Assembly: GCF_003932895.1 (NCBI RefSeq)
Contig: NZ_RQYW01000002.1
Coordinates: forward strand, 62,001 to 126,000
Direction: 5' to 3'
DNA from: Leptotrichia sp. OH3620_COT-345
Lineage (GTDB): Bacteria > Fusobacteriota > Fusobacteriia > Fusobacteriales > Leptotrichiaceae
DNA length: 64,000 nucleotides
The notes beneath the pieces were generated by a model, which was given only the letters and a program-made list of their open reading frames with translations, ran no database searches and was not told the DNA's origin. The translations under genes and the position numbers were made by a program. Below, one piece after another: positions 1-64,000 of this stretch; positions within the stretch are counted from its first letter, which is position 1, and every line of letters begins with the position of its first letter.

Positions 1-24
1 AGCCAATATAAGTAGTTTTTTCAT
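1..24 (-). CDS. Start of an exported protein (partial, 8 codons)
   Basis: Only the first eight codons are in the window, reading MKKLLILA on the minus strand. A strong ribosome binding site (AAGGAGGA) lies just upstream, at 26-35 on the complementary strand. The basic-then-hydrophobic start is what a signal peptide looks like, so an exported product is likely. The rest of the gene lies left of the window and its function cannot be told. Confidence 0.6.
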
Positions 25-164
25 GATTCCTCCTTAAATTTTAATTATGTAATGACTCTTATGTCATTATTTTTCATTAAAGTATACCCCGATTTTGAAA
101 AAAAGCCAGAAAAATTTTATTTATATTTATTTAAGACCTTTTCATGAATTTTTCATACAGTATA

Positions 165-190
165 TAAAAAAGGTTACCTCAAATGAGAAC
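165..190 (-). terminator. Weak terminator candidate after pgk
   Basis: On the minus strand a short imperfect hairpin (GTT/CTC arm, ATTT loop, GAG/AAC arm with a two-base bulge) is followed by CTTTTTT. It lies between pgk and the next minus-strand gene. The stem is poor, so this is tentative. Confidence 0.3.
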
Positions 191-304
191 ATTTAATGTC
201 CTATATTCGGTCGTTACTCCTTATTATTATAATTTCTATCTGCAATAATAAGATTTTTATTAAATAAAAACCGTTTTTATATTTTGAGATAACCGTTTAT
301 TCAT

Positions 305-1531
305 TTATTTACAACCACATCCGGAAGATTTTTTTTCAGAAATTGCAACTACTCCCGGAAGTTCTTTTCCTTCAAGATATTCAAGAGAAGCTCCTCCACC
401 TGTAGAAATATGTGAAAATTTTTCAGCATATCCCAATTGAATTGCCGCTGCCGCCGAATCTCCTCCACCGATTATTGTTTTAGCCTCTTTTAATTCAGCT
501 ATTGCTTCACATACACCGATAGTCCCTTTAGCAAAATTGGACATTTCAAATACACCCATAGGTCCGTTCCATACTACTGTTTTAGCACCTCTTAATTTAT
601 CTTCAAATAATTTTATAGATTCAACACCTATATCAAGACCCATCCATCCGTCTTCTATATTATCCACGGAAACTGTTTTAAATTCAGTATCATTTTTAAA
701 TTCTTTAGCTACAACGGTATCTATAGGTAGCACAAGTTCCACACCTTTTTCTTTTGCCTTTTCAATTAATGATTTTGCAAGCTCCACTTTATCTTCTTCA
801 AGTAATGAAGCTCCTGTATTTTTACCTAATGCTTTAAGGAATGTAAACATCATTCCTCCTCCGATAATTACTTTATCGGCTTTATCAAGTAAGTTTTCAA
901 TAACTCCTATTTTATCAGAAACCTTTGCACCTCCTAAAATAGCAACAAAAGGTCTCACCGGATTATCAACAGCTCCTCCGATAAATTCTATCTCTTTTTG
1001 CATCAGAAATCCTGCTGCGGATTCAGCAATATTTGAAGAAATTCCGACATTCGATGCATGTGCTCTATGTGCAGTTCCAAATGCATCATTTACAAAAACA
1101 TCTCCTAATGAAGCCCAGTACTTTCCTAACTCAGCATCATTTTTAGATTCTTTTTTCCCGTCCAAATCTTCATATCTTGTATTTTCAAACATTAAAATTT
1201 CCCCATCTTTTAATTCATTAATTGCAGTTTCCAAAGCTTCCCCTCTTGTTTCCGGAACAAATTTCACTATTTTACCCAATACTTCTTCCAATCTTTTAGC
1301 AACAGGAGCTAAAGTAGTTTTTGCTTTATCTTCCTCAGCTTTAACTCTTCCAAGGTGAGAAAATGCTATTACTTTCCCTCCATTATCCAGAATATAGTTT
1401 AATGTAGGCAAAGCCGCTTTTATTCTGTTATCGTCAGTAATAACACCTTCCTTGATAGGTACGTTGAAATCAACTCTTACTAATACTTTTTTCCCTTTTA
1501 CATCTAAATCTTTTAATGTCTTTTTAGCCAT
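305..1531 (-). CDS. pgk: Phosphoglycerate kinase
   Basis: Cytoplasmic glycolytic enzyme that makes ATP from 1,3-bisphosphoglycerate and ADP. The 408-residue product has the usual family length. It opens with the [10 protein letters not shown] substrate-binding segment and has SHLGR near residue 60, [12 protein letters not shown] in mid-protein, WNGPMGVFE, and the nucleotide-binding GGGDSAAA and [13 protein letters not shown] near the end. The start has a TAGGAGGA ribosome binding site. Its own promoter is at 1577-1605, so it is probably transcribed alone. The last residues (SSGCGCK) form an odd cysteine-rich tail beyond the usual PGK end; whether it matters is unknown. Confidence 0.97.
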
Positions 1532-1576
1532 TGCTTCCTCCTAAAATTAAATTATTTTTTTCTCTATTTAATTAGC

Positions 1577-1605
1577 ATTATAGCATTGTTTGAGTGTATT
1601 TTCAA
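1577..1605 (-). promoter_or_regulatory. Promoter of pgk
   Basis: On the minus strand, TTGAAA (1605-1600) is followed after exactly 17 bases by TATAAT (1582-1577), with TGC directly before the -10 box (extended -10). The leader to the pgk start is about 40 bases. This is a near-consensus sigma-70 type promoter. Confidence 0.8.
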
Positions 1606-2130
1606 GAGATATTTCAATATATAAAACAAAGTTCCGGTAAAATACTGAATATATATTTTCCGTTTTTACAGTTTCATTTTTATCTGTACTTTTCCAAGGA
1701 AACTTTTATTTCAGTGTAATATAAACATTTTTTATTTTTTGTACACTAATAAAAAATCTTGCCGGATTTATAAAAATTATCTGGTTGAGATAAACATATG
1801 ATTTAATAAATTAAAACAATTTCTTAGTATACTATGATCAATATTTTCAAAACTGTCTTTTTCTAACTATAAACAATATTTAAAAAATACCATATTCAAC
1901 TAATTTTATAAAAAATAAAAACATATAAAATTTATAATTTGACTTATTTTTCCTCTTATGATAAAATTTTTCAAAAAATAATCGAAATCGGAATATGTAA
2001 AATTTAAAAATTATCATCTTTTTCAATTTTTAAAATAATTTGTTATTTAATATTTCACTATTATTTCCAATCTATTTTACTATAATTTCCCCATAGTTTT
2101 ATTTATTATAAATTATATTTTAAATTATAA
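1606..2130. other. Gene-free AT-rich intergenic stretch
   Basis: About 500 bases with no convincing coding frame or RNA gene on either strand. The sequence is almost entirely A and T with short homopolymer runs. Apart from the flanking pgk promoter and the terminator at 2131-2156, no structure could be supported. Confidence 0.5.
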
Positions 2131-2156
2131 TAAAAGAAAAAGACCTTTCAGTCCTT
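2131..2156 (-). terminator. Intrinsic terminator after the phosphoesterase gene
   Basis: On the minus strand AAGGACT, a GAAA tetraloop and GGTCTTT form a seven-pair stem (two G-T pairs), followed by TTTTTCTTTT. It sits about 110 bases beyond the stop of the phosphoesterase gene and ends the xpt-phosphoesterase transcript. Confidence 0.6.
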
Positions 2157-2267
2157 CTCCAATTTTTTTAATATTACTTTCCATAAGTTTTTTCTCATTC
2201 ATCCCTGACGGCAAATTTATTTTTCTATTAGTTGCTTAAAAAATCTCAGTAAGTCTGATTGTATTTT

Positions 2268-3050
2268 CTAATTCTTGACATAAATCTCTTCCTTTGAATT
2301 TAACTCTATACAGCCCAAAATTTTGGTCTTGTATGATCCCGTATCAATACAGCATACATCATTTACATAATATCTTATTTTCCCGTCATTACTAGGAGTA
2401 TGCCCGAAATAAATAGCCTTTCCCGTTTTATTTCCTGTCCAGAAGTCATCTCTGCTCCAAACTAAAAATCTATGTTCCTGTTTTTGAATGTTTTTTGTAG
2501 TATCATAAGCCGCATGAACAAATATATTTTTATCCCCTTCTATTATTAACGGTAAATTTTCCAGCCAATTTACAAACCATTCTACACTTTTTATTTTCCC
2601 CATTTTTTCCCATTCTTCAGAAGTCATACCGGAATTGTTAAAAAAAGAAATATCGGTTTCTTCTCCCCCATTGTGATACCATAATCCATTATCTCCCGAT
2701 TTCAATGCTTTATTCAGCATATCTTCATGATTCCCTAAAATGTGCTTTATGTTATATCCCTCTTCTGACAGATTTTTATATTTTTTATACAACTCATATG
2801 ATTGAGGACCTCTGTCACAGCTGTCCCCAAGTATAATGAGCAAATCATTTTTTGTGGGTCTTATTTTACCCCATAATTTCTGAAATAAAGAATAATGTCC
2901 GTGTATATCTGAAGTTATAAAAATTCTATCGTAATCTTCTTCATGAATTTTTTCTATTTTGATACTGTTTCGGAATAAAGTTCCATTAGATAATTTTGAT
3001 TTTTTAACCATTTTGAATTTTGACAGTAATTTTTTTATTTTATCTGACAT
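2268..3050 (-). CDS. Metallophosphoesterase, serine/threonine phosphatase type
   Basis: Calcineurin-like phosphoesterase of 260 residues. The metal-ligand motifs are in family order: SDIHGHY near residue 48, GDSCDRGP near 75, GNHE near 107, and a late His in VHAAYD and in FGHTPSN. This fits the bacterial PP1-like/PrpA group that removes phosphate from proteins or cleaves Ap4A; the true substrate cannot be told. No signal peptide is seen; the basic first 20 residues are probably cytoplasmic. It follows xpt at 57 bases on the same strand, so the two are likely co-transcribed, ending at the hairpin at 2131-2156. Confidence 0.85.
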   Translation of the reverse strand: MSDKIKKLLSKFKMVKKSKLSNGTLFRNSIKIEKIHEEDYDRIFITSDIHGHYSLFQKLWGKIRPTKNDLLIILGDSCDRGPQSYELYKKYKNLSEEGYNIKHILGNHEDMLNKALKSGDNGLWYHNGGEETDISFFNNSGMTSEEWEKMGKIKSVEWFVNWLENLPLIIEGDKNIFVHAAYDTTKNIQKQEHRFLVWSRDDFWTGNKTGKAIYFGHTPSNDGKIRYYVNDVCCIDTGSYKTKILGCIELNSKEEIYVKN

Positions 3051-3107
3051 TTATTTATCTCCTTTCCGAGAATATCGTACTTCTTATATTTTCTGACATT
3101 CCTCAAA

Positions 3108-3677
3108 TTATCTGAAAATTATTTCATCTTTATCATTAAATTCTACTTTTACCAAAGAATGCAGATTTATGTTTCTTTCTCTTAACTTTTTTCCACCATC
3201 TTGAAATGATTTTTCTATTACAATTCCTATTCCTACAACTTCAGCTCCGGCCTGTTCCGCTAAATCAAGCAATCCAAGTGCTGCAGAACCGTTAGCTAAA
3301 AAATCATCTATAATTAATATTTTATCCTTTTTATCCAAATATTCAGCGGATACTTTTATATTATAAGTTTTATCCTTTGTATATGAATATACTTTACTTA
3401 CATAAATTACTTCACTTAAATTTCTACTTTCCGTTTTTTTTGCAAAAACAACGGGAACCTTAAAATATTGAGCACTTATTGCTGCCACAGCTATTCCTGA
3501 GGCTTCTATAGTAAGTATTTTTGTTACATCCATATTTGAAAACAGCTTTTGAAATTCCTTACCTATCTCATTCAGACATTCTATATCCAACTGGTGATTC
3601 AGAAAAGAATCAACTTTCAGTATACCTCCCTTTTTTATTTCCCCGTCTTTAAGTATTTTTCTTTTTAAATATTCCAC
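3108..3677 (-). CDS. xpt: Xanthine phosphoribosyltransferase
   Basis: Purine salvage enzyme joining xanthine (or a related base) to PRPP to give XMP. The 189-residue product closely follows the Firmicutes Xpt pattern: an N-terminal LKVDSFLNHQ, TIEASGIAVA for the base, and the PRPP loop LIIDDFLANGSAALG. The ending VEKSFQDGG also fits. A ribosome binding site (GAGAGGGTGA) precedes the start. In Bacillus this gene is controlled by a guanine riboswitch; the 190-base leader here lacks the conserved purine aptamer bases. It does have a terminator hairpin at 3706-3734, which may only close the tRNA transcript upstream. Confidence 0.93.
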   Translation of the reverse strand: MEYLKRKILKDGEIKKGGILKVDSFLNHQLDIECLNEIGKEFQKLFSNMDVTKILTIEASGIAVAAISAQYFKVPVVFAKKTESRNLSEVIYVSKVYSYTKDKTYNIKVSAEYLDKKDKILIIDDFLANGSAALGLLDLAEQAGAEVVGIGIVIEKSFQDGGKKLRERNINLHSLVKVEFNDKDEIIFR

Positions 3678-3705
3678 TTTATATTCACCCTCTCTTTTAA
3701 AATCT

Positions 3706-3734
3706 ATAAAAAAAGAGCATTTTTAGAAACACTC
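3706..3734 (-). terminator. Terminator between tRNA array and xpt
   Basis: On the minus strand GAGTGTT pairs with AATGCTC (seven pairs, two of them wobbles) around a TCTAAA loop and is followed by seven T. It most likely ends the tRNA array transcript; an attenuator role for xpt is the alternative. Confidence 0.6.
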
Positions 3735-3871
3735 TCTCATAAAATTAGGTTATTCATTGCTATGAAATATCGTAAAATTAAATTACGACTGTTAGGTCAT
3801 TTAGGTACTTTAATAATATTTATAAATTATTTTGAAGTTTAAACTATAGTTACTAAATAAATCTTTAAATA

Positions 3872-3956
3872 TGGTGCGAAGGGAGGGACTCGAACCCTCA
3901 TGTCAGAGACGCTAGATCCTAAGTCTAGTGCGTATGCCAATTTCGCCACCCTCGCA
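3872..3956 (-). tRNA. tRNA-Leu (anticodon TAG)
   Basis: An 85-base class II tRNA on the minus strand with encoded CCA. The acceptor TGCGAGG pairs with CCTTCGCA. The anticodon stem CTAGA/TCTAG holds the loop CTTAGGA, giving anticodon UAG. The long variable arm and TTCGAGTCC T-loop are present. It is the last tRNA of the array. Confidence 0.95.
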
Positions 3957-3977
3957 TCATTTTTTATTTAATTATAA

Positions 3978-4054
3978 TGGTGAGCCATACTGGAATCGAA
4001 CCAGTGACACCATGATTAAAAGTCATGTGCTCTACCGACTGAGCTAATGGCTCA
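3978..4054 (-). tRNA. tRNA-Lys (anticodon TTT)
   Basis: 77 bases on the minus strand with encoded CCA. The seven-pair acceptor is TGAGCCA/TGGCTCA, and the anticodon stem CATGA/TCATG holds CTTTTAA, giving anticodon UUU. Confidence 0.95.
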
Positions 4055-4056
4055 TA

Positions 4057-4133
4057 TGGGGTGACCGACGGGACTTGAACCCGCGACAACCAGTGCCACA
4101 AACTGGCGCTCTACCAACTGAACTACGGTCACC
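4057..4133 (-). tRNA. tRNA-His (anticodon GTG)
   Basis: 77 bases on the minus strand with encoded CCA. The anticodon stem CCAGT/ACTGG holds TTGTGGC, giving anticodon GUG. The extra G at position -1 opposite C73, the identity mark of histidine tRNA, is encoded: the acceptor is GTGACCG/CGGTCAC with an added G-C pair outside. Confidence 0.96.
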
Positions 4134-4163
4134 ATAATATTTCACCGTTCTTTTAAAAAAAAA

Positions 4164-4239
4164 TGGAGCGGGAGACGAGGGTCGAACTCGCGACATTCAG
4201 CTTGGAAGGCTGACGCTCTACCAACTGAGCTACTCCCGC
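4164..4239 (-). tRNA. tRNA-Gly (anticodon TCC)
   Basis: 76 bases on the minus strand with encoded CCA. The acceptor is GCGGGAG/CTCCCGC, and the anticodon stem TCAGC/GCTGA holds CTTCCAA, giving anticodon UCC. Confidence 0.95.
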
Positions 4240-4263
4240 ATTAAAAATGTATTATAAAATAAA

Positions 4264-4340
4264 TGGTCGGTGCAGCAGGATTCGAACCTGCGGCCCCCTG
4301 CTCCCAAGGCAGGTGCGCTACCGGGCTGCGCTATGCACCG
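4264..4340 (-). tRNA. tRNA-Pro (anticodon TGG)
   Basis: 77 bases on the minus strand with encoded CCA. The acceptor is CGGTGCA/TGCACCG, and the anticodon stem CCTGC/GCAGG holds CTTGGGA, giving anticodon UGG. It is the first tRNA of the array, directly behind the promoter at 4372-4403. Confidence 0.95.
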
Positions 4341-4371
4341 TTATACAAAATGATATTTCTATCAGACAAAA

Positions 4372-4403
4372 ATTATATTATCATTTTTTATTTTTTTTGT
4401 CAA
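4372..4403 (-). promoter_or_regulatory. Promoter of the tRNA array
   Basis: On the minus strand a perfect TTGACA (4403-4398) precedes an AT-rich -10 region. With a 17-base spacer the hexamer is TAATAT; a perfect TATAAT lies three bases further (4377-4372). It stands about 30 bases before tRNA-Pro and should drive all five tRNAs. Confidence 0.65.
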
Positions 4404-4455
4404 TAACTTTTTTATTATTTCTTTTCTTTTTTATAACTCTTACTTTCAGACATTT

Positions 4456-4492
4456 AAAAAGAGCGAATATTAAAGCCTCATAAAATTTGCTC
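4456..4492 (-). terminator. Terminator candidate after the small exported protein gene
   Basis: On the minus strand an imperfect stem (GAGCAAAT against ATTCGCTC, with mismatches further in) is followed by TTTTT. It lies about 40 bases past the stop of the gene at 4534-5136. Confidence 0.45.
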
Positions 4493-4533
4493 AAATATCC
4501 GCCCGTCATATGACTATTCTTACAAATCTCTGT

Positions 4534-5136
4534 CTAAAGACCGGCTATTGAATGGAAAGTATCCATTATTCCCAAAGACAGTATATTGAGAAAATCCCTA
4601 TCCAAATTCAGGTTATCCCAGTTACCTATTTTTTTCACTTTTAATTTTAAATTCTTTTTAGTGTAATATTTTACATTTCCGGATTTTAATTCTTTTATCA
4701 TATATTTTTCAAATTCTTGAGCTATATATTTTTTAGAATCTTTTTTTGACATCTGCTTAATTTTTTCAACAGTTTCAGCTTTTTTTTCAAAATCATTCTG
4801 AAACTTTTCCGCTTCCTGTCTTAAATCGGGTCCTTTATAGTCAATATCAATTTCCGCTTCATTCCCACGTACTTGAATGCTGTTTATTTTATATTCGGAC
4901 TTTTTATGTCCTTCTAACATTATACTTCCCATTTTTCCCATAATAAAATAACTGACGGAATTTCTGTCTAACCTGTTTGATATCAGAAGTTTTTCCCTTT
5001 CATCCCTTCCCCCTGTTTTATGATATTCCATTATTTTTTCCATTTCCTTCTTTATTTTTTCTTCAGCTTCCTTATCGGTTGCTGAAAATCCTAATACCGT
5101 CAAAATTAAAAAAAACAGTAAACTCCACTTTTTCAT
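4534..5136 (-). CDS. Small exported protein of unknown function
   Basis: I do not recognise a named family. The 200-residue product has a clear Sec signal peptide (MKKWSLLFFLILTVLGFSA, cleavage likely after FSA). The mature part is strongly charged, with many Lys and Glu. The region around residues 75-95, with alternating hydrophobic residues (YKINSIQVRGNEAEIDIDYKG), looks like the beta-sheet core of small secreted NTF2-like or DUF5105-like proteins; that resemblance is only suggestive. A long helical stretch follows at about 100-150. It has its own leader (ribosome binding site AAGGAGA) and is flanked by a terminator candidate, so it is probably monocistronic. It probably acts in the periplasm. 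Confidence 0.75.
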   Translation of the reverse strand: MKKWSLLFFLILTVLGFSATDKEAEEKIKKEMEKIMEYHKTGGRDEREKLLISNRLDRNSVSYFIMGKMGSIMLEGHKKSEYKINSIQVRGNEAEIDIDYKGPDLRQEAEKFQNDFEKKAETVEKIKQMSKKDSKKYIAQEFEKYMIKELKSGNVKYYTKKNLKLKVKKIGNWDNLNLDRDFLNILSLGIMDTFHSIAGL

Positions 5137-5182
5137 TTCTTCTCCTTATTCATTCAGATAAACTATTTTTATTCTGTTTCAT

Positions 5183-5188
5183 ATTATA
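5183..5188 (-). promoter_or_regulatory. Possible -10 box for the small exported protein
   Basis: A perfect TATAAT on the minus strand lies 47 bases before the start. No good -35 box is seen at 16-18 bases, so the call is weak. Confidence 0.35.
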
Positions 5189-5404
5189 CATTATTTTTCT
5201 TATAAAATTCTTATTAACTTTCCCACAACAAAATATAAAAATTTTCTTTTTTCTATTTCTTCCGTTAATAAATTATAAAAAATATATTACTAAAATGAAT
5301 AAATTATTTTTATATTATAAAAACAATCTGTATTTTAAATTTCCTTTTGATTTTTAAGGCTTTTAGAGTAATAAAAAAAACACTTTTTTTCTTTTAAAAT
5401 CTTG

Positions 5405-5433
5405 TTGAAAAAAAACATTAATTTTGCTATACT
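5405..5433 (+). promoter_or_regulatory. Promoter of the pel-like operon
   Basis: TTGAAA (5405-5410), a 17-base spacer and TATACT (5428-5433), with TGC directly before the -10 box. Transcription should begin near 5440, giving a leader of about 190 bases before pelD. A near-palindrome GTTAAATTCAAC at about 5440-5451 overlaps the expected start and could be an operator. Confidence 0.75.
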
Positions 5434-5456
5434 TAGTGAGTTAAATTCAACTATAC

Positions 5457-5565
5457 AATTATAAAGAAATCTTTCTTTTTTATAATTATACTTTAAAGTT
5501 TTATTTTTAAATTACTAATTAAAATAAAAGAAATAGTTATTCATATTTATTTATAATATGAATAA
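5457..5565 (+). promoter_or_regulatory. Two AT-rich hairpins in the pel leader
   Basis: The first inverted repeat pairs AATTATAAA (5457-5465) with TTTATAATT (5479-5487). The second is a perfect 11-pair arm, TTATTCATATT (5537-5547) with AATATGAATAA (5555-5565), around a seven-base loop. Both lie in the untranslated leader between the promoter and pelD. They resemble no known riboswitch; neither GEMM cyclic-di-GMP aptamer consensus is present. Confidence 0.5.
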
Positions 5566-5627
5566 TATGGATTCTTTTGTTTGTTAAAACTTCAATTTAA
5601 AACTCAACAAAGAAATGGAGGACATTT

Positions 5628-6554
5628 ATGAAAAATTTATTCAGATGTTTACTTGAAAGTTCTGTGTATACTTTAGTAGTTATCGTTATTTTTTATTTTC
5701 TCCCTTTTTCAAAAGAACATTTTTTAATTTTGAATTTACATCCTCTGGCAATAGTTGTAGCTTTTATGGCTCTACGTTACGGGATTTATCTCGGATTTGT
5801 AAGTGCGTTGGTTACTACATTGGGATATATTTATGTATACTCAGCTTTAGGAAATGACATGGTTCTTTTTCTTCTAAAATTTCAGTATTATAAGTTTTTC
5901 CTTATGTTTTTATTTATTGCCATGTTTCTTGGAAGGTTTCAGACAAATTACAAAACTAGAGAAGAAGATCTTAAAAGAGAAATGTACAACCTTAAATCTT
6001 TATTGGAATCTGCGGAAAAAACAAATTCAGAATTGTTAAATATAAATCTTTCATTGAAAAACCAGATTATACAAAGTAAAGGAAGCATTCTTTCCTTTCA
6101 GAATGTAAAGAAAAACCTTTTCGAAAAAACGAATATAGAGGCAGTTTACGAAGATTCCATGAATATTCTGAAACAGTTTCTGGACTGTGAAAAAGCGGGT
6201 ATTTTTACTCTTGAAAATAATATTCTGGAAAATAAAGTACAGCTTTCAGATTCTTTCATTGAAAATGAAATGCCGATAACTTCAGAAAATGCCCACAGAT
6301 TTATGGAAACTTTTAAAAAAGGAGTACCGTTAGAATTTCCCATTGATTTAAACGGAAAAAATCCCGTTTTTATCGCTCCTTTATTTACAGGAAAGGAAAT
6401 TAACGGATTTCTGGAAGTAGAAAGTCTTACTTACAGTACATCTAAAAGCTATAACTTTGAAGTATTTAAAATTATAGCTTCGGAGATTAACAATGCATTG
6501 AAAATTATTCAAGAAAGAAATAAAAGTAAGGAAAAAAAAGATTATGAAATTTAA
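5628..6554 (+). CDS. pelD: PelD-like membrane regulator, GAF domain only
   Basis: Inner-membrane protein expected to scaffold and regulate the Pel polysaccharide synthase. About residues 1-100 hold three to four membrane segments. Residues 105-150 form a charged coiled coil (LKREMYNLKSLLESAEKTNS), and 150-300 form a GAF-like domain ending in a long helix. At 308 residues it is much shorter than the Pseudomonas PelD (about 455), because the C-terminal degenerate GGDEF domain that binds cyclic-di-GMP through its RxxD site is missing. The identity rests on the domain order and on the pelA, pelE, pelF and pelG genes behind it. The ribosome binding site GGAGGA fixes the start. The stop overlaps the next start by 11 bases, implying coupled translation. 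Confidence 0.8.
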   Translation: MKNLFRCLLESSVYTLVVIVIFYFLPFSKEHFLILNLHPLAIVVAFMALRYGIYLGFVSALVTTLGYIYVYSALGNDMVLFLLKFQYYKFFLMFLFIAMFLGRFQTNYKTREEDLKREMYNLKSLLESAEKTNSELLNINLSLKNQIIQSKGSILSFQNVKKNLFEKTNIEAVYEDSMNILKQFLDCEKAGIFTLENNILENKVQLSDSFIENEMPITSENAHRFMETFKKGVPLEFPIDLNGKNPVFIAPLFTGKEINGFLEVESLTYSTSKSYNFEVFKIIASEINNALKIIQERNKSKEKKDYEI

Positions 6555-8370
6555 GTATTTTTTCATTATAATTCTCATTATAGAATTATTTTTACAAGTA
6601 AATCGTATAGTAAACAAGGGAAGCTATTTTTCAATATCACAGGAAGTATCTTTTGAAAAAAAAGCTCCTAAAAATTCCAAATATCCATTTAAACGTACTC
6701 AGAAAATGCTTGTATATTATAATAAAAAATCTGAACAGTCAATGAATATACTTTATAATCTTGAGCATATGTTCAAGTACAATAAAATAAATTACACTGT
6801 GGCAGATATCGGAGAAATAATACCTACATCGGATTACGATACTTTTATTTTTGCAACGGAAACTTTTATAGGGTTTCAAAAAAGTATGTTTGAAACTATA
6901 CGGAAAGAAACTTTTGAAGGAAAAAAACTTATATTTTTAAATAATACCCCGTATAATCCCTTTAATGAAATTGCAGGAATTAAAAAAGTAGATTCCTTAG
7001 TTGAAAATTCTTCAGAAATTTTCTTTTCTGAAAAACTTTTTCCGGGTCTTGATAAATACAGTCCTACAAAAGAAATAGTAGTACATCCTACCATGAAGGT
7101 ACAAATTGACAGTGATGTTAGAATCCTTGCCAGAAGTAAGGAAAATATTCCCTTACTTTGGGAAAAAACTTATGGAAAAGGTCTTATTTTATATACAAAT
7201 GCATCATTTTTTGCCGACAGAATAACACGAGGACTTATGAATCAATGGATTGGATATGGAAATGACTGGTATATCACACCCATTTTAAATGCAAAACTGA
7301 TGCATATAGATGATTTTCCTGCCCCTGTACCCCGTACATTAAACTCAAATATCCACAATCACTATCATATAAGTACAAGGGATTTTTATAAGCAGATATG
7401 GTGGAAAGATATGCTCGAAATTGCCAAACGGAGAAATATTATTTTCAGCGGATTTATAATCATTGATTATAATCATACAGTCCGTAAGGAAAATATGAAA
7501 AGAATCTCCGATCTTACATTGAAGGATTTGAGTCTTGAAGGAAGAGAACTGTTTCTACATCACGGCGAATTGGGAGTCCACGGCTATAACCATAATCCTT
7601 TAGTTTATAACAGAAAGGAAGTAAATTTTAAAGCGCTTAATTATGTTCCATGGGAAAATCAGGAAGATATGGCGGCAAGTATAAATCAGATAAAAAGCTA
7701 TGTAAAGGAACTTTTCGGAAGCAAAGTAAAACTATATACATATGTTCCTCCAAGTAACATCATAAGAAACGAAGGACTGGAAGCTATTGTAAAAAACTTT
7801 CCTGATATGAATACCGTTTCTGCAATATTTTATGGTAATTCAGATGAGGGAGCGTATGTACAGGAAGTTGAACGTAATAGAGATTTTCCGTCTTTATACA
7901 ATCTTCCCAGATTTTCTTCAGGATTCTATTACGATAATAATGAAATGTGGAGTTTGTACAATGCCATTGCCACTTATGGCTACTGGTCACATTTTGTTCA
8001 TCCTGATGATCTTATATCCAAAGACAGAAGTAGAAACAAATCATGGGCGGAATTAAAAGGAGAATTTGAAAAAATTCTTATAGATGTTGAGGCAAATATA
8101 CCTTTTCTTACATCTATGAGAGCCGTAGATATGACAAAAAAATATGCAAACATTGAAGATATTAAAATTTTCTCTGAAAAACTGGGAAATGAAATTCATG
8201 TAGGAGTAGAAAATTTTAGAGATCCTTTTGATACATTAATAAGAGTAAGAAACAAAAAAATTAATAAAATTTCTTCAGGTACATTCAGAGAAGTTTACAA
8301 CACTGGAAATACAAGGATTTATCTTGTTTCAATAAATAATGAAGATACCACAATTTATTTAGGTGATTAA
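6544..8370 (+). CDS. pelA: PelA-type polysaccharide deacetylase (deacetylase part only)
   Basis: Probably removes acetyl groups from the N-acetylgalactosamine-rich Pel polymer outside the inner membrane. A single N-terminal membrane anchor (residues 5-20) is followed by an alpha/beta domain (about 50-245). The metal-dependent deacetylase domain follows, with HIDDFPAP at residue 254 (two Asp) and HGYNH at 346-350 as the H-x3-H metal site. TYVPPSN near 400 and WSHFVHPDD near 480 complete the active site. In Pseudomonas PelA a hydrolase domain precedes this one; here it is absent, and a separate hydrolase-like gene lies at 14191. This matches the deacetylase-only PelA known from Gram-positive pel clusters. 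It overlaps pelD by 11 bases. Confidence 0.85.
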   Translation: MKFKYFFIIILIIELFLQVNRIVNKGSYFSISQEVSFEKKAPKNSKYPFKRTQKMLVYYNKKSEQSMNILYNLEHMFKYNKINYTVADIGEIIPTSDYDTFIFATETFIGFQKSMFETIRKETFEGKKLIFLNNTPYNPFNEIAGIKKVDSLVENSSEIFFSEKLFPGLDKYSPTKEIVVHPTMKVQIDSDVRILARSKENIPLLWEKTYGKGLILYTNASFFADRITRGLMNQWIGYGNDWYITPILNAKLMHIDDFPAPVPRTLNSNIHNHYHISTRDFYKQIWWKDMLEIAKRRNIIFSGFIIIDYNHTVRKENMKRISDLTLKDLSLEGRELFLHHGELGVHGYNHNPLVYNRKEVNFKALNYVPWENQEDMAASINQIKSYVKELFGSKVKLYTYVPPSNIIRNEGLEAIVKNFPDMNTVSAIFYGNSDEGAYVQEVERNRDFPSLYNLPRFSSGFYYDNNEMWSLYNAIATYGYWSHFVHPDDLISKDRSRNKSWAELKGEFEKILIDVEANIPFLTSMRAVDMTKKYANIEDIKIFSEKLGNEIHVGVENFRDPFDTLIRVRNKKINKISSGTFREVYNTGNTRIYLVSINNEDTTIYLGD

Positions 8371-8371
8371 A

Positions 8372-9310
8372 ATGTTTAAACGGAAAAAAATGATTACGTT
8401 TTTATTAACAGCAGTTTTGTTTGTTATAGAAATAATAATAATAAAATATTTTTATACTCCAAAAAATCTTTCAACTTTTAAAAGTCCTTTTTGGATTCTT
8501 CACGAAATTTCGGTTCTTACCTTTATAGGAATCTGTCATTTTTTATTAAAGGAAGATATAGGCTATTATGATATTTTTCTTATATTTTTTCCTTTAATAG
8601 GAGTTTCTTTGCTATTTCTTGACCTCCTCCTACTGAAATGGACAGTTTCTCAGTCACTTGTAGAAGAAATACTTTATGAGGAGCTGAAAAAGAAGGATAC
8701 AAGTAGTGAAAGTTTTCTGAAATCTGATTTTGATGTAATGAACTCTTACGATTTGCTTATGTCGGATAATACGGAAAAAAAGAAAAAATTTCTCTTTTCC
8801 TATCAACCCGAGGATATTTCCATGAAAACTGAAATATTACAGCGAGCTCTTTTAGATGAAAATATAGACGTAATACATTATGCCGCTACAGAGCTCAATA
8901 AAATAGATACTAAAATACAGGAAGAAATAAATATTGCTGAAAATTCTCGAGAAAAGGATACTTACAAAATTTATAAATTATATAAAAAATATACCGCTTC
9001 AGGACTTCTTTTCGGTCCAATTCTGGAATTTTACCAGAAAAAAATGTTCGAATTACTGAATGAACTGAAATTAAACAGTAAAGACTTTGAAATAGAGCAA
9101 CTGAGCTTATACAGACAGATGAATATGAAAAAAGAATATGAAGTGCTTTTAAAAAAATACATTGAGAAGTATTCAGATACATTAATTATTTCAGAATATT
9201 TAAAATTTCTATATAAAGAAAACCGTCTTAAAGAAATGATTTCAGAATATAAAAGATACAGTGAATTACATACTGATATTGAAGCCCCTTATTTTTTGGC
9301 TGAAATTTGA
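8372..9310 (+). CDS. pelE: PelE-like membrane protein with TPR-like helices
   Basis: Expected to join PelD and the synthase in the inner-membrane Pel complex. There are three hydrophobic segments in about the first 95 residues. The rest, about 220 residues, is helical and charged, with spacing like tetratricopeptide repeats (for example LYRQMNMKKEYEVLLKKY). A GTG nine bases upstream, at 8363, is in frame, but it lies inside the ribosome binding site AGGTGA, so the ATG at 8372 is the better start. pelA stops at 8370, one base before. Length (312 residues) fits PelE (about 330). Sequence alone would not identify it; position between pelA and pelF is the main evidence. Confidence 0.7.
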   Translation: MFKRKKMITFLLTAVLFVIEIIIIKYFYTPKNLSTFKSPFWILHEISVLTFIGICHFLLKEDIGYYDIFLIFFPLIGVSLLFLDLLLLKWTVSQSLVEEILYEELKKKDTSSESFLKSDFDVMNSYDLLMSDNTEKKKKFLFSYQPEDISMKTEILQRALLDENIDVIHYAATELNKIDTKIQEEINIAENSREKDTYKIYKLYKKYTASGLLFGPILEFYQKKMFELLNELKLNSKDFEIEQLSLYRQMNMKKEYEVLLKKYIEKYSDTLIISEYLKFLYKENRLKEMISEYKRYSELHTDIEAPYFLAEI

Positions 9311-9335
9311 AAATAAGGTAAAAAGGAGTTAAGCA

Positions 9336-10754
9336 ATGGCTGTTATTTGTTTTATATGCGAGGGTTCATACCCTTACATAGTCGGGGGAGTTTCATCATG
9401 GGTTCATGAACTGATTACATCCAACCCTCAACATTTTTTTAAAATACTCTGCATCATTCCCAATAAGGAATTTGCAAAACTAAAATATAAAATACCTAAA
9501 AATGTCATAGAAATTAAAAATCTCTATATGGATCCTTATTTAGATTTTTCTTACTTGAAAGTTTTAAAAGACGGTATGGAAGAAAATCAAAATAAGGAAA
9601 AAAGTATTGAAGAGCTGCTTCGTTTTCAGATAACCGAAGAGCAGGAAAAATTGGATCGACTGGAAAATGTTTTTTCAAAGGAATTAGGTACACCTCTTGA
9701 AATTGTTTTAAGTAAAGAATATTGGAATGTCTTACTTAAATACTACGAAAAATACCATTCCAAAGGTAATTTCAGTACATATTACTGGACATATAGGAAC
9801 ATTATACTGAATCTGCTGAAAATAGGACAGGAAAATGTACCTAAAGCGAATATTTATCATAGTGTTACTACAGGATATGCAGGGTTTATATGTTCCCTTA
9901 TAGCTCATAGAAAAAACGGAAAATTTCTTCTGACTGAACACGGAATTTATCCCCGTGAAAGGGAGGAGGAAATTTTAGGAGCTACATGGATTGACAGGGA
10001 TTTTAAAAGTATATGGATTGATTATTTTTATTATCTTTCAAAACTCGCTTATAAATATGCCGATAAAATTATTTCTCTGTTTGAATACAATAGACAGATA
10101 CAGATAGAATACGGAGCTCCCGAAGAAAAAACTTTAGTTATACCTAACGGAGTGGATGAAAATAAATATGGCTCCATTGTAAAGAAAAAAAGAGAAGGAT
10201 TTCATATAGGTTCAGTTTTAAGAGTTGTTCCAATTAAAGATCTGAAGATGATGATAAAAGGATTTAAAATTGCATCGGAAAAAATGCCTGATGCCGTCCT
10301 CTGGCTTATCGGACCTACAGATGAAGATGAGGATTACTATAAAGAATGCTTACAATTGGTGGAAAATCTGGAATTAAAGGAAAAAGTCATCTTTACGGGA
10401 CGGGCTGACGTAACAGAATATTATTCTTTTCTCGACCTTCTCCTTCTGACTTCCATATCCGAGGGACAACCTCTCAGCATATTGGAAGGCCTTGCCTCAG
10501 GGATTCCATTTATTGCCACTGATGTAGGAAACTGTAGAGAAATACTCATAGAAAAAAAAGAAATAGGAGAAGCAGGAGTAATTATCCCTCCAACTTCATA
10601 TATAGCTTTGGCTGAAGCATTAGTAAATCTTTACAATAATCCTGAAAAACTGCAGAAATTTTCTGAAAATGGGAAAAAAATAATAAATAAATATTACAGA
10701 AAAAAAGATTTTATTGAAAACTATAGAAAAATATATGATGAGTTGGGAGGTTAA
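9336..10754 (+). CDS. pelF: PelF, GT4 glycosyltransferase of the Pel synthase
   Basis: Cytosolic family GT4 enzyme that polymerises the Pel sugar from a UDP-activated N-acetylhexosamine. The N-terminus CEGSYPYIVGGVSSWVHELI is the diagnostic PelF opening. The nucleotide-sugar site is visible as SVLRVVPIKDLKMM and as an E-x7-E motif in SEGQPLSILEGLASG (about residue 375). At 472 residues it is slightly shorter than the Pseudomonas protein (507). A ribosome binding site AAAGGAG precedes the start, and the stop is one base before pelG. This is the most certain of the pel calls. Confidence 0.93.
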   Translation: MAVICFICEGSYPYIVGGVSSWVHELITSNPQHFFKILCIIPNKEFAKLKYKIPKNVIEIKNLYMDPYLDFSYLKVLKDGMEENQNKEKSIEELLRFQITEEQEKLDRLENVFSKELGTPLEIVLSKEYWNVLLKYYEKYHSKGNFSTYYWTYRNIILNLLKIGQENVPKANIYHSVTTGYAGFICSLIAHRKNGKFLLTEHGIYPREREEEILGATWIDRDFKSIWIDYFYYLSKLAYKYADKIISLFEYNRQIQIEYGAPEEKTLVIPNGVDENKYGSIVKKKREGFHIGSVLRVVPIKDLKMMIKGFKIASEKMPDAVLWLIGPTDEDEDYYKECLQLVENLELKEKVIFTGRADVTEYYSFLDLLLLTSISEGQPLSILEGLASGIPFIATDVGNCREILIEKKEIGEAGVIIPPTSYIALAEALVNLYNNPEKLQKFSENGKKIINKYYRKKDFIENYRKIYDELGG

Positions 10755-10755
10755 A

Positions 10756-13065
10756 ATGGCAGGAATAGGATTTGAATTAAAAAAATTATTTTTAGAACAG
10801 GAAAAACTTTTCGGGAATATAAAAGCCCTTGTTTTTTCTGCCGCAATCAGTGTAGGACCATGGATTATAACTTCGACTTCCCTGAACCTACTCATTTTGA
10901 TTTCCAAAAGCATTAATTTATCAAGAACTGAACAGACTCTTTTTATGAGCAGTATTTTTTATGCTTTTATTTTTTCCCAGATTTTAACAGGAGCTTTCCA
11001 GTATCTTATTACAAGATATGTTTCAGACTGTATTTTTCAGGAAAAAATACATAAAATAAGAGGAGCATATTTAGGAAGCATAAAACTGACAGGGATTCTT
11101 TCATTTTTTATAAGTTTTATCTTTATAAGTAGGGGACATTTATCACCGGCTTATAAATCAGCTTTTGTACTTCTTTTTATGAGTATGTGTCTTTCATGGA
11201 TTACTATGATTTTTGTTTCATTACTGAAAAAATATCATTTTATAATTTTCAGTTTTTTTCTAGGAAATATGACTTCAGTAATTTTAGGGTACTACTTTCT
11301 AAAATATCCTGTTTCCTTTATTAATGAAACCCCGACTTTCTGGATGTTATTTTCCTACAGTGCAGGTATCTTTCTGAATTTTGTACTAACTTCAATGTAT
11401 ATACTTAGAGCCTTTCAGGGAAAAGGGAAAAATCAGTTTGAATTCCTTGTTTATTTAAAAGGATATTTCAGTTTGGTATCAATAGGAATTCTTTATATAC
11501 TCGGTGTCTGGGGACACGTTTTTATGAACTGGATTGTAGGGGATTCTTATCTCCTTGCAAATGTATTCATTATTTCCCCACTATACGAAGTTGCAGTTTT
11601 CTATTCATACTGTACTGCTATTCCAAGTATTATTTACTTTACAATTTTTCTTGAAACAAAATTTTTACCTATATACAAGGAATATTACAGCCGTATTTCC
11701 CAGACAGGTCGTTATGAGGAAATTCAGGATTCACTAAAAAGAATGAAACGAATTTTATATCAGGAAATTCTTTATGCTATGGAACTTCAGTTCCTTATAT
11801 CATTGACATTTATTTTACTGGCAAACGTAATATTCAGCCATTTTGATATGGACTCATATTTATTGGATTTATTTCGTATAACTATTTTCGGAACTTTCTG
11901 TGCAATATTTATTTCTATTTTAATTACTTTGTTCCTTTACTTTGATTTAAGACTGCAATCACTTATACTTTCTACAACTTTATTTGGAACAAGCTTAATA
12001 TTTACATATTTTTTCGGAAAACTGGGAAAAGAATTTACAGGAATGGGATTTTTCCTTTCCTCTTTCATAAGTTTCGGACTGGCAATATATATGTTCCCTA
12101 AAATATTTGATACATTAAATTATACAACCATGTTCAGACAAAATTTTAATTATAAAGTTGGAGGTGTCTTTTTGAAAAAAATCAGTTTACTGTTAGACAG
12201 AAAAATCTATATCGGAATAATAGTAGGACTTCTCTTTATTCTAGGAAGCTGCAATATTCATGCAGCATATGATAAAAGAGGATTTAATCCGAAAACACGT
12301 AATAACTGGCATACAATGAGCCAATATGACCGTGACGGCTATGATATAGACGGTTACACAAGAGAGGGAATTAATAAGAGAGGATTTAATAAGTCTCGTC
12401 TTAACACTGCTACTAAAACTCCTTATGACTATGCCGGATTTGATTTTGACGGTATACATAAAGAAACAAAGAAATCTTATGATGAAAGGGGATTTAATGT
12501 CGAGCTTTACAATATTCTGACCGACTCCCCTTATGATAAAAACGGTTTTGATCATTCAGGAATTCATAAGGATACTAAAAAAGAATATGATCATAATGGT
12601 TGGAACTATTACGGATTACATGAAAAAACAAAAGATTACTATAATCCTGAAGGGTGGAATGTAGAAGGAATTAATAAAAGAGGATTTAATAAAGACGGTT
12701 GGAATATAGAAACTAAAAGTAAGTATGACGGGGGAGGATTTGATTTAAGCGGTACTCATAAAGTTACTAAAAAAAAGTATGACGAAAGAGGATTTGATGT
12801 AAATCAGTACAATCATTTTACACACTCTCTTTATGATAAATACGGATTTAATTATGAAGGTATAAACAAAGACACCAAAAGGGAATATGATAAAAACGGT
12901 TGGACTTACTACGGGTTACATGAAAAAACAAAAACTTATTACAATCCTCAAGGATATAACAGAGAGGGCTTTGACAGAGAAGGATACAGAAAAGGACAAA
13001 GACCTGAAGATGAATACGATAAAAACGGGTTTAACAAAAAAGGAATATATATAAAGGGGTACTAA
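10756..13065 (+). CDS. pelG: PelG membrane translocase, in frame with a C-terminal repeat domain
   Basis: Residues 1-470 are a PelG-type polytopic protein: MAGIGFELKKLF and SVGPWIITS are typical, and about 12 membrane segments follow. It should move the growing Pel chain across the inner membrane together with PelF. PelG normally ends near 455-475 residues. Here the frame continues without a stop for about 297 more codons, first a hydrophobic stretch ending in a lipobox, then a Tyr/Asp/Gly-rich repeat domain, to 769 residues. The start at 10756 has a GGGAGG ribosome binding site; an in-frame ATG at 10714 lies inside pelF and has none. The internal TTG at 12172 could make the last part a separate protein (see next entry). 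Confidence 0.88.
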   Translation: MAGIGFELKKLFLEQEKLFGNIKALVFSAAISVGPWIITSTSLNLLILISKSINLSRTEQTLFMSSIFYAFIFSQILTGAFQYLITRYVSDCIFQEKIHKIRGAYLGSIKLTGILSFFISFIFISRGHLSPAYKSAFVLLFMSMCLSWITMIFVSLLKKYHFIIFSFFLGNMTSVILGYYFLKYPVSFINETPTFWMLFSYSAGIFLNFVLTSMYILRAFQGKGKNQFEFLVYLKGYFSLVSIGILYILGVWGHVFMNWIVGDSYLLANVFIISPLYEVAVFYSYCTAIPSIIYFTIFLETKFLPIYKEYYSRISQTGRYEEIQDSLKRMKRILYQEILYAMELQFLISLTFILLANVIFSHFDMDSYLLDLFRITIFGTFCAIFISILITLFLYFDLRLQSLILSTTLFGTSLIFTYFFGKLGKEFTGMGFFLSSFISFGLAIYMFPKIFDTLNYTTMFRQNFNYKVGGVFLKKISLLLDRKIYIGIIVGLLFILGSCNIHAAYDKRGFNPKTRNNWHTMSQYDRDGYDIDGYTREGINKRGFNKSRLNTATKTPYDYAGFDFDGIHKETKKSYDERGFNVELYNILTDSPYDKNGFDHSGIHKDTKKEYDHNGWNYYGLHEKTKDYYNPEGWNVEGINKRGFNKDGWNIETKSKYDGGGFDLSGTHKVTKKKYDERGFDVNQYNHFTHSLYDKYGFNYEGINKDTKREYDKNGWTYYGLHEKTKTYYNPQGYNREGFDREGYRKGQRPEDEYDKNGFNKKGIYIKGY
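12172..13065 (+). CDS. Nested repeat lipoprotein, alternative in-frame start inside pelG
   Basis: A TTG codon at 12172, in the pelG frame, stands seven bases behind GGAGG. From it reads MKKISLLLDRKIYIGIIVGL and then LFILGSC, a proper lipoprotein signal with Cys at residue 27, and a 270-residue repeat domain. So the ribosome could make a 297-residue lipoprotein on its own, as well as, or instead of, the PelG fusion. If fused, the signal would act as one more membrane span and would still place the repeats outside the inner membrane. An outer-membrane lipoprotein next to a barrel gene recalls PelC beside PelB in Pseudomonas, but no sequence likeness to PelC is seen. Confidence 0.5.
   Translation: MKKISLLLDRKIYIGIIVGLLFILGSCNIHAAYDKRGFNPKTRNNWHTMSQYDRDGYDIDGYTREGINKRGFNKSRLNTATKTPYDYAGFDFDGIHKETKKSYDERGFNVELYNILTDSPYDKNGFDHSGIHKDTKKEYDHNGWNYYGLHEKTKDYYNPEGWNVEGINKRGFNKDGWNIETKSKYDGGGFDLSGTHKVTKKKYDERGFDVNQYNHFTHSLYDKYGFNYEGINKDTKREYDKNGWTYYGLHEKTKTYYNPQGYNREGFDREGYRKGQRPEDEYDKNGFNKKGIYIKGY
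12268..13062 (+). repeat. Protein-coding repeat region, Y-D-x2-G-[FW]-N type
   Basis: The encoded repeats have short units such as YDKNGFD, GIHKDTKKEYD and GLHEKTK with regular Tyr, Asp, Gly and Phe/Trp. A larger unit of 100 codons is also duplicated: the block starting at 12424 (YDYAGFDFDGIHKETKK) recurs exactly 300 bases later at 12724 (YDGGGFDLSGTHKVTKK). The following subunit (EYDHNGWNYYGLHEKTK) recurs too (EYDKNGWTYYGLHEKTK). This shows growth by in-frame duplication. Confidence 0.85.
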
Positions 13066-14033
13066 TGAAAATAAAATTAAAAATACTTTTTGCTTTAACA
13101 GCTTTTTCGATATTTTCCTTTTCAGAAGAAGAAAATCTTGAAAAAGGCGATATTGTACTAAAAGACAGAGGAGTGGAAAAGTTGAATTTTTATCATCCTG
13201 TAAAAGAACAAAATAAATTTTCCACTTTTACAGAATTTGACTTCCGCCCCGATAAAAACATTTATCAGTGGACTTTAGCCGAAGGATATCAATCCATCAC
13301 TAACTTATGGGACTTCAACTATAAAATAGAAAAGGAATTTCATCAGGAAAAAAACAGGGAAAAGCCTGATTCGCATGTCTGGGATAATGAAATATCTCTT
13401 GTAAGAAGAAATAAGGATAAAAAAATTGGAAATTCGACATGGGCTTATAGAACTTTCTTTAAAATTAATCATGCTGAAACCGACGGGAAAAAAATACAAA
13501 GAACTTCTACTTATAAATTTTATGGAGGGCAGAAAATTTCATCTTTTCTTTCTTTAGGAAAAGGAGGAACTTATGTAGAATTTGAAGCCGCTGCAGGTGG
13601 AGTTAAAGGAAGCTTAAAAAACGGATATTCATTACTTGTATCACTTAAAACAGGCAGTAATCTCGGATATGGAATACAATGGAGCAATACTTTTGAAAAT
13701 GAATATATGAATTACAATCAATATAGAAAAATAAATAAATCCAAATGGGAAACTTTATTAAAGTGGACATATGAACTGAATGAAAATTGGGCATTTTCTC
13801 CTGAACTGAATTTCAAAATAGAAAACTTTATTCCGAAAAAACAGGAAAATTATGCTATTGAATCAACAATCGGATCTTATATACTATACTCAAAAAATTT
13901 GAATGATCGTCTAAGAATTTTCGGGAAAATAGGACCTTCATACAGAATAGAGAAAAGTAAATCTAAGGATTTCCATTATTCAAAATCTGGATTTGCAGGT
14001 TATGCCAGACTCGGTATAGAATATATTTTCTAA
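13065..14033 (+). CDS. Outer-membrane beta-barrel protein of the pel operon
   Basis: The product (322 residues) has a Sec signal peptide (MKIKLKILFALTAFSIFSFS). A chain of amphipathic strands follows, with alternating hydrophobic residues and frequent aromatic belt residues, and it ends in YARLGIEYIF; a terminal Phe is the usual outer-membrane barrel signal. The start overlaps the preceding stop by one base (TAATG), so it is translated with pelG. No TPR region is seen, unlike Pseudomonas PelB, whose C-terminal barrel it may replace as the exit channel for the polymer. That role is inferred from position. The alternative is an unrelated barrel carried in the operon. Confidence 0.7.
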   Translation: MKIKLKILFALTAFSIFSFSEEENLEKGDIVLKDRGVEKLNFYHPVKEQNKFSTFTEFDFRPDKNIYQWTLAEGYQSITNLWDFNYKIEKEFHQEKNREKPDSHVWDNEISLVRRNKDKKIGNSTWAYRTFFKINHAETDGKKIQRTSTYKFYGGQKISSFLSLGKGGTYVEFEAAAGGVKGSLKNGYSLLVSLKTGSNLGYGIQWSNTFENEYMNYNQYRKINKSKWETLLKWTYELNENWAFSPELNFKIENFIPKKQENYAIESTIGSYILYSKNLNDRLRIFGKIGPSYRIEKSKSKDFHYSKSGFAGYARLGIEYIF

Positions 14034-14190
14034 ATCATTATTTTTATAAGATTAATATTTATGATACAATATTTTAACTCAAAATAAAAAATATAATCTT
14101 ATTTTCAAATATTTTCTATTATTATGCAACAAGAAAATATAAAAAACTAAATTTCTTATTAAGTAATATTTTTGAAAGGAACTGTACTAT

Positions 14191-15219
14191 ATGAAAAAAT
14201 ATATATTTTTACTGATTTTTGTATTCTGTATCTCATGTTTTTCAAAGGAAAATCCTTCAAAGGAAATATCTTTAAAAAAAGAAGAAACAAAAAAGGAAAC
14301 CTTCGTGCAGGATTCTGCTAAAGAAATTCCCGAAGAAATATATCGTAACAGAATGAAGAATTTTATAAGGGAGATACGTAACAATACAGAAAAAAACAGA
14401 ATCATTATTACACAGAACGGAAATGAACTATACTTCAGTAACGGAAAAATTGATATGAATTTTTTTAATGTTACTAATGGAACTACACAAGAATCTCTAT
14501 ATTATGGGGATGTGTTAAAATTCAACATTCCTACTTCAAAAAAACTGAAAAATGAATTACTGAACCTCGCTATTCCTGTAAGAAAAGCCGGAAAACCTGT
14601 CTTTGTTATTAATTATGGAAAAGGGCAGACAAAAAAAGATTTTCTTATTAAGGAAGATATAAAAACAGGATTTATAAGTGAAATATTGCCTAACTTTGAA
14701 GCTAAAAATATATATTCTCCTGTCAGAGGATATAATACCGGCAATATTACTTCATTAAATCAGGTCAAAAATTTCTTATGTCTTTTAAATCCTGAAAACT
14801 TTAAGGATATTAACGAATATTTTGAATATCTGAAAAATACGGATTATGATCTACTGCTCATAGAACCTTCCCATAATGGGATATTTTTTACAAAAGAGCA
14901 GACGGAACAGCTGAAAACAAAAAAGAACGGTGGAAAAAGAATAGTAATCGCCTATTTTAGCATAGGAGAAGCTGAAGATTATAGAAGTTATTGGAATAAA
15001 TCATGGAGTAAAAAAAGACCTGAATGGATTGTTGGCGAAAATCCTGACTGGAAAGGAAATTATGTAGTGAAATACTGGAGATCTGAATGGAAAAATATTG
15101 TAAAAGGATACCAGAAAAAACTCGATGCAATAGGTGTAGATGGCTATCTTCTTGATACGGTGGATTCTTATTATTATTTTCAGGATAAAGCAGAGAAGGG
15201 GAAAAAAATTCCTGACTAA
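14191..15219 (+). CDS. Lipoprotein with a GH114-like glycoside hydrolase domain, apparently truncated
   Basis: A lipoprotein signal (FVFCISC, Cys near residue 11) leads to about 170 residues of unknown region. Next comes a domain of the MJ1477/TM1410, endo-alpha-1,4-polygalactosaminidase kind: YFSIGEAEDYRSYW, RPEWIVGENPDWKGNY, then GVDGYLLDTVDSYYYF. This is the family to which the hydrolase part of PelA is related, so the protein probably trims or frees Pel polymer at the outer membrane. Family members usually go on for about 100 more residues to complete the TIM barrel; this one stops soon after the sixth strand (343 residues). A hairpin lies 12 bases after the stop. It has its own ribosome binding site, 157 bases after the barrel gene. 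Confidence 0.72.
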   Translation: MKKYIFLLIFVFCISCFSKENPSKEISLKKEETKKETFVQDSAKEIPEEIYRNRMKNFIREIRNNTEKNRIIITQNGNELYFSNGKIDMNFFNVTNGTTQESLYYGDVLKFNIPTSKKLKNELLNLAIPVRKAGKPVFVINYGKGQTKKDFLIKEDIKTGFISEILPNFEAKNIYSPVRGYNTGNITSLNQVKNFLCLLNPENFKDINEYFEYLKNTDYDLLLIEPSHNGIFFTKEQTEQLKTKKNGGKRIVIAYFSIGEAEDYRSYWNKSWSKKRPEWIVGENPDWKGNYVVKYWRSEWKNIVKGYQKKLDAIGVDGYLLDTVDSYYYFQDKAEKGKKIPD

Positions 15220-15230
15220 TTTTCAAATAT

Positions 15231-15259
15231 CTATGAGTCGGTTTATAACTGACTCATAG
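15231..15259 (+). terminator. Strong hairpin at the end of the pel operon
   Basis: CTATGAGTCGGTT and AACTGACTCATAG form a 13-pair stem (one G-T pair) around a TAT loop. It lies just after the hydrolase stop codon. No T-run follows (AGCTTAAAAATAC), so it is an unusual terminator; it may act as an RNA-stabilising 3' end or be the scar of a rearrangement. Confidence 0.6.
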
Positions 15260-15652
15260 AGCTTAAAAATACATAAAATTATAATTTTTAAAATATATTA
15301 TTTACAGTTATGGAATTATTTTTGATTTATGGTGTTGACAGTTATATTATCTATTGCATGTCATACAGGAAAAATTCTTTAAAATTAAACTGAATATAAC
15401 ATAAATTTTGTAAGAACATAAAGAACTTTTATTTTTATATGATTTTCCAATATTTTCCTGTACTCCAATTCTAGAATAATTTTACAGATTTCATCAGAAA
15501 ATTATATTTAACTTATAAAACAGCTATTTTATCTCACAAATTTACCGCCTGCCTAATTATATACTCTTTTAAAAATAAATAAAATAAGGAGTTTTTAATT
15601 AAATTAAAATGTTATAAAAAATTCAATAAATAATTTTAAAGGAAGTGAAAAA
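15260..15652. other. Gene-free stretch after the pel operon
   Basis: About 390 AT-rich bases without a supported gene. A TTGACA hexamer occurs near 15334, but no matching -10 box stands at 16-18 bases. A decoy AAGGAG near 15590 leads only to a two-codon frame. The real start of the next gene is 15653. Confidence 0.4.
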
Positions 15653-16564
15653 GTGAAAAAGTTATTTAGAAAAAAGTTTTTAAAATTGTTAGAAGTTATC
15701 TTTTTTATATTTTTTTTATTGGGATGTTTTAACGAAAAAAGTAAAATAAAAACAAGCAAGCTTGAATTTCAAAATCAAAAATACATAAGTGAGGAAATAT
15801 CAAAAAAAAGTAATAAAATAAATCGTAATCTTCCATCTTTGGAATATAAATATAAAATAATTATAAATCAACCGGGTGGAATAGTCCATACTCAAGATGA
15901 AAATTACTATTCTGTAGATAAAAATGAAAATGAAAAAATATGGGAAAAAATGGTTATAAAAGAACTGGAAAAGCTTAATCCTGTTCCTGAAAATGCTTCA
16001 GATGAGGAAATACAACATCTTCTGAAACAATTTATATATATTATGGGCTCTAAGTATGAAGCTATAGAAACTTTCGACAAATTTTCCCATGTTATTTTTA
16101 AAAGTGAGGAAACTGATTCAACTATTGATAGGAAGATGGCTGTTGACGAGTTAAATGTCACAGAAAACAGTCAGGAAAAATTAGATGAAAACTTAATAAA
16201 AAAACTTCAAGATTCTCATTATAATATATTAAAAGCCAATTCGAGATTAAAAGATGAAACTGTATCTGAAATAAATAATCTGTATAAGACATTCAGAATG
16301 GCTTCAGACTCTAATTATATTAAAAATCCTATCTTTAAATTTGACGGTATTGTGTCATCAAAGCTTTTTAGATTGGGAGAAAAAAGAAATCTTAAAATCT
16401 ATTCCCTTTATGAAGAGGAATTGGAAAAACTCCAAAAGCAGTCTGAAGAGTATTTAAAAAAAGTTAAGCTGCGAACGGGAGAAACGGTAATTTACGTTCC
16501 TACTACAAGTACGGTTACTCCTTCCAGTAAGTATTATAAAGAGAAAAAAGAAAGAAAAAATTAA
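15653..16564 (+). CDS. Lipoprotein of unknown function
   Basis: I do not recognise a family. The product has 303 residues with a basic, hydrophobic leader ending in the lipobox FLLGC (Cys near residue 25). The mature protein is hydrophilic and mostly helical, rich in Lys, Glu and Asn, with a helical section around residues 95-215 and a coiled-coil-like part near 245-275. Its tail is basic and probably disordered. The start is GTG behind AAAGGAAGTGA. It stands alone between the pel operon and a convergent gene, and shares a two-way terminator with it at 16588-16613. A role tied to the polysaccharide is possible only by proximity. Confidence 0.65.
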   Translation: MKKLFRKKFLKLLEVIFFIFFLLGCFNEKSKIKTSKLEFQNQKYISEEISKKSNKINRNLPSLEYKYKIIINQPGGIVHTQDENYYSVDKNENEKIWEKMVIKELEKLNPVPENASDEEIQHLLKQFIYIMGSKYEAIETFDKFSHVIFKSEETDSTIDRKMAVDELNVTENSQEKLDENLIKKLQDSHYNILKANSRLKDETVSEINNLYKTFRMASDSNYIKNPIFKFDGIVSSKLFRLGEKRNLKIYSLYEEELEKLQKQSEEYLKKVKLRTGETVIYVPTTSTVTPSSKYYKEKKERKN

Positions 16565-16587
16565 TTTAAGAAATATTCTGAAAAAAT

Positions 16588-16613
16588 AAAAAGGGGAAAT
16601 TAATCCCCTTTTT
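16588..16613. terminator. Bidirectional terminator
   Basis: AAAAAGGGG and CCCCTTTTT form a perfect nine-pair stem around an eight-base loop. A-run and T-run flanks make it work in both directions, for the lipoprotein gene on the left and the convergent gene on the right. Confidence 0.9.
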
Positions 16614-16627
16614 ATTTATATGAAATT

Positions 16628-17569
16628 CTATTTCTTATTTTTTTCTTTATCAGCATTTTCTTTTAAAAAATCATTAAACATGTTTACATATGCTCTATGA
16701 GGAAAAAAAATCGGATTATTAATAAGCATCAGTAACTGATTAAACTCAAAAATAAATGACAATAAAGGTATTTTATCTCCTTTATCAAAAACGGCATACT
16801 TATTATGACTGTTATTATTTAAGAAGTAATCTTTTAATTTTATAATAGAATTTAAAGCAGTCCCTTCTTCAATATTTTTCTTTTCAATTATTTCTTTTTC
16901 AATATCTTTTTTTGTATCTTCATTGTGATTCAATTTTAAATACCATTCCATTAAATTCTCATTTTTTGAATCAAATATAATTTGTAATTTTTCTTTATTT
17001 TTTTTCGTACCCATTGTAATATCAAATCCATCAAAACACTCCTTTATTTTTGAAGTACGGCATAATATTTTGATAGGTCTTGTTTCTGTTTGTGTATTAA
17101 TAAAAGCCTTTGTAGAATTAATTTTATCATTTCCATGATGGATACGCCCTGCAATACGAACGGAAGCTTCCTGTGAAGTTTTCAGATCTTTAAAACTGTC
17201 CAACCAGTCTTTAATCTTTTCCTTTTTTATTCCTGAACTTTTACATTCGATAACTGCTGCAACAGCTTCAATAGGAACAAATTTTAAAACGCCGTAATTA
17301 AAAATGTACGGGGTATACTGCTCATCATAAATAGCCAAATCTACTTCCCTTGAACAGTTACGTTTTGAGTCAATAATAAACACACTTCTTGCAATATGAA
17401 ATTTTTTAGGAATAATTCTTTCAAATAAGGATTTCCATACTTCCTCACGATTTTCTCCGATTGTTGAACCATGTGATTTCCACTCATAAGTCAACTGTGT
17501 TACTAATTCTTTTTCCCAGTTTTTATAATTTGCAATAATATTTTTTAAATGTACTCTTTCTTCTACCAT
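16628..17569 (-). CDS. DUF6602-like protein with a PD-(D/E)xK nuclease-type core
   Basis: The 313-residue product shows the DUF6602 pattern: HGSTIGENREEVWKSLFERI, then IPKKFHIARSVFIIDS, then REVDLAIYDEQYTP and IEAVAAVIECKSSG. The Asp in VDLAIYD and the E-x-K in IECKS have the order and spacing of a restriction-endonuclease-like active site, so nucleic-acid cleavage is a reasonable guess. No partner gene (methylase, helicase, toxin partner) lies beside it. The second half (about residues 165-313) is helical and unassigned. It starts at ATG after a GGAGG site and shares the terminator at 16588-16613. Domain recognition is from memory, not a search. Confidence 0.65.
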   Translation of the reverse strand: MVEERVHLKNIIANYKNWEKELVTQLTYEWKSHGSTIGENREEVWKSLFERIIPKKFHIARSVFIIDSKRNCSREVDLAIYDEQYTPYIFNYGVLKFVPIEAVAAVIECKSSGIKKEKIKDWLDSFKDLKTSQEASVRIAGRIHHGNDKINSTKAFINTQTETRPIKILCRTSKIKECFDGFDITMGTKKNKEKLQIIFDSKNENLMEWYLKLNHNEDTKKDIEKEIIEKKNIEEGTALNSIIKLKDYFLNNNSHNKYAVFDKGDKIPLLSFIFEFNQLLMLINNPIFFPHRAYVNMFNDFLKENADKEKNKK

Positions 17570-17804
17570 AAATAATTCCTCCTTATAATTTTTAATATTT
17601 TTTAACAGTTCATTTATTTTTTTATATCTTCATAATAATTATACCTCATAATAAAATTATTTATCCTAATTTTGTACTACATTTAAATTTTATATACTTA
17701 AAACAAAAAATAATTATTTAACTAATTGTTTCAAATATATATTCTTTTCGTTTACACGTTATTAACATTTAAAATACAATAAAAAATATTTTTATGAAAA
17801 ATAT

Positions 17805-17850
17805 GAAAAAAGAGTCGAAAATATACGTTTATTCTTTATATTTCGACTCT
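17805..17850 (-). terminator. Terminator of the long minus-strand gene run
   Basis: On the minus strand AGAGTCGAAATATA pairs with TATATTTTCGACTCT (one bulged base), followed by TTTTTT. It stands 13 bases after the stop of the glycosyltransferase at 17863 and probably ends the transcript that carries rbgA and the two glycosyltransferases. Confidence 0.85.
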
Positions 17851-17862
17851 TCTATCTATAAA

Positions 17863-18885
17863 TTATATATTTTTATTTTCTAGTATATATTCATAATATT
17901 CCTTATACTTTGCTCCTATTTTTTTTAAATCTCTCTCTTTTGCAATTTTATATCCGTTTTCTATTATTTCATTTATATTTTCCACTTTTTCGTTTACTAT
18001 ACTTACCATTTTTTTATAAAACTCGTCATTATTCCGGGCTTTAAAGCAGTTTATTCCGTCCTGAAGCCAATTTTCATAAACAGGTATATCCCTTACAACT
18101 AAAGGAAGTTTAGCTGAAAGAGCTTCCAAAACTACTATTCCTTCATTTTCCTCATAAGTCATAAAAAGAAATAATTTTGCCGCACCGAATGCTCCTATAA
18201 GCTCTTCCTTTTCAACATATCCGGGAAAAATAAGATTTTTAGGAGGATTTTCTATTATTTTCTGTATTTTTTTCGGAAGCATAGACTTTATACTTGATGA
18301 ACCGAACCATAAAAATTGGTAATCACTGCATCTTTCAACTATTTTTACAAAATCTTTTATCCCTTTTCTTTCAAAAGGAAGACCTGCAGTTATTATAAGC
18401 GGCTTATTTATTTTATGCTTTTTCAGGAAATTTTTTTTCAATTCTTCATCTTTTTTTATTTTTTCTATATTTACTCCATTGGATATTACTCTTATTTCTT
18501 TTTCTTTATTCAAATACTTTTCAGTTATAAGATTTTTTGTATATTCTGTAGGCGATATAAGATAATCAGCACCATTGTATGATTTTTTCGCCCAGAATCT
18601 TATTATAGGTGCTAACTGATTACTTCCCTTTACACTTCCTTTAAAATCTTCATAAGTTGTATGTGTATGATATATTACCGGCTTTTTCTTTTTCTTTGCT
18701 TTTTTTAATACTCTCCATGATTTTATTCCCAGTGTGTTTATGTGAACAATATCATAGTCTTCATCAGGATTTAAAGTAAATTCCACATTATTTGCTCCAA
18801 GGGCTTCTACCTGATGATTTAATGCTTGCCCAACGCCTGATCTGCTGAATGTATTTTTTCCCTCTGAAAATAGTAAAACTTTCAC
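17863..18885 (-). CDS. Second glycolipid glycosyltransferase (GT4, LafB/CpoA-like)
   Basis: Probably adds the second sugar to a monoglycosyl-diacylglycerol on the inner face of the membrane. It opens with KVLLFSEGKNTFSRSGVG and has YHTHTTYEDF, an NGV loop and the acceptor-side E-x7-E motif in EENEGIVVLEALSAK, as in GT4 enzymes. I place the start at GTG 18885, about 10 bases behind AGGAG; an ATG at 18894 is too close to that site. The beginning overlaps the end of the upstream glycosyltransferase by 98 bases in another frame, which is unusual. The LafB likeness is by N-terminal pattern and by pairing with its neighbour; the sugar donor cannot be told. Confidence 0.75.
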   Translation of the reverse strand: MKVLLFSEGKNTFSRSGVGQALNHQVEALGANNVEFTLNPDEDYDIVHINTLGIKSWRVLKKAKKKKKPVIYHTHTTYEDFKGSVKGSNQLAPIIRFWAKKSYNGADYLISPTEYTKNLITEKYLNKEKEIRVISNGVNIEKIKKDEELKKNFLKKHKINKPLIITAGLPFERKGIKDFVKIVERCSDYQFLWFGSSSIKSMLPKKIQKIIENPPKNLIFPGYVEKEELIGAFGAAKLFLFMTYEENEGIVVLEALSAKLPLVVRDIPVYENWLQDGINCFKARNNDEFYKKMVSIVNEKVENINEIIENGYKIAKERDLKKIGAKYKEYYEYILENKNI

Positions 18886-20044
18886 GACTATCATACTCCT
18901 TTATTGTTTTTTTATACACTTCTTCTACTCTTTCACCAAATTTTTCTGCAGTGAAATTTTGAGATACATTATAAGCATTTTGTATTATTTTCTCTCTAAA
19001 TTCTTTATTTTCTTTCAGCAACCTTATATTATTTATAAATTCCTCTTCATTTTTATAAACGAGACCTGCCTCGTTTTTTACAAGTAAATCTTCTAAATTC
19101 AAGTCATATCTTGCATTTACAGGTGTCTTTGCAGCCATAGCTTCTATAAATGTCAGCCCCTGAGTTTCAGAAATACTGGCATTTAAAAATACATCTCCTA
19201 TTTGATAATAAACAGGAACTTTATCATGAGGAACTTCTCCTGCAAAAATTACTCTGTCATTTATTCCGAGTTTTTGAGCCTGAGTTTTAAGCTCATCAAC
19301 TATAGGTCCCCTACCTACTATCATAAACTTAAATTCTTCTTCACTTATTTTTGAAAACATATCAATTAATACATCAAGACTTTTTTCTTTTGCTATTCTT
19401 CCTATATATACACAAAGAAAGTCACTATCCTGTACTCCAAAACTTTCCCTCATAAATTTTATTTCTTCATCAGTATAATTTTCTCTATAAAATTTATCCA
19501 ATTCTATTCCTGTAGGAATTATATTCATATTTTTATCCACATCATATGAATAAAGTATATCTTCCACTTTTCTTGTAGGTACTATAAGTTCATTACATTT
19601 TTCACAATAAAATTTACTTATTGCTGCCGCAAGCTTTTTAGCAGGCACTGTAAAATGCCCTTTAGTTATATAATGTGTATAATATTCATAAAGAGTATGA
19701 TATGTGTGGACAAGAGGGATTTCAAGATTTATTGCTGCAAATCTTGCAAATGTCCCTACTCCCCATTCAGTCTGTGAATGTATTATATCAAGTTCCAATC
19801 TTTTTATTTTTTTTATTATTCTTGATGAATACAGCATTCCAAGCCTATACTGAGGTAAAGGTTTAAATTCCAGACTCGGTACTCTCAGTACATTAGGCTC
19901 CACTGTAGGTGCATCAGGGTCTGTAGTAGTTATAATATAAACTTTGTGACCTTTTTTTCTTAATTCTTTCTCCAATGTCAGTATAGAGCTTACAACACCG
20001 TTGACCTGTGGTCTGTAAGTGTCAGTAAATATTCCTACTCTCAT
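18788..20044 (-). CDS. First glycolipid glycosyltransferase (GT4, LafA-like)
   Basis: Family GT4 enzyme that probably transfers a hexose from a UDP-sugar to diacylglycerol. The N-terminus MRVGIFTDTYRPQVNGVVSS is typical of diacylglycerol and phosphatidylinositol glycosyltransferases. Further on come YHTLYEYYTHY, the donor-site IGRIAKEKSLDVL and the E-x7-E motif in SETQGLTFIEAMAAKTP. At 418 residues it is a little long: the last 30 residues or so (after VEEVYKKTIKEYD) are encoded inside the start of the next gene and look non-native. It follows rbgA by 27 bases. Together the two enzymes would make a diglycosyl lipid, a membrane lipid more familiar from Firmicutes. Confidence 0.8.
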   Translation of the reverse strand: MRVGIFTDTYRPQVNGVVSSILTLEKELRKKGHKVYIITTTDPDAPTVEPNVLRVPSLEFKPLPQYRLGMLYSSRIIKKIKRLELDIIHSQTEWGVGTFARFAAINLEIPLVHTYHTLYEYYTHYITKGHFTVPAKKLAAAISKFYCEKCNELIVPTRKVEDILYSYDVDKNMNIIPTGIELDKFYRENYTDEEIKFMRESFGVQDSDFLCVYIGRIAKEKSLDVLIDMFSKISEEEFKFMIVGRGPIVDELKTQAQKLGINDRVIFAGEVPHDKVPVYYQIGDVFLNASISETQGLTFIEAMAAKTPVNARYDLNLEDLLVKNEAGLVYKNEEEFINNIRLLKENKEFREKIIQNAYNVSQNFTAEKFGERVEEVYKKTIKEYDSRESFTIFRGKKYIQQIRRWASIKSSGRSPWSK

Positions 20045-20071
20045 ATTTTCTCCTTTTGTATCAAAAATTCC

Positions 20072-20950
20072 CTAAATTGTTTCGGGAAGTTCCAGAAAAA
20101 ATTTCCCTATTTTTCCACTTCTATAATCTTTTAAAATTCTTCTGGATATTATTTCATAGTTATATTCCTCATTTTTTGAAATGCCCAGTCTTTTTTCAAG
20201 TATTTCAATTATTTTATAATTTTCAAATTCTTTTATATTTTCTCTGTCGGCATATTCTTGAAGATTGTACACTTCTAATAAATTTCCTATTTTATCCAGT
20301 TTTTTTAATTTATCAAGAAATTTCATCATTACGTCTTCAAGAGGAAGTATATTATCTTTTATAGAGCCTGTTATTGCAAGATTATATGCTGTATTTTCAT
20401 CTTCAAACTTCGGCCATAAAATTCCCGGAGTATCAAGAAGCTCGAGTCTGTCATCTATTTTAATCCATTGTTTTCCTCTTGTAAATCCCGGAGTATTCCC
20501 TACTCTTGCCTTATTCTTATTTACAAATTTGTTAATGAATTTTGACTTTCCCACATTCGGAATTCCGACTATCATTGTCCTTACTTCAGTTTTTCTTAAC
20601 CCTTTCTTTTTCATTTTCTCCAGTTTATCCGTATAAACTTTATCCGTTATTTTTCTCAATTCATTAAAATTTGTCCCTTTTTCCACACTGAGAGCAACAA
20701 AATAATCAGATACTTTATTTTCAAGAAAATATTCCTCCCATTTTTTCAAATCTTTCGTATCAACAAGATCCACTTTATTCAGTACAACTATTTTCTGTTT
20801 ATTTTTAGCCAATATTGATATATCAGGATTTTTACTTGATAACGGTATTCTTGCATCAAGTATTTCAATAACCAGATCTATTATTTTTAGATTTTGGGCT
20901 ATTATATCTTTAGTCTTTTTCATATGACCCGGATACCAGTTTATACTCAT
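20072..20950 (-). CDS. rbgA: Ribosome biogenesis GTPase RbgA (YlqF)
   Basis: Circularly permuted GTPase needed for late assembly of the 50S subunit. The N-terminus INWYPGHMKKTKDII is the family signature. The G motifs appear in permuted order: G4 LNKVDLV, G5-like ALSVEKG, then the P-loop GIPNVGKSKFIN and G3 LDTPGILWP. At 292 residues it has the usual length, including the helical C-terminal RNA-binding part. The start overlaps the rsmI stop by four bases. Confidence 0.94.
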   Translation of the reverse strand: MSINWYPGHMKKTKDIIAQNLKIIDLVIEILDARIPLSSKNPDISILAKNKQKIVVLNKVDLVDTKDLKKWEEYFLENKVSDYFVALSVEKGTNFNELRKITDKVYTDKLEKMKKKGLRKTEVRTMIVGIPNVGKSKFINKFVNKNKARVGNTPGFTRGKQWIKIDDRLELLDTPGILWPKFEDENTAYNLAITGSIKDNILPLEDVMMKFLDKLKKLDKIGNLLEVYNLQEYADRENIKEFENYKIIEILEKRLGISKNEEYNYEIISRRILKDYRSGKIGKFFLELPETI

Positions 20951-21654
20951 TCCTCTTCTCCCTTTGCTTCTTTTTTCAAATATATTCCGTCATCATTCAA
21001 AGCTCTTATAAACAATACTATCTCACCTTTGACAGGTTTCTTTTCTAATTTTTTTATAATTTCGGAAACTTCTCCTCTAATGACTTCTTCATATACTTTT
21101 GTTAATTCTCTTGTTATTACAACATATCTTTCTCCAAGATACTCTTTTATATCTTTCAGAGTTCTCAATATCCTGTTGGGAGATTCAAGTATGACTATCA
21201 TACGTTCTTCATTCTTCAACTTATTGAAAAGTGTCTGCCTTCCCTTTTTTTTAGGAAGAAAGCCTTCATATGCCATTCTTCTCATATCCAGACCGGAAAT
21301 GCTTCCTCCTGTTACTATTGAGGAAGGCCCGGGTATAGCAGTCACTTTTATATTTTCTTTTAATGCTTCATTTACAACTTCAAAACCCGGATCCGAAATG
21401 CAGGGTGTTCCCGCATCAGTTACCAAAGCAATTTTCTTATTATTTTTCAATAAATTTAGTATATTTCCAATTTGATGAATTTTATTATGCTCATGATATT
21501 GATAAACCGTTTTTTCTATTTCATAATGATTAAGCAGTTTTTTTGTCACTCTAGTATCTTCTGCAAATATATAATCAACTTCTTTTAAAAGCCGTACTGC
21601 TCTGAATGTAATATCCTCAAGATTACCTATAGGTGTACCGATAACATAAAGCAT
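20947..21654 (-). CDS. rsmI: 16S rRNA (cytidine-1402 2'-O) methyltransferase RsmI
   Basis: Methylates the ribose of C1402 in the decoding centre. The N-terminus LYVIGTPIGNLEDITFRAV and then FAEDTRVTKKLLNHY are RsmI signatures; SAM binding is shown by TDAGTPCISDPG and AIPGPSSIVTGGSISG. At 235 residues it lacks the short C-terminal extension present in some homologues, which run to about 280. It sits between ctpA and rbgA and overlaps rbgA by four bases, so translation is coupled. Confidence 0.93.
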   Translation of the reverse strand: MLYVIGTPIGNLEDITFRAVRLLKEVDYIFAEDTRVTKKLLNHYEIEKTVYQYHEHNKIHQIGNILNLLKNNKKIALVTDAGTPCISDPGFEVVNEALKENIKVTAIPGPSSIVTGGSISGLDMRRMAYEGFLPKKKGRQTLFNKLKNEERMIVILESPNRILRTLKDIKEYLGERYVVITRELTKVYEEVIRGEVSEIIKKLEKKPVKGEIVLFIRALNDDGIYLKKEAKGEEE

Positions 21655-21670
21655 ATATTCTCCTACTATT

Positions 21671-22975
21671 TTATTTTTTATTTTGTAACTTTTTATTCAT
21701 TTCTTCTATTGCTCTTTTCAGTTGGACATCCCCTGCTGTTATAATCTTTTTAGCTTCTTCAGCTCCCTTTTCCTTTATAAGGATATCTTCTATTTCCTTT
21801 TCTCTATTCTTTCTGGCTTGTTCAGAATCATTTGTATATCCTTTTAATGTAAGAAGCTCTTCCATCGGAACTTTTATATCAGGCTCTATACCTTTTTCAT
21901 GTATATAATTTCCTTTAGGAGTAAAGTATTGTGCAATAGTCAGTTTAATTGCATCTCCTGTTTTCAAAGGTAATATCTGCTGGACAATTCCTTTTCCGAA
22001 CGTCTTTTCTCCTATTACAGTCCCCCTTTTATAGTCTTTAATCGCTCCCGTAACTATTTCAGATGCCGAAGCACTTCCTTTATTTACAAGGACTACTAAA
22101 GGAAAATCTCCTAAATATTTTATTGTCCTGTTATATTTTTTTTCCTGACCGTCTTTATATTTCAATGAAACTATAAGATTTTCTTTTAAGAACAATGATG
22201 ATATATCCTGTGCTTCTTGCAAAGATCCCCCCGGATTCAGTCTTAAATCCAGTATAAGCCCTTTCATACCCTGCTTTTGGAGATTCTCAATAGCTTTCTG
22301 AACTTCATCTCCCACATGATTGCCGAATCTCAGAAGACTCACATAACCTATACCGTTTTCCATCATTTTACTTTCAACTACTTCAAGTTTTATTTTCGCC
22401 CTTGTCATAGTAACTTTTAAAGGTTCCTTCCTTCCTGCCCTTATAATCTCAACACTAACTTTAGTTCCTTCTTTACCTTTCAGCAATTTTACAGTTTCAT
22501 TGGCAGTAAGAGGTAATATATCCTTGTCATTAACTTTTGTAATTTTATCTCCTATTTTTATTCCCACTTTTTCTGCCGGACTTCCTATGAAAGGTGAAGT
22601 TACTTCAAGAACCTCCCCCTTTTTCTTTTGAATACTCATTCCTACACCTACATATTCCCCTTCCAAATCTTCGGCAAAATTTTTCAGATCCTCTTGGGAC
22701 AAATATTCTGAATAAGGATCATTCAGTTTATTTATCACTCCGGATACGGCAGCTTTATAAAGCTCGTCTTTATTAGGTGTTTCTTTTCCTACAAATTTAC
22801 TGTCTATAATATTTATTACATCAACTATTCTGCTCAATTCAGCTGTATCTCTACTGTAATTCGCACTGCTGTTTTTTTCATTTCTTGCAGATTTTATTAT
22901 TGTTGATGCACAAAACACGGGTATACTTATTAATACAAGTCCCGATATGAAGTATAACAGTTTATTTTTTTTCAT
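21671..22975 (-). CDS. ctpA: C-terminal processing protease (S41 family)
   Basis: Periplasmic serine protease that trims the C-termini of exported proteins. An N-terminal signal or anchor (about residues 7-24) precedes a PDZ domain (about 95-180, with YVGVGMSIQ and GSPAEKVGIKIGDKI). The S41 core has LDLRLNPGG, the catalytic Ser in NKGSASASEIVTGA and the Lys in IGEKTFGKG. The C-terminal 60 residues are charged and helical. The length (434) is typical. It follows tlyA by 20 bases in the long minus-strand run; the ribosome binding site is TAGGAGG. Confidence 0.93.
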   Translation of the reverse strand: MKKNKLLYFISGLVLISIPVFCASTIIKSARNEKNSSANYSRDTAELSRIVDVINIIDSKFVGKETPNKDELYKAAVSGVINKLNDPYSEYLSQEDLKNFAEDLEGEYVGVGMSIQKKKGEVLEVTSPFIGSPAEKVGIKIGDKITKVNDKDILPLTANETVKLLKGKEGTKVSVEIIRAGRKEPLKVTMTRAKIKLEVVESKMMENGIGYVSLLRFGNHVGDEVQKAIENLQKQGMKGLILDLRLNPGGSLQEAQDISSLFLKENLIVSLKYKDGQEKKYNRTIKYLGDFPLVVLVNKGSASASEIVTGAIKDYKRGTVIGEKTFGKGIVQQILPLKTGDAIKLTIAQYFTPKGNYIHEKGIEPDIKVPMEELLTLKGYTNDSEQARKNREKEIEDILIKEKGAEEAKKIITAGDVQLKRAIEEMNKKLQNKK

Positions 22976-22994
22976 TAATTTCCTCCTAATTTGA

Positions 22995-23732
22995 TTAATT
23001 CATCACAATGTACATTAAAAACTCTTTATTTCCTTTAGTTCCCTTTATTGGTGATTCTTCCACACCTATTAATTTATAATTATTTTCTTTTATAAAGGAA
23101 ATAATTTTTTTTATTACTTCATCATGATACCGCTCATCAGTTACAACACCGTTTCTGCTTATTTTTTCCTTTCCTACTTCAAATTGAGGTTTTATAAGCA
23201 TAATAATACCTGCATTATCATTTAAAAATTTACCGAGATGAGGAATTACTTTTGTTAATGAAATAAACGACACATCTATAACTATGAAATCAACTTTTCC
23301 ATTTCCCAAACTTTCAGATTGAAGCTCCTTTATATGAGTATTTTCAATTGAAACAACTTTTTCATTATTTCTCAGTTTCCAGTCAAGCTGATTTGTCCCT
23401 ACATCTACACTGTAAACTTTTTCTGCTCCATTCTGTAATACACAGTCTGTAAATCCTCCTGTAGATGCTCCTACATCAAGTACTGTTTTCCCTGAAAAAT
23501 CAAGTTTCCATATTTCTATAGCTTTTTCAAGTTTCAATCCTCCACGACTTACATATTTAAGTCTGTTTTTTATTCTTATTATAAGTTCATCATTATCTTT
23601 GAAATTTGTCCCTGCTTTAGTTACAGCCTGTTCATTTATAATAACATTTCCCGCCATTATTTCTCTTCTGGCTTTTTCCCTTGTTTCAAAAATTCCACGT
23701 TCCACAAGAATTAAGTCCAACCTTTTTTTCAT
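22995..23732 (-). CDS. tlyA: TlyA-family rRNA 2'-O-methyltransferase
   Basis: RNA methyltransferase of the TlyA/YqxC family, with an N-terminal S4 RNA-binding domain (about residues 1-60, RLDLILVERGIFETREKARR) joined to a SAM-dependent Rossmann domain. The joint SRGGLKLEKAIE, the SAM motif VLDVGASTGGFTDCVLQNG and the tetrad residues in IKPQFEVGKE are visible. In other bacteria TlyA methylates 16S C1409 and 23S C1920; whether one or both are targets here is not known. Length (245) is standard. A 118-base gap separates it from the DUF212 gene upstream. Confidence 0.92.
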   Translation of the reverse strand: MKKRLDLILVERGIFETREKARREIMAGNVIINEQAVTKAGTNFKDNDELIIRIKNRLKYVSRGGLKLEKAIEIWKLDFSGKTVLDVGASTGGFTDCVLQNGAEKVYSVDVGTNQLDWKLRNNEKVVSIENTHIKELQSESLGNGKVDFIVIDVSFISLTKVIPHLGKFLNDNAGIIMLIKPQFEVGKEKISRNGVVTDERYHDEVIKKIISFIKENNYKLIGVEESPIKGTKGNKEFLMYIVMN

Positions 23733-23850
23733 GCTTTATCCTCTATTTTTAAATGATTCTGATGTTAATAGCTTCTGCATTTTAAATAATAAAATATATT
23801 TCTTATTTTTTCATTTATTTTACATTATTAAAACTATGGATAACTATTAT

Positions 23851-24312
23851 TTATCCTAATATATAGGATTTAAACAGCAATCCTATAATAATTCCAAGAA
23901 TACTTCCCCAAAATACTTCAAGAGGAGTATGCCCTAAAAATTCTTTAAATTCTTCACTTATTATTTCAATTCCGTCTCTTTTTTCTATACTGTCTACAAG
24001 GGTATTTAGAGCTTTCGCATGTTTCCCCGCCTGTCTTCTTACTCCGGTAGCATCATACAGAACTATTCCGGAAAATACCATGGCTATTGCAAATTCAAGA
24101 GAAGCCGCCCCTTTCAGAAGAAATACTCCCGTCGCCAAAGATACTACAGTGGAAGCATGTGAACTGGGCATACCTCCTGTCTGAAACATTCTAATCCACT
24201 GTATTCTTTCCTTTTTCAGCAAAGGATAAAATACTTTATAAAACTGGGCTGAAAAACACGAAATTGCGGCAACATCAAGAAGTCTGTTTCCAAATAATAT
24301 CCCGTTACTCAT
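23851..24312 (-). CDS. DUF212 / divergent PAP2 family membrane protein (YuiD-like)
   Basis: Small integral membrane protein of the DUF212 group, 153 residues with three to four hydrophobic segments. The family blocks FQTGGMPSSHASTVVSLATG, LYDATGVRRQAGKHA and ILGHTP-like EFLGHTPLEVFWG are intact; the S-S-H and H residues match the acid phosphatase (PAP2) pattern. A lipid or pyrophosphate phosphatase role has been suggested for the family, without a fixed substrate. It overlaps the yhbY stop by four bases. Confidence 0.85.
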   Translation of the reverse strand: MSNGILFGNRLLDVAAISCFSAQFYKVFYPLLKKERIQWIRMFQTGGMPSSHASTVVSLATGVFLLKGAASLEFAIAMVFSGIVLYDATGVRRQAGKHAKALNTLVDSIEKRDGIEIISEEFKEFLGHTPLEVFWGSILGIIIGLLFKSYILG

Positions 24313-24635
24313 TTTTTACCTTTCTTTTTAAACTCATTAAAGTCTTTAGTTATTTTTCCATCTTTATTATTAGGTTTGAAAAAAATCATTATTTTACCTA
24401 TACTGTCTACAAAAAAGGATTTTGTCCTAAAAGCCAGTTCGTTCCCCAGCTCTCTTCCTATTTCCACATCTGAATTCTGTAATACTTTTACTTTTATTAA
24501 TTCTCTTTTTTTTACAACACTTGCCATGCTTTCTATTACATTATCATCTATTCCGTCTTTTCCTATTCTTACTACAGGCTCTAACCCATGTGTAATTTTT
24601 TTTAGAAAAGCTCTCTCCTTACTGGAAAGATTCAT
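24309..24635 (-). CDS. yhbY: YhbY-type CRM-domain RNA-binding protein
   Basis: Small RNA-binding protein thought to help assemble the 50S ribosomal subunit. The CRM domain covers nearly all of the 108 residues: LSSKERAFLKKITHGLEPVV, then RIGKDGIDDNVIESM, and the IGRELGNELAFR segment. The GxxG loop is represented by GKDG. A basic tail follows. It lies one base beyond the RNase J stop and is joined to the DUF212 gene by an overlap. Confidence 0.9.
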   Translation of the reverse strand: MNLSSKERAFLKKITHGLEPVVRIGKDGIDDNVIESMASVVKKRELIKVKVLQNSDVEIGRELGNELAFRTKSFFVDSIGKIMIFFKPNNKDGKITKDFNEFKKKGKK

Positions 24636-24636
24636 T

Positions 24637-26505
24637 TTAAACCTCCATTATTATAGGAAGAATTATCGGTTCCCTATCTGTTTTTTTATTTAAAAATTCT
24701 CCCACTTTAATTCTTAATCTCTGTTTTATTTTACCTATTTCTTTAATTCCCTGAGTTTCCATATTTTCAAGCTCAAGTTTTATAAGCTCTTTCGTTTCGG
24801 ACAATAAACTTTCCGCATCTTTATTATATACAAATCCCCTTGTTACAAGCTCTATCTGTTTATTGAAATTCCCTGTTTTATATTGGGAAACTGATATTAT
24901 GACAATTCCGTCATCAGCCAGATTCTGTCTATCTTTCAGCACTGCATTCCCTATATCTCCTATGCCGAAACCGTCTATTAATGTAACCCCGCTCGGTACT
25001 TTCCCTACAGATTTGAAACTTGTCTTTGACAGCTCAATTTTCATTCCGTTTTCCGCAAGTATTATGTTCTGTGGTGATAAACCTACCGATTCTGCAGATT
25101 CCTTATGTTTTTTAAGCATTACATATTCTCCATGAACAGGCATAAAAAACTTAGGTTTTACAAGGTTTATCAATAATTTTTGTTCTTCCTGACACCCGTG
25201 TCCTGAAACATGTATTCCTATTCCTTTTTCAAATACTACATTCGCATGCCTTTTCAGTAACTGATTTATATTCTTATACGCAGCTTTTTCGTTTCCCGGT
25301 ATAGGACTTGCAGATATTACTACCGTATCTCCTTCTCTTAAAGAAATATATTTATGTGATCCGTTAGCTATCCTTGACAGTGCTGCAAGGGGTTCTCCCT
25401 GAGTTCCTGTACATAAAATAAGCACTTTATTTGCAGGCAGTGTTTCAACTTTATCTATATCTATCATTATCCCTTTCGGTATTTTTAGATATCCCAAGTT
25501 TGAACATATTTCAAATATTTTTACCATACTTCTTCCGTCAATGGCTATTTTTCTATTATTTTTTTCAGCTATATATATTATCTGTTGTAATCTATGTACA
25601 TGCGATGCAAAAGCTGCAAGTATTATTCTACCGTTTGCCTTTGCAAATTCTTCTTTTAAACTTTCTCCGACAGTTCTCTCCGACAATGTAAATCCGGGTA
25701 TTTGAGCATTTGTACTGTCTGAAAGCAAAAGATCCACACCTTCTTCTCCCAGCTGTGCAAATCTTCCAAAATCAAATCCTTCTCCGTCCACAGGAGTTAA
25801 ATCTACTTTAAAATCCCCTGAATGTATTACAGTAGCTGCAGGAGTTTTTATACATATAGCATAACAATCCGCTATACTATGTGTCACGCTTATAAATTCC
25901 ACTGTGAAATATTTTGAGATTTTCAGTATACTTCTTCCTTTTATTATTTTTTCTTTGGGAAGTTTTGCATCTTTCTTTTCAAATTTTGCTTTTGCCAACT
26001 CCAATGTCAGCCTTCCTCCATACATGGGAATATCTTCTGTACCGAGTTTTTGGTACAAATAAGGAATCGCTCCTATATGGTCTTCATGCCCGTGAGTTAA
26101 AAGAAGACCCTTTATTTTTTCCCTGTTGCTTTCCAAATATGAAAAGTCCGGAATTATGACATCTATTCCCAAATGTTCATCTTCAGGAAAAGTAAGACCC
26201 GCATCTACTATAATTATTTCATCTTTATATTGAAATGCAGTCATGTTTTTTCCTATTTCCTCTACTCCTCCTAAAGGAATAATATACATTTTTTCTTCTC
26301 TTTTTTTACTTTCATTTTTCGCATTTATCCCGTCTGTCTTATCCGGGAAAAATTGTGAATTATTTGTTTCGTTTAAACGCCCTTCATAATTCTGTCCACT
26401 GTTCTGAATTTTTGTTCTTGTTTTATTCAGTAGACTTCTTGAATAATCTCTTTTAAAAGGATAATCTGCTTTTTCATTTCCTTTTTTATTTTCTTTTTCC
26501 GACAT
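24637..26505 (-). CDS. rnj: Ribonuclease J
   Basis: Metallo-beta-lactamase/beta-CASP nuclease for mRNA decay and RNA maturation, with 5'-exonuclease and endonuclease activity. After YIIPLGGVEEIGKN come the zinc motif LTHGHEDHIGAIPYL, the His in HSIADCYAI, HSGDFKVD, the beta-CASP motifs SDSTNA and ASHVHR, and HVSGHG with PVHGEY. The C-terminal third carries the dimerisation domain. At 622 residues it is longer than usual (about 555) because of a 70-residue polar, low-complexity N-terminal extension rich in Lys, Asn and Glu before the conserved start. The annotated ATG has a good ribosome binding site (GGAGGTCG), so the extension appears real. Confidence 0.93.
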   Translation of the reverse strand: MSEKENKKGNEKADYPFKRDYSRSLLNKTRTKIQNSGQNYEGRLNETNNSQFFPDKTDGINAKNESKKREEKMYIIPLGGVEEIGKNMTAFQYKDEIIIVDAGLTFPEDEHLGIDVIIPDFSYLESNREKIKGLLLTHGHEDHIGAIPYLYQKLGTEDIPMYGGRLTLELAKAKFEKKDAKLPKEKIIKGRSILKISKYFTVEFISVTHSIADCYAICIKTPAATVIHSGDFKVDLTPVDGEGFDFGRFAQLGEEGVDLLLSDSTNAQIPGFTLSERTVGESLKEEFAKANGRIILAAFASHVHRLQQIIYIAEKNNRKIAIDGRSMVKIFEICSNLGYLKIPKGIMIDIDKVETLPANKVLILCTGTQGEPLAALSRIANGSHKYISLREGDTVVISASPIPGNEKAAYKNINQLLKRHANVVFEKGIGIHVSGHGCQEEQKLLINLVKPKFFMPVHGEYVMLKKHKESAESVGLSPQNIILAENGMKIELSKTSFKSVGKVPSGVTLIDGFGIGDIGNAVLKDRQNLADDGIVIISVSQYKTGNFNKQIELVTRGFVYNKDAESLLSETKELIKLELENMETQGIKEIGKIKQRLRIKVGEFLNKKTDREPIILPIIMEV

Positions 26506-26539
26506 TCAACGACCTCCTTTTCTTTATTTAATATTATTT

Positions 26540-28498
26540 TTATCTTTTTCTTCTTTTTCTTTTTTTCCCTGTTGTCCCGCCGATATTTTCTTCTTTTGCA
26601 TTTAATGAAATATTCTTTTTCAGTTCATACTTGTCCCGGTATCTTTCTATAAATGTCCTTGCCATCTGTCCTGACACTATTCCTCCGTATCCTGCACCTT
26701 CTACTATAGACACAAAAACTATCTCAGGATTATCTGACGGGAAATATCCTGCTATCCATGAATGATGATCTCTAAATCCTGTATTCTGTGCAGTTCCTGT
26801 TTTAGCTGAAACAGGATAATTAGGTATATACAATATTCTTGCCGTTCCTCCATGCGAGTTTACAGGAAGCTTCAAGGCATTCTGCATAAGTTTCAGATTT
26901 TTCTCACTTACATTTGCTTTTCTTGATATTTTAGGCTCATTTATTTCAACTTTTCCGTCATAAGAGACAAATTTATCCACAATAGTAGGTTTCATCATAA
27001 CACCGTTATTAGCTATAATCTGATAAGATGAAGCCACCTGTATAGGGGTCATCAAAACATAACCCTGACCGATCGACATATTTATAAGGTCCCCGGGTAA
27101 CCATACCTGTTCCTGTTTCTTTTTAAACCTTTTCTTTTTCCATTCAGGTGTAGGCAATACTCCTGCCTGTTCTCCGGGAATATCTATTCCTGTTTTCTCT
27201 CCTACTCCGAATTCCTTTGCATATTTTATTATGTTATCTTTTCCTGCCCTCTGGGAAAAAATATAATAATACGTGTTTACGGAATACTCTATTGATTTAT
27301 TAAAATTCGTAATTCCGTATCCCCGACTGCTTGAATCTCTAAAAATAAGTTTTCCGAACTTATACTGTCCTGTAGACATTACAGTATCATAAGGAGATAT
27401 TCCTGATTCCAGTATTCCGATACCTGTTATAGCTTTAAAAGTGGAGCCCGGAGGATACAGTCCTGCAATACCTTTATTTACAAGAGGTTTTGCTTTAGAA
27501 TTAACAAGCTCATTCCATTGATCATCCGGAATTCTTGAACTGAGAAGATTCAGGCTTATTTCAGGATTGCTTACGAATGTTATGATTTTCCCCGTCTTTG
27601 CCTCCATAGCAATAAATACTCCGCTTTTCCCTGCAAAAGCATTTGTCATATGCTTCTGTAAATCCAAATCAATTGATAAATATATACTTTTTCCTGTAAC
27701 ACTGGAAATGTCTTTTATTTTCTTTATTACATTACCGTGAACATCGACTTCAACTTCTTCTACTCCATCCTGACCTTTCATCTGTTTGTCGTATTCTTTT
27801 TCTACACCTTTTTTCCCGATAAGATCATCGTTCTGATACCCTTCTTTTTTCAATTCGTTATACTCTTTCTCACTTATAGGCTTTACATTTCCTATTGCAT
27901 GCGAAGCGATACTATCTTCAGGATAGTATCGCTTATTATATTCAACTATATCTATTCTGTTATTTTTTATTTTTTCTATCGCTTTTAATGCAATATTCTT
28001 ATCTAAATCTTCTATAACAAGAATAACCTTATCGGTTCCCATACGGGGTTGTTTGTTAAATCTTGTTATAATATAGTCAATTGTATATCCTGTTATTTCA
28101 TTTATTTTCTGTATGTCTTCTATTGTTTCTCTTATTTTTTGAGCTCTCTGTTTTTTTTCGCGAGAAAGTCTTTCTTCTATACGCTCTTTATCATAACTCT
28201 GAATTTCCCTAAGAAGTGCTATATCACTGCTTGATAACTGTTTAGTATCAATGTGTATAAGCTTGTATCCCGTTGTATTTTTAGCAAGTAGTCTCCCTTC
28301 TCTATCATATATTTCTCCTCTTGTAGCCTTAATAATATTTGTCCTTATCCTATTCTGCAATGCCCGCTCTTCATAAGTCGATGCATTTAATATTTGAAGT
28401 GAAAAAAGTCTTGCTATCAAAATGGAAAAAATCAATCCTACTGCCAATATGAACGTCACGTATCTGGGGTTTTTCTCTTCTTTATCCAATTCTCTCAT
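26540..28498 (-). CDS. mrdA: Penicillin-binding protein 2 (transpeptidase)
   Basis: Monofunctional class B PBP that cross-links peptidoglycan during cell elongation. One N-terminal membrane span (about residues 15-33) is followed by the dimerisation domain (NRIRTNIIKATRGEIYDREG). The transpeptidase domain has the active Ser in GSTFKAI, the second motif SVNTYYYI and the third motif KTGTAQNT. Length (652) and the DLINMSIGQGYVLMTPIQVA block agree with MrdA rather than FtsI. Its usual partners mreC, mreD and rodA are not beside it. The C-terminus is a basic tail (TGKKRKRRKR). Confidence 0.92.
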   Translation of the reverse strand: MRELDKEEKNPRYVTFILAVGLIFSILIARLFSLQILNASTYEERALQNRIRTNIIKATRGEIYDREGRLLAKNTTGYKLIHIDTKQLSSSDIALLREIQSYDKERIEERLSREKKQRAQKIRETIEDIQKINEITGYTIDYIITRFNKQPRMGTDKVILVIEDLDKNIALKAIEKIKNNRIDIVEYNKRYYPEDSIASHAIGNVKPISEKEYNELKKEGYQNDDLIGKKGVEKEYDKQMKGQDGVEEVEVDVHGNVIKKIKDISSVTGKSIYLSIDLDLQKHMTNAFAGKSGVFIAMEAKTGKIITFVSNPEISLNLLSSRIPDDQWNELVNSKAKPLVNKGIAGLYPPGSTFKAITGIGILESGISPYDTVMSTGQYKFGKLIFRDSSSRGYGITNFNKSIEYSVNTYYYIFSQRAGKDNIIKYAKEFGVGEKTGIDIPGEQAGVLPTPEWKKKRFKKKQEQVWLPGDLINMSIGQGYVLMTPIQVASSYQIIANNGVMMKPTIVDKFVSYDGKVEINEPKISRKANVSEKNLKLMQNALKLPVNSHGGTARILYIPNYPVSAKTGTAQNTGFRDHHSWIAGYFPSDNPEIVFVSIVEGAGYGGIVSGQMARTFIERYRDKYELKKNISLNAKEENIGGTTGKKRKRRKR

Positions 28499-28523
28499 AA
28501 TTTTTCTCTTTACTCCCTGTTCC

Positions 28524-28868
28524 CTAAATTACACTGCCTTCCTCGTTCACACCTTCATAAAATTCATCCAGCTGATAATACTCTCTGGCATCTTTACTGA
28601 ATATACTTATTATTATATCTCCCAAATCTATAAGAACCCAGTTACATTCCTCCAGACCTTCTATACTCCTTATATTTTCAGAACTCTTTTTTATATCATT
28701 GGCTATAGCTTCAATATTTCTTGAAGAACTTCCCGTACATAATATGGAGTAATCAAAAAATGGAGATTTCCCCTGCATGTCAAATACTTTAATATCCTGA
28801 CCTTTCTTATCTTCAATTATAGATATAATTGAAGCGATTTCTTTCTGCAATTCGCTACTTTCTTTCAT
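28524..28868 (-). CDS. rsfS: Ribosomal silencing factor RsfS
   Basis: Binds protein L14 of the large subunit and blocks subunit joining when nutrients are short. The 114 residues show the family pattern: EIASIISIIEDKKGQDIKVF, then FDYSILCTGSSSRNIEAIA, NWVLIDLGDIIISIFS and REYYQLDEFYEG. It stands between the LytR_C lipoprotein gene and mrdA on the minus strand, 25 and 29 bases from each, which suggests one transcript. Confidence 0.93.
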   Translation of the reverse strand: MKESSELQKEIASIISIIEDKKGQDIKVFDMQGKSPFFDYSILCTGSSSRNIEAIANDIKKSSENIRSIEGLEECNWVLIDLGDIIISIFSKDAREYYQLDEFYEGVNEEGSVI

Positions 28869-28897
28869 TTTACCTTCCTTTTATTGAAATTTCGTTT

Positions 28898-29902
28898 TTA
28901 ATTTTTTGATATAACTGTTATTTTACCGTTTATTTCATTATCAGCTATTAATTTTACTCCTCCTCCGATACTTTTTGCAATCAACTTAGCGGTATAAATA
29001 TCTGCAGGATTATAAATAACTTTTATATCATTTATACTGTCTAACTTTTCCCCTTTAAATTCAGACGTTTTAACTGTTTTCGGTTTATATCCCTGTATTT
29101 TTTCTGACACTGCGGATTCATTCCCTAAAGTTAATATTTCCACAGGAAAATTTATCTGAGCATCATTTCCTGTTATTATTATAAAATCCGCTTCAGGTTT
29201 TACATTATTATCTTCAAATACTTTTACATATTTCAACCCTGTCTCACTGACAATAGCTTCAACTTCGGTTTCATTAAGTTTTCGGACTACAACATAATTC
29301 ATTACTTCAGGCTTAGTATAATTTTCGGCATTATATTCCAGTCCAAATTTTGCTTTTAATTTTTCTCCGATATTTTTTGCAAATCCGTCAATGCCATTGG
29401 CATTAAGCACTTCTATCTTTTTCCCTTTCAGTGTTTCTTCAGGATTAATATTCACAACCGTTTCTTCCTTTTCTTCTTCAGCTCTTCCCTTATCATTTCC
29501 TTGAGGTAATGCAACAATTATTTTTTCAAACTTTATACTGTCCACATGTTTCTCACTCCCCACCGTTGTCACAGGAATCGAAACACTTCCGACAGGTTGT
29601 TCATTTTCAGTTATATATTTTATTCCTGAAGGAAAATATTTATTCAGATCATTTAACAGTTCCGCTTTATTCAGCACTCCTATATTCAGCTGTTTAAGTA
29701 TTCCGGTTGTAAAATACTGCTCTACTTTTTTTGTTTTTGTCAAATATAAGTCTTTAGGCAATTCAAAAGTATTTCCATTATAGTAGACATAGTATTTATC
29801 TCCTGTTCGAAATATTCTGTTTTCACTTTTTAAAGTTTCCGTATTTTCAAAACATGAAATAAAAAACAGTAAACTTATCATTACTAATAAAATCTTTTTC
29901 AT
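28898..29902 (-). CDS. Lipoprotein with a LytR_C domain
   Basis: The product (334 residues) begins with a lipoprotein signal (ISLLFFISC, Cys near residue 17). A polar region of about 140 residues leads to a LytR_C-like domain (KIEVLNANGIDGFAKNIGEK, followed by VMNYVVVRK), and a second, weaker copy may lie at about 265-330 (IKVIYNPADIYTAKLIAKSI). In Firmicutes this domain ends LytR-CpsA-Psr wall-polymer ligases, but the catalytic LCP part is absent, so it probably binds envelope polymers rather than acting as an enzyme. The mtaB stop overlaps its start by four bases. rsfS follows at 29 bases, as LytR_C genes often do. Confidence 0.72.
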   Translation of the reverse strand: MKKILLVMISLLFFISCFENTETLKSENRIFRTGDKYYVYYNGNTFELPKDLYLTKTKKVEQYFTTGILKQLNIGVLNKAELLNDLNKYFPSGIKYITENEQPVGSVSIPVTTVGSEKHVDSIKFEKIIVALPQGNDKGRAEEEKEETVVNINPEETLKGKKIEVLNANGIDGFAKNIGEKLKAKFGLEYNAENYTKPEVMNYVVVRKLNETEVEAIVSETGLKYVKVFEDNNVKPEADFIIITGNDAQINFPVEILTLGNESAVSEKIQGYKPKTVKTSEFKGEKLDSINDIKVIYNPADIYTAKLIAKSIGGGVKLIADNEINGKITVISKN

Positions 29903-31263
29903 ATTATATCTCCTTCTAATAGTATTCCGTCAAAATTGATTATTTCAGTATTTACCAGATCCGAAACTTTTATCTCCAGATGATTCTTTCCTTCCTTTTT
30001 CAGATTAATAAATACTCTCAAATAATTTTCGGTATAACCAAAAGCTCTGTCTTCAACTATTTCTTCAATATAAACTCTCTGTTTTGATCCTATAGTTTTT
30101 TTTCTGAATTCTGCATACTTTACATTATTCAGTTCTTCAACTTTTTTCACTCTTCTTTTTTTTTCCTGAGAGTCTATTTTCCCATCTAAGAGCATTGCTG
30201 TAGTTTTCTCTCTGTCTGAATAAGGAAATACATGTAAATCTGAAAATCCAAGTAAATCAAGATTTTTCAACGTATTTTCAAAGTTTTCCTTTTCTTCCTG
30301 AGGAAATCCTACGATTATGTCTGCGGTGAGAGAAACTTCAGGAACTTCTTTTTTTACTTTTTCAAGCACATTTACTACAAAATCGGCTTTGTAATTTCTT
30401 CTCATCAAATGTAGAATCTTGTCATCAAGTGTCTGTACAGATACATGAAGATGCGGCATAAGTTTAGGATTGTTTTTCAGCATATCCAGAAACTTATCAG
30501 TTATTGTATCGGGATAAACCGAGCTTACTCTTACCCTTTCTACGGATTTTATTGCCAATATCTTTTCAAGTATCGTATCAAAATCGGTTTTAGGCTCAAG
30601 ATCGAGACCGTATTCACTCATATTTATTCCTGTCAATACTACTTCCTTATATCCCTGTTCACCGAGATAGTTTATTTCTTCAAGAATGCTCTTTTCGTCC
30701 CTTGACCTACTAAGTCCCCTTGCATAGGGTATTTTACAATAAGAACAAAATTTTGTACAACCGTCCTGTATTTTTACAAAAGCTCTCGCTTTTTCCCTTA
30801 ATACAGTATATTTTTTTGAACTGTATTCTTTTTCATCAAATATATTGTCTACCTGATAGTGAGAGACATTTTTACTTATTATACTGAAAACATTTTCTTT
30901 TTTTGAATTTCCGATTATAAAATCAATTTCCCTCATTTCTTTCAAATCATCAAGATTTGTTTGAGCATAACATCCTGTTGCCACAACTATGGAATCAGGA
31001 TTTGTATTTTTTGCACGTCGCAACATTTTCTTGTTTTTCTTGTCTGCCACATTTGTAACTGTACATGTGTTCACAATATAAATATCCGCTTTCTGATCAA
31101 ACTCCACTTCTTTATAATTATTATCAAGAAAATCCTTTCTAATAACTTCAGTTTCATACTGATTCACTTTGCAGCCTAAAGTATAAAACGCCACTGTTTT
31201 TTCCGGATTATTTTCAATGTTTTTTATTTTTTCGTTTCCTACATTTCCGTCATTTATAGACAT
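29899..31263 (-). CDS. mtaB: tRNA t6A37 methylthiotransferase MtaB
   Basis: Radical-SAM enzyme that adds a methylthio group to N6-threonylcarbamoyladenosine 37 of tRNA. The N-terminal UPF0004 domain carries TLGCKVNQYETE and further Cys in VNTCTV and VATGCYAQ for one iron-sulfur cluster. The radical-SAM cluster motif is DGCTKFCSYCKIPYARG. A C-terminal TRAM-like part follows. The KVNQYE variant is the one that separates MtaB from MiaB and RimO. Length (454) is usual. The start overlaps the rsmE stop, and AGGAGGG stands 10 bases before it. Confidence 0.94.
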   Translation of the reverse strand: MSINDGNVGNEKIKNIENNPEKTVAFYTLGCKVNQYETEVIRKDFLDNNYKEVEFDQKADIYIVNTCTVTNVADKKNKKMLRRAKNTNPDSIVVATGCYAQTNLDDLKEMREIDFIIGNSKKENVFSIISKNVSHYQVDNIFDEKEYSSKKYTVLREKARAFVKIQDGCTKFCSYCKIPYARGLSRSRDEKSILEEINYLGEQGYKEVVLTGINMSEYGLDLEPKTDFDTILEKILAIKSVERVRVSSVYPDTITDKFLDMLKNNPKLMPHLHVSVQTLDDKILHLMRRNYKADFVVNVLEKVKKEVPEVSLTADIIVGFPQEEKENFENTLKNLDLLGFSDLHVFPYSDREKTTAMLLDGKIDSQEKKRRVKKVEELNNVKYAEFRKKTIGSKQRVYIEEIVEDRAFGYTENYLRVFINLKKEGKNHLEIKVSDLVNTEIINFDGILLEGDII

Positions 31264-31957
31264 TTGCCAATATCCCTCCTATGACAATTGCCGCTGTTTC
31301 CGCTCTCAGTATTCTTTTTCCGAGACTGATTTCCACAGCTCCTGTTTTTTTCAGAAAATCAGCCTCCTCAAGACTTATTCCGCCTTCAGGACCTATTATG
31401 TAAAGAATATTTTTATCATTTTTATTTATTGCTTCAACTAATGATACAGACTCATCACTTTTTTCATAAGCGTAAAAAATTCTATCATATAATTCATAGT
31501 TTATGCTTTGTAACTCTGTAACAGGAGATATTTCTGTAAACTTTACACCTCTACACTGTTTTAATGCTTCTTTTACAATAACATCCCATTTTTCCTTTTT
31601 CTGATTTATTTTTACCACTACACGCTCTGTCTGAATAGGGATTATTTTATTTATTCCAATTTCAGTCAGTTTTTTTATTGCCATATTCATTTTTTCATTT
31701 TTCAAAATACCGATTGCAGCATCTATGTTAACATTCAGCGAATAATTATCCTCATTTTTTTTTATTATTTTTAGTTTTACTTCCTTTTTCGAGATTTCTG
31801 TTATTTCAGTTATGTATTCAAATTCTCCATCCACTGTCCTCACATTATCTCCGATATCCAGTCTGAACACATTCCGCATATGATTCACATCTGAACTGTT
31901 GTTTATTATAATAATATTTCCATTTATATTTTCCTTATCACTTATAACTGTGAACAA
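31250..31957 (-). CDS. rsmE: 16S rRNA (uracil-1498 N3) methyltransferase RsmE
   Basis: SPOUT-class methyltransferase acting on U1498 of 16S rRNA. The N-terminal PUA-like part has NHMRNVFRLDIGD, and the knot region has YIIGPEGGISLEEADFL and SLGKRILRAETAAI, which bind SAM. Length is 235 residues. ruvB lies 22 bases upstream, and the mtaB start overlaps its last codons. Confidence 0.93.
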   Translation of the reverse strand: MFTVISDKENINGNIIIINNSSDVNHMRNVFRLDIGDNVRTVDGEFEYITEITEISKKEVKLKIIKKNEDNYSLNVNIDAAIGILKNEKMNMAIKKLTEIGINKIIPIQTERVVVKINQKKEKWDVIVKEALKQCRGVKFTEISPVTELQSINYELYDRIFYAYEKSDESVSLVEAINKNDKNILYIIGPEGGISLEEADFLKKTGAVEISLGKRILRAETAAIVIGGILANVYK

Positions 31958-31978
31958 GTTAATGCACCTCGATTAATT

Positions 31979-33046
31979 TTATTCAGATTTTTCTTTTTCA
32001 AACAGTGTATTTTCATAACCCTCTTCTATTCTGTTATCAGTTTTTTTATCCAAGATTTTCTCCAATCCCAAATGTCTGTATCCATGTTCAGTAACTACAC
32101 GTCCTCTCTGGGTTCTTTTTATATAACCTATTTTTACAAGATAAGGCTCATAAACTTCTTCTATTGTCCTTTTATCTTCTCCAAGAAGAAGAGAAAGTGT
32201 TTCTATCCCCACAGGACCTCCATTATAAACGTTTATAATGGATTTCAGTATGTTCCTGTCAAGCTCATCAAGTCCGCTCCCATCTACTCCGAGAAGCTTT
32301 AAGATTCCGTCAACACTTTTTTTATCAAGTATTCCTTTTCCTTCTACAAGAGCGTAATCCCTTGCCCTTTTAAAAAGTCTGTTCGCTATTCTCGGTGTTC
32401 CTCTGCTCCTTTTAGCTATTTCCGTTATTCCGTCTTCTTCATAGGAAACCTGAAATATGTTTGCTCCCCGCCTTATTATCTCTTTCAATTCATCCAAACG
32501 GTAATATTCCATTCTGTGAGTTACTCCAAATCTGTCTCTTAAGGGTGTACTGAGCTGTCCCGCTTTTGTAGTAGCTCCTATAAGAGTAAATTTAGGCAGT
32601 TCTATTCTTATACTTCTCGCAGACGGTCCTTTTCCTATAAGTATGTCAAGTTCTCCGTCTTCCATTGCAGGATATAGAACTTCTTCCACAGATGTATTAA
32701 GCCGGTGAATTTCATCTATAAATAAAATATCATTTTCTTCAAGAGATGTTAAAATAGCTGCCAAATCTCCCGCTTTTTCCAATACCGGACCTGTAGTTAT
32801 TTTCAGATTGACTCCCATTTCGGTAGCAATAACTCCGGCTAAAGTAGTCTTTCCCAATCCGGGAGGTCCATAAAGAAGTATATGATCCATTGCTTCATTT
32901 CTCATTTTTGCAGCTTTTATAAAAATATTCATTTTTTCTTTTAAATCTTCCTGACCTATATACTCACTGAATGTTTTAGGTCGTAAAGTCTTCTGAATAT
33001 TGTCTTCACCTAATTCTTCAGAGGCCAATATTCTTTCATTTTCCAT
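31979..33046 (-). CDS. ruvB: Holliday junction helicase subunit RuvB
   Basis: AAA+ motor that drives branch migration of Holliday junctions with RuvA. Visible are [16 protein letters not shown], the Walker [19 protein letters not shown], Walker [11 protein letters not shown], sensor 1 [10 protein letters not shown], arginine-finger region PLRDRFGV and the C-terminal winged helix (GPVGIETLS, then [17 protein letters not shown]). Length (355) is normal. No ruvA is next to it. It lies 13 bases after the DUF445 gene, behind the same promoter. Confidence 0.96.
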
Positions 33047-33059
33047 TAACTCTCCTCAA

Positions 33060-33698
33060 CTAAATCTGTTTTAACAGTAACATTAAAAAAAATTGGAATA
33101 CAGCTATAATTCCTCCCAAAATTCCACCTATCACTTCAATATGTTTTAATTCTTTTTTAGAAATTTTTAATATTATATTTTCTATTTCATTTAAAGAAAA
33201 ATTAGTCATTTTTTCAACCATAATTTCCTTAAAATCTATTTTTTCTTCCATTACTCTTAAAATTTCCGCAAGTATTTCTTCTTTATTTTCCAAAATCGAT
33301 TTTTTAAAATATGACTTCAATTTTTCCATTAAAGAATCATTTACCAACATTTTCAGCAGGGGATTTTTTTCAAGAATACTATTTTGAAGCTTTACCCCTA
33401 TTATTTTATCCACAAGTTCATCTATTATTTCTTCGTCCAGCTCACTTCCTTTAAATCTTTCAGCTATATCAGATACGGAAATAAGCTCCTGCTCTACAAC
33501 CCCTGCAATATTTTCTGTTATTTCATCTCTCCTTTTAGGAATAAGCCCCTGTATTTTAAAAAATAGAAAATTTACTTCTTTATAAGGTCTGAAAAGTAAT
33601 TTTATTGCGAGATAGTTTGTAAACCAACCAATTAAAATTCCCACAGATACCATTACTATAAACTGTACTGCCAAATGTTTCAATTTTCTTTCCTCCAT
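33060..33698 (-). CDS. DUF445 (YheB-like) membrane protein
   Basis: The product (212 residues) has one membrane segment at each end (about residues 10-30 and 190-208) and a long helical middle. The family block GWFTNYLAIKLLFRPYKE with GLIPKRRDEITENIAGVVEQ is intact. DUF445 proteins have no settled function; a role in the envelope is often assumed. It is the first gene behind the promoter at 33764-33792 and so heads the long transcript that includes ruvB. Confidence 0.85.
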   Translation of the reverse strand: MEERKLKHLAVQFIVMVSVGILIGWFTNYLAIKLLFRPYKEVNFLFFKIQGLIPKRRDEITENIAGVVEQELISVSDIAERFKGSELDEEIIDELVDKIIGVKLQNSILEKNPLLKMLVNDSLMEKLKSYFKKSILENKEEILAEILRVMEEKIDFKEIMVEKMTNFSLNEIENIILKISKKELKHIEVIGGILGGIIAVFQFFLMLLLKQI

Positions 33699-33763
33699 AA
33701 TTTACTTCATTTATTTTCATTTTTTTATTTTATATTTAGTACTTAAAATTACCGTTGCATTCT

Positions 33764-33792
33764 ATAATAGCACATTTACCTTTATTTTTCAA
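33764..33792 (-). promoter_or_regulatory. Promoter of the DUF445-ruvB run
   Basis: On the minus strand TTGAAA (33792-33787), a 17-base spacer and TATTAT (33769-33764), with TGC just before the -10 box. Transcription should start near 33757, about 58 bases before the DUF445 gene. Genes from here to 17863 lie close together on the same strand, so the transcript may be very long, although internal promoters are likely. Confidence 0.8.
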
Positions 33793-33837
33793 GTTAAGTT
33801 ATTATCCGTAAGAACTCATTCACATCATGAAAATATA

Positions 33838-33950
33838 TATCTGAACAATATAAGTTTGCCGTTATTCAATCATAATAAATATTTTTAAAAACTTAAAAAA
33901 CTTTGCAGTCGATAGCATTGATATATGAGCGACAACGATCTCTCATGGAA
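33838..33950 (-). repeat. Dispersed repeat family A, copy 1 (overlaps the comEC end)
   Basis: Aligns with the copies near 38.2, 41.1, 46.7 and 57.8 kb through the core TTTGCAGTCGATAGCA and the flank AATCATAATAAATATTTTT. The hairpin part is ATGAGCGA, six bases, then TCTCTCAT (33925-33946). It supplies the last 17 codons and the stop of comEC. Confidence 0.7.
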
Positions 33951-35203
33951 AATAAAATTATTAATAAAAGCATATAATAAATTATCACAAAATAAATGTT
34001 TACTTTTATAGAAATTTCAGTTTGTAAAAAAGGCAGCTTACTCCCTATATATATGAATCCTTCAAAAGCATTATAAATTATTTTCAAAAATATTATAAGG
34101 ATAGAATTAAATATACTTAGTTTCAATATATTCAGAAAAACTGTTCCGAATAAAAACTCTATAAGTACCGTTCCCAAAGGAACACCTATAATATTCAATA
34201 AAAACGAAAAAAGAGGGAGTTTATCAAAATAATAAAGGAACAAAGGCGTACTCACAATTTGTACAGACAAACTTAAAAATAACAATTTTACCGTATCTTT
34301 CCATATCCCGTCCTGTATCTTATCAAAATATTTTTCTTTAAACACTTTTTCAAAGACAGGGTAAACAAATATTATCGCAATAACTGCTGCATAAGATAAT
34401 TGAACTGAAATATCAAATATCGAATATGGGTTTAAGACAACTATTATAATTGCTGAAATTAAAAGTGATTTTTTACTGTCTTCCTGTTCAAACAAAATTC
34501 TTGCGAGAATCATTATTGCTCCCATTATATAAGCTCTCAATATTCCTGAAGACATTCCTATAACAGTACAGTAAAAAGTCAGAACTGTTAGTGCCAATAT
34601 ATACTTCATCTTATACCCTGCATTAATTTTATCCAGTATTTTTATTATTCCCATAATGACAAGGCTTATATGCGTCCCTGAAATAACTGTCAGATGAGCA
34701 AGTCCTGTATATTTAAACTTATCATTCATATCTTTTGACATGTATGATTTTTCCCCTAATACAGCTGTTTTTGAAAAAGCATAAAGGTTATTTTCAGTTA
34801 TAAACAACTCATCAAATATATCTGAAATATATTTTCTTATACTGTTCAGTTTTGATTCCTTATAACCTAAAATTTTCCCGTTCAAAGTTATAAAACCGCT
34901 TTTCTCTTTTATATTTTTTATTTCATATTTTATTAAATAAAAGCCGTAACTGAGATTTTTACTATTTTTTATCACTATTTTTTTCTTTAAATATTTATTA
35001 TTCACTTTTAAAACTGTACCTGTGCCTCCATCCATTTTAACATACAAAGTTCTTATCCCTTCAAAATTACCTTTATATGTAACAAAATTTACATATAAAA
35101 CAAATAGCCAAATTAAAAATATCATTGAAAGTAAAGTACTTGAAAAATTTTTGATAATTTTTCCATTTTCTTCTCTTTTCAAAAAAAATATATTTTTCTG
35201 CAT
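33893..35203 (-). CDS. comEC: ComEC/Rec2 DNA-uptake channel, short form
   Basis: Inner-membrane channel that passes single-stranded DNA into the cell during transformation. The competence domain is visible: GLAHLTVISGTHISLVIMG, SGILRAYIMGA, and about ten membrane segments. At 436 residues it lacks the C-terminal metallo-beta-lactamase domain of longer ComEC proteins, as do some other short forms. The final residues (SMRDRCRSYINAIDCKVF) are hydrophilic, unlike the membrane segment before them, and come from repeat copy 1, which gives the stop codon. The gene may therefore have been cut and resealed there. It begins directly at the stop of the pseudopilin gene, so the two are co-transcribed. 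Confidence 0.82.
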   Translation of the reverse strand: MQKNIFFLKREENGKIIKNFSSTLLSMIFLIWLFVLYVNFVTYKGNFEGIRTLYVKMDGGTGTVLKVNNKYLKKKIVIKNSKNLSYGFYLIKYEIKNIKEKSGFITLNGKILGYKESKLNSIRKYISDIFDELFITENNLYAFSKTAVLGEKSYMSKDMNDKFKYTGLAHLTVISGTHISLVIMGIIKILDKINAGYKMKYILALTVLTFYCTVIGMSSGILRAYIMGAIMILARILFEQEDSKKSLLISAIIIVVLNPYSIFDISVQLSYAAVIAIIFVYPVFEKVFKEKYFDKIQDGIWKDTVKLLFLSLSVQIVSTPLFLYYFDKLPLFSFLLNIIGVPLGTVLIEFLFGTVFLNILKLSIFNSILIIFLKIIYNAFEGFIYIGSKLPFLQTEISIKVNIYFVIIYYMLLLIILFSMRDRCRSYINAIDCKVF

Positions 35204-35746
35204 TTAAAGCTCCTCTTCCCATAAATTTGACTTTTCATAGTCAACATTTATATTTATAGGTTTTTTTGCTCTATAAATGCTAATTATAGGATATTTTGCA
35301 GCATTTATGGTATTTGTGGATATTCTGTAATATATTTCGGTTCCTTTTTTATTTAAAAGATAAATGGAAAAACCTTTTTCAAAATTCCCTTCTATAGTGG
35401 TTTTTCTTTTAAAATCGGAATTTTTATCTGAATTATTTGTCATGTACGATATATTTTCAGATATTCCAAGCTTCCCTATTATATCCCTTTGCCCATTTTC
35501 TTCACTTATAAAATAAACTGTCTTTTCAGATATTTTAAAATCAATTATATACTCTTTTTTATTGTATTGAGCATATTGCTGAATTTTTCTTATGAACTGA
35601 CTTATGTTTCTTTTCTGAATTGAAAATTCTTGCTTCTCTTTCTGATTTTGCAAAACATTGAAAACAACAGCAAAAAGAATTGAAATAATTGCCATATACA
35701 TTAAAACCTCAATGATTGTAAACCCGCTATCCCTTTTATTTTTCAT
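35204..35746 (-). CDS. Type IV pilin-like / pseudopilin protein
   Basis: The prepilin leader is short (MKNKRDSG) and is followed by FTIIEVLMYMAIISILFAVV, with Glu at +5 of the mature protein, as in type IV pilins and ComG/GspH pseudopilins. The remaining 150 residues are a polar head with no cysteines or known fold visible. It has a GGGAGGA ribosome binding site and directly precedes comEC, which points to a DNA-uptake pseudopilus. The peptidase and assembly ATPase are not in the window. Confidence 0.85.
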   Translation of the reverse strand: MKNKRDSGFTIIEVLMYMAIISILFAVVFNVLQNQKEKQEFSIQKRNISQFIRKIQQYAQYNKKEYIIDFKISEKTVYFISEENGQRDIIGKLGISENISYMTNNSDKNSDFKRKTTIEGNFEKGFSIYLLNKKGTEIYYRISTNTINAAKYPIISIYRAKKPININVDYEKSNLWEEEL

Positions 35747-35955
35747 ATTAATCCTCCCATTTTATCCTTTCAACATCTCTTAACTATATTTTCTGTATAA
35801 ATATATTTAAAAATTTATTTACTTTTATATCTTTAGTATTATTTCTCATAAAATCCGGTATTCCCTCATTTAACTTTATCTTCATTTATGTATTTTTCAT
35901 ACTTTCGTTATTATTAAAATAAGCCATTTCTTCCAACAAAAAATATCAGCTCCTG

Positions 35956-36081
35956 TTAAAAAACATTTTTATATAATTGATAAATCCATATTTTATTTCG
36001 TGCATATATAAACATTTTCCCATCATTTCCTTTTGTAAGTTCACATATCCTGTTTATTAAATTTATTGCTTTTTCATCCAT
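35956..36081 (-). CDS. Small protein of 41 residues, unknown
   Basis: A short frame with strong signals: AGGAGGG just before ATG, and an extended -10 promoter only 24-32 bases upstream. It encodes MDEKAINLINRICELTKGND and ends IYQLYKNVF, with a positive, aromatic C-terminal half. No family is recognised. It points towards the pseudopilin and comEC genes, 210 bases downstream, and might be their leader peptide. The stop lies in a run of six T (minus strand); one extra T would extend the frame to about 61 residues, so an error or slippage is a further possibility. Confidence 0.5.
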   Translation of the reverse strand: MDEKAINLINRICELTKGNDGKMFIYARNKIWIYQLYKNVF

Positions 36082-36104
36082 AATCCCTCCTGAAGTTTTT
36101 TTAT

Positions 36105-36113
36105 ATTATATCA
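36105..36113 (-). promoter_or_regulatory. Extended -10 promoter of the 41-residue protein
   Basis: TGATATAAT on the minus strand, inside TTTGTGATATAAT. No good -35 is seen. The same 13-base string stands before pheS (56728-56740). The leader would be under 25 bases. Confidence 0.6.
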
Positions 36114-36214
36114 CAAATTCATAAAATTAAAAATAAGTTAATTTTTTATTGCTTTTGTTTTTTTTATTTTTAATATATAATATTATAGTAAAAATAAATT
36201 TTTTAGGAGAAAAT

Positions 36215-36757
36215 ATGTTTAATATCATACAAAATGCGGATATATTAGCCGTAAAATTTTTTTATACCTTTCAACACTTATTGCAGAATGATTTATTCAG
36301 TAAAATTATGATATTTTTTACTCGTTTGGGAGACCATGGAATTATATGGATCGGACTTTCAACAGTTCTACTTTTGACTAAAAAATATAGAAAAGTCGGC
36401 TTTATTTCCTTGCTTTCTCTTTTAATATGCTCCATTATAGTAAATATTACTTTAAAACCGCTAGTTCAAAGAGAAAGACCGTTTAATGAAATATCAGATA
36501 TCATACTTTTAATAAATGCACCAAAAGATTATTCCTTTCCGTCAGGACACACTGCCGCTTCATTCGTAATGACATATATATTTTTTAAAAATATAAAGAA
36601 ATATTCTGCTTTTATTTTAACCGTTGCTATTCTTATTTCATTTTCAAGACTATATTTAACGGTTCACTATGTAAGTGATGTAGCAGCAGGAATATTAATC
36701 GGATTATTTTCAGGATATGCAGGACAGAAAATTTTTGATACTTTCAAAAAAAAATAA
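36215..36757 (+). CDS. PAP2-family membrane phosphatase
   Basis: Membrane phosphatase of the PAP2/BcrC kind, 180 residues with five to six hydrophobic segments. All three active-site motifs are present: KPLVQRERPF, PSGHTAASF and SRLYLTVHYVSDVAAG. Likely substrates are undecaprenyl diphosphate or a lipid phosphate, acting at the outer face of the inner membrane. I chose the ATG at 36215, seven bases behind TAGGAGA; an upstream in-frame ATG at 36149 has no ribosome binding site. It is transcribed away from the 41-residue gene and ends in an AT hairpin at 36775-36795. Confidence 0.87.
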   Translation: MFNIIQNADILAVKFFYTFQHLLQNDLFSKIMIFFTRLGDHGIIWIGLSTVLLLTKKYRKVGFISLLSLLICSIIVNITLKPLVQRERPFNEISDIILLINAPKDYSFPSGHTAASFVMTYIFFKNIKKYSAFILTVAILISFSRLYLTVHYVSDVAAGILIGLFSGYAGQKIFDTFKKK

Positions 36758-36774
36758 GGAAAAAAACTAATATC

Positions 36775-36795
36775 AAAAATATATAGTATATTTTT
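36775..36795 (+). terminator. AT-only hairpin after the PAP2 gene
   Basis: AAAAATATA and TATATTTTT pair perfectly around a TAG loop, 18 bases after the stop. All pairs are A-T, so termination would be weak. Confidence 0.4.
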
Positions 36796-36931
36796 ATTAT
36801 AGTTCAATTTTAATACTTATTAAGTTTAAAAATACTATTTATATAATTTTATACTCTAAAAACTAAGTTTTACAGTATAAAATATAAAGTGAAAAAGTAA
36901 ATTTATAATATAACAAAGGGAGGTTTTATTC

Positions 36932-38089
36932 ATGATAAACAATTTTATTTACCGGAATCCTACAAAAATTCTATTCGGAAAAGGTCAAATCAAACATCTT
37001 TCAAAAGAAATTTCAACATATGGAAAGAAAATTTTGCTTCTTTATGGAGGAGGCAGTATTAAAAAAAACGGATTATATGATGAAATTTACAGTCAATTGA
37101 AAGACTTTGAAATATTTGAACTGGGCGGAGTAGAGCCTAATCCTCGTGTATCAACGGCAAGAAAGGCTATTGAAATAATAAGGAAAAATAATATTGATTT
37201 TCTCCTTGCCGCCGGTGGAGGAAGTACAGTAGACTGTGCGAAACTTATATCTGTCGGAACTTACTATGACGGCGATCCGTGGGATATTGTAAAAAAGAAA
37301 TATTTTCCTGAAAAAGCTCTTCCTTTTGGAGATATTCTTACTCTTGCTGCAACAGGTTCCGAAATGAATCCGGGAAGTGTTATTACAAATATTGAAACTG
37401 AAGAAAAAATAGGTTGGAGCAGCCCTCTGGCTTATCCTAAATTTTCCATACTCGATCCTGTGTATACATTTACTGTCCCTTTGAGTCAGACTGTAAATGG
37501 AATTGTAGATACAATGTCACATATGATTGAACAATATTTTAATGCTGAACACAATCCCGTTATGGACGGACTTATTGAAAGCAGCTTAAAAACTGTTATG
37601 AAATATGCCCCTCTTGTACTCGAAAGTCCTCATAATTACGATATAAGAGCAGTTCTTATGATGTCGGCAACTATAGGTCTGAATTATTCTCTTAGTTGGG
37701 GAACAATGGGCGACTGGGCGACTCACGGAATAGAACATGCAGTCAGTGCAGTATACGATATCGCTCATGCTGAGGGGCTTTCTATAATTATGCCTAACTG
37801 GTTATTATATATTCTACCGAAAGATATTCTCAGAGTAAAACAGTTTGCAATAAATGTAATGGATGTAAATCCCGAAGAAAAATCAGATGAAGAAATTGGA
37901 AAAGAAGGAATTTTGAAATTACAATCTTACTGGAAATCTCTCGGAGCCCCTACACATCTTTCAGAAGTTGGAATTGACAGCACAAATATTAAAAAAATGG
38001 CTGAAATAGCTACAGATCGACCTGTTTTAGGCTCTGTGTATAACCTAACAAAAAATGACGTAATAAATATTTTAAAATCATCATTATAA
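36932..38089 (+). CDS. Iron-containing alcohol dehydrogenase (BdhA/YqhD-like)
   Basis: NAD(P)H-dependent enzyme reducing aldehydes to alcohols in fermentation. The start NFIYRNPTKILFGKGQIKHL is the family opening. The dinucleotide site GGGSTVDCAKLIS and the metal-binding His residues in EQYFNAEHNPVMD and GIEHAVSAVYDIAHAEGLS follow. Length (385) is normal, and the pattern is closest to the butanol dehydrogenase group. A strong ribosome binding site (GGGAGG) precedes it. It stands alone: repeat copy 3 and a new promoter separate it from the next gene. Confidence 0.92.
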   Translation: MINNFIYRNPTKILFGKGQIKHLSKEISTYGKKILLLYGGGSIKKNGLYDEIYSQLKDFEIFELGGVEPNPRVSTARKAIEIIRKNNIDFLLAAGGGSTVDCAKLISVGTYYDGDPWDIVKKKYFPEKALPFGDILTLAATGSEMNPGSVITNIETEEKIGWSSPLAYPKFSILDPVYTFTVPLSQTVNGIVDTMSHMIEQYFNAEHNPVMDGLIESSLKTVMKYAPLVLESPHNYDIRAVLMMSATIGLNYSLSWGTMGDWATHGIEHAVSAVYDIAHAEGLSIIMPNWLLYILPKDILRVKQFAINVMDVNPEEKSDEEIGKEGILKLQSYWKSLGAPTHLSEVGIDSTNIKKMAEIATDRPVLGSVYNLTKNDVINILKSSL

Positions 38090-38189
38090 ATCAAAAATAA
38101 CATTAATCTTACCAATAATACGATTTTATCTTTTTTACTTTGTTTTATGAATATTCTTCATATTATTACAAAAAGACTTCATATCTTTT

Positions 38190-38280
38190 AGCGTGTTCCT
38201 TTGTAAACATATAAAAATTAAAAAATTTTGAAGTCGATGACGGAAGCATGAGAGCCACAATGAGCTCTCATCGAAAAATC
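38190..38280 (+). repeat. Dispersed repeat family A, copy 3
   Basis: Shares AAAAAATTTTG-AGTCGAT with the other copies, followed by the best-preserved hairpin: ATGAGAGC, then CACAATGA, then GCTCTCAT (38248-38271). Copy 2 at 57949 has GAGGGC against GCCCTC instead, so both arms changed together. It lies between the dehydrogenase gene and the csd promoter. Confidence 0.65.
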
Positions 38281-38287
38281 TTTAATA

Positions 38288-38316
38288 TCGACAAATTCTC
38301 CTTATTATTGTATAAT
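38288..38316 (+). promoter_or_regulatory. Promoter of the cysteine desulfurase gene
   Basis: TCGACA (38288-38293), a 17-base spacer and a perfect TATAAT (38311-38316). The leader to the ATG at 38357 is about 35 bases, with an AAAGGAG ribosome binding site. Confidence 0.65.
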
Positions 38317-38356
38317 TTAATGAAAATATCCGATAGAATTAAAGAAAAGGAGAAAA

Positions 38357-39514
38357 ATGATATATTTAGATAATGCGGCAACTTCCTATTACAAACCCGA
38401 AGAAGTAATAAATGCAGTTTGTGAAGCCATGAAAACTATGGGAAATGCAGGTAGAGGAGCAAATGATGCTTCTTTGAGTTCTGCAAGAAAAATTTATGAA
38501 ACAAGAGAAAAAATATGTGATTTTTTTAACGGTGAAAGTTCGAAACAAGTAGTATTTACTTCAAATGCCACTGAAGCATTAAACATGGCAATAAATGGAC
38601 TTTTTTCAGAAAAAAGTCATATTATTACGACAGAAGCCGAACACAATTCTGTACTGCGACCTCTTTATCTCCTTGAAAAAAAAGGAACTTCCATAACTTT
38701 TTTAAAGTCGCACGAAATAGAAAATCCTGATATTTCTTTTATGCAAAAATATATCCGAAAAAATACTGAAGCTGTTATATGTACCCATGCTTCAAACCTT
38801 ACAGGAAATATAACCGATATTAAAAAAATAGGTGAATTCTGTAGAAGAAATAATCTTCTTTTTATAGTTGATGCTTCTCAAACGGCTGGAATAATTCCTA
38901 TTGATATTATTTCTGATAATATTGATGTCCTCTGTTTTACAGGACATAAAGGATTAATGGGACTTCAAGGTACAGGAGGTCTTTATGTGAAAAAAGGTAT
39001 TAATATTAATCCCATGAAAGTCGGAGGAAGCGGCATTGATACATATAATAAAAACCACCCTGTAAGTATGCCTGAAAGGCTTGAAGCAGGTACATTAAAC
39101 GGACATGGAATAGCCGGACTGAACGCTGCAATAGATTTTATAAATAAAACAGGTATTCAAAATATCCATAAAAAAGAAAGTGAACTAATGTGGAAATTTT
39201 ATGACGGAATTAAAAATATTAAAAATATTAAAATATATGGAACTTTCTTTAACAGACAAAACGAAAAAATTAACAGGATACCTTTAATCTCTATTAATAT
39301 CGGAGATATTGACTCCGGAGAAATATGTGATATACTTAATGTAGAATATAATATTGTTACGAGAGCAGGAGGACATTGCGCTCCTTTAATGCACAAAGCA
39401 CTGGGAACTGAAAGACAAGGAGCCGTAAGATTCAGTTTTTCATATTTTAATAGCGAGAATGATGTAAAAAATACTGTAAATGCTCTGAAAGAAATTGTTT
39501 CTTATTATAAATAG
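38357..39514 (+). CDS. Cysteine desulfurase-like class V aminotransferase (EF2568 type)
   Basis: PLP enzyme expected to release sulfur or selenium from cysteine or selenocysteine. YLDNAATSYYKPEEV opens it; the PLP-contacting residues follow in THASNLTGNI, DASQTAG and the Lys motif FTGHKGLMGLQGTGG; the persulfide Cys is in TRAGGHCAPLMHKALGT. Length (385) and details fit the group that is usually found with YedE and DUF3343 genes in selenium metabolism rather than IscS or NifS. Those two genes follow here, though after a 100-base gap. No selD or iscU is seen. Confidence 0.87.
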   Translation: MIYLDNAATSYYKPEEVINAVCEAMKTMGNAGRGANDASLSSARKIYETREKICDFFNGESSKQVVFTSNATEALNMAINGLFSEKSHIITTEAEHNSVLRPLYLLEKKGTSITFLKSHEIENPDISFMQKYIRKNTEAVICTHASNLTGNITDIKKIGEFCRRNNLLFIVDASQTAGIIPIDIISDNIDVLCFTGHKGLMGLQGTGGLYVKKGININPMKVGGSGIDTYNKNHPVSMPERLEAGTLNGHGIAGLNAAIDFINKTGIQNIHKKESELMWKFYDGIKNIKNIKIYGTFFNRQNEKINRIPLISINIGDIDSGEICDILNVEYNIVTRAGGHCAPLMHKALGTERQGAVRFSFSYFNSENDVKNTVNALKEIVSYYK

Positions 39515-39614
39515 TTATTTCAACATTTTCAAGTTAAAAATTTCTCTTGTTATTTTTTTAAATGTTTAATAATAAATAATTCAAACAAAATAAAATTACT
39601 AAGGAGTGGGTATC

Positions 39615-40718
39615 ATGGAATTTATCAGTTCAAAAAAAGGATTACTTATATCAGGTATTTTAGCAGGTTTAATAGCCATATGGCTTGCCGTTTCAGGAAA
39701 TCCCCAAAATATGGCTATATGTGTAGCATGTTTTATTAGAGACATAGCAGGTTCAATGAAGTTTCACAATGCAAATGCAGTCCAGTATTTTCGACCTGAA
39801 ATACCGGGAATTGTTTTAGGTTCATTTATAATTTCCCTTTTCACAAAAGAATTTAAAGCTACCGGCGGTTCTTCTCCCGTAATAAGATTTTTTTCAGGTA
39901 TTGCAATGATGATAGGAGCTTTAATATTTTTAGGATGTCCTACAAGAATGATTCTCCGTATAGCAGGAGGAGACTTAAGTGCATACATAGGATTTATAGG
40001 ATTTTTAGCAGGTATAGGAACAGGTGTTTTCTTTTTGAAAAAAGGATATTCACTGGAAAAAAAAGTTGAAATAAAAAAGGAAAATGGATATATATTTCCA
40101 ACAAGCCTATTATTATTACTTATACTTAGTGTTACTACAGGTCTATTTGCCATAAGTAAAAAAGGTCCCGGAAGTATTCATGCACCTTTGATTATATCTC
40201 TTGTAGGAGGAATACTTTTCGGTATAATAGCTCAAAAAGTAAGAATGTGCTTTACAGGAAGCATAAGAAATATTTTTCTTATGAAAAATTTTGAAATGAT
40301 AACACCTATCTTCGGTATGTTCATTATTATATTAATTTATAATATCATTACAGGAAATTTTAAATTTACAGCATACGGTCCTATAGCTCATCCTCAGTTT
40401 ATATGGAATATACTCGGATTATATACAGTGGGATTGGCAGGAGTATTAATGGGCGGTTGTCCTTTAAGACAGCTCATACTTGCAGGGCAAGGATCATCAG
40501 ATTCAATAATAACAGTAATAGGGTTGTTTATCGGAGCGGCTGTAGCTCATAACTTTAAACTTGCTGCGGCAGTAGCGACAAAAGCAACTGCAACATCTCC
40601 TGAAACTTTAGGGGGACCAAACTTGAATGGAAAAATAGCTTTACTTTTCTGCATAATATTTTTAATTAGTGTAGGAATAACAGGTATTAAAAAAGGAAAA
40701 ATTAATGAAAAAAGATAA
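39615..40718 (+). CDS. yedE: YedE-family transporter, putative selenium/sulfur uptake
   Basis: Polytopic membrane protein (367 residues, about ten hydrophobic segments) with the YeeE/YedE repeat. Cysteine motifs occur in both halves: CVACFIRDIAG and LGCPTRMILRIAGGDLSAY in the first, KVRMCFTGSIRN and GGCPLRQLILAGQGSSDS in the second. Related YeeE proteins pass thiosulfate through such cysteines; the YedE branch is linked to selenium genes. I start it at ATG 39615 behind AAGGAG; a GTG at 39606 lies inside that site. Its stop overlaps the DUF3343 start by 14 bases, so the two are translated together. Confidence 0.87.
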   Translation: MEFISSKKGLLISGILAGLIAIWLAVSGNPQNMAICVACFIRDIAGSMKFHNANAVQYFRPEIPGIVLGSFIISLFTKEFKATGGSSPVIRFFSGIAMMIGALIFLGCPTRMILRIAGGDLSAYIGFIGFLAGIGTGVFFLKKGYSLEKKVEIKKENGYIFPTSLLLLLILSVTTGLFAISKKGPGSIHAPLIISLVGGILFGIIAQKVRMCFTGSIRNIFLMKNFEMITPIFGMFIIILIYNIITGNFKFTAYGPIAHPQFIWNILGLYTVGLAGVLMGGCPLRQLILAGQGSSDSIITVIGLFIGAAVAHNFKLAAAVATKATATSPETLGGPNLNGKIALLFCIIFLISVGITGIKKGKINEKR

Positions 40719-40935
40719 AATAAAAGTTATTATAACTTTTCAAAGTATGTCGGATGCAATATATGTTGAAAAAATTCTTAAGGCCGAAAAAGTAAAAGGA
40801 AGACTTATTCCTGTACCTCGAAAAATTTCGTCGGGCTGTGGAATAGCATGGTGTTCAGATATTGAACTGAAAGAAGGCATAATAAAAATAATCGGTCAAA
40901 ACAAAGCGAACATAGGAGAAATTTTTGAAATGTAA
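40705..40935 (+). CDS. DUF3343 small protein, putative Se/S carrier
   Basis: The 76-residue protein has the DUF3343 pattern: VIITFQSMSDAIYVEKILKA, then LIPVPRKISSGCGIAWCSD. The two Cys in SGCGIAWC are likely sulfur- or selenium-carrying. Family members recur next to yedE and selenium genes, and are proposed carriers between the desulfurase and the acceptor. It overlaps yedE by 14 bases and ends before a strong terminator. Confidence 0.85.
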   Translation: MKKDKIKVIITFQSMSDAIYVEKILKAEKVKGRLIPVPRKISSGCGIAWCSDIELKEGIIKIIGQNKANIGEIFEM

Positions 40936-40971
40936 AAATCTTTTTACAACTAAAAATAATTTTAATTTATA

Positions 40972-41017
40972 AAAAAATGGAAATCCTTGTATTTAACATA
41001 AAGGTTTCCATTTTTTA
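40972..41017 (+). terminator. Terminator after the DUF3343 gene
   Basis: AAAAAATGGAAATCCTT pairs with AAGGTTTCCATTTTTT with one bulge; the loop is GTATTTAACATA and a T-run follows. It coincides with the outer end of repeat copy 4; a similar element forms the outer end of copy 2 (57722-57770). Confidence 0.8.
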
Positions 41018-41228
41018 TATGTTATTAAATATGCTTATATCTACTATTTTTTTGATCTTTTGACATTAATTTTTCTAAAAAATATAAATTATACTAATCA
41101 TAAAACAGCTGTTTGGAAATATCCAATTTCATATTTTTCAAGCATAATAGATATTTTTGAAATTTTAAAAAATATTTAACAGTATGAGAATGAAAGATTA
41201 GGTTTTGTAATGAATTTTCGAGGAAAAT
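40972..41228 (-). repeat. Dispersed repeat family A, copy 4 (long, diverged)
   Basis: About 257 bases that align end to end with copy 2: the ATGGAAAT hairpin, then AAAATATAAATTATACTAATC, then TTTTTCAAGCATAATAGATATTTTT, then a decayed TATGAGAATG hairpin end. It abuts the stop of the DeoR gene. Confidence 0.6.
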
Positions 41229-41231
41229 AAA

Positions 41232-42002
41232 CTATCCTATTTCCACATCCAACTCCTGAAATTTTTTTCTCATAGTTGACGGATAATCCGCTCTTCTTTT
41301 TTCAGAAAATATAGCTGTAAAATCTGCTAAATTACTAAAATTGAAACTTCCCTCTGTTTCAAATTTTCTAAGCTCTGTAATTAAAAATTTCTGAGTTGAT
41401 ATATTCATAATCGCTTTTTTTGTATTTCCGTCATTCGATTCAAAATTCATTACTTTCCCTGTATCCAAATCAATTCCGGCACAACCGATAAACGCCTTGT
41501 CTACATTATATTTTATTATATTGTTTATAGCTTCACTTCCAATTATCCCACCTATTTCCTTATGATAATCACCGCCAATTATCGTAAGTTTTATTCTGGA
41601 ATTTTTATTGAACAGTGCTGCAATACTCGGCATATTTGTAAAAAGATTCAGGGATTTCTCACTATTGGAAAGATACTCGGCAGCGATATAATTTATGCTT
41701 GAAACGTCAAAAAATACCCCTTCGCCTTCTTTTATATTTTCAACTATTTTTTTGGCAATCATCTCTTTCTGCTTTGTCCTGTTAATTATCCTGTCTTCAA
41801 GGGTTATTGTATGTACCAGTTCTTTTAAGAGTATCGCTCCTCCGTGAGTTCTTTTTAGTTTCCCTTCAAGCTCAAGCCTTTTAAGATCTTTTCTTATAAT
41901 AACTTCAGAAACACTGAATTCTTCAGAAAGTTCATTTACTTTCACTTTTTTTTCCTTTTTCAAAATTTCCAGTATTTTTTCCAGTCTTTCATCTAAAAAC
42001 AT
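41232..42002 (-). CDS. DeoR-family transcriptional regulator
   Basis: Sugar-responsive repressor, 256 residues. The N-terminal helix-turn-helix reads RLEKILEILKKEKKVKVNEL, SEEFSVSEVIIRKDLKRLE and LKRTHGGAIL, typical of DeoR. The C-terminal effector domain has IGGDYHKEIGGIIGSEA and KAFIGCAGIDLDTG, the sugar-phosphate binding fold. It is the last gene after the aminopeptidase and the amylase on the same strand, 24 bases from the amylase, so it may control alpha-glucan use. Its operator is not evident. Confidence 0.88.
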   Translation of the reverse strand: MFLDERLEKILEILKKEKKVKVNELSEEFSVSEVIIRKDLKRLELEGKLKRTHGGAILLKELVHTITLEDRIINRTKQKEMIAKKIVENIKEGEGVFFDVSSINYIAAEYLSNSEKSLNLFTNMPSIAALFNKNSRIKLTIIGGDYHKEIGGIIGSEAINNIIKYNVDKAFIGCAGIDLDTGKVMNFESNDGNTKKAIMNISTQKFLITELRKFETEGSFNFSNLADFTAIFSEKRRADYPSTMRKKFQELDVEIG

Positions 42003-42026
42003 ATTATATTCTCCATATTATAATTT

Positions 42027-45000
42027 TTAATATCTGAACATCGGTCCATTTGAACCGTTTATGCCGCTTCCGCTTATCCAACGTTTTAATATTGCCCCCT
42101 GTTTTGCTTTCAAATCAATTTTCATTTTCCCTGTAATACCTGTTTTTATAATATTTCCTTTTATGAGATCCAAATATTTTTCATTTGGGTAATCAGTCTG
42201 AATTTCTATATTTTCACAATCACTGAAAGAGTTATTTATTGCTACGATTATAGAGCGTCCTTCATTTGCTCTTTCATATACGACAAGTTCTCTATCGTTA
42301 TCCGCTATCAGTTCTTTAAACTTCCCATATATGAGAACTCTATTTTCCCGTCTTATTTTTATTAATTTTTTATACCATTGGTATAAATCATTATCCGGTT
42401 TTTGAGAATACTTTTCTCCCTGATTTATATACGAAGGATTTCTTTCATCATCATACATAAATTCATCCCAAAGCATAGGTTTTCTACAATAAGGATCCGT
42501 TGCACCCCACATTCCGATTTCATCTCCGTAAAACAGCATAGGTGCTCCTATATATGTCATCTGAAATATGGATATAAGTTTAAGTACATCTTTCGGCTTT
42601 ATTTCACTCTGCCTCCAGTTAACGGTTGTATTAGGATGATAATCCGAAGCAAGATCCGGTCTGATTCCGTTGTACCCCTTTTCAAGTTGCTTTCCTTCTT
42701 CCAAATTTCTTCCTACTCCGTCATTTACTATTCTTGAATAAAGTCTGTCAGTGTCATGAGACCCGTTTAAATTTTGTGATGCCTGTAATGACTGGAAAGG
42801 GTACCATGTCCTTTTTTCTCTCAATTCATTGAAAAAGTCAGTTGCTTTCAGCTTATATCTGTCTCCGCCTTCTCTACTCTGATTTATAAAAAATCCGATG
42901 ACCGTTTTCAGCCATTCATAGTTCATTACCGCATCAAATTTATTTCCACCGTTTATATCCCCTGATGCATTTCCCCACAATTCGGCAGTAATGTATGAAT
43001 CAGGCTTTACCTCTTTTCCTACTTCTCGCCATTCAAGCCAGAAATTCTGATTTTCAAGACAATTAGGAACATCCAGTCGCCAACCGTCTATACCGTCATC
43101 TTCCTGCCAGTTTTCACTTGTTTTTCCGTCAGGCCCGTACATCCATTTTCTTGTTATATTGAAAATGTATTCTTTATATTCCTGATTAAATGTATTAAAT
43201 TCGGGAAGAGAATTAAATCCTGCCCATGAATTATACTTTACCCTGTTTTTATTTCCTGTTACAGTTTCATATGCCTGTTTATCCGTCATATCATCGGTGA
43301 CAGGTATATGCTGACTGAAATCATTAAATTTATACCAATCCTTATAAGGAGATTCTTCCCCTTCAGCAAGTACCATATTAAACGACCAATGTCTGTCGCT
43401 GCTATGATTAAATACCCCGTCAAATATTACTCTTATCCCGTTTTTATGAAACTCTTTTATAAGATCGACCATTATAAGATCAGACTCAGTCCACACCCAT
43501 GTTGACGGATCTTCATTTTCTCCATATCCGTTTTTTCCTTTATTTTCACCTTTCAAATTTACTTCAAGAAGCTTAAATTCACTATTGTTTACAGATTCTT
43601 TACCTAAAATATCTGTATATGCTTTATTTCCGTACTTATTATCTTTGCTTACTTCAACATTATGTCTGCTTCCGCTTGTCCTTATTGCTCCCAAATCAGG
43701 GGATATATGCCTGAAATCATTAGCTCCGTATTTATGGTTCTGATATGAAAAGAATACAGGATTAAGCCATACTGCATTAATTCCAAGTTCTTTCATATAA
43801 GGAATTTTTTTCTTTATCCCTTCGAGATCTCCTCCATACATCCTTGCGTATTTCAAACTATAATCAATTCCTTTTTCTCCTAATTTTTCCCACGTAACCT
43901 GTTTTCCAAAGTCTGCCGTCCATCTGTTTCTGTCAAATTTCCCGTATAAATTGTTATTTCTGTTCCATTTATAATTTTCCACAAAACCGTTTTCATGAAG
44001 TTCATTTATCTTGTATGCTTCAGGTCCAAATTCATTGAAAATAGGATCATTGTAAGGATTTCCGTTATAAAACCTGTCAGGAAAAATATTATACCAAATT
44101 GCCTCTTTAGACCATTCAGGAATATTAAATATTTCTATATCATCATGTGCAGTCCTTACTGAAATTCTCTTTGGCTTTTTATAACCTAGTTTACCGTTAA
44201 AGTAGGCTTTCGTATCTCCATCCTCAAGAATAAAGAAATAAGATATTTTATCTACTTTTCTTCCGAAATCTATTATTCTCTTAAAATAATCAAATCCGTT
44301 TGTACCATCTTTAAATCTTTCAAGTTCATATATCATTTCATAGTTATCTTCTTCATGAAGTACAATACTTATATATGCTCTTTCCACATCTTCAGATTGA
44401 GTTCTTATTGTAAACTCATATTCCCTGTCGGATAACTTATTAAAGTATTTTAAACTTTTATTGTTATGGACAATCGCTTTTAAATCAATATTCCTGTCTA
44501 CAGCTTCATAAACAAATTTTCCCGTTCCCAAATCTCCTGCAGGAAATAATGCCCCATTCTCACCTATAATCAACTTTTTATTTTCATTTTCAGGATACCA
44601 TTTTCCATCTATAAGATATTTATATTCGTATACCCCCTCAGGAATTGCGAGAATTATTTCATAAATTGTTCCTGACAAGTGACGTATAGGCTCTTCTTCA
44701 GGTATCCAACTATTAAAATTCCCTGATATTTCTATTTTCTCGACTTCTTTCAAACCAAAATCGGATATATCCAACTTCATACGGAAAAACTTCTTTTTGG
44801 ATAGAATAAGCAACTTTTTGTTGGGAATATACGATACCAAAATATCTATTCCGTTTTGAAAACCCGTTATGGATTTTGGAGAAGCATTTTCTTCAACTAC
44901 TCCTTCAAAATCAGTGGCAAAAGGAGCCGTATGACTGTAAGTGATACTTTTTAAAACATCATTTTCATCTTTCAGTTCAAAAAAATAACTCCCTGCTTCT

Positions 45001-45101
45001 ACATTCCCCCATTTATATATATATACTCCATTTTTTATTTTTTTTAAATCAGCTTCTTTATAAAATTTATTATTTTTATATATCAGAATTTTACAACTCA
45101 T
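42027..45101 (-). CDS. GH13 alpha-amylase family enzyme with starch-binding N-domains
   Basis: Large enzyme (1024 residues) cutting alpha-glucans; no signal peptide, so it acts in the cytoplasm on imported or stored glucan. The N-terminal 330 residues are beta-sandwich modules, including a CBM48-like part (SGNFNSWIPEEEPIR, then GVYEYKYLIDGKWYPE). The catalytic barrel begins near 330 (SKEAIWYNIFPDRFYNG). Conserved regions are VIFDGVFNHSS, the nucleophile Asp in DGWRLDVPN, the acid Glu in ITAELWG and the third acid in NGSHDTDR. Its length and double N-domain suggest a neopullulanase or maltogenic type; exact specificity is open. The aminopeptidase gene is 62 bases upstream, the DeoR gene 24 bases downstream. 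Confidence 0.92.
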   Translation of the reverse strand: MSCKILIYKNNKFYKEADLKKIKNGVYIYKWGNVEAGSYFFELKDENDVLKSITYSHTAPFATDFEGVVEENASPKSITGFQNGIDILVSYIPNKKLLILSKKKFFRMKLDISDFGLKEVEKIEISGNFNSWIPEEEPIRHLSGTIYEIILAIPEGVYEYKYLIDGKWYPENENKKLIIGENGALFPAGDLGTGKFVYEAVDRNIDLKAIVHNNKSLKYFNKLSDREYEFTIRTQSEDVERAYISIVLHEEDNYEMIYELERFKDGTNGFDYFKRIIDFGRKVDKISYFFILEDGDTKAYFNGKLGYKKPKRISVRTAHDDIEIFNIPEWSKEAIWYNIFPDRFYNGNPYNDPIFNEFGPEAYKINELHENGFVENYKWNRNNNLYGKFDRNRWTADFGKQVTWEKLGEKGIDYSLKYARMYGGDLEGIKKKIPYMKELGINAVWLNPVFFSYQNHKYGANDFRHISPDLGAIRTSGSRHNVEVSKDNKYGNKAYTDILGKESVNNSEFKLLEVNLKGENKGKNGYGENEDPSTWVWTESDLIMVDLIKEFHKNGIRVIFDGVFNHSSDRHWSFNMVLAEGEESPYKDWYKFNDFSQHIPVTDDMTDKQAYETVTGNKNRVKYNSWAGFNSLPEFNTFNQEYKEYIFNITRKWMYGPDGKTSENWQEDDGIDGWRLDVPNCLENQNFWLEWREVGKEVKPDSYITAELWGNASGDINGGNKFDAVMNYEWLKTVIGFFINQSREGGDRYKLKATDFFNELREKRTWYPFQSLQASQNLNGSHDTDRLYSRIVNDGVGRNLEEGKQLEKGYNGIRPDLASDYHPNTTVNWRQSEIKPKDVLKLISIFQMTYIGAPMLFYGDEIGMWGATDPYCRKPMLWDEFMYDDERNPSYINQGEKYSQKPDNDLYQWYKKLIKIRRENRVLIYGKFKELIADNDRELVVYERANEGRSIIVAINNSFSDCENIEIQTDYPNEKYLDLIKGNIIKTGITGKMKIDLKAKQGAILKRWISGSGINGSNGPMFRY

Positions 45102-45162
45102 AATTTTCTCCCTGTTTCTCTCCGAGTATCATTCACCGGAAAAATCCTGATACTCTCATTTC

Positions 45163-46536
45163 TTATTTAAGCTCAAAAAATACTTTATAGGCTCTGTATG
45201 TTTCGTACAAATCAGCTTTGGAAGATATTTCAAATAATGAATGCATTGACAATAAGGCAGGTCCCGCATCTACAGTTTTTATTCCATAATGTGCCAAATA
45301 TTTAGCTACCGTTCCTCCTCCACCTTCGTCAACTTTTCCAAATCCTCCCGACTGATATTTTATTTTATTCTTATCAAATATTTGTCTTATTTCTTGCAAA
45401 TATTCCGCGTCTGCATCATTTGCCGAGACTTTTCCCCTACTTCCGGTATACTTTGCAAAAGCAAGACCGTAGGACAGTCTTGCGACATTATCTCCGTCAT
45501 GTACCGATTTAAATAAAGGATTCATAGCTGCAGTTACATCTGATGACAAAGCTTTGGAGTTCCATAATGTCTCTCTCAAAATTTGGTCATTATAGTTCTT
45601 TTCAGTCATAAGAAGCATTTTTCCTATAATAAGTTCAGGTAATGTGGCTTTCAGGCTTGTAGAACCCTCACTTCCGATTTCTTCTTTATCTGTCAAAAAT
45701 GCCATTACAGTCTTTTCATTATTTTTCACTTCATAAAGAGCTCTTAAAGAAGTATAGGCACATATTCTATCATCCTGACCATAGCCTCCTATCATACTTC
45801 TATCTATCCCTACATCTCTCAGCTTCCCTGCAGGAACTATTTCCAGCTCTGCAGCAAAAAAGTCATCTTCTTCTATTCCATAATCTTTTTTCAGTTTATC
45901 CAGTACAAATTGCTTTGTTTGCTGTTTTACATTTTTATCATTTAAAGGAATATTTCCGAATAGCAGCTTCAATTCTTCTCCCTGAATCACTTCTCCCGCT
46001 TTTCTTTCTCCCTGTACTTTCTGTGCAAGATGCGGAAGTAAATCAGGAATACTGAAAACAGGATCATTTTCATCCTCCCCTATTGAAAGTGATACTTTTT
46101 TATTATTTTTCAAAAATACTACACCATGTAAGGCAAGAGGAGTGGCAGCCCATTGATATTTTTTTACTCCTCCGTAATAATGAGTATTTAAAAGAGCAAA
46201 TTCTTCATCTTCCTTTATAGGATTAGGTTTTAAATCAAGTCTTGGAGAATCAATATGGGATACTATCATATTAATTCCACTTTTTATATCTTTCCCTACT
46301 ATTACTGCAACAATATTTTTATCTCTGTTGTTATAATAGATTTTATCTCCTTTTTTTAATGTCTTTTTCTTGTTTATATCTATGAATCCATTTTTTATAA
46401 GCTCCTTTTCCGTTACCGTTACAAATTCTCTCTCTGTTTTTGCCGAATCAAGGTAGCTTTTGTATTCTTCCGCAAATTTAAAAATCTGTTTCTTTTCCTT
46501 TTCACTATAGCTTTTCCATAAATTTTCCTTTGTCAT
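45163..46536 (-). CDS. M18-family aminopeptidase
   Basis: Cytoplasmic zinc aminopeptidase (457 residues) clipping N-terminal residues from peptides. Metal ligands are in SHIDSPRLDLKPNP, DKEEIGSEGSTS and near the end ALLSMHSLFEISSK; GYGQDDRICAY and SSDVTAAMNP are also family blocks. I start it at the ATG at 46536, which has AAAGGTCG upstream; an ATG seven codons earlier (46557) has no ribosome binding site. It precedes the amylase on the same strand, perhaps co-transcribed. Confidence 0.9.
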   Translation of the reverse strand: MTKENLWKSYSEKEKKQIFKFAEEYKSYLDSAKTEREFVTVTEKELIKNGFIDINKKKTLKKGDKIYYNNRDKNIVAVIVGKDIKSGINMIVSHIDSPRLDLKPNPIKEDEEFALLNTHYYGGVKKYQWAATPLALHGVVFLKNNKKVSLSIGEDENDPVFSIPDLLPHLAQKVQGERKAGEVIQGEELKLLFGNIPLNDKNVKQQTKQFVLDKLKKDYGIEEDDFFAAELEIVPAGKLRDVGIDRSMIGGYGQDDRICAYTSLRALYEVKNNEKTVMAFLTDKEEIGSEGSTSLKATLPELIIGKMLLMTEKNYNDQILRETLWNSKALSSDVTAAMNPLFKSVHDGDNVARLSYGLAFAKYTGSRGKVSANDADAEYLQEIRQIFDKNKIKYQSGGFGKVDEGGGGTVAKYLAHYGIKTVDAGPALLSMHSLFEISSKADLYETYRAYKVFFELK

Positions 46537-46666
46537 AAATATATCACGACCTTTCATTTAATATTTATTCATATATTTTTTACTTTTTTAGATTATATAT
46601 TTTACAATAAAATACAAATATTCTCAAATATTTTTTCATAAAATAATTTTATATTTTTAAAATTTT

Positions 46667-46810
46667 ACGAAAAAATATGAATTATACCGATTAGTAAAAT
46701 ATTTATTTGAACATATTTAATTTACTATTTTCCAAATATAATAAATATTTTTGAAACTTAAAAAATTCTATAATCGAAACAATAATATCATAACAATGAA
46801 TCTTCAAAAA
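46667..46810 (-). repeat. Dispersed repeat family A, copy 5 (diverged)
   Basis: Matches copies 1 and 4 in AAAATATGAATTATACCGATT, then AAATATAATAAATATTTTTG, then AACTTAAAAAATTCTATAATCGA. The hairpin end is decayed. It lies beyond the 3' end of pgi, on the far side of the pgi terminator, in the same orientation to the gene as copies 1, 2 and 4. Confidence 0.5.
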
Positions 46811-46825
46811 ATAATTTTTTCCAAT

Positions 46826-46898
46826 AAAAAAGCCATTTTAAGAGTACTTTTTTTAATTTTGTACCAAACTTTACAGTACGTTTTAAAATAGCTTTTTA
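46826..46898 (-). terminator. Long terminator hairpin of pgi
   Basis: Arms of about 22 bases pair on the minus strand (AAAAAGCTATTTTAAAACGT with the matching GTACTCTTAAAATGGCTTTTT) around a 25-base interior that holds its own T-run. T-rich sequence follows the outer arm. It starts about 13 bases after the pgi stop. Confidence 0.75.
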
Positions 46899-46910
46899 CA
46901 TTTAAATTAT

Positions 46911-48266
46911 TTATTTCATTTCTTTAAGTTTTTCTTGAAGTCTTTTTCCCTCTTCTTCATACCCCGGCTTACCTAAAAGTGCAAACATATTCTTTTTATA
47001 AGCTTCCACTCCCGGCTGGTCAAAAGGATTTACTCCCGCTAGATATCCGCTCACTCCGCATGCTTTTTCAAAGAAATAAAAAGCATAACCTAAATGGTAA
47101 GGTGTCATTTCAGGTATATTTATAGTCAAATTCGGTACTCCTCCGTCAATATGTGCAAGAATAACTCCTTCAGTAGCTTTTTTATTTACATAGTCTAATG
47201 TTTTTCCTGCTATAAAGTTCAATCCGTCAAGATTTTCAACATCACTTTCTATTATATAATCACTTTCAGGTTTTCCTACAGAAATAACTGTTTCAAACAT
47301 TATTCTCTTACCTTCCTGAATATATTGCCCCAGAGAGTGTAAATCCGCTGAAAAATCAACCGATGACGGATAAAGACCTTTTCCGTCCTTTCCTTCGGAT
47401 TCTCCGAACAGTTGTTTCCACCATTCAGAAAAATAATGCAGTTTCGGTTCATAATTTACAAGAATCTCAACATCTTTTCCTTTTCTATGTAAAATATTTC
47501 TCACAGCTGCATACTGCAATGCTTGATTTTCCTCCATAGAATCCTTTTCATAGTCAATCATAGCATCCATAGCTCCTGACATAAGTTCATCTATATTTAT
47601 CCCTGCTGCAGCTATTGGGAGTAACCCTACCGCGGTTAATACTGAAAATCTTCCTCCTACATTATCAGGTACAGTAAATGTCTCATAATTTTCAGTGTCC
47701 GCAAGAGTTTTCAACGCTCCTTTTGATTTATCCGTAGTAGCATAAATTCTTTTTCCTGCTTCTTCTTTACCATATTTTTCTTCAAGCATTTTCTTAAATA
47801 TTCTGAATGCTATTGCCGGTTCTGTAGTCGTTCCGGACTTTGAAATGACATTTACTGAAAAATCTCTATTTCCCACTAATTCTATAAGATGATTCAAATA
47901 CGTACTACTCATATTTGTTCCTGCAAAATAGATTTCAGGTGTTTTTCTTTTTTCCTTCGGAAGATTATTGTAAAAACTATGAGACAAAAACTCAATCGCT
48001 GCTTTCGCTCCCAGATACGATCCTCCTATTCCGATTACTATCAGTATTTCTGAATCATTTTTTATTTTTTCTGCAGCTTTTTTAATTCTTTCAAATTCTT
48101 TCCTATCATAGTTTTTAGGCAAAGAAACCCAACCAAGAAAATCGTTTCCTGCTCCCGTTCCTTTCATCAATACTTCATTTGCCAGCTCAACATAAGGTTT
48201 TATCTGATTAAGTTCTTCTCCACCAAAAAAATTTTTTGCAAATTGATAACTAAAATTTAATTTCAT
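46911..48266 (-). CDS. pgi: Glucose-6-phosphate isomerase
   Basis: Interconverts glucose-6-phosphate and fructose-6-phosphate in glycolysis. Family blocks seen: [34 protein letters not shown], the signature [19 protein letters not shown], the Glu/Lys region [17 protein letters not shown] and [11 protein letters not shown]. At 451 residues it is the shorter Firmicutes-type enzyme, not the 550-residue proteobacterial one. It follows the FMN reductase gene by 47 bases and ends in a long hairpin. Confidence 0.96.
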
Positions 48267-48313
48267 TGTTACTACTCCGTTTCTATATATTTTTTCTTTA
48301 ACTTAAAACATTA

Positions 48314-48871
48314 TTACTTTAAAGCACTTAAAAATTCTTCTGCCTGCTTTTTCAATGCTTCTTTATTCTCTTCGGATAATGTCAGTTCATTTGTCTCGAA
48401 CGCTTCTGCCGGAACTGAAACACCGGTTCCCGCTTCTCCTATGACTTCGGTTCTTACAAATCCTAATAATTCAGCCAAACTTTCTCTTGCTCCTGCTGCG
48501 GCCGATCTTCCTGCAGCTCCACTGATTGTTACAAATTTACCTGATATTGCAGTAGGCTCTTGAAAAGCAAAAGGTTTTAACGGACGGGATAACCAATCTA
48601 ATAAATTTTTCAATACACCCGGAATATTATAATTATATTCAGGTGTAAATATCCATATTCCGTCAACAGAGCTTACTTTTTCACGCACTTTTTCAACTTC
48701 TTCAGGTGTCGGAAACTCAATATCCTGATTCATATAAGGCAATTTCGAATACTCAAGAATTTCGACATCTGCTTTATCCCTGACTATTTCTTCAACATAC
48801 TTTGCCATTGTTGAATTAAAAGACTTTTTTCTCAACGATCCTATAATAAACAGTATTTTTTTCTTACTCAT
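48314..48871 (-). CDS. NAD(P)H-dependent FMN reductase
   Basis: Flavodoxin-like reductase of 185 residues, of the kind acting on quinones, azo dyes or chromate. The FMN phosphate loop is FIIGSLRKKSFNSTMA, and TPEYNYNIPGVLKNLLDWLSRP is the diagnostic ring-contacting block. A third block, ISGAAGRSAAAGARESL, follows. Soluble, no signal peptide. Ribosome binding site GAGGAGG. It precedes pgi by 47 bases and may share its transcript; an inverted repeat at 48937-48974 lies in its upstream region. Confidence 0.88.
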   Translation of the reverse strand: MSKKKILFIIGSLRKKSFNSTMAKYVEEIVRDKADVEILEYSKLPYMNQDIEFPTPEEVEKVREKVSSVDGIWIFTPEYNYNIPGVLKNLLDWLSRPLKPFAFQEPTAISGKFVTISGAAGRSAAAGARESLAELLGFVRTEVIGEAGTGVSVPAEAFETNELTLSEENKEALKKQAEEFLSALK

Positions 48872-48936
48872 AAAAATTCCTCCTCACTCTTAGTTTTATT
48901 AATCTTATTTTATAATCAGCCTTTTACTTTATTGTT

Positions 48937-48974
48937 AGTGCTGTTAAAATTTTTTATTACATTAATAAAGCACT
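48937..48974 (-). promoter_or_regulatory. Inverted repeat upstream of the FMN reductase gene
   Basis: AGTGCT (48937-48942) and AGCACT (48969-48974) frame an AT-rich interior. The halves resemble those of CIRCE but in reversed order, so it is not a CIRCE element. It could be an operator or an AT-rich hairpin. Confidence 0.3.
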
Positions 48975-49141
48975 CTTGATGATATCAACATTTTTTCATA
49001 GTTATTCTATCACTAATTGATAATAATGTCGATGTGTTTTTATTTTAATTTTACATTTTTCTCGTATGTTCTCATATAAAATTATTTTATACTTTTCTGT
49101 GAATACTCAAACTTTTCCCGAAAATACTAAAAATTTTGATT

Positions 49142-50866
49142 CTATTTTTTCTCTTCACTCACTTTCTTATATACAAGCTCTACATATTTTTTGACAGCTT
49201 CAGGTTTAGGATGGACTCCATCTTTATAAAAATAGTTCCTTTTCCCTTTTGCATAAGAATACCAGTCTATAACTTTTATGTTTTTATAAGTTCTCCCTGC
49301 ATTGCCAATTATCTTATTGACACTTTTCTCCCAAGGTCGTGCAACAACCGAATTTACAAGATATATTTCTTTATCATATAATATTTCCATTACTTTACTT
49401 ATATCTTCTTTAGAAAATGACCCGTTTGTACCAAGAGCAATTACAACTATTCTGTCCAATTCTCCCTTACTCTTAAATTCATTCAGCAACCCCGGAAGTT
49501 CGGAAAACTGTCTTCCCACTTTCACACTTATTACACTGTTTGGATATTTCTTTTCCAATACAGGTTTCGCCATTTCCAAAACAGAATCTCCAATAAACAA
49601 TATTTTTCTTTCATCAACATTTTTTAAATTTTGTATTTCTCCTTTATTATTTTTTTCCGATTTTTCAGAAATTTTACTTTCTGAAACGGATTTTTCTCCG
49701 GTTTCAATTTTTTCTTCTTTTTTTATTTCCGACTGTATCAACTTCATTTCTTCCAAATCTTTATTTATATATTCAGGAGAGAAAAATAAAAATAATACTA
49801 TAATCCCGGCCATTATATATCCCAAATTTCTTATTTTTCTTTTCTCAAAAATATAATAACTTATTTCAGAGATTATTACTAAGAGAAAAATTTGTAATAT
49901 AAACTGATAAAGAAAGCTTATTTTCGACCATTTAAAAAATTCCCTTGTAAATATCATTATAGGATATTGCCACAAATAATATTGATACTCGTGTCTTCCC
50001 AATACTAAAAGAATTTTTCCGACAAATCCCGATAAAGGTATTTTTAATTTTTTCAATTTCAGTTTAGAACAGAGTATCACTGTAAATGCTGTAAAAATAC
50101 TCATTAAATAAAGTAATCCGTAATAATTTAAGCTGTTTTTATAATCAACCGTTAAAGAAAATAATATTAAAAAAATAAATCCTGCTATTCCAAACAGCAG
50201 TATTTTTATTTTTTCACTTTCAGTTTTTATTCCCTTTTTTTGATAAACCGCGGCCATTCCCGCACCTATAAAAAATGAAAATGCCCTTGTACCTGTTCCA
50301 TAATATATTGAAGAAATTTCTACACCTTTATAATATTTATAAGCCATATAAAAAGCGGATAAAATACTGATAATAAAAAAGACTATCCCTAGATTTTTCA
50401 GTTTCAGCTTTTTTAATCCTTTCAAAAGGAAAGGAAGCAATACATACATCTGAATCTGAAAAGACAAAGCCCATATATGAGTTAAAGGTAAAATCGTATT
50501 ATAAGTATCAAAGTAAGATATCCCCGATATTCCTTGATATATATTGTTTAGACCTGTTACAGAAAAAAAGACACTGTTTCTATATTTTTGTTCCAATCCT
50601 CCATTCATAAAAAAAATCAAAACAGTAGAAACCGTTATCACTGCCAGAAGACTTGGATAAATTTTCCCCATTCTTTTCTTTATTACATCGGAACATAAAA
50701 ATTCTTTTGATATTAATGATTCTGTAAAAAGATATCCGCTCATAACAAAAAATATAACTACTCCTATATATGTCCCTTTATATGGAAACCAGTGATATAA
50801 GCATATCATAATAAGGCCGACAGCCCTTAAAATATCAATTCCGGCTATTCTTTTCTTTTTTTCCAT
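49142..50866 (-). CDS. OatA-like acyltransferase: membrane acyltransferase_3 plus SGNH domain
   Basis: Likely O-acetylates a cell-surface glycan such as peptidoglycan or a polysaccharide. Residues 1-360 hold about ten membrane segments of the acyltransferase_3 type (KRIAGIDILRAVGLIMICLYHW, with the key His, and VVIFFVMSGYL). A charged linker (about 370-420, many Glu/Lys/Ser) leads to an SGNH esterase-type domain: the Ser in ILFIGDSVLEMA, Gly in KVGRQFSE, Asn in ALGTNGSF and the Asp/His pair in DGVHPKPEA. This is the OatA layout of Firmicutes; Gram-negatives more often use PatA/PatB. It has its own promoter at 50896-50924. Confidence 0.85.
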   Translation of the reverse strand: MEKKKRIAGIDILRAVGLIMICLYHWFPYKGTYIGVVIFFVMSGYLFTESLISKEFLCSDVIKKRMGKIYPSLLAVITVSTVLIFFMNGGLEQKYRNSVFFSVTGLNNIYQGISGISYFDTYNTILPLTHIWALSFQIQMYVLLPFLLKGLKKLKLKNLGIVFFIISILSAFYMAYKYYKGVEISSIYYGTGTRAFSFFIGAGMAAVYQKKGIKTESEKIKILLFGIAGFIFLILFSLTVDYKNSLNYYGLLYLMSIFTAFTVILCSKLKLKKLKIPLSGFVGKILLVLGRHEYQYYLWQYPIMIFTREFFKWSKISFLYQFILQIFLLVIISEISYYIFEKRKIRNLGYIMAGIIVLFLFFSPEYINKDLEEMKLIQSEIKKEEKIETGEKSVSESKISEKSEKNNKGEIQNLKNVDERKILFIGDSVLEMAKPVLEKKYPNSVISVKVGRQFSELPGLLNEFKSKGELDRIVVIALGTNGSFSKEDISKVMEILYDKEIYLVNSVVARPWEKSVNKIIGNAGRTYKNIKVIDWYSYAKGKRNYFYKDGVHPKPEAVKKYVELVYKKVSEEKK

Positions 50867-50895
50867 CAGTTTTCTACTCCCTTTGATTATAATAA

Positions 50896-50924
50896 ATTAT
50901 AGCAGAACCCCTATCAAATTACAA
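50896..50924 (-). promoter_or_regulatory. Promoter of the acyltransferase gene
   Basis: On the minus strand TTGTAA (50924-50919), a 17-base spacer and TATAAT (50901-50896), with TGC just before it. The leader is about 25 bases, with a GGGAG ribosome binding site. Confidence 0.75.
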
Positions 50925-51061
50925 TATATTGAAAACGAAAATTTATAATAGGCTTAAACAAAAGGAAAAAAGAAAATATATAAAATTTAAAGACTATTCA
51001 TTTTCAAACTCATAAAACAGCTTCTCTAAAAAACAATAACTGATATTTATATAACATAAAT

Positions 51062-51085
51062 AAAAAAATGCCGCATTTAACGGCA
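51062..51085 (-). terminator. Terminator of tRNA-Gln
   Basis: TGCCG and CGGCA pair on the minus strand around a seven-base loop, followed by seven T. It stands about 30 bases after the tRNA. Confidence 0.8.
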
Positions 51086-51113
51086 ACTATATATTTCTTT
51101 ATTAGTTTTAAAA

Positions 51114-51188
51114 TGGCTGGGCTGAATGGATTCGAACCATTGCATGCTGGAGTCAAAGTCCAGTGCCTTACCGCTTGGCGACAGCCCA
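51114..51188 (-). tRNA. tRNA-Gln (anticodon TTG)
   Basis: 75 bases on the minus strand with encoded CCA. The acceptor is TGGGCTG/CAGCCCA, and the anticodon stem CTGGA/TCCAG holds CTTTGAC, giving anticodon UUG. It has its own promoter and terminator, so it is a single-gene unit. Confidence 0.96.
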
Positions 51189-51234
51189 ATCTAATTTTGT
51201 TGAGATATTCCGTAATCTTCTCAAGACAAATGTT

Positions 51235-51263
51235 ATTATATATAATTTTTTTTCGATTGTCAA
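51235..51263 (-). promoter_or_regulatory. Consensus promoter of tRNA-Gln
   Basis: Perfect TTGACA (51263-51258), a 17-base spacer and perfect TATAAT (51240-51235) on the minus strand. It begins right after the thiN stop codon at 51272. Confidence 0.88.
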
Positions 51264-51271
51264 GACTTTTT

Positions 51272-51916
51272 TTATTTTCTTAATACTACAATCATTTTTC
51301 CTTCTGTAAAATTTACATTACACACATTTTTCTCAATAACATTACTTACAAGTCTTGATGATTTCCTTTCCACATCCATACTGTCAAGCTCATACTTAAA
51401 TCCTTTTAGAGACAGTTTTTTAATAACCGTATCTAAAGGAATTAAAGAAAATCCCCATTTTTTTTTATTTTCTATTGAAAACGAGGTTTCTTTGTAAAAT
51501 ATTTCTTCATTTTCCGTTAAAATTATTAAATTTTTATAATTTTCCATAAGGAAAATATTATTAAGAGTAAAATCCGTTCTTTTTCCTAAAGCACCCAGTA
51601 TATTTACAGAATTAAATTTAAAATTTCCTTCTCTTTCAACTTGCTCCATTTTCTGCAAGACAAGTTCAAAATCCGTATAATCTTTTTCAGGATTGTATTT
51701 TACAATATTCACTTCTTTTGTCTCATAATAATTTAAAACTTCGGAATTTACAGAATCCAAATCTCCGATTATATATGAAGGAATTTTGCCGTATTTATGT
51801 GCAAAGTTGGCACCACCGTCTGCACATAGACAGACTGTATCATCATTAAATAAACTGTCTATAAATTCTTGTGAATATGTATATTCTCCATTTAAAAAAA
51901 TTATACAGTTTTTCAT
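51272..51916 (-). CDS. thiN: Thiamine pyrophosphokinase
   Basis: Transfers pyrophosphate from ATP to thiamine, giving the active cofactor. The short N-terminal start IIFLNGEYTYSQEF leads to CADGGANFAHKYGKIPSYII, GDLDSV and YNPEKDYTDFELVLQ, which form the ATP/thiamine site. NILGALGKRTDFTLNNIFLM is also typical. I use the ATG at 51916; one seven codons upstream (51937) overlaps the AAGGAG ribosome binding site. No TPP riboswitch is seen in the leader. The length of 214 residues is normal. Confidence 0.9.
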   Translation of the reverse strand: MKNCIIFLNGEYTYSQEFIDSLFNDDTVCLCADGGANFAHKYGKIPSYIIGDLDSVNSEVLNYYETKEVNIVKYNPEKDYTDFELVLQKMEQVEREGNFKFNSVNILGALGKRTDFTLNNIFLMENYKNLIILTENEEIFYKETSFSIENKKKWGFSLIPLDTVIKKLSLKGFKYELDSMDVERKSSRLVSNVIEKNVCNVNFTEGKMIVVLRK

Positions 51917-51983
51917 AATTTCAAAAGACTCCTTCATAATATTAAATTATCATATTAAATTTTTTTGAAAAAAACTTGATAGA

Positions 51984-52325
51984 AACTGTTCAACTCAAAT
52001 TATTTTGTAATTAAAATCTTTTTTCCGTAAGAATCCACTACTCCCCTTAAACTCTATCCATCAATTACAAAATTTTATATAAAAGTATAAAATTTTAATT
52101 CTTTATATATTAGGGTTTTATTTTTTGTTTTTTTAGGAAAAATATAAAATGATACAGAATGATTTTAAATAAAACTAAAATTATATTATATATTATTAAA
52201 GCATTAAATAAAATCTACAACATTTATATTATTTCAAATAAAAAAATACGAAAATTTCACAAAGAAAATCACTGCCTGATGAGTTTATAATTTTCAATGA
52301 ATGAAATAATTTGAGTTGACAGTTT
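51984..52325. repeat. Repeat family B, copy 1: 342 bp with terminal inverted repeats
   Basis: The left end reads AAACTGTTCAACTCAAATTA and the right end is its reverse complement apart from one missing base (52303-52325). The interior is AT-rich with no coding frame. Copy 2 at 57442-57580 has the same terminal motif around a different, shorter interior. This is the shape of a non-autonomous mobile element. It occupies most of the gap between thiN and pheT; the rest of the gap (52326-52393) shows nothing else. Confidence 0.6.
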
Positions 52326-52393
52326 TTTAACACAAGCTTTTTTATAAAAAATGTTGAAAAAAACTACTGGTTCTCCTTCAAAAAATATAAAAA

Positions 52394-54793
52394 CTACTGT
52401 CTCAGCTCTGCTGAATAATCCTTTTTCACTTTTTCCAATATTTTTCCAATAATACTGTTTATTTCTTTTTCTTCCAAAGTTTTCGACTTATCTCTTAAAA
52501 GTATGCTTATAGCCACACTTTTCTTTCCTGTCTCCACTCCTGTTCCTCTGTATATATCGAAAAGTTCCACCTTTTCCACTTTTTTATCAATTTTTTCAAT
52601 TGTACGTAACACATCTCCTACTAAAACGGTTTCATCCATTACTAATGCAATGTCCCTCGGAACAGCAGGATATTTAACTATTTCCTGATATGTAAACGGT
52701 TTTCTTATATATTTTTTTATGAGATCAATATTAAATTCTCCTACAAGAACTGATTTTTTCTTCAAATCAAAATTTTCAAGTACATCAGGATGAATTTCTC
52801 CGAAACTTCCAATATATTCATTTCCTACAAAAATATCCGCCGATCTTCCCGGATGAAATACACTCTGCATTGATCTTTTCAATGAATAATTTTTAAAATT
52901 CATCTTTGAAAAAATTTCTTCTATAATTCCTTTTAAATCATAAAAATCATAAGGTAGCGGCTTCGGATTCCATAAAGTTTTATTACTTTCTCCTGCAAGA
53001 ATAACACCTAACTTAACTTCTTCTTTTGCCAATTCCGTATCTTTTTCAAAAGTACGGGAAACCTCAAAAAATCTTATATTATCGATATTTCTGTTTATAT
53101 TATCCTTGGCATTTTTTATCAGACTGTAAAGCAAAGTAGGTCTCATTACTACAAAATCTTCCGTTATAGGATTTGAAATATTAATTAATCTGTCTTCGGA
53201 AATATTTTTAAATCTAATATTATTAAGTGCATTTTCAGGTATAAAACTGTAATTGATAACTTCCTTCAATCCTGTATCTGCCGCTATATTTTTTACAATA
53301 TCCGTAAGTTTTGTAGTATCAAGAACTGTATTCTCATTTATATTCACTTTAGGTAAGATATTTTCTATATTGTCAAAACCGTACATTCTTATTATTTCCT
53401 CAAAATAATCCTGCTCAAGTTCCAAATCACTTCTGTATGAAGGAGCAGTCAATGTCAAACTTTCTCCGTTATCAATAATTTTTATTTCAAGATTTTCAAG
53501 AATTGCTTTAACTTCCTCTTTAGGTATTCTTTTTCCCACAAATTTATTAAGTCTTTCAAAATTAAGTACTGCTGTTCTGTTTTCATGTGGAACCGGATAA
53601 ACATCGGTATATCCTTTTAATATTTCCCCTCCTGCCACTTCCTGTATAAGATTTGCAAGCCTGTTTATTACTTTAAGAGCATTTTCCTTATCTATTCCTC
53701 TTTCAAATCTATATGAAGAGTCACTTGACAATGTCAATCTTCTGGACGTTTTTCTTACATTTTGAGAATTGAACTGTGCTACTTCCAGCAGAATATTTTT
53801 TGTACCGGCAGTTACTTGTGAATTTTCCCCTCCCATTACTCCTCCTAAAGCTAAAATTTTTTCTTTATCGGATATTACAATATCCCCCGCTTCCAGCTTT
53901 CTTTCCTGTCCGTCGAGAGTAACCAGAACTTCATCTTCTTTTGCAGCTCTTACAACTATTAGATTTCCTGCTATTTTATCCAAATCAAATACATGGTTAG
54001 GATGGTTCATTTCCATTAAAACAAAATTTGAAGCATCCACTATGTTATTTATACTTCTCAATCCTATGGATTCCACTCTTTCTTTGAGCCATTTCGGACT
54101 TTCCTTTACTGTCACTCCTTTTAATATCCTTGCAGTATATCTTTCCGATAAATCTTTATTTTCTATGGAAATCTTTATATTATCTTCTGTTTTTTCTTTT
54201 ATTTCATTTGCTATTTCTGTTTCAGGATATTTCAAATGTTTTCCGTAATAAGCCGAAAGCTCCCTTGCAATACCTATATGAGAAAGACAATCAGGTCTGT
54301 TAGGAGTTATTTCAAGTTCAAAAATGATATCATCAATTCCGAGGTAATCCTTAAAAGGTATTCCCACAGGAGTGTCTTCAGGGAGTATTATAATTCCGTC
54401 TTTGTCATTTCCTATCCCCAGTTCATCTTCAGAGCAAAGCATTCCGTTTGATTCTTCCCCTCTTATTTTCCCTTTTTTTATTTCAAAATTTTCTTTCAAT
54501 TTTGCTCCAACTTGTGCCAATACCACTTTATCTCCTGTTTTATGATTGGTAGCTCCACAAACAATTTGTAAAATTTCCTTTCCGTTATCTACTTTACATA
54601 AAGTCAGACTATCGGCATTAGGATGTTTTTCTACTTCTATCAGAAGAGCAGTCACTACATTCCGAAGATTCTCTCCTCTGATTTCGGTTTTTTCAACTTC
54701 CTGACCTATCATCGTAAGGGATTTCTCCATTTCTCCTGTTTCTATCCCGTCCAGATCTATATACTGCTTTAACCAGTTTAAAGAAATCAGCAT
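52394..54793 (-). CDS. pheT: Phenylalanyl-tRNA synthetase, beta subunit
   Basis: Large subunit of the alpha2-beta2 enzyme that charges tRNA-Phe; it carries the editing domain and tRNA-binding parts. Domains in order: N-terminal tRNA-binding EMAP-like domain (about residues 40-150, with NADSLTLCKVDNG and GEESNGMLCSEDELG), the B3/B4 editing domain (about 210-375, VDASNFVLMEMNHPNHVFDLD), B5 (about 400-475), the catalytic-like core, and the ferredoxin-fold anticodon domain (about 705-799, KYPAVPRDIALVMDE). At 799 residues it has the full length. It lies 9 bases after the PH-like gene, behind pheS. Confidence 0.96.
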   Translation of the reverse strand: MLISLNWLKQYIDLDGIETGEMEKSLTMIGQEVEKTEIRGENLRNVVTALLIEVEKHPNADSLTLCKVDNGKEILQIVCGATNHKTGDKVVLAQVGAKLKENFEIKKGKIRGEESNGMLCSEDELGIGNDKDGIIILPEDTPVGIPFKDYLGIDDIIFELEITPNRPDCLSHIGIARELSAYYGKHLKYPETEIANEIKEKTEDNIKISIENKDLSERYTARILKGVTVKESPKWLKERVESIGLRSINNIVDASNFVLMEMNHPNHVFDLDKIAGNLIVVRAAKEDEVLVTLDGQERKLEAGDIVISDKEKILALGGVMGGENSQVTAGTKNILLEVAQFNSQNVRKTSRRLTLSSDSSYRFERGIDKENALKVINRLANLIQEVAGGEILKGYTDVYPVPHENRTAVLNFERLNKFVGKRIPKEEVKAILENLEIKIIDNGESLTLTAPSYRSDLELEQDYFEEIIRMYGFDNIENILPKVNINENTVLDTTKLTDIVKNIAADTGLKEVINYSFIPENALNNIRFKNISEDRLINISNPITEDFVVMRPTLLYSLIKNAKDNINRNIDNIRFFEVSRTFEKDTELAKEEVKLGVILAGESNKTLWNPKPLPYDFYDLKGIIEEIFSKMNFKNYSLKRSMQSVFHPGRSADIFVGNEYIGSFGEIHPDVLENFDLKKKSVLVGEFNIDLIKKYIRKPFTYQEIVKYPAVPRDIALVMDETVLVGDVLRTIEKIDKKVEKVELFDIYRGTGVETGKKSVAISILLRDKSKTLEEKEINSIIGKILEKVKKDYSAELRQ

Positions 54794-54802
54794 TTTTCCT
54801 CC

Positions 54803-55591
54803 TTATTTTTTATCTAAAAACTCATTCAGTAATCTTACCATTAAATCGAAACTTTGAATAAAAAGTTTATTTTTACTGAATATTACTTTATTTTCATTAT
54901 CAGTTATTGAAAGTGTTCCTGTCAAATCTTTTTTAACGGCTTTTATGTCATTCATGGAATAAAACTTATCTCCGATTTTTATTCCCGAACCGTAAATAAT
55001 AAGTTCTTCTTTAATATCTATGTTTTTCAAATCTTCTATTATTTTATTTTCATTCAATCCGAATTTGGATTTTATCATTCCTCCTTTACTTAATATACCG
55101 AATTTTCTCTGTCCTCCGTTTTTTATATTTTCGATCTCTATAGGAAGAATTTCTTTCAGGTAATCTCTGACAAATGTATCGAAAGTTTTTGAGTCAAGTC
55201 TTGAAGTAAGAACATATTTATCTTCTTTTCCTTCTATTATCATATACTGCACGTCTTCCCTAAGAACTTTCCAAATTGAAAAATAATAATTTTTTATGTC
55301 TTTATAAAATACTTTTGTATGTGTGTTTATATCTTCAAAACCTTTTTCATAAAATATATAATTTCCTGCAAGCTTTTTTTCCCTTATATAATTCAGTACA
55401 TGTATCCCTGCCGACAGAGCAAGTCCCAATCCTATCCACAATATTAAATTTGAATCTTTCTTTTCTCTGCCTATAATGGATAAAATCATTAAAAACAATC
55501 CTACTCCTAAACTTATTACCGCCATAAACAAATGCTTGAATTTTATCCATGAAGAAAGTTCCATTTTCTTTTTTACTTTACCTAATTCCAT
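54803..55591 (-). CDS. Membrane protein between pheS and pheT, PH-like, unknown
   Basis: I do not recognise a named family. The 262 residues begin with a basic stretch and two membrane segments (about 22-40 and 50-66). The rest is soluble with alternating beta-strand pattern (YIFYEKGFEDINTHTKVFYK, IKNYYFSIWKVLREDVQYMI), as in bacterial PH domains, and a similar pattern recurs near 205-255 (LIIYGSGIKIGDKFYSMND). It is on the same strand as pheS and pheT, 54 and 9 bases from them, so it must be co-transcribed. A role in tRNA charging is not implied. Confidence 0.7.
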   Translation of the reverse strand: MELGKVKKKMELSSWIKFKHLFMAVISLGVGLFLMILSIIGREKKDSNLILWIGLGLALSAGIHVLNYIREKKLAGNYIFYEKGFEDINTHTKVFYKDIKNYYFSIWKVLREDVQYMIIEGKEDKYVLTSRLDSKTFDTFVRDYLKEILPIEIENIKNGGQRKFGILSKGGMIKSKFGLNENKIIEDLKNIDIKEELIIYGSGIKIGDKFYSMNDIKAVKKDLTGTLSITDNENKVIFSKNKLFIQSFDLMVRLLNEFLDKK

Positions 55592-55645
55592 TTTTTCTTT
55601 TTCTCCTTATAGTTTCTTCATTCTATTGTCATTAAACTTTATAAT

Positions 55646-56662
55646 TTAAAATTGATTTAAAAATCTCACATCATTTTCAAAAAACGCCCGTAAATCATCT
55701 ATTCCATATTTTAACATCGTAATTCTTTCAAGTCCTAATCCGAAAGCAAACCCCTGATATTTTTGAGGATCTATACCTACACCTTCAAGAACTTTCGGAT
55801 TTACCATTCCACTACCCAGTATTTCAAGCCATCCTGTGCCTTTACATACTCTGCACCCTATACCTTTACACACTCCACATTCTACATCCATTTCTGCAGA
55901 CGGCTCGGTAAACGGAAAAAAATGAGGTCTGAATCTTACATTTCTCTCTTTCCCAAAAATTTTCTTTACAATATTTTCAAGTATTGCCTTAAAGTTTGCA
56001 AAAGATACATCTTCCCCTATCATAAGTCCTTCCATTTGATGAAACATAGGAGTATGTGATACATCATAGTCAGGTCTGTATACTTTCCCTATAGAAACCA
56101 TTCTGAAAGGCGGCTTTCTGTCTAACATGTATCTTATCTGCATACCCGATGTCTGTGTTCTTAAAAGCACATCATTCTTAATATAGAATGTATCGGATAA
56201 TTCTCTCGAAGGATGTGTTTCAGGTATATTCAATGCATCAAAATTATATTTTGCATATTCGATTTCAGGCCCGTCAACTATATCAAATCCCATATCTGAA
56301 ACTATTTCCTTTATCTCCATAACTGTTTTTGTAAGAGGATGAAGAGATCCTTCATCAACTTTTCTTCCCGGAAGCGTAATATCCAATGTTTCATTTTCCA
56401 GTCTTTCCTGTTTTGCTTTTTCTTTTAACATATTAAGCTTTTCATCAAATTTATCCTGCAAAACTGTTTTTATTTCATTAGTTACTTTTCCGAATTCAGC
56501 CCTTTTTTCAGTGGATATTTCGGACATTCCTTTCATTATAGCTGTAAATTCACCTTTTTTCCCTAAAATCTTTACTTTTAAATCATTCAGTTCATCAAGA
56601 GTGACAACATTATTCAGCTTTTCCAATACTTCTTCCCTTAATTGGGATATTTTTCCCAGCAT
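55646..56662 (-). CDS. pheS: Phenylalanyl-tRNA synthetase, alpha subunit
   Basis: Catalytic subunit that activates phenylalanine. After an N-terminal coiled coil (about residues 1-85) come HPLTKTVMEI, motif 2 (FRMVSIGKVYRPDYDVSHTP with FHQMEGLMIG), and motif 3 (GFAFGLGLERITMLKYGIDD). Near residue 265 there is a CGVCKGIGCRVCKGTGW segment with four Cys, probably a zinc or structural knuckle found in some lineages. Length is 338. It has an extended -10 promoter at 56728-56736 and no T-box leader, since the leader is only about 60 bases. Confidence 0.96.
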   Translation of the reverse strand: MLGKISQLREEVLEKLNNVVTLDELNDLKVKILGKKGEFTAIMKGMSEISTEKRAEFGKVTNEIKTVLQDKFDEKLNMLKEKAKQERLENETLDITLPGRKVDEGSLHPLTKTVMEIKEIVSDMGFDIVDGPEIEYAKYNFDALNIPETHPSRELSDTFYIKNDVLLRTQTSGMQIRYMLDRKPPFRMVSIGKVYRPDYDVSHTPMFHQMEGLMIGEDVSFANFKAILENIVKKIFGKERNVRFRPHFFPFTEPSAEMDVECGVCKGIGCRVCKGTGWLEILGSGMVNPKVLEGVGIDPQKYQGFAFGLGLERITMLKYGIDDLRAFFENDVRFLNQF

Positions 56663-56727
56663 ACTTCCTCCTTATTAATACTGCTTTCCCGAATATTCTT
56701 TAATTTTATTTTTTAGATTTTATTATG

Positions 56728-56736
56728 ATTATATCA
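56728..56736 (-). promoter_or_regulatory. Extended -10 promoter of pheS
   Basis: TGATATAAT on the minus strand, within the same 13-base string TTTGTGATATAAT that stands before the 41-residue gene at 36.1 kb. The -35 region is poor. The leader is about 60 bases. Confidence 0.55.
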
Positions 56737-56836
56737 CAAAATTTGATATATTGGTACCTTGAGATTTTTCTTTTATTTTTTCCGAATTTCTGTTACAATC
56801 AAAATGAGAGAAAATTTACACTCAAGAAAGGAATAT

Positions 56837-57205
56837 ATGAAAATAATATACATCATAACAGGATTTATTTCTTTCGGTTTAGGAATTACAGGTGCTTTTC
56901 TTCCGATACTTCCGACCGTTCCTTTTCTGCTTCTGGCAAGCTTCTGTTTTTCAAAAGGTTCTAGCCGTTTTCATGATTGGTTTGTCGGAACGGAACTTTA
57001 TAAAAAACATCTGGAAGATTTTGAAAAAAACAAAAGCATGACTTTAAAGGGAAAAATAGGTTTACTCATTTTATCAAGTACAATGATTGCTTTTCCTATT
57101 TTTATAACTAAAAATAATTATTTACGTTTTTTTCTTATTTTACTTGTCATTTTTAAATACTATTACTTTATATTCAAAATAAAAACTATAAAAAAACAGC
57201 CTTAA
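56837..57205 (+). CDS. DUF454 (YbaN-like) membrane protein
   Basis: Small inner-membrane protein of 122 residues with three to four hydrophobic segments. The family block is clear: GFISFGLGITGAFLPILPTV, PFLLLASFCFSKGSSRFHDW and then KKHLEDFEKNKSM. Function in the family is unknown. I start at ATG 56837 behind AAAGGAA; upstream in-frame ATG codons (56759, 56801) lack a ribosome binding site. A possible extended -10 (TGTTACAAT) lies at 56791-56799. The stop codon lies within the terminator stem. Confidence 0.82.
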   Translation: MKIIYIITGFISFGLGITGAFLPILPTVPFLLLASFCFSKGSSRFHDWFVGTELYKKHLEDFEKNKSMTLKGKIGLLILSSTMIAFPIFITKNNYLRFFLILLVIFKYYYFIFKIKTIKKQP

Positions 57206-57220
57206 TCTAAAGGCTGTTTT
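57193..57220 (+). terminator. Bidirectional terminator after the DUF454 gene
   Basis: AAAACAGCCTT and AAGGCTGTTTT pair perfectly (11 pairs) around a six-base loop, with A and T flanks. It can end both the DUF454 transcript and the convergent tRNA-Ser transcript. Confidence 0.88.
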
Positions 57221-57247
57221 ATCAATAAACCGTTTTATTTTTTTAAA

Positions 57248-57334
57248 TGGCGGAAGTAGAGGGACTCGAACCCACAAGACGTTTAACCGCCCACAGCTTT
57301 CCAAGCTGCTGCCCTACCATTAGGCGATACTTCC
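57248..57334 (-). tRNA. tRNA-Ser (anticodon GGA)
   Basis: 87 bases, class II, on the minus strand with encoded CCA. The acceptor is GGAAGTA/TACTTCC, and the anticodon stem GCAGC/GCTGT holds TTGGAAA, giving anticodon GGA. The long variable arm is present. Confidence 0.95.
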
Positions 57335-57354
57335 ATAAAAGTTCCACGAAAATT

Positions 57355-57383
57355 ATTATACTAAACTTGAAGTTAAAAGTCAA
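57355..57383 (-). promoter_or_regulatory. Promoter of tRNA-Ser
   Basis: TTGACT (57383-57378), a 17-base spacer and perfect TATAAT (57360-57355) on the minus strand, about 20 bases before the tRNA. Confidence 0.82.
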
Positions 57384-57441
57384 TGGGATATTTCTAATGA
57401 GAAGTAATTGATATTTCCAACACAAAAAAGGTTGTATCAAC

Positions 57442-57580
57442 AACTGTCCAACTCAAATTATTTCTAAACTCAAAAGCACTCCGTTCACTGAAAAATGACA
57501 AACTTGCTTTACTCAAACAATGATTTTTCTTCACGCTCATTCTCGCACTTTTTTTATTGAAATAATTTGAATGTTGGGAC
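57442..57580. repeat. Repeat family B, copy 2: 139 bp with terminal inverted repeats
   Basis: The left end AACTGTCCAACTCAAATTAT is matched at the right end by the reverse complement of GTCCCAACATTCAAATTATT (57559-57580), with small differences. The interior is less AT-rich than its surroundings (ACTCCGTTCACTGAAAAATG, then CACGCTCATTCTCGCAC) and unlike that of copy 1. No coding frame. Confidence 0.6.
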
Positions 57581-57721
57581 TTTTATCTAATATTTCAATT
57601 TTATATTATATAATTATAAAAAATATAACTTCAATTCTTATTTAAAATAACCTAATATCATTTATTTTTTTGTATTTTTTCAATATTAAAATCTCTTTCA
57701 AAATATAAAATTCCAATTTAC

Positions 57722-57980
57722 TAAAAAATGGAAATTCTTATATTTTCATATAAAACTTCCCATTTCATTATTAATTTAATACATACGTATTTTATGCTTT
57801 TTTTCTCCTCCGACATTCAAAATTTTTCTAATAAAATATAAATTATGCTGTTCAGAAAAACTGCTGTCTGAGCATAGTGAATTTGCAGTTTTTCAAGTAT
57901 AATGAGTATTTTTTAGGACTAAAAAATTTTGCAGTCGATAGCAAGTGTATGAGGGCGGCAATGAGCCCTCATGAAAAAAA
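57722..57980 (-). repeat. Dispersed repeat family A, copy 2 (longest)
   Basis: About 259 bases running from an ATGGAAAT...TTCCCATTT hairpin with T-run (minus strand) to the terminal hairpin ATGAGGGC, GGCAATGA, GCCCTCAT (57949-57972). The core TTTGCAGTCGATAGCA is shared with copy 1, and the whole length aligns with copy 4. It starts 8 bases from the citF stop and may carry the terminator of the citrate operon. The rest of the gene-free stretch from 57581 to 57721 shows nothing else. Confidence 0.7.
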
Positions 57981-57987
57981 CATAAAT

Positions 57988-59544
57988 TTATTTTTTTACT
58001 TTTCTTATAACATCTATAATACTTCCATCTCTATATTCCACTACTGCAACAACTTCATCAGTAAACTCTATAGGTTTAGGCTCTCCTACTAAAAATTTCG
58101 CTTTTTCTATAAGCTCATCCATTTCTATTAATTCAATACCTGCTTTTTCAAATTTTTCTTTCAAATCAGGTCTTAAAGGATTTACAGTAACTCCAAGTTC
58201 AGTTACGACAACATCCACTGTTTCTCCCGGTGTTACTACTGTAGTTACTTTATCCATTATAGTTGCAAGTCTTCCTCTTATGAGGGGGGCAACTACTACA
58301 GACATTTTAGCCATAGCTGCCGTATCCGAATGCCCACCTGATGCAGCTCTTATTATTCCGTTTGAACCTGAAATAACATTTACATTGAAATCTCTATCTA
58401 TTTCCAGTGCACTTAAAATTACAAAATCCAGTCTGTTTACTCCCGCTGATTTATTAAACGGATTCGCATAAAAATCAGCACTGATTTCCTGATGTAAACT
58501 ATTTTTAGTAAGTGATTCCACACCTCCGAGATCAAAATCCTGAACATCAAATATTTTACCTACAAGTCCTTCTTCTAAAAGTTCTGCAAAGGCTTTAGTT
58601 ATACCTCCCAGTGCATAGCTGCACTTTATTCCTCTTTTTATAAGTTCTTCTTTTATGAATCTTGTAACCGCAAGGGAAGCTCCTCCAGTTCCTGTCTGCA
58701 TAGAAAATCCGTCAACAAAGTATCCTGATGCCAACATTGCTTCAAGAACTTTTTTAGCTATAAGAAGCTCTTTAGGATTTGAAGTAAATCTCGTAGCTCC
58801 ACTCATTATTCCGTTTGAATCTCCGATTTCATCCACAGTAACTACATAATCCACTTTTGTTTGAGGAATACTTACAGGATAGTTAGGGTAGTCTACAAGA
58901 GTATCGGTAATTATGATTACTTTATCGGCATATTCAGCATCAACCATTGCGTATCCCAATGATCCACAGACTGATTTACCTACTACTCCGTTACTGTTTC
59001 CCATACAATCTGAAGAAGAAGCTCCTATAAATGCCACGTCTATTTTTAAATCTCCTTCAACAATAGCTCTTGCTCTACCTCCGTGAGATCTTATTACAGC
59101 CTTTGTCGGGAGTATTCCGTCAGATATTCCTTTTGCCAGCTCTCCTCTAAGTCCACTGCTTTCAATTCTGTCAACAACTCCGTTTTTTATATGTTCAACC
59201 ATACATTCATGAGCTCCTGTAAAGGAACTTGCAGCAACTCTTATATTCTTAAATCCCATTTCTGCTATTACTCCCATTACAAGAGGTAAAACTTTGTCTC
59301 CATCTCTAAAATGATGATGAAAAGAAATTGTCATACCGTCTTTCAATCCTACCTTTTTTATTACTTCTTTTAGTGAGGAAACAGTCTTGTCTCTTCTTAC
59401 TTTATCTTTTAAATTTTCCCTTTCTTCCATTGTTCCTTCAGGTTGAAGGGCAAAAGGAGATGTGTAGATTTTTCTGTTTTCATAGTCTTTTATATTTTTT
59501 AAAATTTCTTCGGTAACTCTCGCATTTTTCATGATACTATTCAT
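57988..59544 (-). CDS. citF: Citrate lyase alpha subunit (citrate CoA-transferase)
   Basis: Swaps citrate for acetate on the acyl carrier CitD, the first step of citrate cleavage. The 518 residues show the CitF blocks: TISFHHHFRDGDKVLPLVMG, IRSHGGRARAIVEGDLKIDV, FIGASSSDCMGNSNGVVGKS, and the Glu-containing VVTELGVTVNP and SGGHSDTA. It is the last gene of the citDEF set; its start overlaps the citE stop by eight bases. The adjoining repeat copy 2 may hold the operon terminator. The citC, citX and citG genes for activating the enzyme are not in the window. Confidence 0.95.
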   Translation of the reverse strand: MNSIMKNARVTEEILKNIKDYENRKIYTSPFALQPEGTMEERENLKDKVRRDKTVSSLKEVIKKVGLKDGMTISFHHHFRDGDKVLPLVMGVIAEMGFKNIRVAASSFTGAHECMVEHIKNGVVDRIESSGLRGELAKGISDGILPTKAVIRSHGGRARAIVEGDLKIDVAFIGASSSDCMGNSNGVVGKSVCGSLGYAMVDAEYADKVIIITDTLVDYPNYPVSIPQTKVDYVVTVDEIGDSNGIMSGATRFTSNPKELLIAKKVLEAMLASGYFVDGFSMQTGTGGASLAVTRFIKEELIKRGIKCSYALGGITKAFAELLEEGLVGKIFDVQDFDLGGVESLTKNSLHQEISADFYANPFNKSAGVNRLDFVILSALEIDRDFNVNVISGSNGIIRAASGGHSDTAAMAKMSVVVAPLIRGRLATIMDKVTTVVTPGETVDVVVTELGVTVNPLRPDLKEKFEKAGIELIEMDELIEKAKFLVGEPKPIEFTDEVVAVVEYRDGSIIDVIRKVKK

Positions 59545-60436
59545 CTCCTCCCATTTTTATTCCTGCCGCTTTTGCCAATTCAAGCACATGCTGTGCTCTT
59601 TCTATAATAGGCTTATCTATCATTTTTCCGTCTACCGTGAATACTCCTTTTCCTTCTGCCATAGCTTCTTCTGTTGCTTTTATAATTCTCAACGATTTTT
59701 TTATATTTTTTTCATCAGGAGTATAAACTTTATGTACTAATTCTATCTGTCTCGGATGAATAAGAGATTTTCCGTCAAATCCCATCTGTTTTATCATCTG
59801 AGCTTCTTTTATAAATCCTTCATCATTATTTACATCTGAATAAACAGAATCAACTGCCGCTATTCCTGCTGATCTTGCCGCCATTACAATCATGGCTCTT
59901 CCCATCATCATTTCCACTCCGTCGGTAGACCTTGTGGTTTTAAGATTAGTCACATAATCTTCTCCTCCTATTGCCATTCCAATAAGTCTTGGAGAACATT
60001 TTGCAATGGAAAGGGCATTTAAAGCTCCTAAAGGGCTTTCTATTGCTACTATTATTTTAGTTTTCCCTATTTCTATTCCGGCTTCTCTTTCTATTCTTTC
60101 TATATGTTTTTCAACTTCATAGACATCTTCAGGTGTATCTGTTTTAGGTATTCTAATAACTTCTATCTCGGCTCTTACCATTGCTTCCAAGTCCTGTATT
60201 CCGAATTCCGTATCAAGGGAATTTATTCTGACAACAGTTTCCACACCTGCTTCCTTATAAAGAGGTTTTAATTTTTTTATCATATTAAACAACAAACATC
60301 TTGCTGAATCTTTTTCAGTTATTGCTATGGAATCCTCTAAGTCAAACATAACTGAATCAGGTTTATATAAATATGAATCTCTTATTATTCCCGGATTATT
60401 TGCGGGAACAAAGAGCATTGATCTTCTTAATTTCAT
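59537..60436 (-). CDS. citE: Citrate lyase beta subunit (citryl-CoA lyase)
   Basis: Splits the citryl-thioester into oxaloacetate and acetyl-thioester. The 299-residue TIM-barrel protein has RRSMLFVPANNPGIIRDSYL at its start and VMFDLEDSIAITEKDSAR with metal-binding residues. VVRINSLDTEFG, VAIESPLGALNALSIA and the late KSLIHPRQIELVH complete the pattern. Ribosome binding site CGGAGGA. It lies between citD and citF and overlaps citF. Confidence 0.96.
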   Translation of the reverse strand: MKLRRSMLFVPANNPGIIRDSYLYKPDSVMFDLEDSIAITEKDSARCLLFNMIKKLKPLYKEAGVETVVRINSLDTEFGIQDLEAMVRAEIEVIRIPKTDTPEDVYEVEKHIERIEREAGIEIGKTKIIVAIESPLGALNALSIAKCSPRLIGMAIGGEDYVTNLKTTRSTDGVEMMMGRAMIVMAARSAGIAAVDSVYSDVNNDEGFIKEAQMIKQMGFDGKSLIHPRQIELVHKVYTPDEKNIKKSLRIIKATEEAMAEGKGVFTVDGKMIDKPIIERAQHVLELAKAAGIKMGGDE

Positions 60437-60484
60437 TTTTTCCTCCGTTCTCGTTTTTTCTGCTCAATTTTATTCTTTAAATTT

Positions 60485-60769
60485 TTATTCCCACTTAAAT
60501 TCTTTACTTTGTGCAGCTCTCATTATAGCTGTCTGAAGCCTGCTCTTTATGACTACGTCCAATGCCCCTTTATCATCAAGGGTAATTTTTGCTGCTTTTA
60601 CTCCCATTTCATTTAAAGTTTCATCTACAACTTTTCTTATGTCATCTCCATACTGATCTGCAACCGTACTTTTCAATTCAAGTTCTATACCTGAAGCTCC
60701 CGGCTCCATAACGACATAAATATCACTTGATTCAAGTGTTCCTGCCACAGCTCTGACTTTTAATTCCAT
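60485..60769 (-). CDS. citD: Citrate lyase acyl carrier protein (gamma)
   Basis: Small carrier (94 residues) that bears the phosphoribosyl-dephospho-CoA arm. The attachment Ser is in VMEPGASGIELELKS, with VRAVAGTLESSDIYV before it, both typical of CitD. The C-terminal half (LDVVIKSRLQTAIMRA) also fits. It comes 45 bases after oadB and 48 bases before citE. Confidence 0.95.
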   Translation of the reverse strand: MELKVRAVAGTLESSDIYVVMEPGASGIELELKSTVADQYGDDIRKVVDETLNEMGVKAAKITLDDKGALDVVIKSRLQTAIMRAAQSKEFKWE

Positions 60770-60814
60770 TTTTCCTCCTGTACTGTAAAAATTCTTATAT
60801 ATAATGTTTATTTC

Positions 60815-61933
60815 TTATTTAAATATAATAAGCAGTGCTCCTGCGGCAACTGCCGATCCTATTACTCCCGCCACATTAGGACCCATTGCATGCATGAGAA
60901 GGAAATTTCCCGGATCCTCTTCCTGTCCTACTTTTTGTACAACTCTTGCAGCCATTGGAACTGCCGAAACGCCCGCCGCTCCTATCATTGGATTTATTTT
61001 TCCTCCACTTAGTTTACACATCAGCTTTCCGAAAAGTACTCCACCTATTGTCCCGAATGAAAAGGCAAAAAGACCCAATGCAACTATTTTCAGTGTTGCA
61101 AAATTCAGGAATGTATGTGCATTTGCAGTTGCTCCCACTGTTATTCCAAGTACTATCGTTATACAGTAAAGCATAGCTCCTCTCACATGCTCCACAAGGT
61201 TAGGCACAAGACCCGCTTCCTTTATGAGATTTCCAAGCATCAACATCCCTATAAGAGGAGCGGATGAAGGCACAAGCAGAATAACTACAACTGTTACTAT
61301 TATAGGAAACAGTATTTTCTCCCTTTTACTTACATTTCTTAATTGCACCATTCTGATTTTTCTTTCTTTCTCAGTTGTAAGCATTCTTATTATAGGCGGT
61401 TGTATTACAGGTACCAATGCCATATATGAATATGCGGCAACTGCTATAGGACCTAATAAATGAGGTGCTAATTTCGTTGTCAAATATATTGCAGTAGGCC
61501 CGTCAGCTCCTCCTATTATCCCTATAGAAGCGGCTTCCCTCCCTGTAAGTCCAAGTAATATCGCACCTAAAAATGCCACAAATATTCCGAACTGTGCTGC
61601 CGCTCCAAGAAGCAGGCTTTTCGGATTGGCTATTAAAGGACCGAAATCAGTGGATGCTCCTATTGCCAGAAAAATCAATGGCGGATAAATTCCCATTTTT
61701 ACTCCCTGATATAAATAATACAGAAGTCCTCCCGATTCCATCAATCCTTCTTTTGGAACTCCCGGCAAATTCACAAGTAGCATTCCGAAGGCTATCGGAA
61801 GCAGCAGATACGGCTCATATTCTTTTTTTATTGCTAAATACAATAACCCCAATGCTACAATAATCATAATAAACTGACTTAAAGTAAGCATCGATATTCC
61901 TGTTGTCTTATAAAGGGTTAACAGTAACTCCAT
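60815..61933 (-). CDS. oadB: Na+-pumping oxaloacetate decarboxylase, beta subunit
   Basis: Membrane subunit that couples decarboxylation of carboxybiotin to sodium export. The 372 residues hold about nine to eleven membrane segments, with the conserved [20 protein letters not shown] (key Asp), [19 protein letters not shown], and [19 protein letters not shown] with [20 protein letters not shown]. The sequence does not by itself separate it from methylmalonyl- or glutaconyl-CoA decarboxylase beta subunits; the citrate lyase genes make oxaloacetate the likely substrate. It lies between the biotin carrier and citD. Confidence 0.93.
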
Positions 61934-61953
61934 TTTTTTCTCCTTTCTTTAAA

Positions 61954-62313
61954 TTATGCTATTGTAATTAATGTATTTCCTGTTTCTACTGTATCTCCTT
62001 TTGTTACATTTATCCCTGATACTGTTCCATCCACAGGTGCTACTATGGGATTTTCCATTTTCATGGCTTCCAGTACAAGGAGAGTTTCCCCCGCTTTTAC
62101 TTTCTGTCCTATGGAAACGTCAACATTTAATACGAGTCCCTGCATCGGGGCTTCCACTTTTGTTCCTTCTACTGAAGATAGAGTATTTCCTCCTGATTTT
62201 AATTCTTCCTTCTTCGGAGAAACCGTTTCTATTTTTCCTTCTTTTTCACTTACAGATTCCACTTCCACTTCATAGACCTTTTCTCCTATTTTTATTTTGT
62301 ACATTTTTATCAT
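61954..62313 (-). CDS. Biotin carrier protein of the decarboxylase
   Basis: Separate biotinyl subunit, 119 residues. The C-terminal half is a lipoyl/biotinyl domain with the biotin-accepting Lys in LVLEAMKMENPIVAP. The N-terminal part resembles the end of carboxyltransferase subunits (MYKIKIGEKVYEVEVESV), followed by a polar linker. I use the ATG at 62313, seven bases behind AAGGAG; a TTG two codons earlier is in frame. In Klebsiella this domain is fused to OadA; here it stands alone, as in glutaconyl-CoA and methylmalonyl-CoA decarboxylases. Confidence 0.92.
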   Translation of the reverse strand: MIKMYKIKIGEKVYEVEVESVSEKEGKIETVSPKKEELKSGGNTLSSVEGTKVEAPMQGLVLNVDVSIGQKVKAGETLLVLEAMKMENPIVAPVDGTVSGINVTKGDTVETGNTLITIA

Positions 62314-62416
62314 AGTCAATCTCCTTATAAAAATATAATTTACGTTTTTTCAGGATAACATCCAATCCTTTATTACTTTATCCATTTAATTATTAAAATC
62401 CTTGAATTTATACGAA

Positions 62417-62743
62417 TTAATTAACTTCTCTTATTGACTTTACTCTCACATATGCATTTTCATCTTCACCCGCAGCTTCTATTACCGACACCATTACCGC
62501 TGCCAACATTTTATCATCCTTTATATCTTCAGGACTCAATTTTGCCCTGTTTTCTTGGGAAGGTTTAAAAACAGTCGGTTGTGATTGCCGTTTATTTCCT
62601 TCCTTTTCCGAAGGAATATATTTAAAAAGAGATAGAATGAAAGAAATTAAAATCAATACTAAAAATACTACCGTCATACTTATAACTGTTACAAATAATG
62701 CTTCCGTCAATGTTATCGGTGAACTTCCATATATTATTCTCAT
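62417..62743 (-). CDS. oadG: Oxaloacetate decarboxylase gamma chain-like protein
   Basis: Small subunit (108 residues) that holds the decarboxylase complex together. One membrane segment (about residues 15-42, ALFVTVISMTVVFLVLIL) is followed by a polar linker. The C-terminal tail (DDKMLAAVMVSVIEAAGEDE) matches the family. The tail lacks the His-rich zinc site of the enterobacterial protein. It stands between oadA and the biotin carrier gene. Confidence 0.85.
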   Translation of the reverse strand: MRIIYGSSPITLTEALFVTVISMTVVFLVLILISFILSLFKYIPSEKEGNKRQSQPTVFKPSQENRAKLSPEDIKDDKMLAAVMVSVIEAAGEDENAYVRVKSIREVN

Positions 62744-62761
62744 ATAAATTTTCCCTTTCTT

Positions 62762-64000
62762 TTAAAATATTACATTTATAGTCTGCTCTTTTACTTCTTC
62801 TTTTTTCCCTTTTTCAGGATTATTCCTATTTTCCAGATAAGGTTGGGCAGTTTGAGGGAACATGGCATACATCAGTATATCTTCATCAGATTTTACCAAA
62901 TCCCCCGCCTCATTTTTTATTGTTTCATATTCACTATCTATTAAATCCGCCGGTCTTCCTGTGAATAATTCTTCTTCGCCTATTACAGTTTTTTTCATTT
63001 CTTCTGAAATAGGTACCGGAGATTTACCATACAGACCCTTTACATAATCTTTTATTTCTTTGGGAATCATTTTATATCGGTTTCCTGTAAGTACATTAAA
63101 TACAGACTGTGTTCCAACCATCTGACTTAAAGGAGTTACAAGAGGAGGATACCCGAGATCGGCCCTTACTTTAGGAATTTCCTTGAGCACTTCCTCATAT
63201 TTATGTTCCGCTTTCTGCGCCTTCAGTTGTGACAACATATTTGAAAGCATTCCTCCCGGAAGCTGATATTCAACTATGCTCGGTTCGACAAATAATGCCT
63301 GTGGATTTAATGTTCCGTTATCCAGATATTTTTTTCTTATCGGTTTGAAATATTCGGCTATTTCCTTTAAAAGTTCCAAATCAAACCCCGTATCATATTC
63401 AGTTCCTTGAAGTGTTCTTACAAGAGATTCCGTTGTAGGCTGGGATGTCCCTCCTGATAAAGGGGAAACTGCAGTATCAACTATATCTGCTCCTGCTTCT
63501 ATCCCTTTCAGATTTGCCATTGCTCCAAGCCCTGCAGTAGCATGAGTATGAAGTTCAATAGGAACATTTACCGTTTTTTTCAACTCACTTATAAGCTCAT
63601 AAGCTTTATAAGGGAGCAGTATCCCCGACATATCTTTTACAGCAATGGAATCGGCACCCATATCTTCCATTTCCTTAGCCAGATTTTTGAAATATTCGGT
63701 AGTATGAACGGGACTTATTGTATAGCATATTGCCAACTGACTGTGACCTCCATATTTTTTTGTACTCTCACATGCTTGCCTTATATTTCTTACATCATTC
63801 AGTGCATCAAATATTCTTATTATATCTATTCCGTTTTTTATGGATTTTTCTACAAATTTGTCCACTATGTCATCGGCATAATGTCTGTATCCGAGTAAAT
63901 TTTGTCCTCTCAAGAGCATCTGAAGTTTTGTATTTTTTGCCCTTTTTCTTATTTCCCTCAGTCTTTCCCACGGATCTTCATTTAAAAATCTTATTGCCGA
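62762..64000 (-). CDS. oadA: Oxaloacetate decarboxylase alpha subunit, carboxyltransferase (5' end outside window)
   Basis: The frame runs open to the right edge; about 412 residues are seen. Carboxyltransferase motifs: QMLLRGQNLLGYRHYADDIV, VKDMSGILLPYKAYEL, and IELHTHATAGLGAMANLKGI with the two metal-binding His. Further blocks are YQLPGGMLSNM and TPLSQMVGTQSVFNVLTG. The protein ends soon after the conserved carboxyltransferase domain (KEEVKEQTINVIF), without a biotinyl domain, which is encoded separately at 61954. It leads the set oadA-oadG-biotin carrier-oadB-citD-citE-citF, so citrate would be cut to acetate and oxaloacetate and the latter decarboxylated with sodium export. The promoter lies beyond the window. 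Confidence 0.93.
   Translation of the reverse strand, partial: SAIRFLNEDPWERLREIRKRAKNTKLQMLLRGQNLLGYRHYADDIVDKFVEKSIKNGIDIIRIFDALNDVRNIRQACESTKKYGGHSQLAICYTISPVHTTEYFKNLAKEMEDMGADSIAVKDMSGILLPYKAYELISELKKTVNVPIELHTHATAGLGAMANLKGIEAGADIVDTAVSPLSGGTSQPTTESLVRTLQGTEYDTGFDLELLKEIAEYFKPIRKKYLDNGTLNPQALFVEPSIVEYQLPGGMLSNMLSQLKAQKAEHKYEEVLKEIPKVRADLGYPPLVTPLSQMVGTQSVFNVLTGNRYKMIPKEIKDYVKGLYGKSPVPISEEMKKTVIGEEELFTGRPADLIDSEYETIKNEAGDLVKSDEDILMYAMFPQTAQPYLENRNNPEKGKKEEVKEQTINVIF

What the first reader, a model, noticed from the sequence alone, without database searches (positions are those of the whole stretch)
5405..15259. A pel-like exopolysaccharide operon with its own outer-membrane parts in a fusobacterium-like genome
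Seen: promoter, then pelD, a deacetylase-only pelA, pelE, pelF, pelG, a repeat lipoprotein, an outer-membrane barrel and a GH114-like lipoprotein, nearly all overlapping or abutting. Known: pel operons of Proteobacteria have pelA (hydrolase plus deacetylase), pelB (TPR plus barrel) and pelC; Gram-positive clusters have pelD, pelE, deacetylase-only pelA, pelF and pelG. Inference: the inner-membrane part here is of the Gram-positive kind, joined to new outer-membrane pieces in place of PelB and PelC. That would be a third design of Pel export.
Basis: partly seen in the sequence, partly recalled or inferred. Interest (0 to 1): 0.8.

Follow-up and report, generated by a model that had tools for sequence, protein, structure and literature searches.

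The report
Pel flippase fused to exported parts
This is a real gene cluster for a sticky biofilm sugar polymer; unexpectedly, the inner-membrane exporter PelG is encoded as one protein with a repeat-rich piece that probably works outside the inner membrane, next to a lineage-specific outer-membrane pore, so these bacteria seem to have built their own way of getting the polymer out.

Summary
The pel-like operon is real (window 5628-15219, Leptotrichiaceae-like Fusobacteriota). PelF and PelG pass curated cut-offs. PelA is the DUF2194/CE26 deacetylase of Bacillus cereus. PelD and PelE profiles recognise PelD and PelE elsewhere. PelB and PelC were not found in this genome or nine relatives. The main correction: the "repeat lipoprotein" is not a separate gene. 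It is the C-terminal half of PelG, in one open frame: 12 transmembrane helices, a 13th helix ending in a lipobox (LGSC), then an ordered repeat solenoid. The fusion occurs in 18 of the 24 PelG-bearing Fusobacteriota genomes. The lipobox cysteine is kept in 16 of 19 copies; the other three have AxA signal-peptidase-I-like sites. A pel-specific 14-stranded barrel follows (21 of 24 PelG genomes, 1 of 74 others). Similar PelG fusions occur with CotH in Bacilli, with a barrel in one fusobacterial genus, and with a coiled-coil/barrel in one negativicute; sister lineages encode homologous modules separately. Best reading: PelG is made as a fusion with its export partner, and helix 13 acts as an internal, probably cleaved signal peptide. 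Cleavage, pore function and polymer identity are inferred, not shown.

The parts
5405..5433 (+). sigma-70-like promoter TTGAAA-17-TATACT with TG before the -10 box
   Evidence: consensus scan, 10 of 12 matches; number of such sites in the region not above shuffles
5628..6554 (+). pelD-like: N-terminal membrane helices, coiled coil, GAF; no GGDEF domain
   Evidence: family alignment A2; GAF hits in 13 of 17 members; profile finds Bacillota and delta-proteobacterial PelD; GGDEF absent
6544..8370 (+). pelA-type deacetylase (DUF2194, CE26/CBM114-like), DD and HxxxH motifs conserved, no hydrolase domain
   Evidence: PF09960 335 bits; full-length match to PDB 9ZAU, B. cereus PelADA; motifs
8363..9310 (+). 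pelE-like: N-terminal membrane segment plus helical repeats
   Evidence: alignment A4; weak TPR/alpha-repeat hits; profile finds Bacillota PelE at about E 1e-20
9336..10754 (+). pelF glycosyltransferase
   Evidence: NCBIfam NF038011 384 bits, PF11997 301 bits
10756..12171 (+). pelG flippase domain (12 TM, MATE/MurJ/WzxE-like)
   Evidence: PF16933 423 bits; AF2 model; Foldseek
12160..12174 (+). candidate internal ribosome-binding site (GGAGGTG) and TTG start inside the fused frame; similar site in 5 Leptotrichiaceae loci, absent in the Fusobacterium-type loci
12205..12261 (+). 13th transmembrane helix (aa 484-502) ending in lipobox LGSC; Cys codon 12250-12252
   Evidence: AF2 model; junction alignment
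12253..13065 (+). exported repeat domain of the PelG fusion, about 18-aa YDxxGFDxxGIHxxT units
   Evidence: found only at PelG in this genome and absent from PelG-less sister G085
13065..14033 (+). 14-stranded outer-membrane beta-barrel with signal peptide, C-terminal EYIF
   Evidence: PF13505; AF2 pLDDT 87.6; closest folds CymA/OmpG; pel-specific in the phylum
14191..15219 (+). secreted GH114/TM1410-family hydrolase, circularly permuted
15231..15259 (+). inverted repeat after the last gene (ATGAGTC..GACTCAT), possible terminator without a T run
   Evidence: sequence; not scored as a terminator

Best explanation
The locus encodes a Pel-like exopolysaccharide synthesis and export machine. PelD/E/F/G make and flip the polymer at the inner membrane, the DUF2194 PelA deacetylates it as it emerges, and a fusobacterial outer-membrane module carries it out. 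The 14-stranded barrel is the probable exit pore in place of PelB's barrel. The repeat solenoid is the periplasmic guide in place of the PelB TPR domain and PelC. The solenoid is translated as the C-terminal half of PelG. PelG's 12 helices end in the cytoplasm, and a 13th helix, apparently the former signal peptide of the guide protein, carries the solenoid across. Signal peptidase II (or signal peptidase I where the Cys is replaced by an AxA site) probably cuts behind it, giving a PelG flippase and an equimolar, locally delivered lipoprotein. Shown by computation: gene identities, the single frame, its recurrence, conservation of the cleavage-like motif, absence of PelB/PelC, pel-specificity of the barrel. 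Inferred: cleavage, guide and pore roles, polymer identity.
For: Family matches above cut-off and full-length match to B. cereus PelADA. One open frame in 18 of 24 PelG genomes of the phylum. AF2: 12 TM + linker helix + TM13 + ordered solenoid, pLDDT 84. Lipobox Cys in 16 of 19 repeat fusions; the three without it have AxA-like sites. Fusobacterium-type loci L039, L043, L044 and L045 have no convincing SD plus start between PelG and the lipobox, so there the exported part seems to be made only as a fusion. Genus g25 encodes PelG and the repeat lipoprotein as neighbouring separate genes with the lipoprotein's own signal peptide. Parallel fusions: PelG-CotH with lipobox Cys in 17 of 17 Bacilli loci (CotH 218 bits); PelG-barrel in genus g18, whose barrel is a stand-alone signal-peptide protein in Mcinerneyibacterium; PelG-coiled coil-barrel in one negativicute, separate in its sisters. 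LspA in all 11 genomes tested. Barrel in 21 of 24 PelG genomes against 1 of 74, p = 3e-17. PelB/PelC absent.
Against: No biochemical evidence of cleavage or of polymer. In Leptotrichiaceae an internal Shine-Dalgarno plus TTG/GTG suggests the exported part can also be started independently. Genus g18 lacks a lipobox and a clear AxA site. The repeat domain and barrel are not consistently acidic (window pI 8.7 and 9.2), so electrostatic guiding of a cationic polymer, as proposed for PelC, is not supported here. Foldseek TM-scores to CymA/OmpG are only about 0.5, and pore width was not measured.
Confidence: 0.62

Rival explanations
1. The fusion stays intact: the 13th helix is an ordinary anchor, and the solenoid (or, in g18 and G361, the linker plus barrel) is a covalent tether that bridges inner and outer membrane, as proposed for PelB.
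For: PelB of P. aeruginosa has been proposed to span both membranes through an uncleaved N-terminal helix (PMC12141448). g18 has no lipobox and a long low-complexity linker before the barrel.
Against: Lipobox Cys kept in 16 of 19 repeat fusions and 17 of 17 CotH fusions, with AxA-like sites in the exceptions; a mere anchor needs neither. CotH fusions occur in monoderm Bacilli, where there is no outer membrane to bridge.
Confidence: 0.25
2. The repeat protein is made mostly as an independent lipoprotein from the internal TTG/GTG start, and the missing stop between it and PelG is a neutral accident.
For: GGAGG-type site 5-8 nt before TTG/GTG in all five Leptotrichiaceae loci, including this window.
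Against: The Fusobacterium-type and g18 loci and most Bacilli loci have no plausible start between PelG and the cleavage site. PelG has no stop of its own in any of the 18 fused genomes, so every PelG made carries the extension. The GG codons also encode residues of a linker motif.
Confidence: 0.15
3. The cluster makes a different, non-Pel polymer; PelF/PelG homology reflects only a shared synthase scaffold.
For: Outer-membrane parts in Leptotrichiaceae are basic, unlike the acidic ones elsewhere in the phylum. No polymer has been characterised here.
Against: The deacetylase family (CE26) has shown activity on alpha-1,4-GalNAc oligomers (PMC13254593). The associated hydrolase belongs to the GH114/TM1410 family, annotated as endo-alpha-1,4-polygalactosaminidase in Fusobacterium nucleatum. 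The full D/A/E/F/G set is present.
Confidence: 0.15

Closest known systems
Gram-positive pelDEADAFG cluster of Bacillus cereus ATCC 10987 (Whitfield 2020, PMC7112168; PelADA PMC13254593)
   Same: PelD, PelE, deacetylase-only DUF2194 PelA (same family as 9ZAU), PelF, PelG; no PelB/PelC
   Different: order D-A-E-F-G; PelG fused to an exported repeat; outer-membrane barrel; permuted GH114 in the operon; PelD without GGDEF
pelABCDEFG of Pseudomonas aeruginosa (PelB/PelC export complex, PMC12141448)
   Same: same polymerase/flippase core; a barrel plus a repeat scaffold plus a lipoprotein at the outer membrane by function
   Different: no PelB or PelC homologue detected; 14 strands rather than 16; repeat is a non-TPR solenoid attached to PelG, not to the barrel; PelA lacks the hydrolase domain
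Streptococcus/Clostridium pel clusters with separate CotH, polyphosphate polymerase and DUF4956 genes (PMC7112168, PMC12345266)
   Same: exported accessory protein encoded next to pelG; PelD without GGDEF in streptococci
   Different: CotH is separate there, whereas Bacilli found here fuse it to PelG through a lipobox helix; Fusobacteriota use a different exported domain
pel cluster of Negativicutes (Anaerovibrio, L083/L084)
   Same: Gram-positive-type core in a diderm, with an outer-membrane barrel-like gene right after pelG and a GH114 gene
   Different: coiled-coil plus barrel protein of about 680 aa unrelated to the fusobacterial barrel; fused to PelG in one genome only (G361)

Membership tests
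Pel polysaccharide biosynthesis system | PelF glycosyltransferase | tested here: met
   NF038011 384 bits, cut-off 100
Pel polysaccharide biosynthesis system | PelG flippase | tested here: met
   PF16933 423 bits, cut-off 29; MOP/MATE fold
Pel polysaccharide biosynthesis system | PelD receptor (TM + GAF + degenerate GGDEF with RxxD) | tested here: inconclusive
   TM and GAF present, profile matches PelD elsewhere; GGDEF/RxxD lost in the window, retained in 13 of 15 clusters whose genomes have GGDEF proteins and in 0 of 8 others
Pel polysaccharide biosynthesis system | PelE interaction module | tested here: met
   profile A4 finds Bacillota PelE (E about 1e-20) and weakly proteobacterial PelE
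Pel polysaccharide biosynthesis system | PelA deacetylase | tested here: met
   full-length match to B. cereus PelADA 9ZAU, E 1e-133; DD and HxxxH motifs in all members
Pel polysaccharide biosynthesis system | polymer of alpha-1,4 GalN/GalNAc | not testable with these tools
   needs chemistry
Gram-negative Pel export (PelB/PelC) | PelB TPR-barrel protein | tested here: not met
   no hit in G000 and none credible in 9 relatives (one weak TPR-region hit in G041, E 0.01); control hit E 0
Gram-negative Pel export (PelB/PelC) | PelC lipoprotein | tested here: not met
   no hit in G000 and 9 relatives; control hit E 1.5e-75
Gram-positive pelDEADAFG type | deacetylase-only PelA of the DUF2194/CE26 family | tested here: met
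Gram-positive pelDEADAFG type | gene order D-E-A-F-G | tested here: not met
   order here is D-A-E-F-G
Bacterial lipoprotein | lipobox with Cys at the end of a hydrophobic helix | tested here: met
   LGSC in window; 16 of 19 repeat fusions
Bacterial lipoprotein | N-terminal signal peptide | tested here: not met
   the helix is internal, after 12 PelG helices; an internal TTG start could provide one in Leptotrichiaceae only
Bacterial lipoprotein | lipidation and cleavage by Lgt/LspA | not testable with these tools
   LspA gene present in all 11 genomes tested; processing needs experiment

The most novel reading that the evidence does not exclude
PelG is a carrier polyprotein: across at least three phylum- or class-level lineages the signal peptide of the export partner (repeat lipoprotein, CotH lipoprotein, or outer-membrane barrel) has been built into the flippase as a 13th helix, and cleavage of this internal signal by signal peptidase II or I releases a lipoprotein or outer-membrane protein from a polytopic transporter, ensuring equal dose and local delivery.
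Probability: 0.5. Interest if true: 0.82.

Novelty: new variant of a known kind. Interest (0 to 1): 0.7.

Why it matters
It shows a Pel machine in diderms without PelB/PelC and names specific replacement parts, so the question of what a Pel exporter minimally needs at the outer membrane becomes testable. The recurrent in-frame fusion of a 12-helix flippase to a lipobox-bearing or barrel module suggests internal signal-peptide processing of a polytopic membrane protein. In the papers searched (open-licence full text; no preprints and few subscription journals) I found no description of this. If processing does not happen, the proteins would instead be covalent inner-to-outer membrane bridges, which is equally notable. 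PelD in this phylum also gives a clean natural experiment in losing c-di-GMP control.

Tried and rejected
A first genome search used a wrong Pfam number (Tle3_C) and says nothing about Pel. The idea that the window GH114 ORF is a truncated pseudogene was rejected: relatives have the same ends, and the missing half sits at the N-terminus (circular permutation). The idea that the g18 C-terminal domain belongs to the same barrel family was rejected (hhalign probability 0.1), but it matches a Mcinerneyibacterium stand-alone protein. Electrostatic guiding by an acidic repeat was tested and not supported in this lineage. Rfam found no RNA element in the region. DNA-level tandem repeats in the solenoid are negligible, so the repeats are old. 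Foldseek of the fused model returned only transporter folds and no match for the solenoid. Pfam gave no family for the repeat domain at E <= 1. The Fisher p-value and the barrel p-value ignore shared ancestry.
Full report
WHAT IS THERE. The window carries a run of + strand genes from 5628 to 15219. PelF (NCBIfam PelF, 384 bits against a cut-off of 100) and PelG (PF16933, 423 bits against 29) pass their curated thresholds. The gene between PelD and PelE is DUF2194 (PF09960). A profile of 14 relatives matches PDB 9ZAU over its whole length at E 1e-133; 9ZAU is B. cereus PelADA, founding member of CE26/CBM114 (PMC13254593). Its DD and HxxxH motifs are intact in all members. The first gene has GAF-type hits in 13 of 17 family members, and its profile recognises PelD of Bacillota at about 1e-50 and of sulfate reducers at about 1e-40. 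The PelE profile recognises Bacillota PelE at about 1e-20. The inner-membrane part is therefore Pel-like and of the Gram-positive kind, although the order is D-A-E-F-G.

THE REPEAT PIECE IS PART OF PELG. There is no stop codon between the two: 10756-13065 is one frame of 769 codons. PelG matched over its cut-off in 24 of 98 Fusobacteriota genomes. Eighteen of these have the same fusion (open frames about 700-910 aa), two genomes of one genus (g18) have PelG fused to a different C-terminal domain, and four genomes of another genus (g25) have PelG of 513 aa followed by a separate repeat lipoprotein with its own signal peptide. An AlphaFold2 model of the window protein (pLDDT 84) shows 12 PelG helices, an amphipathic linker helix (471-481), a 13th helix (484-502) and an ordered solenoid (about 510-740). 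Foldseek gives MATE, MurJ and WzxE for the transporter part. With an even number of PelG helices, the extra helix puts the repeats on the periplasmic side (inference; the linker is also rich in Lys/Arg).

THE 13TH HELIX LOOKS LIKE A CLEAVABLE SIGNAL. It ends in a lipobox with Cys in 16 of 19 repeat fusions. The three without Cys (L040, L042, L054) have AxA-type sites a few residues on (ANA, IKA, AHA), which resembles a switch from signal peptidase II to I. Fusobacterium-type loci (L039, L043, L044, L045) have no convincing Shine-Dalgarno plus start between PelG and the lipobox, and the linker evolves like coding sequence in closely related pairs. In five Leptotrichiaceae loci, including this window, a GGAGG-type site precedes a TTG or GTG, so independent initiation may add to the fused product there. 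LspA is encoded in all 11 genomes tested.

THE SAME TRICK ELSEWHERE. In a sample of 250 Paenibacillales genomes, 21 of 47 PelG frames are 1037 aa or longer (not all inspected). In Negativicutes 1 of 19 is fused: the C-terminal part of G361 is homologous (E about 1e-33) to a 680-aa coiled-coil/barrel-like protein that sister genomes encode as a separate gene directly after pelG. The g18 C-terminal domain matches a stand-alone signal-peptide protein in the pel cluster of Candidatus Mcinerneyibacterium at E 1e-21 (the sequences are compositionally biased but share long motifs). In streptococci and clostridia CotH is a separate gene (PMC7112168). So different exported partners have been attached to the same end of PelG in several lineages, each time through a signal-peptide-like helix.

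THE OUTER-MEMBRANE PART. PelC and PelB profiles built from proteobacterial loci find nothing credible in this genome or nine other pel-bearing Fusobacteriota, while the Photobacterium control is hit at E 1.5e-75 and 0. The gene after PelG is a predicted 14-stranded barrel (pLDDT 87.6) with a signal peptide and a C-terminal aromatic residue. Its nearest folds are CymA and OmpG, both 14-stranded channels, at TM-scores near 0.5. Over the phylum it is strong (E < 1e-80) in 21 of 24 PelG genomes and in 1 of 74 without detected PelG (that one is 62% complete); Fisher p = 3e-17, ignoring kinship. The duplicated pel cluster of G006 has two barrels. In genus g25 the barrel lies divergently upstream of the cluster.

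REGULATION. The window PelD ends after GAF. Across the phylum the RxxD c-di-GMP site is kept in 13 of 15 clusters whose genomes have at least 6 GGDEF genes and in 0 of 8 clusters with at most one (p = 9e-5, ignoring kinship). This supports that these are real PelD proteins and that this lineage has dropped c-di-GMP control, as streptococci have (PMC7112168, PMC12345266). Published RNA-seq of Fusobacterium nucleatum TDC 100 lists seven consecutively numbered loci (GH114, hypothetical, pelG, pelF, hypothetical, DUF2194, hypothetical) as strongly down together in co-culture (PMC9848294). That matches this operon order and indicates joint expression. The same table annotates PelG as Pel transporter, so presence of pel in fusobacteria is known at annotation level.

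MECHANISM. PelF makes and PelG flips the polymer under PelD/PelE; PelA deacetylates it as it emerges, as proposed for B. cereus. The repeat solenoid (18% aromatic) then guides it to the barrel. Making the guide as part of PelG fixes dose and place; signal peptidase II or I probably frees it. Cleavage, guide role and pore role are inferred. The main rival is an uncut tether, for which PelB itself has been proposed as a precedent (PMC12141448). Against it stand the conserved cleavage motifs and the CotH fusions in monoderm bacteria.

LIMITS. Processing and polymer chemistry are untested. The window repeat (pI 8.7) and barrel (pI 9.2) are basic, so electrostatic guiding of a cationic polymer is not supported here, although most other genera have acidic versions. 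The literature library lacks most subscription papers and all preprints, so novelty is judged only against what it holds.

Noticed in passing
window 14191-15219; A12 relatives: The pel-linked GH114/TM1410-family hydrolase of Fusobacteriota is circularly permuted: window aa 215-332 match TM1410 24-140 and aa 53-142 match TM1410 151-236. Genus g18 (L034) keeps the normal order.
   Followed up: partly
window 5628-6554 and PelD of relatives: The c-di-GMP RxxD site of PelD is kept where the genome encodes GGDEF proteins and lost where it does not (13 of 15 against 0 of 8). The second pel copy of G006 (L036) has lost it although the genome has GGDEFs.
   Followed up: yes
barrel of window, L037, L040, L042, L054 against the rest: Barrels are basic (pI 9.1-9.4) in Leptotrichiaceae plus L037 and acidic (4.4-5.2) elsewhere in the phylum; the split nearly follows loss of the PelD c-di-GMP domain. 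Reason unknown; could mean a differently charged polymer or only proteome bias.
   Followed up: no
L083, L084, L138, L135: Negativicutes with Gram-positive-type pel carry a coiled-coil plus barrel-like protein of about 680 aa right after pelG, with no Pfam hit; in G361 it is fused to PelG.
   Followed up: partly
L032, L047, L054, L038: Decaying or mis-assembled pel genes: pelA and pelF split in L032, pelF split in L047, pelG interrupted in L054, barrel gapped in L038.
   Followed up: no
L092:10001-12649: A planctomycete PelG has a 400-aa low-complexity acidic C-terminal extension without an extra helix, unlike the lipobox fusions.
   Followed up: no
window 15653-16564: A lipoprotein-like ORF downstream, shared with sister genome G086 (L038) but not with other pel clusters; probably not part of the system.
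   Followed up: no
window 12172-12174 and equivalents: Internal SD plus TTG/GTG inside the fused frame in five Leptotrichiaceae loci suggests two products from one frame in this family.
   Followed up: partly

Follow-up and report, generated by a model that had tools for sequence, protein, structure and literature searches.

Can one gene supply both a polysaccharide exporter and a lipoprotein? The question arises at a pelG gene in the window, the whole stretch of 64,000 nucleotides that was analysed, where the first-pass annotation had found no stop codon between PelG and a following lipoprotein signal. The reading-frame check of the window bears this out. A single uninterrupted frame at 10714-13065 spans PelG and the lipoprotein part, and its product from the conserved PelG start, the ATG at 10756 (MAGIGFE) directly preceded by gggaggtta, has 769 amino acids. 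The pelG gene is fused in frame to the lipoprotein gene that follows it in the pel operon, and one frame joins a polytopic protein to an exported protein through a signal sequence. The locus is laid out as follows.

9336-10754, plus strand: pelF glycosyltransferase gene (PF11997, PF00534), immediately upstream of pelG; order conserved
10756-12129, plus strand: PelG domain, a 12-TM MATE/MOP-type flippase, residues 1-458 (PF16933, E=1.4e-126)
12130-12204, plus strand: cytoplasmic linker and amphipathic helix, residues about 459-483 (AlphaFold2 helix 471-481)
12160-12164, plus strand: GGAGG, Shine-Dalgarno-like and in frame, part of a 7-nt anti-SD match (GGAGGTG)
12172-12174, plus strand: in-frame TTG, candidate internal start at residue 473, with 297 codons to the stop and a 297-residue product
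12205-12249, plus strand: h-region of the 13th membrane span (TM13), ending in the lipobox residues L-G-S, about residues 484-498 (AlphaFold2 helix 484-497)
12250-12252, plus strand: codon of lipobox Cys499, with which the mature lipoprotein is predicted to begin in lipidated form
12253-13062, plus strand: exported passenger with YDxxGF-type pentad/18-residue repeats, 270 residues, no further Cys
13063-13065, plus strand: stop codon TAA, overlapping the ATG (13065) of the downstream outer-membrane protein gene
13065-14033, plus strand: outer-membrane beta-barrel gene (PF13505, E=3.7e-8), whose place after the passenger is conserved in fusobacterial pel operons

The PelG domain matches its Pfam profile over the whole domain with 423.5 bits against a cut-off of 29. 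In an AlphaFold model of the whole fusion (mean pLDDT 80.5), this part resembles the MATE, MurJ and WzxE flippase structures. The linker and amphipathic stretch that follows can be aligned to the PelG tail of an unfused clade, genus g27. The lipoprotein signal had been expected to form an extra membrane span, and hydropathy (KD peak of 2.02 at residues 478-496) and the AlphaFold2 helix identify it as the 13th. Because the MATE/MOP fold of PelG puts the C-terminus inside, TM13 is predicted from fold and hydropathy to point outward, the orientation required of a signal peptide. The segment reads LGSC, in agreement with the lipobox pattern [LVIFM]-x-[GAS]-C, and has positive charges (RK) ahead of a hydrophobic h-region of 14 residues.

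The passenger gave no significant match in Pfam, in NCBIfam or in the PDB searched by sequence and by fold. Its structure model is confident (AlphaFold2 mean pLDDT 89.7) and suggests what is possibly a new solenoid of (Y/F)(D/N)xxG pentads. Similar YDxxG repeats are present in other Fusobacteriota (L013, L014-L018): some stand-alone lipoproteins and single-span membrane proteins contain them, and so does a helicase-like protein, at its N-terminus. Around the fusion, pelF adjoins pelG, DUF2194/PelA-like and PelE-like genes are present in the window, and the pel gene order is conserved in fusobacterial relatives. The beta-barrel gene is a candidate replacement for PelB. It is followed by a lipoprotein-like gene for a GH114-family hydrolase with ISC (14191-15219), and a further lipoprotein-like gene with LLGC is located at 15653-16564.

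PelG scores above the family cut-off in 24 of 98 Fusobacteriota genomes. Comparison of the junction in relatives, which had been proposed as a check, found it fused and without a stop in 18 of the 24 complete fusobacterial PelG frames. These fusions, composed of PelG, TM13 and the repeat domain, come from many genera, are 93-43% identical to that of the window and have open frames throughout; in the PelG tree they form one group (support 100) that adjoins g27. Two further frames (G078, G079) carry another extension of ~530 residues after TM13, without a lipobox, and four, all of genus g27 (G089, G092, G094, G096), end at 513 residues after TM13. Beyond the 24 complete frames, one copy is broken (G028) and another is truncated at the end of a contig. 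The G028 frameshift lies in a T9 run of pelG (L079, about 7397-7407) and is a sequencing error, decay or phase variation; TM13 and the passenger are still open there, with an SD and GTG. PelG of genus g23 (L057:7142-10237, L059:4201-7350) has TM13 and an extension of ~530-550 residues in which the lipobox is absent, and the extension examined (L057) has no Pfam match. Genome G064 contains two pel operons (L061, L066), each with a PelG-repeat fusion.

These counts decide against a sequencing or assembly error that erased the stop between two normal genes. The stop in g27 is its sole supporting point, and 18 independent open fusions at such varied identity rule it out, leaving it a negligible probability. 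The supposition that related genomes would always show a stop fails as well, since a stop occurs only in one sister clade.

That sister clade is informative about the domain itself. In the four g27 genomes, pelG ends with TAA, and ggaag, an ATG and a stand-alone lipoprotein gene are located close behind. The stand-alone product reads MKYIWIIIITILISGC/TSYDEKGFNDTTHRNWHSMS..., and the lipoboxes of the clade are ISGC, MAGC and MTGC; where it is encoded by its own gene, the repeat domain is a predicted lipoprotein. The mature form starts with C-x-S-YD..GFN..T.RNWHSM and matches the fusions from just behind Cys (Cys499 in the window), as in GGC/TSYDKKGFNNVTKRNWHTMG at the matching point of the G042 fusion, and Cys499 aligns with Cys+1 of the stand-alone lipoproteins. 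Because the mature g27 domain begins where the fusions continue past Cys, the fusion appears to retain the site of cleavage at the equivalent residue.

LFILGSC had been judged a good lipobox, and its Cys is indeed conserved across relatives beyond chance. Outside the window's family, all 14 repeat fusions retain Cys, and it is their sole invariant column of 40 (-34 to +5). Position -1 is G or S and position -3 is L, I or F, and only one other Cys is present in 4065 passenger residues. Cys lies 15-17 residues after the last charged residue, a spacing like that of a signal peptide.

A second set of fusions was found by the genome scan in Bacillales, where the matches listed include 16 PelG fusions of about 1030 residues each (L087, L093, L094, L099, L100, L108, L113, L115, L117-L120, L127, L128, L145, L149) from Paenibacillus, Brevibacillus, Rummeliibacillus, Solibacillus and Psychrobacillus. 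They comprise PelG, TM13 and a CotH kinase domain (PF08757, E about 1e-63 in the three tested). The CotH passenger is unrelated to the repeat domain: PF08757 is absent from the window's passenger, and only the overall architecture is common to both. Among the matches listed, a lipobox ends TM13 in 16 of 16, Cys is again the sole invariant column between -34 and +5, no other Cys occurs in 8712 passenger residues, and the last charged residue is mostly 16-17 residues from Cys; position -1 is A, G or S and position -3 is L, I or M. Unfused Paenibacillus and relatives have a PelG of about 470 residues, with cotH as the next gene. The separate CotH of five loci (L103, L107, L109, L111, L112) begins with a lipoprotein-type signal ending in GC; a lipobox is not evident in the separate CotH of Metabacillus, Domibacillus and Clostridia. 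The CotH fusions group together in the PelG tree (support 99), separately from the fusobacterial fusions, and the phylogeny establishes that the predicted PelG-lipoprotein fusion arose twice independently, in Fusobacteriota and in Bacillales. Each set has accumulated roughly five changes per column (summed branch lengths). Invariance of Cys in two independent sets rules out a chance lipobox, and the substitution pattern demonstrates that the predicted lipobox is under selection in the fusions.

The same conservation bears on whether the protein stays whole. A periplasmic repeat domain permanently tethered to PelG via TM13, with Cys unprocessed, would agree with the wide conservation of the fused frame and with the lipobox-less extension of the g23 PelGs. 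We nevertheless consider it improbable: Cys and positions -3/-1 are strictly conserved in two independent fusions from which other Cys are nearly absent, and the unfused homologues are lipoproteins with a predicted cut at the same place.

The cleavage-and-lipid-attachment signal retained inside the fusion suggests instead that one chain is cut into an exporter and a lipoprotein. A PelG-lipoprotein polyprotein, cut at its internal lipobox by Lgt and LspA, is in our judgement the best explanation and a likely one; the host genome encodes both enzymes. We infer the cleavage, lipidation, destination and role of the lipoprotein as follows. The primary product would be one membrane polyprotein in which PelG has 12 spans with its C-terminus inside, and the 13th span, oriented N-in/C-out, would double as an internal lipoprotein signal. 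Lgt would add diacylglycerol to Cys499 and LspA would cut before it, so that PelG would keep a 13-span tail and the YDxxGF-repeat domain would be released as a free lipoprotein. The lipoprotein may act near PelG or move to the outer membrane, where the beta-barrel of the next gene sits. Because the passenger sits between the exporter and the outer-membrane barrel, our guess is that the released lipoprotein might aid Pel across the periplasm or the outer membrane, as PelC does.

The passenger could also be translated separately. GGAGG and TTG had been noticed where an independent lipoprotein would begin, and both were located in frame, at 12160 and 12172. With a nested gene, this site would be the main source of the passenger, made as an ordinary lipoprotein, and the PelG fusion would stay uncut or be unneeded. 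The 7-nt SD is well spaced before the TTG, and all five genomes of the window's family, f1 (G000, G001, G009, G011 and G028), have an SD and a start at one aligned site. The SD lengths are 7, 7, 6, 6 and 5 nt in that order; the start is TTG in the first four and GTG in G028, where a Leu-to-Val change still leaves a start codon. Synonymous-codon shuffles gave P=0.006, 0.008, 0.076, 0.042 and 0.15, respectively, for the SD with start. The combined P, which omits the near-duplicate G001 and takes the genomes as independent, is 0.0013 over the other four and 0.018 without the discovery genome. Among the 48 Leu columns common to G000, G009 and G011, TTG is used in all three at one column, namely that with the SD, and this is the sole start-type site common to them with an SD of at least 5 nt throughout. 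The statistical support is moderate, because it is partly due to amino-acid conservation (Gly-Gly, Leu). Promoter-consensus matches within 11900-14200 number 18 versus 12.5 expected (sd 3.1), and the best on the plus strand (12194-12221) lies downstream of the TTG.

No convincing internal start was found in the fusions outside f1, where SD matches are 0-4 nt and reach 5 nt in G042 only. The close relative G055 has a 3-nt match, and it and the other fusions without the site all keep the lipobox and the domain. G056, G064b, L087, L093, L115 and L128 have no ATG, GTG or TTG 10-40 residues upstream of Cys, and the Bacillales fusions among the matches listed have no internal ribosome-binding sites. 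A lipoprotein signal at its own N-terminus is possible in the window's family via the SD and TTG and absent in most relatives. The family's fusion frame is also still open, though separate initiation would permit a stop. As the main source of the passenger, a nested gene is an unlikely explanation, and as a general mechanism the internal start is ruled out outside the window's family by the absent sites. The nested start itself is probably real, as its alignment across f1 suggests, and restricted to that family. The earlier proposal of two products, a 769-residue fusion and a 297-residue lipoprotein, is supported by the SD and TTG common to the family and does not carry over to most fused relatives, which have no usable start. 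Since most fused relatives strictly keep the lipobox Cys without a usable internal start, cleavage is likelier than separate initiation to be the general route.

The g27 sequence ttggaagtg..ATG raised the idea that the internal SD is a relic of an old lipoprotein ribosome-binding site. This was rejected, as fused outgroups such as G055, G042, G053 and g17 have no comparable site. Their lack of it, and the alignment of the stretch to the tail of PelG, make later gain likelier; in the polyprotein model, the window's family would have added the SD and TTG later, which may provide extra lipoprotein without PelG.

Two observations count against the polyprotein. The lipobox-less extension in G078 and G079 suggests that PelG tolerates a permanently tethered domain, and G009, G011 and G028 retain the passenger domain and have lost the lipobox Cys. 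The junctions of these three read ...KANA/AYD, ...KIKAS/TYD and ...KAHA/AYD and look like signal peptidase I sites; the window's protein keeps Cys and also has NIHA/AYD. Nearly every lineage appears to free the domain from the membrane span, by differing means: its own gene in g27, the internal lipobox in most fusions, and, in part of f1, a signal-peptidase-I-like site with the internal start. We lean towards a broader account in which Lgt and LspA would excise a lipoprotein from the end of a polytopic transporter, with at least two origins around PelG, and in which one family would have added an internal start and partly swapped the lipobox for a signal peptidase I site.

If this is true, a lipoprotein signal would not have to lie at the N-terminus, Lgt and LspA could process the final one of 13 spans in a protein, and an exporter and its accessory lipoprotein would be made in a fixed one-to-one ratio. 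The model predicts lipoproteins hidden at transporter ends and missed by genome annotation. It also points to a likely lipoprotein component for the Pel system of fusobacteria, and the fused, unfused, lipobox, no-lipobox and internal-start forms provide a natural comparison set.

In streptococci and clostridia, cotH is described near the pel genes, separate and downstream, in passages of PMC7112168 and PMC12345266. These operons likewise have an exported accessory protein near pelG, but as separate genes, and the accounts of cotH near pel in those passages do not mention PelG fusions or lipoboxes. PelC of Pseudomonas aeruginosa is, in the relevant part of PMC12141448, the outer-membrane lipoprotein of Pel export. 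Like the predicted lipoprotein of the window, PelC is a pel-operon lipoprotein adjoining an outer-membrane barrel; it differs in having its own gene, and it is likened to the YDxxGF-repeat domain by position, not sequence. The stand-alone YDxxGF-repeat lipoproteins (g27; L014-L016) share the domain and the lipobox, and those of g27 also the operon position, but they are unfused, with their own start codon and ribosome-binding site. The papers searched contained no report of an internal lipobox, or of a polytopic protein whose 13th span is processed by Lgt or LspA. The nearest precedent for the proposed polyprotein would be FbcH of Bradyrhizobium japonicum, the cytochrome b/c1 precursor, in which a polytopic membrane protein and an exported protein are separated by signal peptidase. 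In both cases, one gene encodes a polytopic membrane protein and, behind it, an exported one that brings its own signal sequence. FbcH uses signal peptidase I and delivers a cytochrome, whereas the window combines a lipobox, the predicted substrate of Lgt and LspA, with a polysaccharide exporter.
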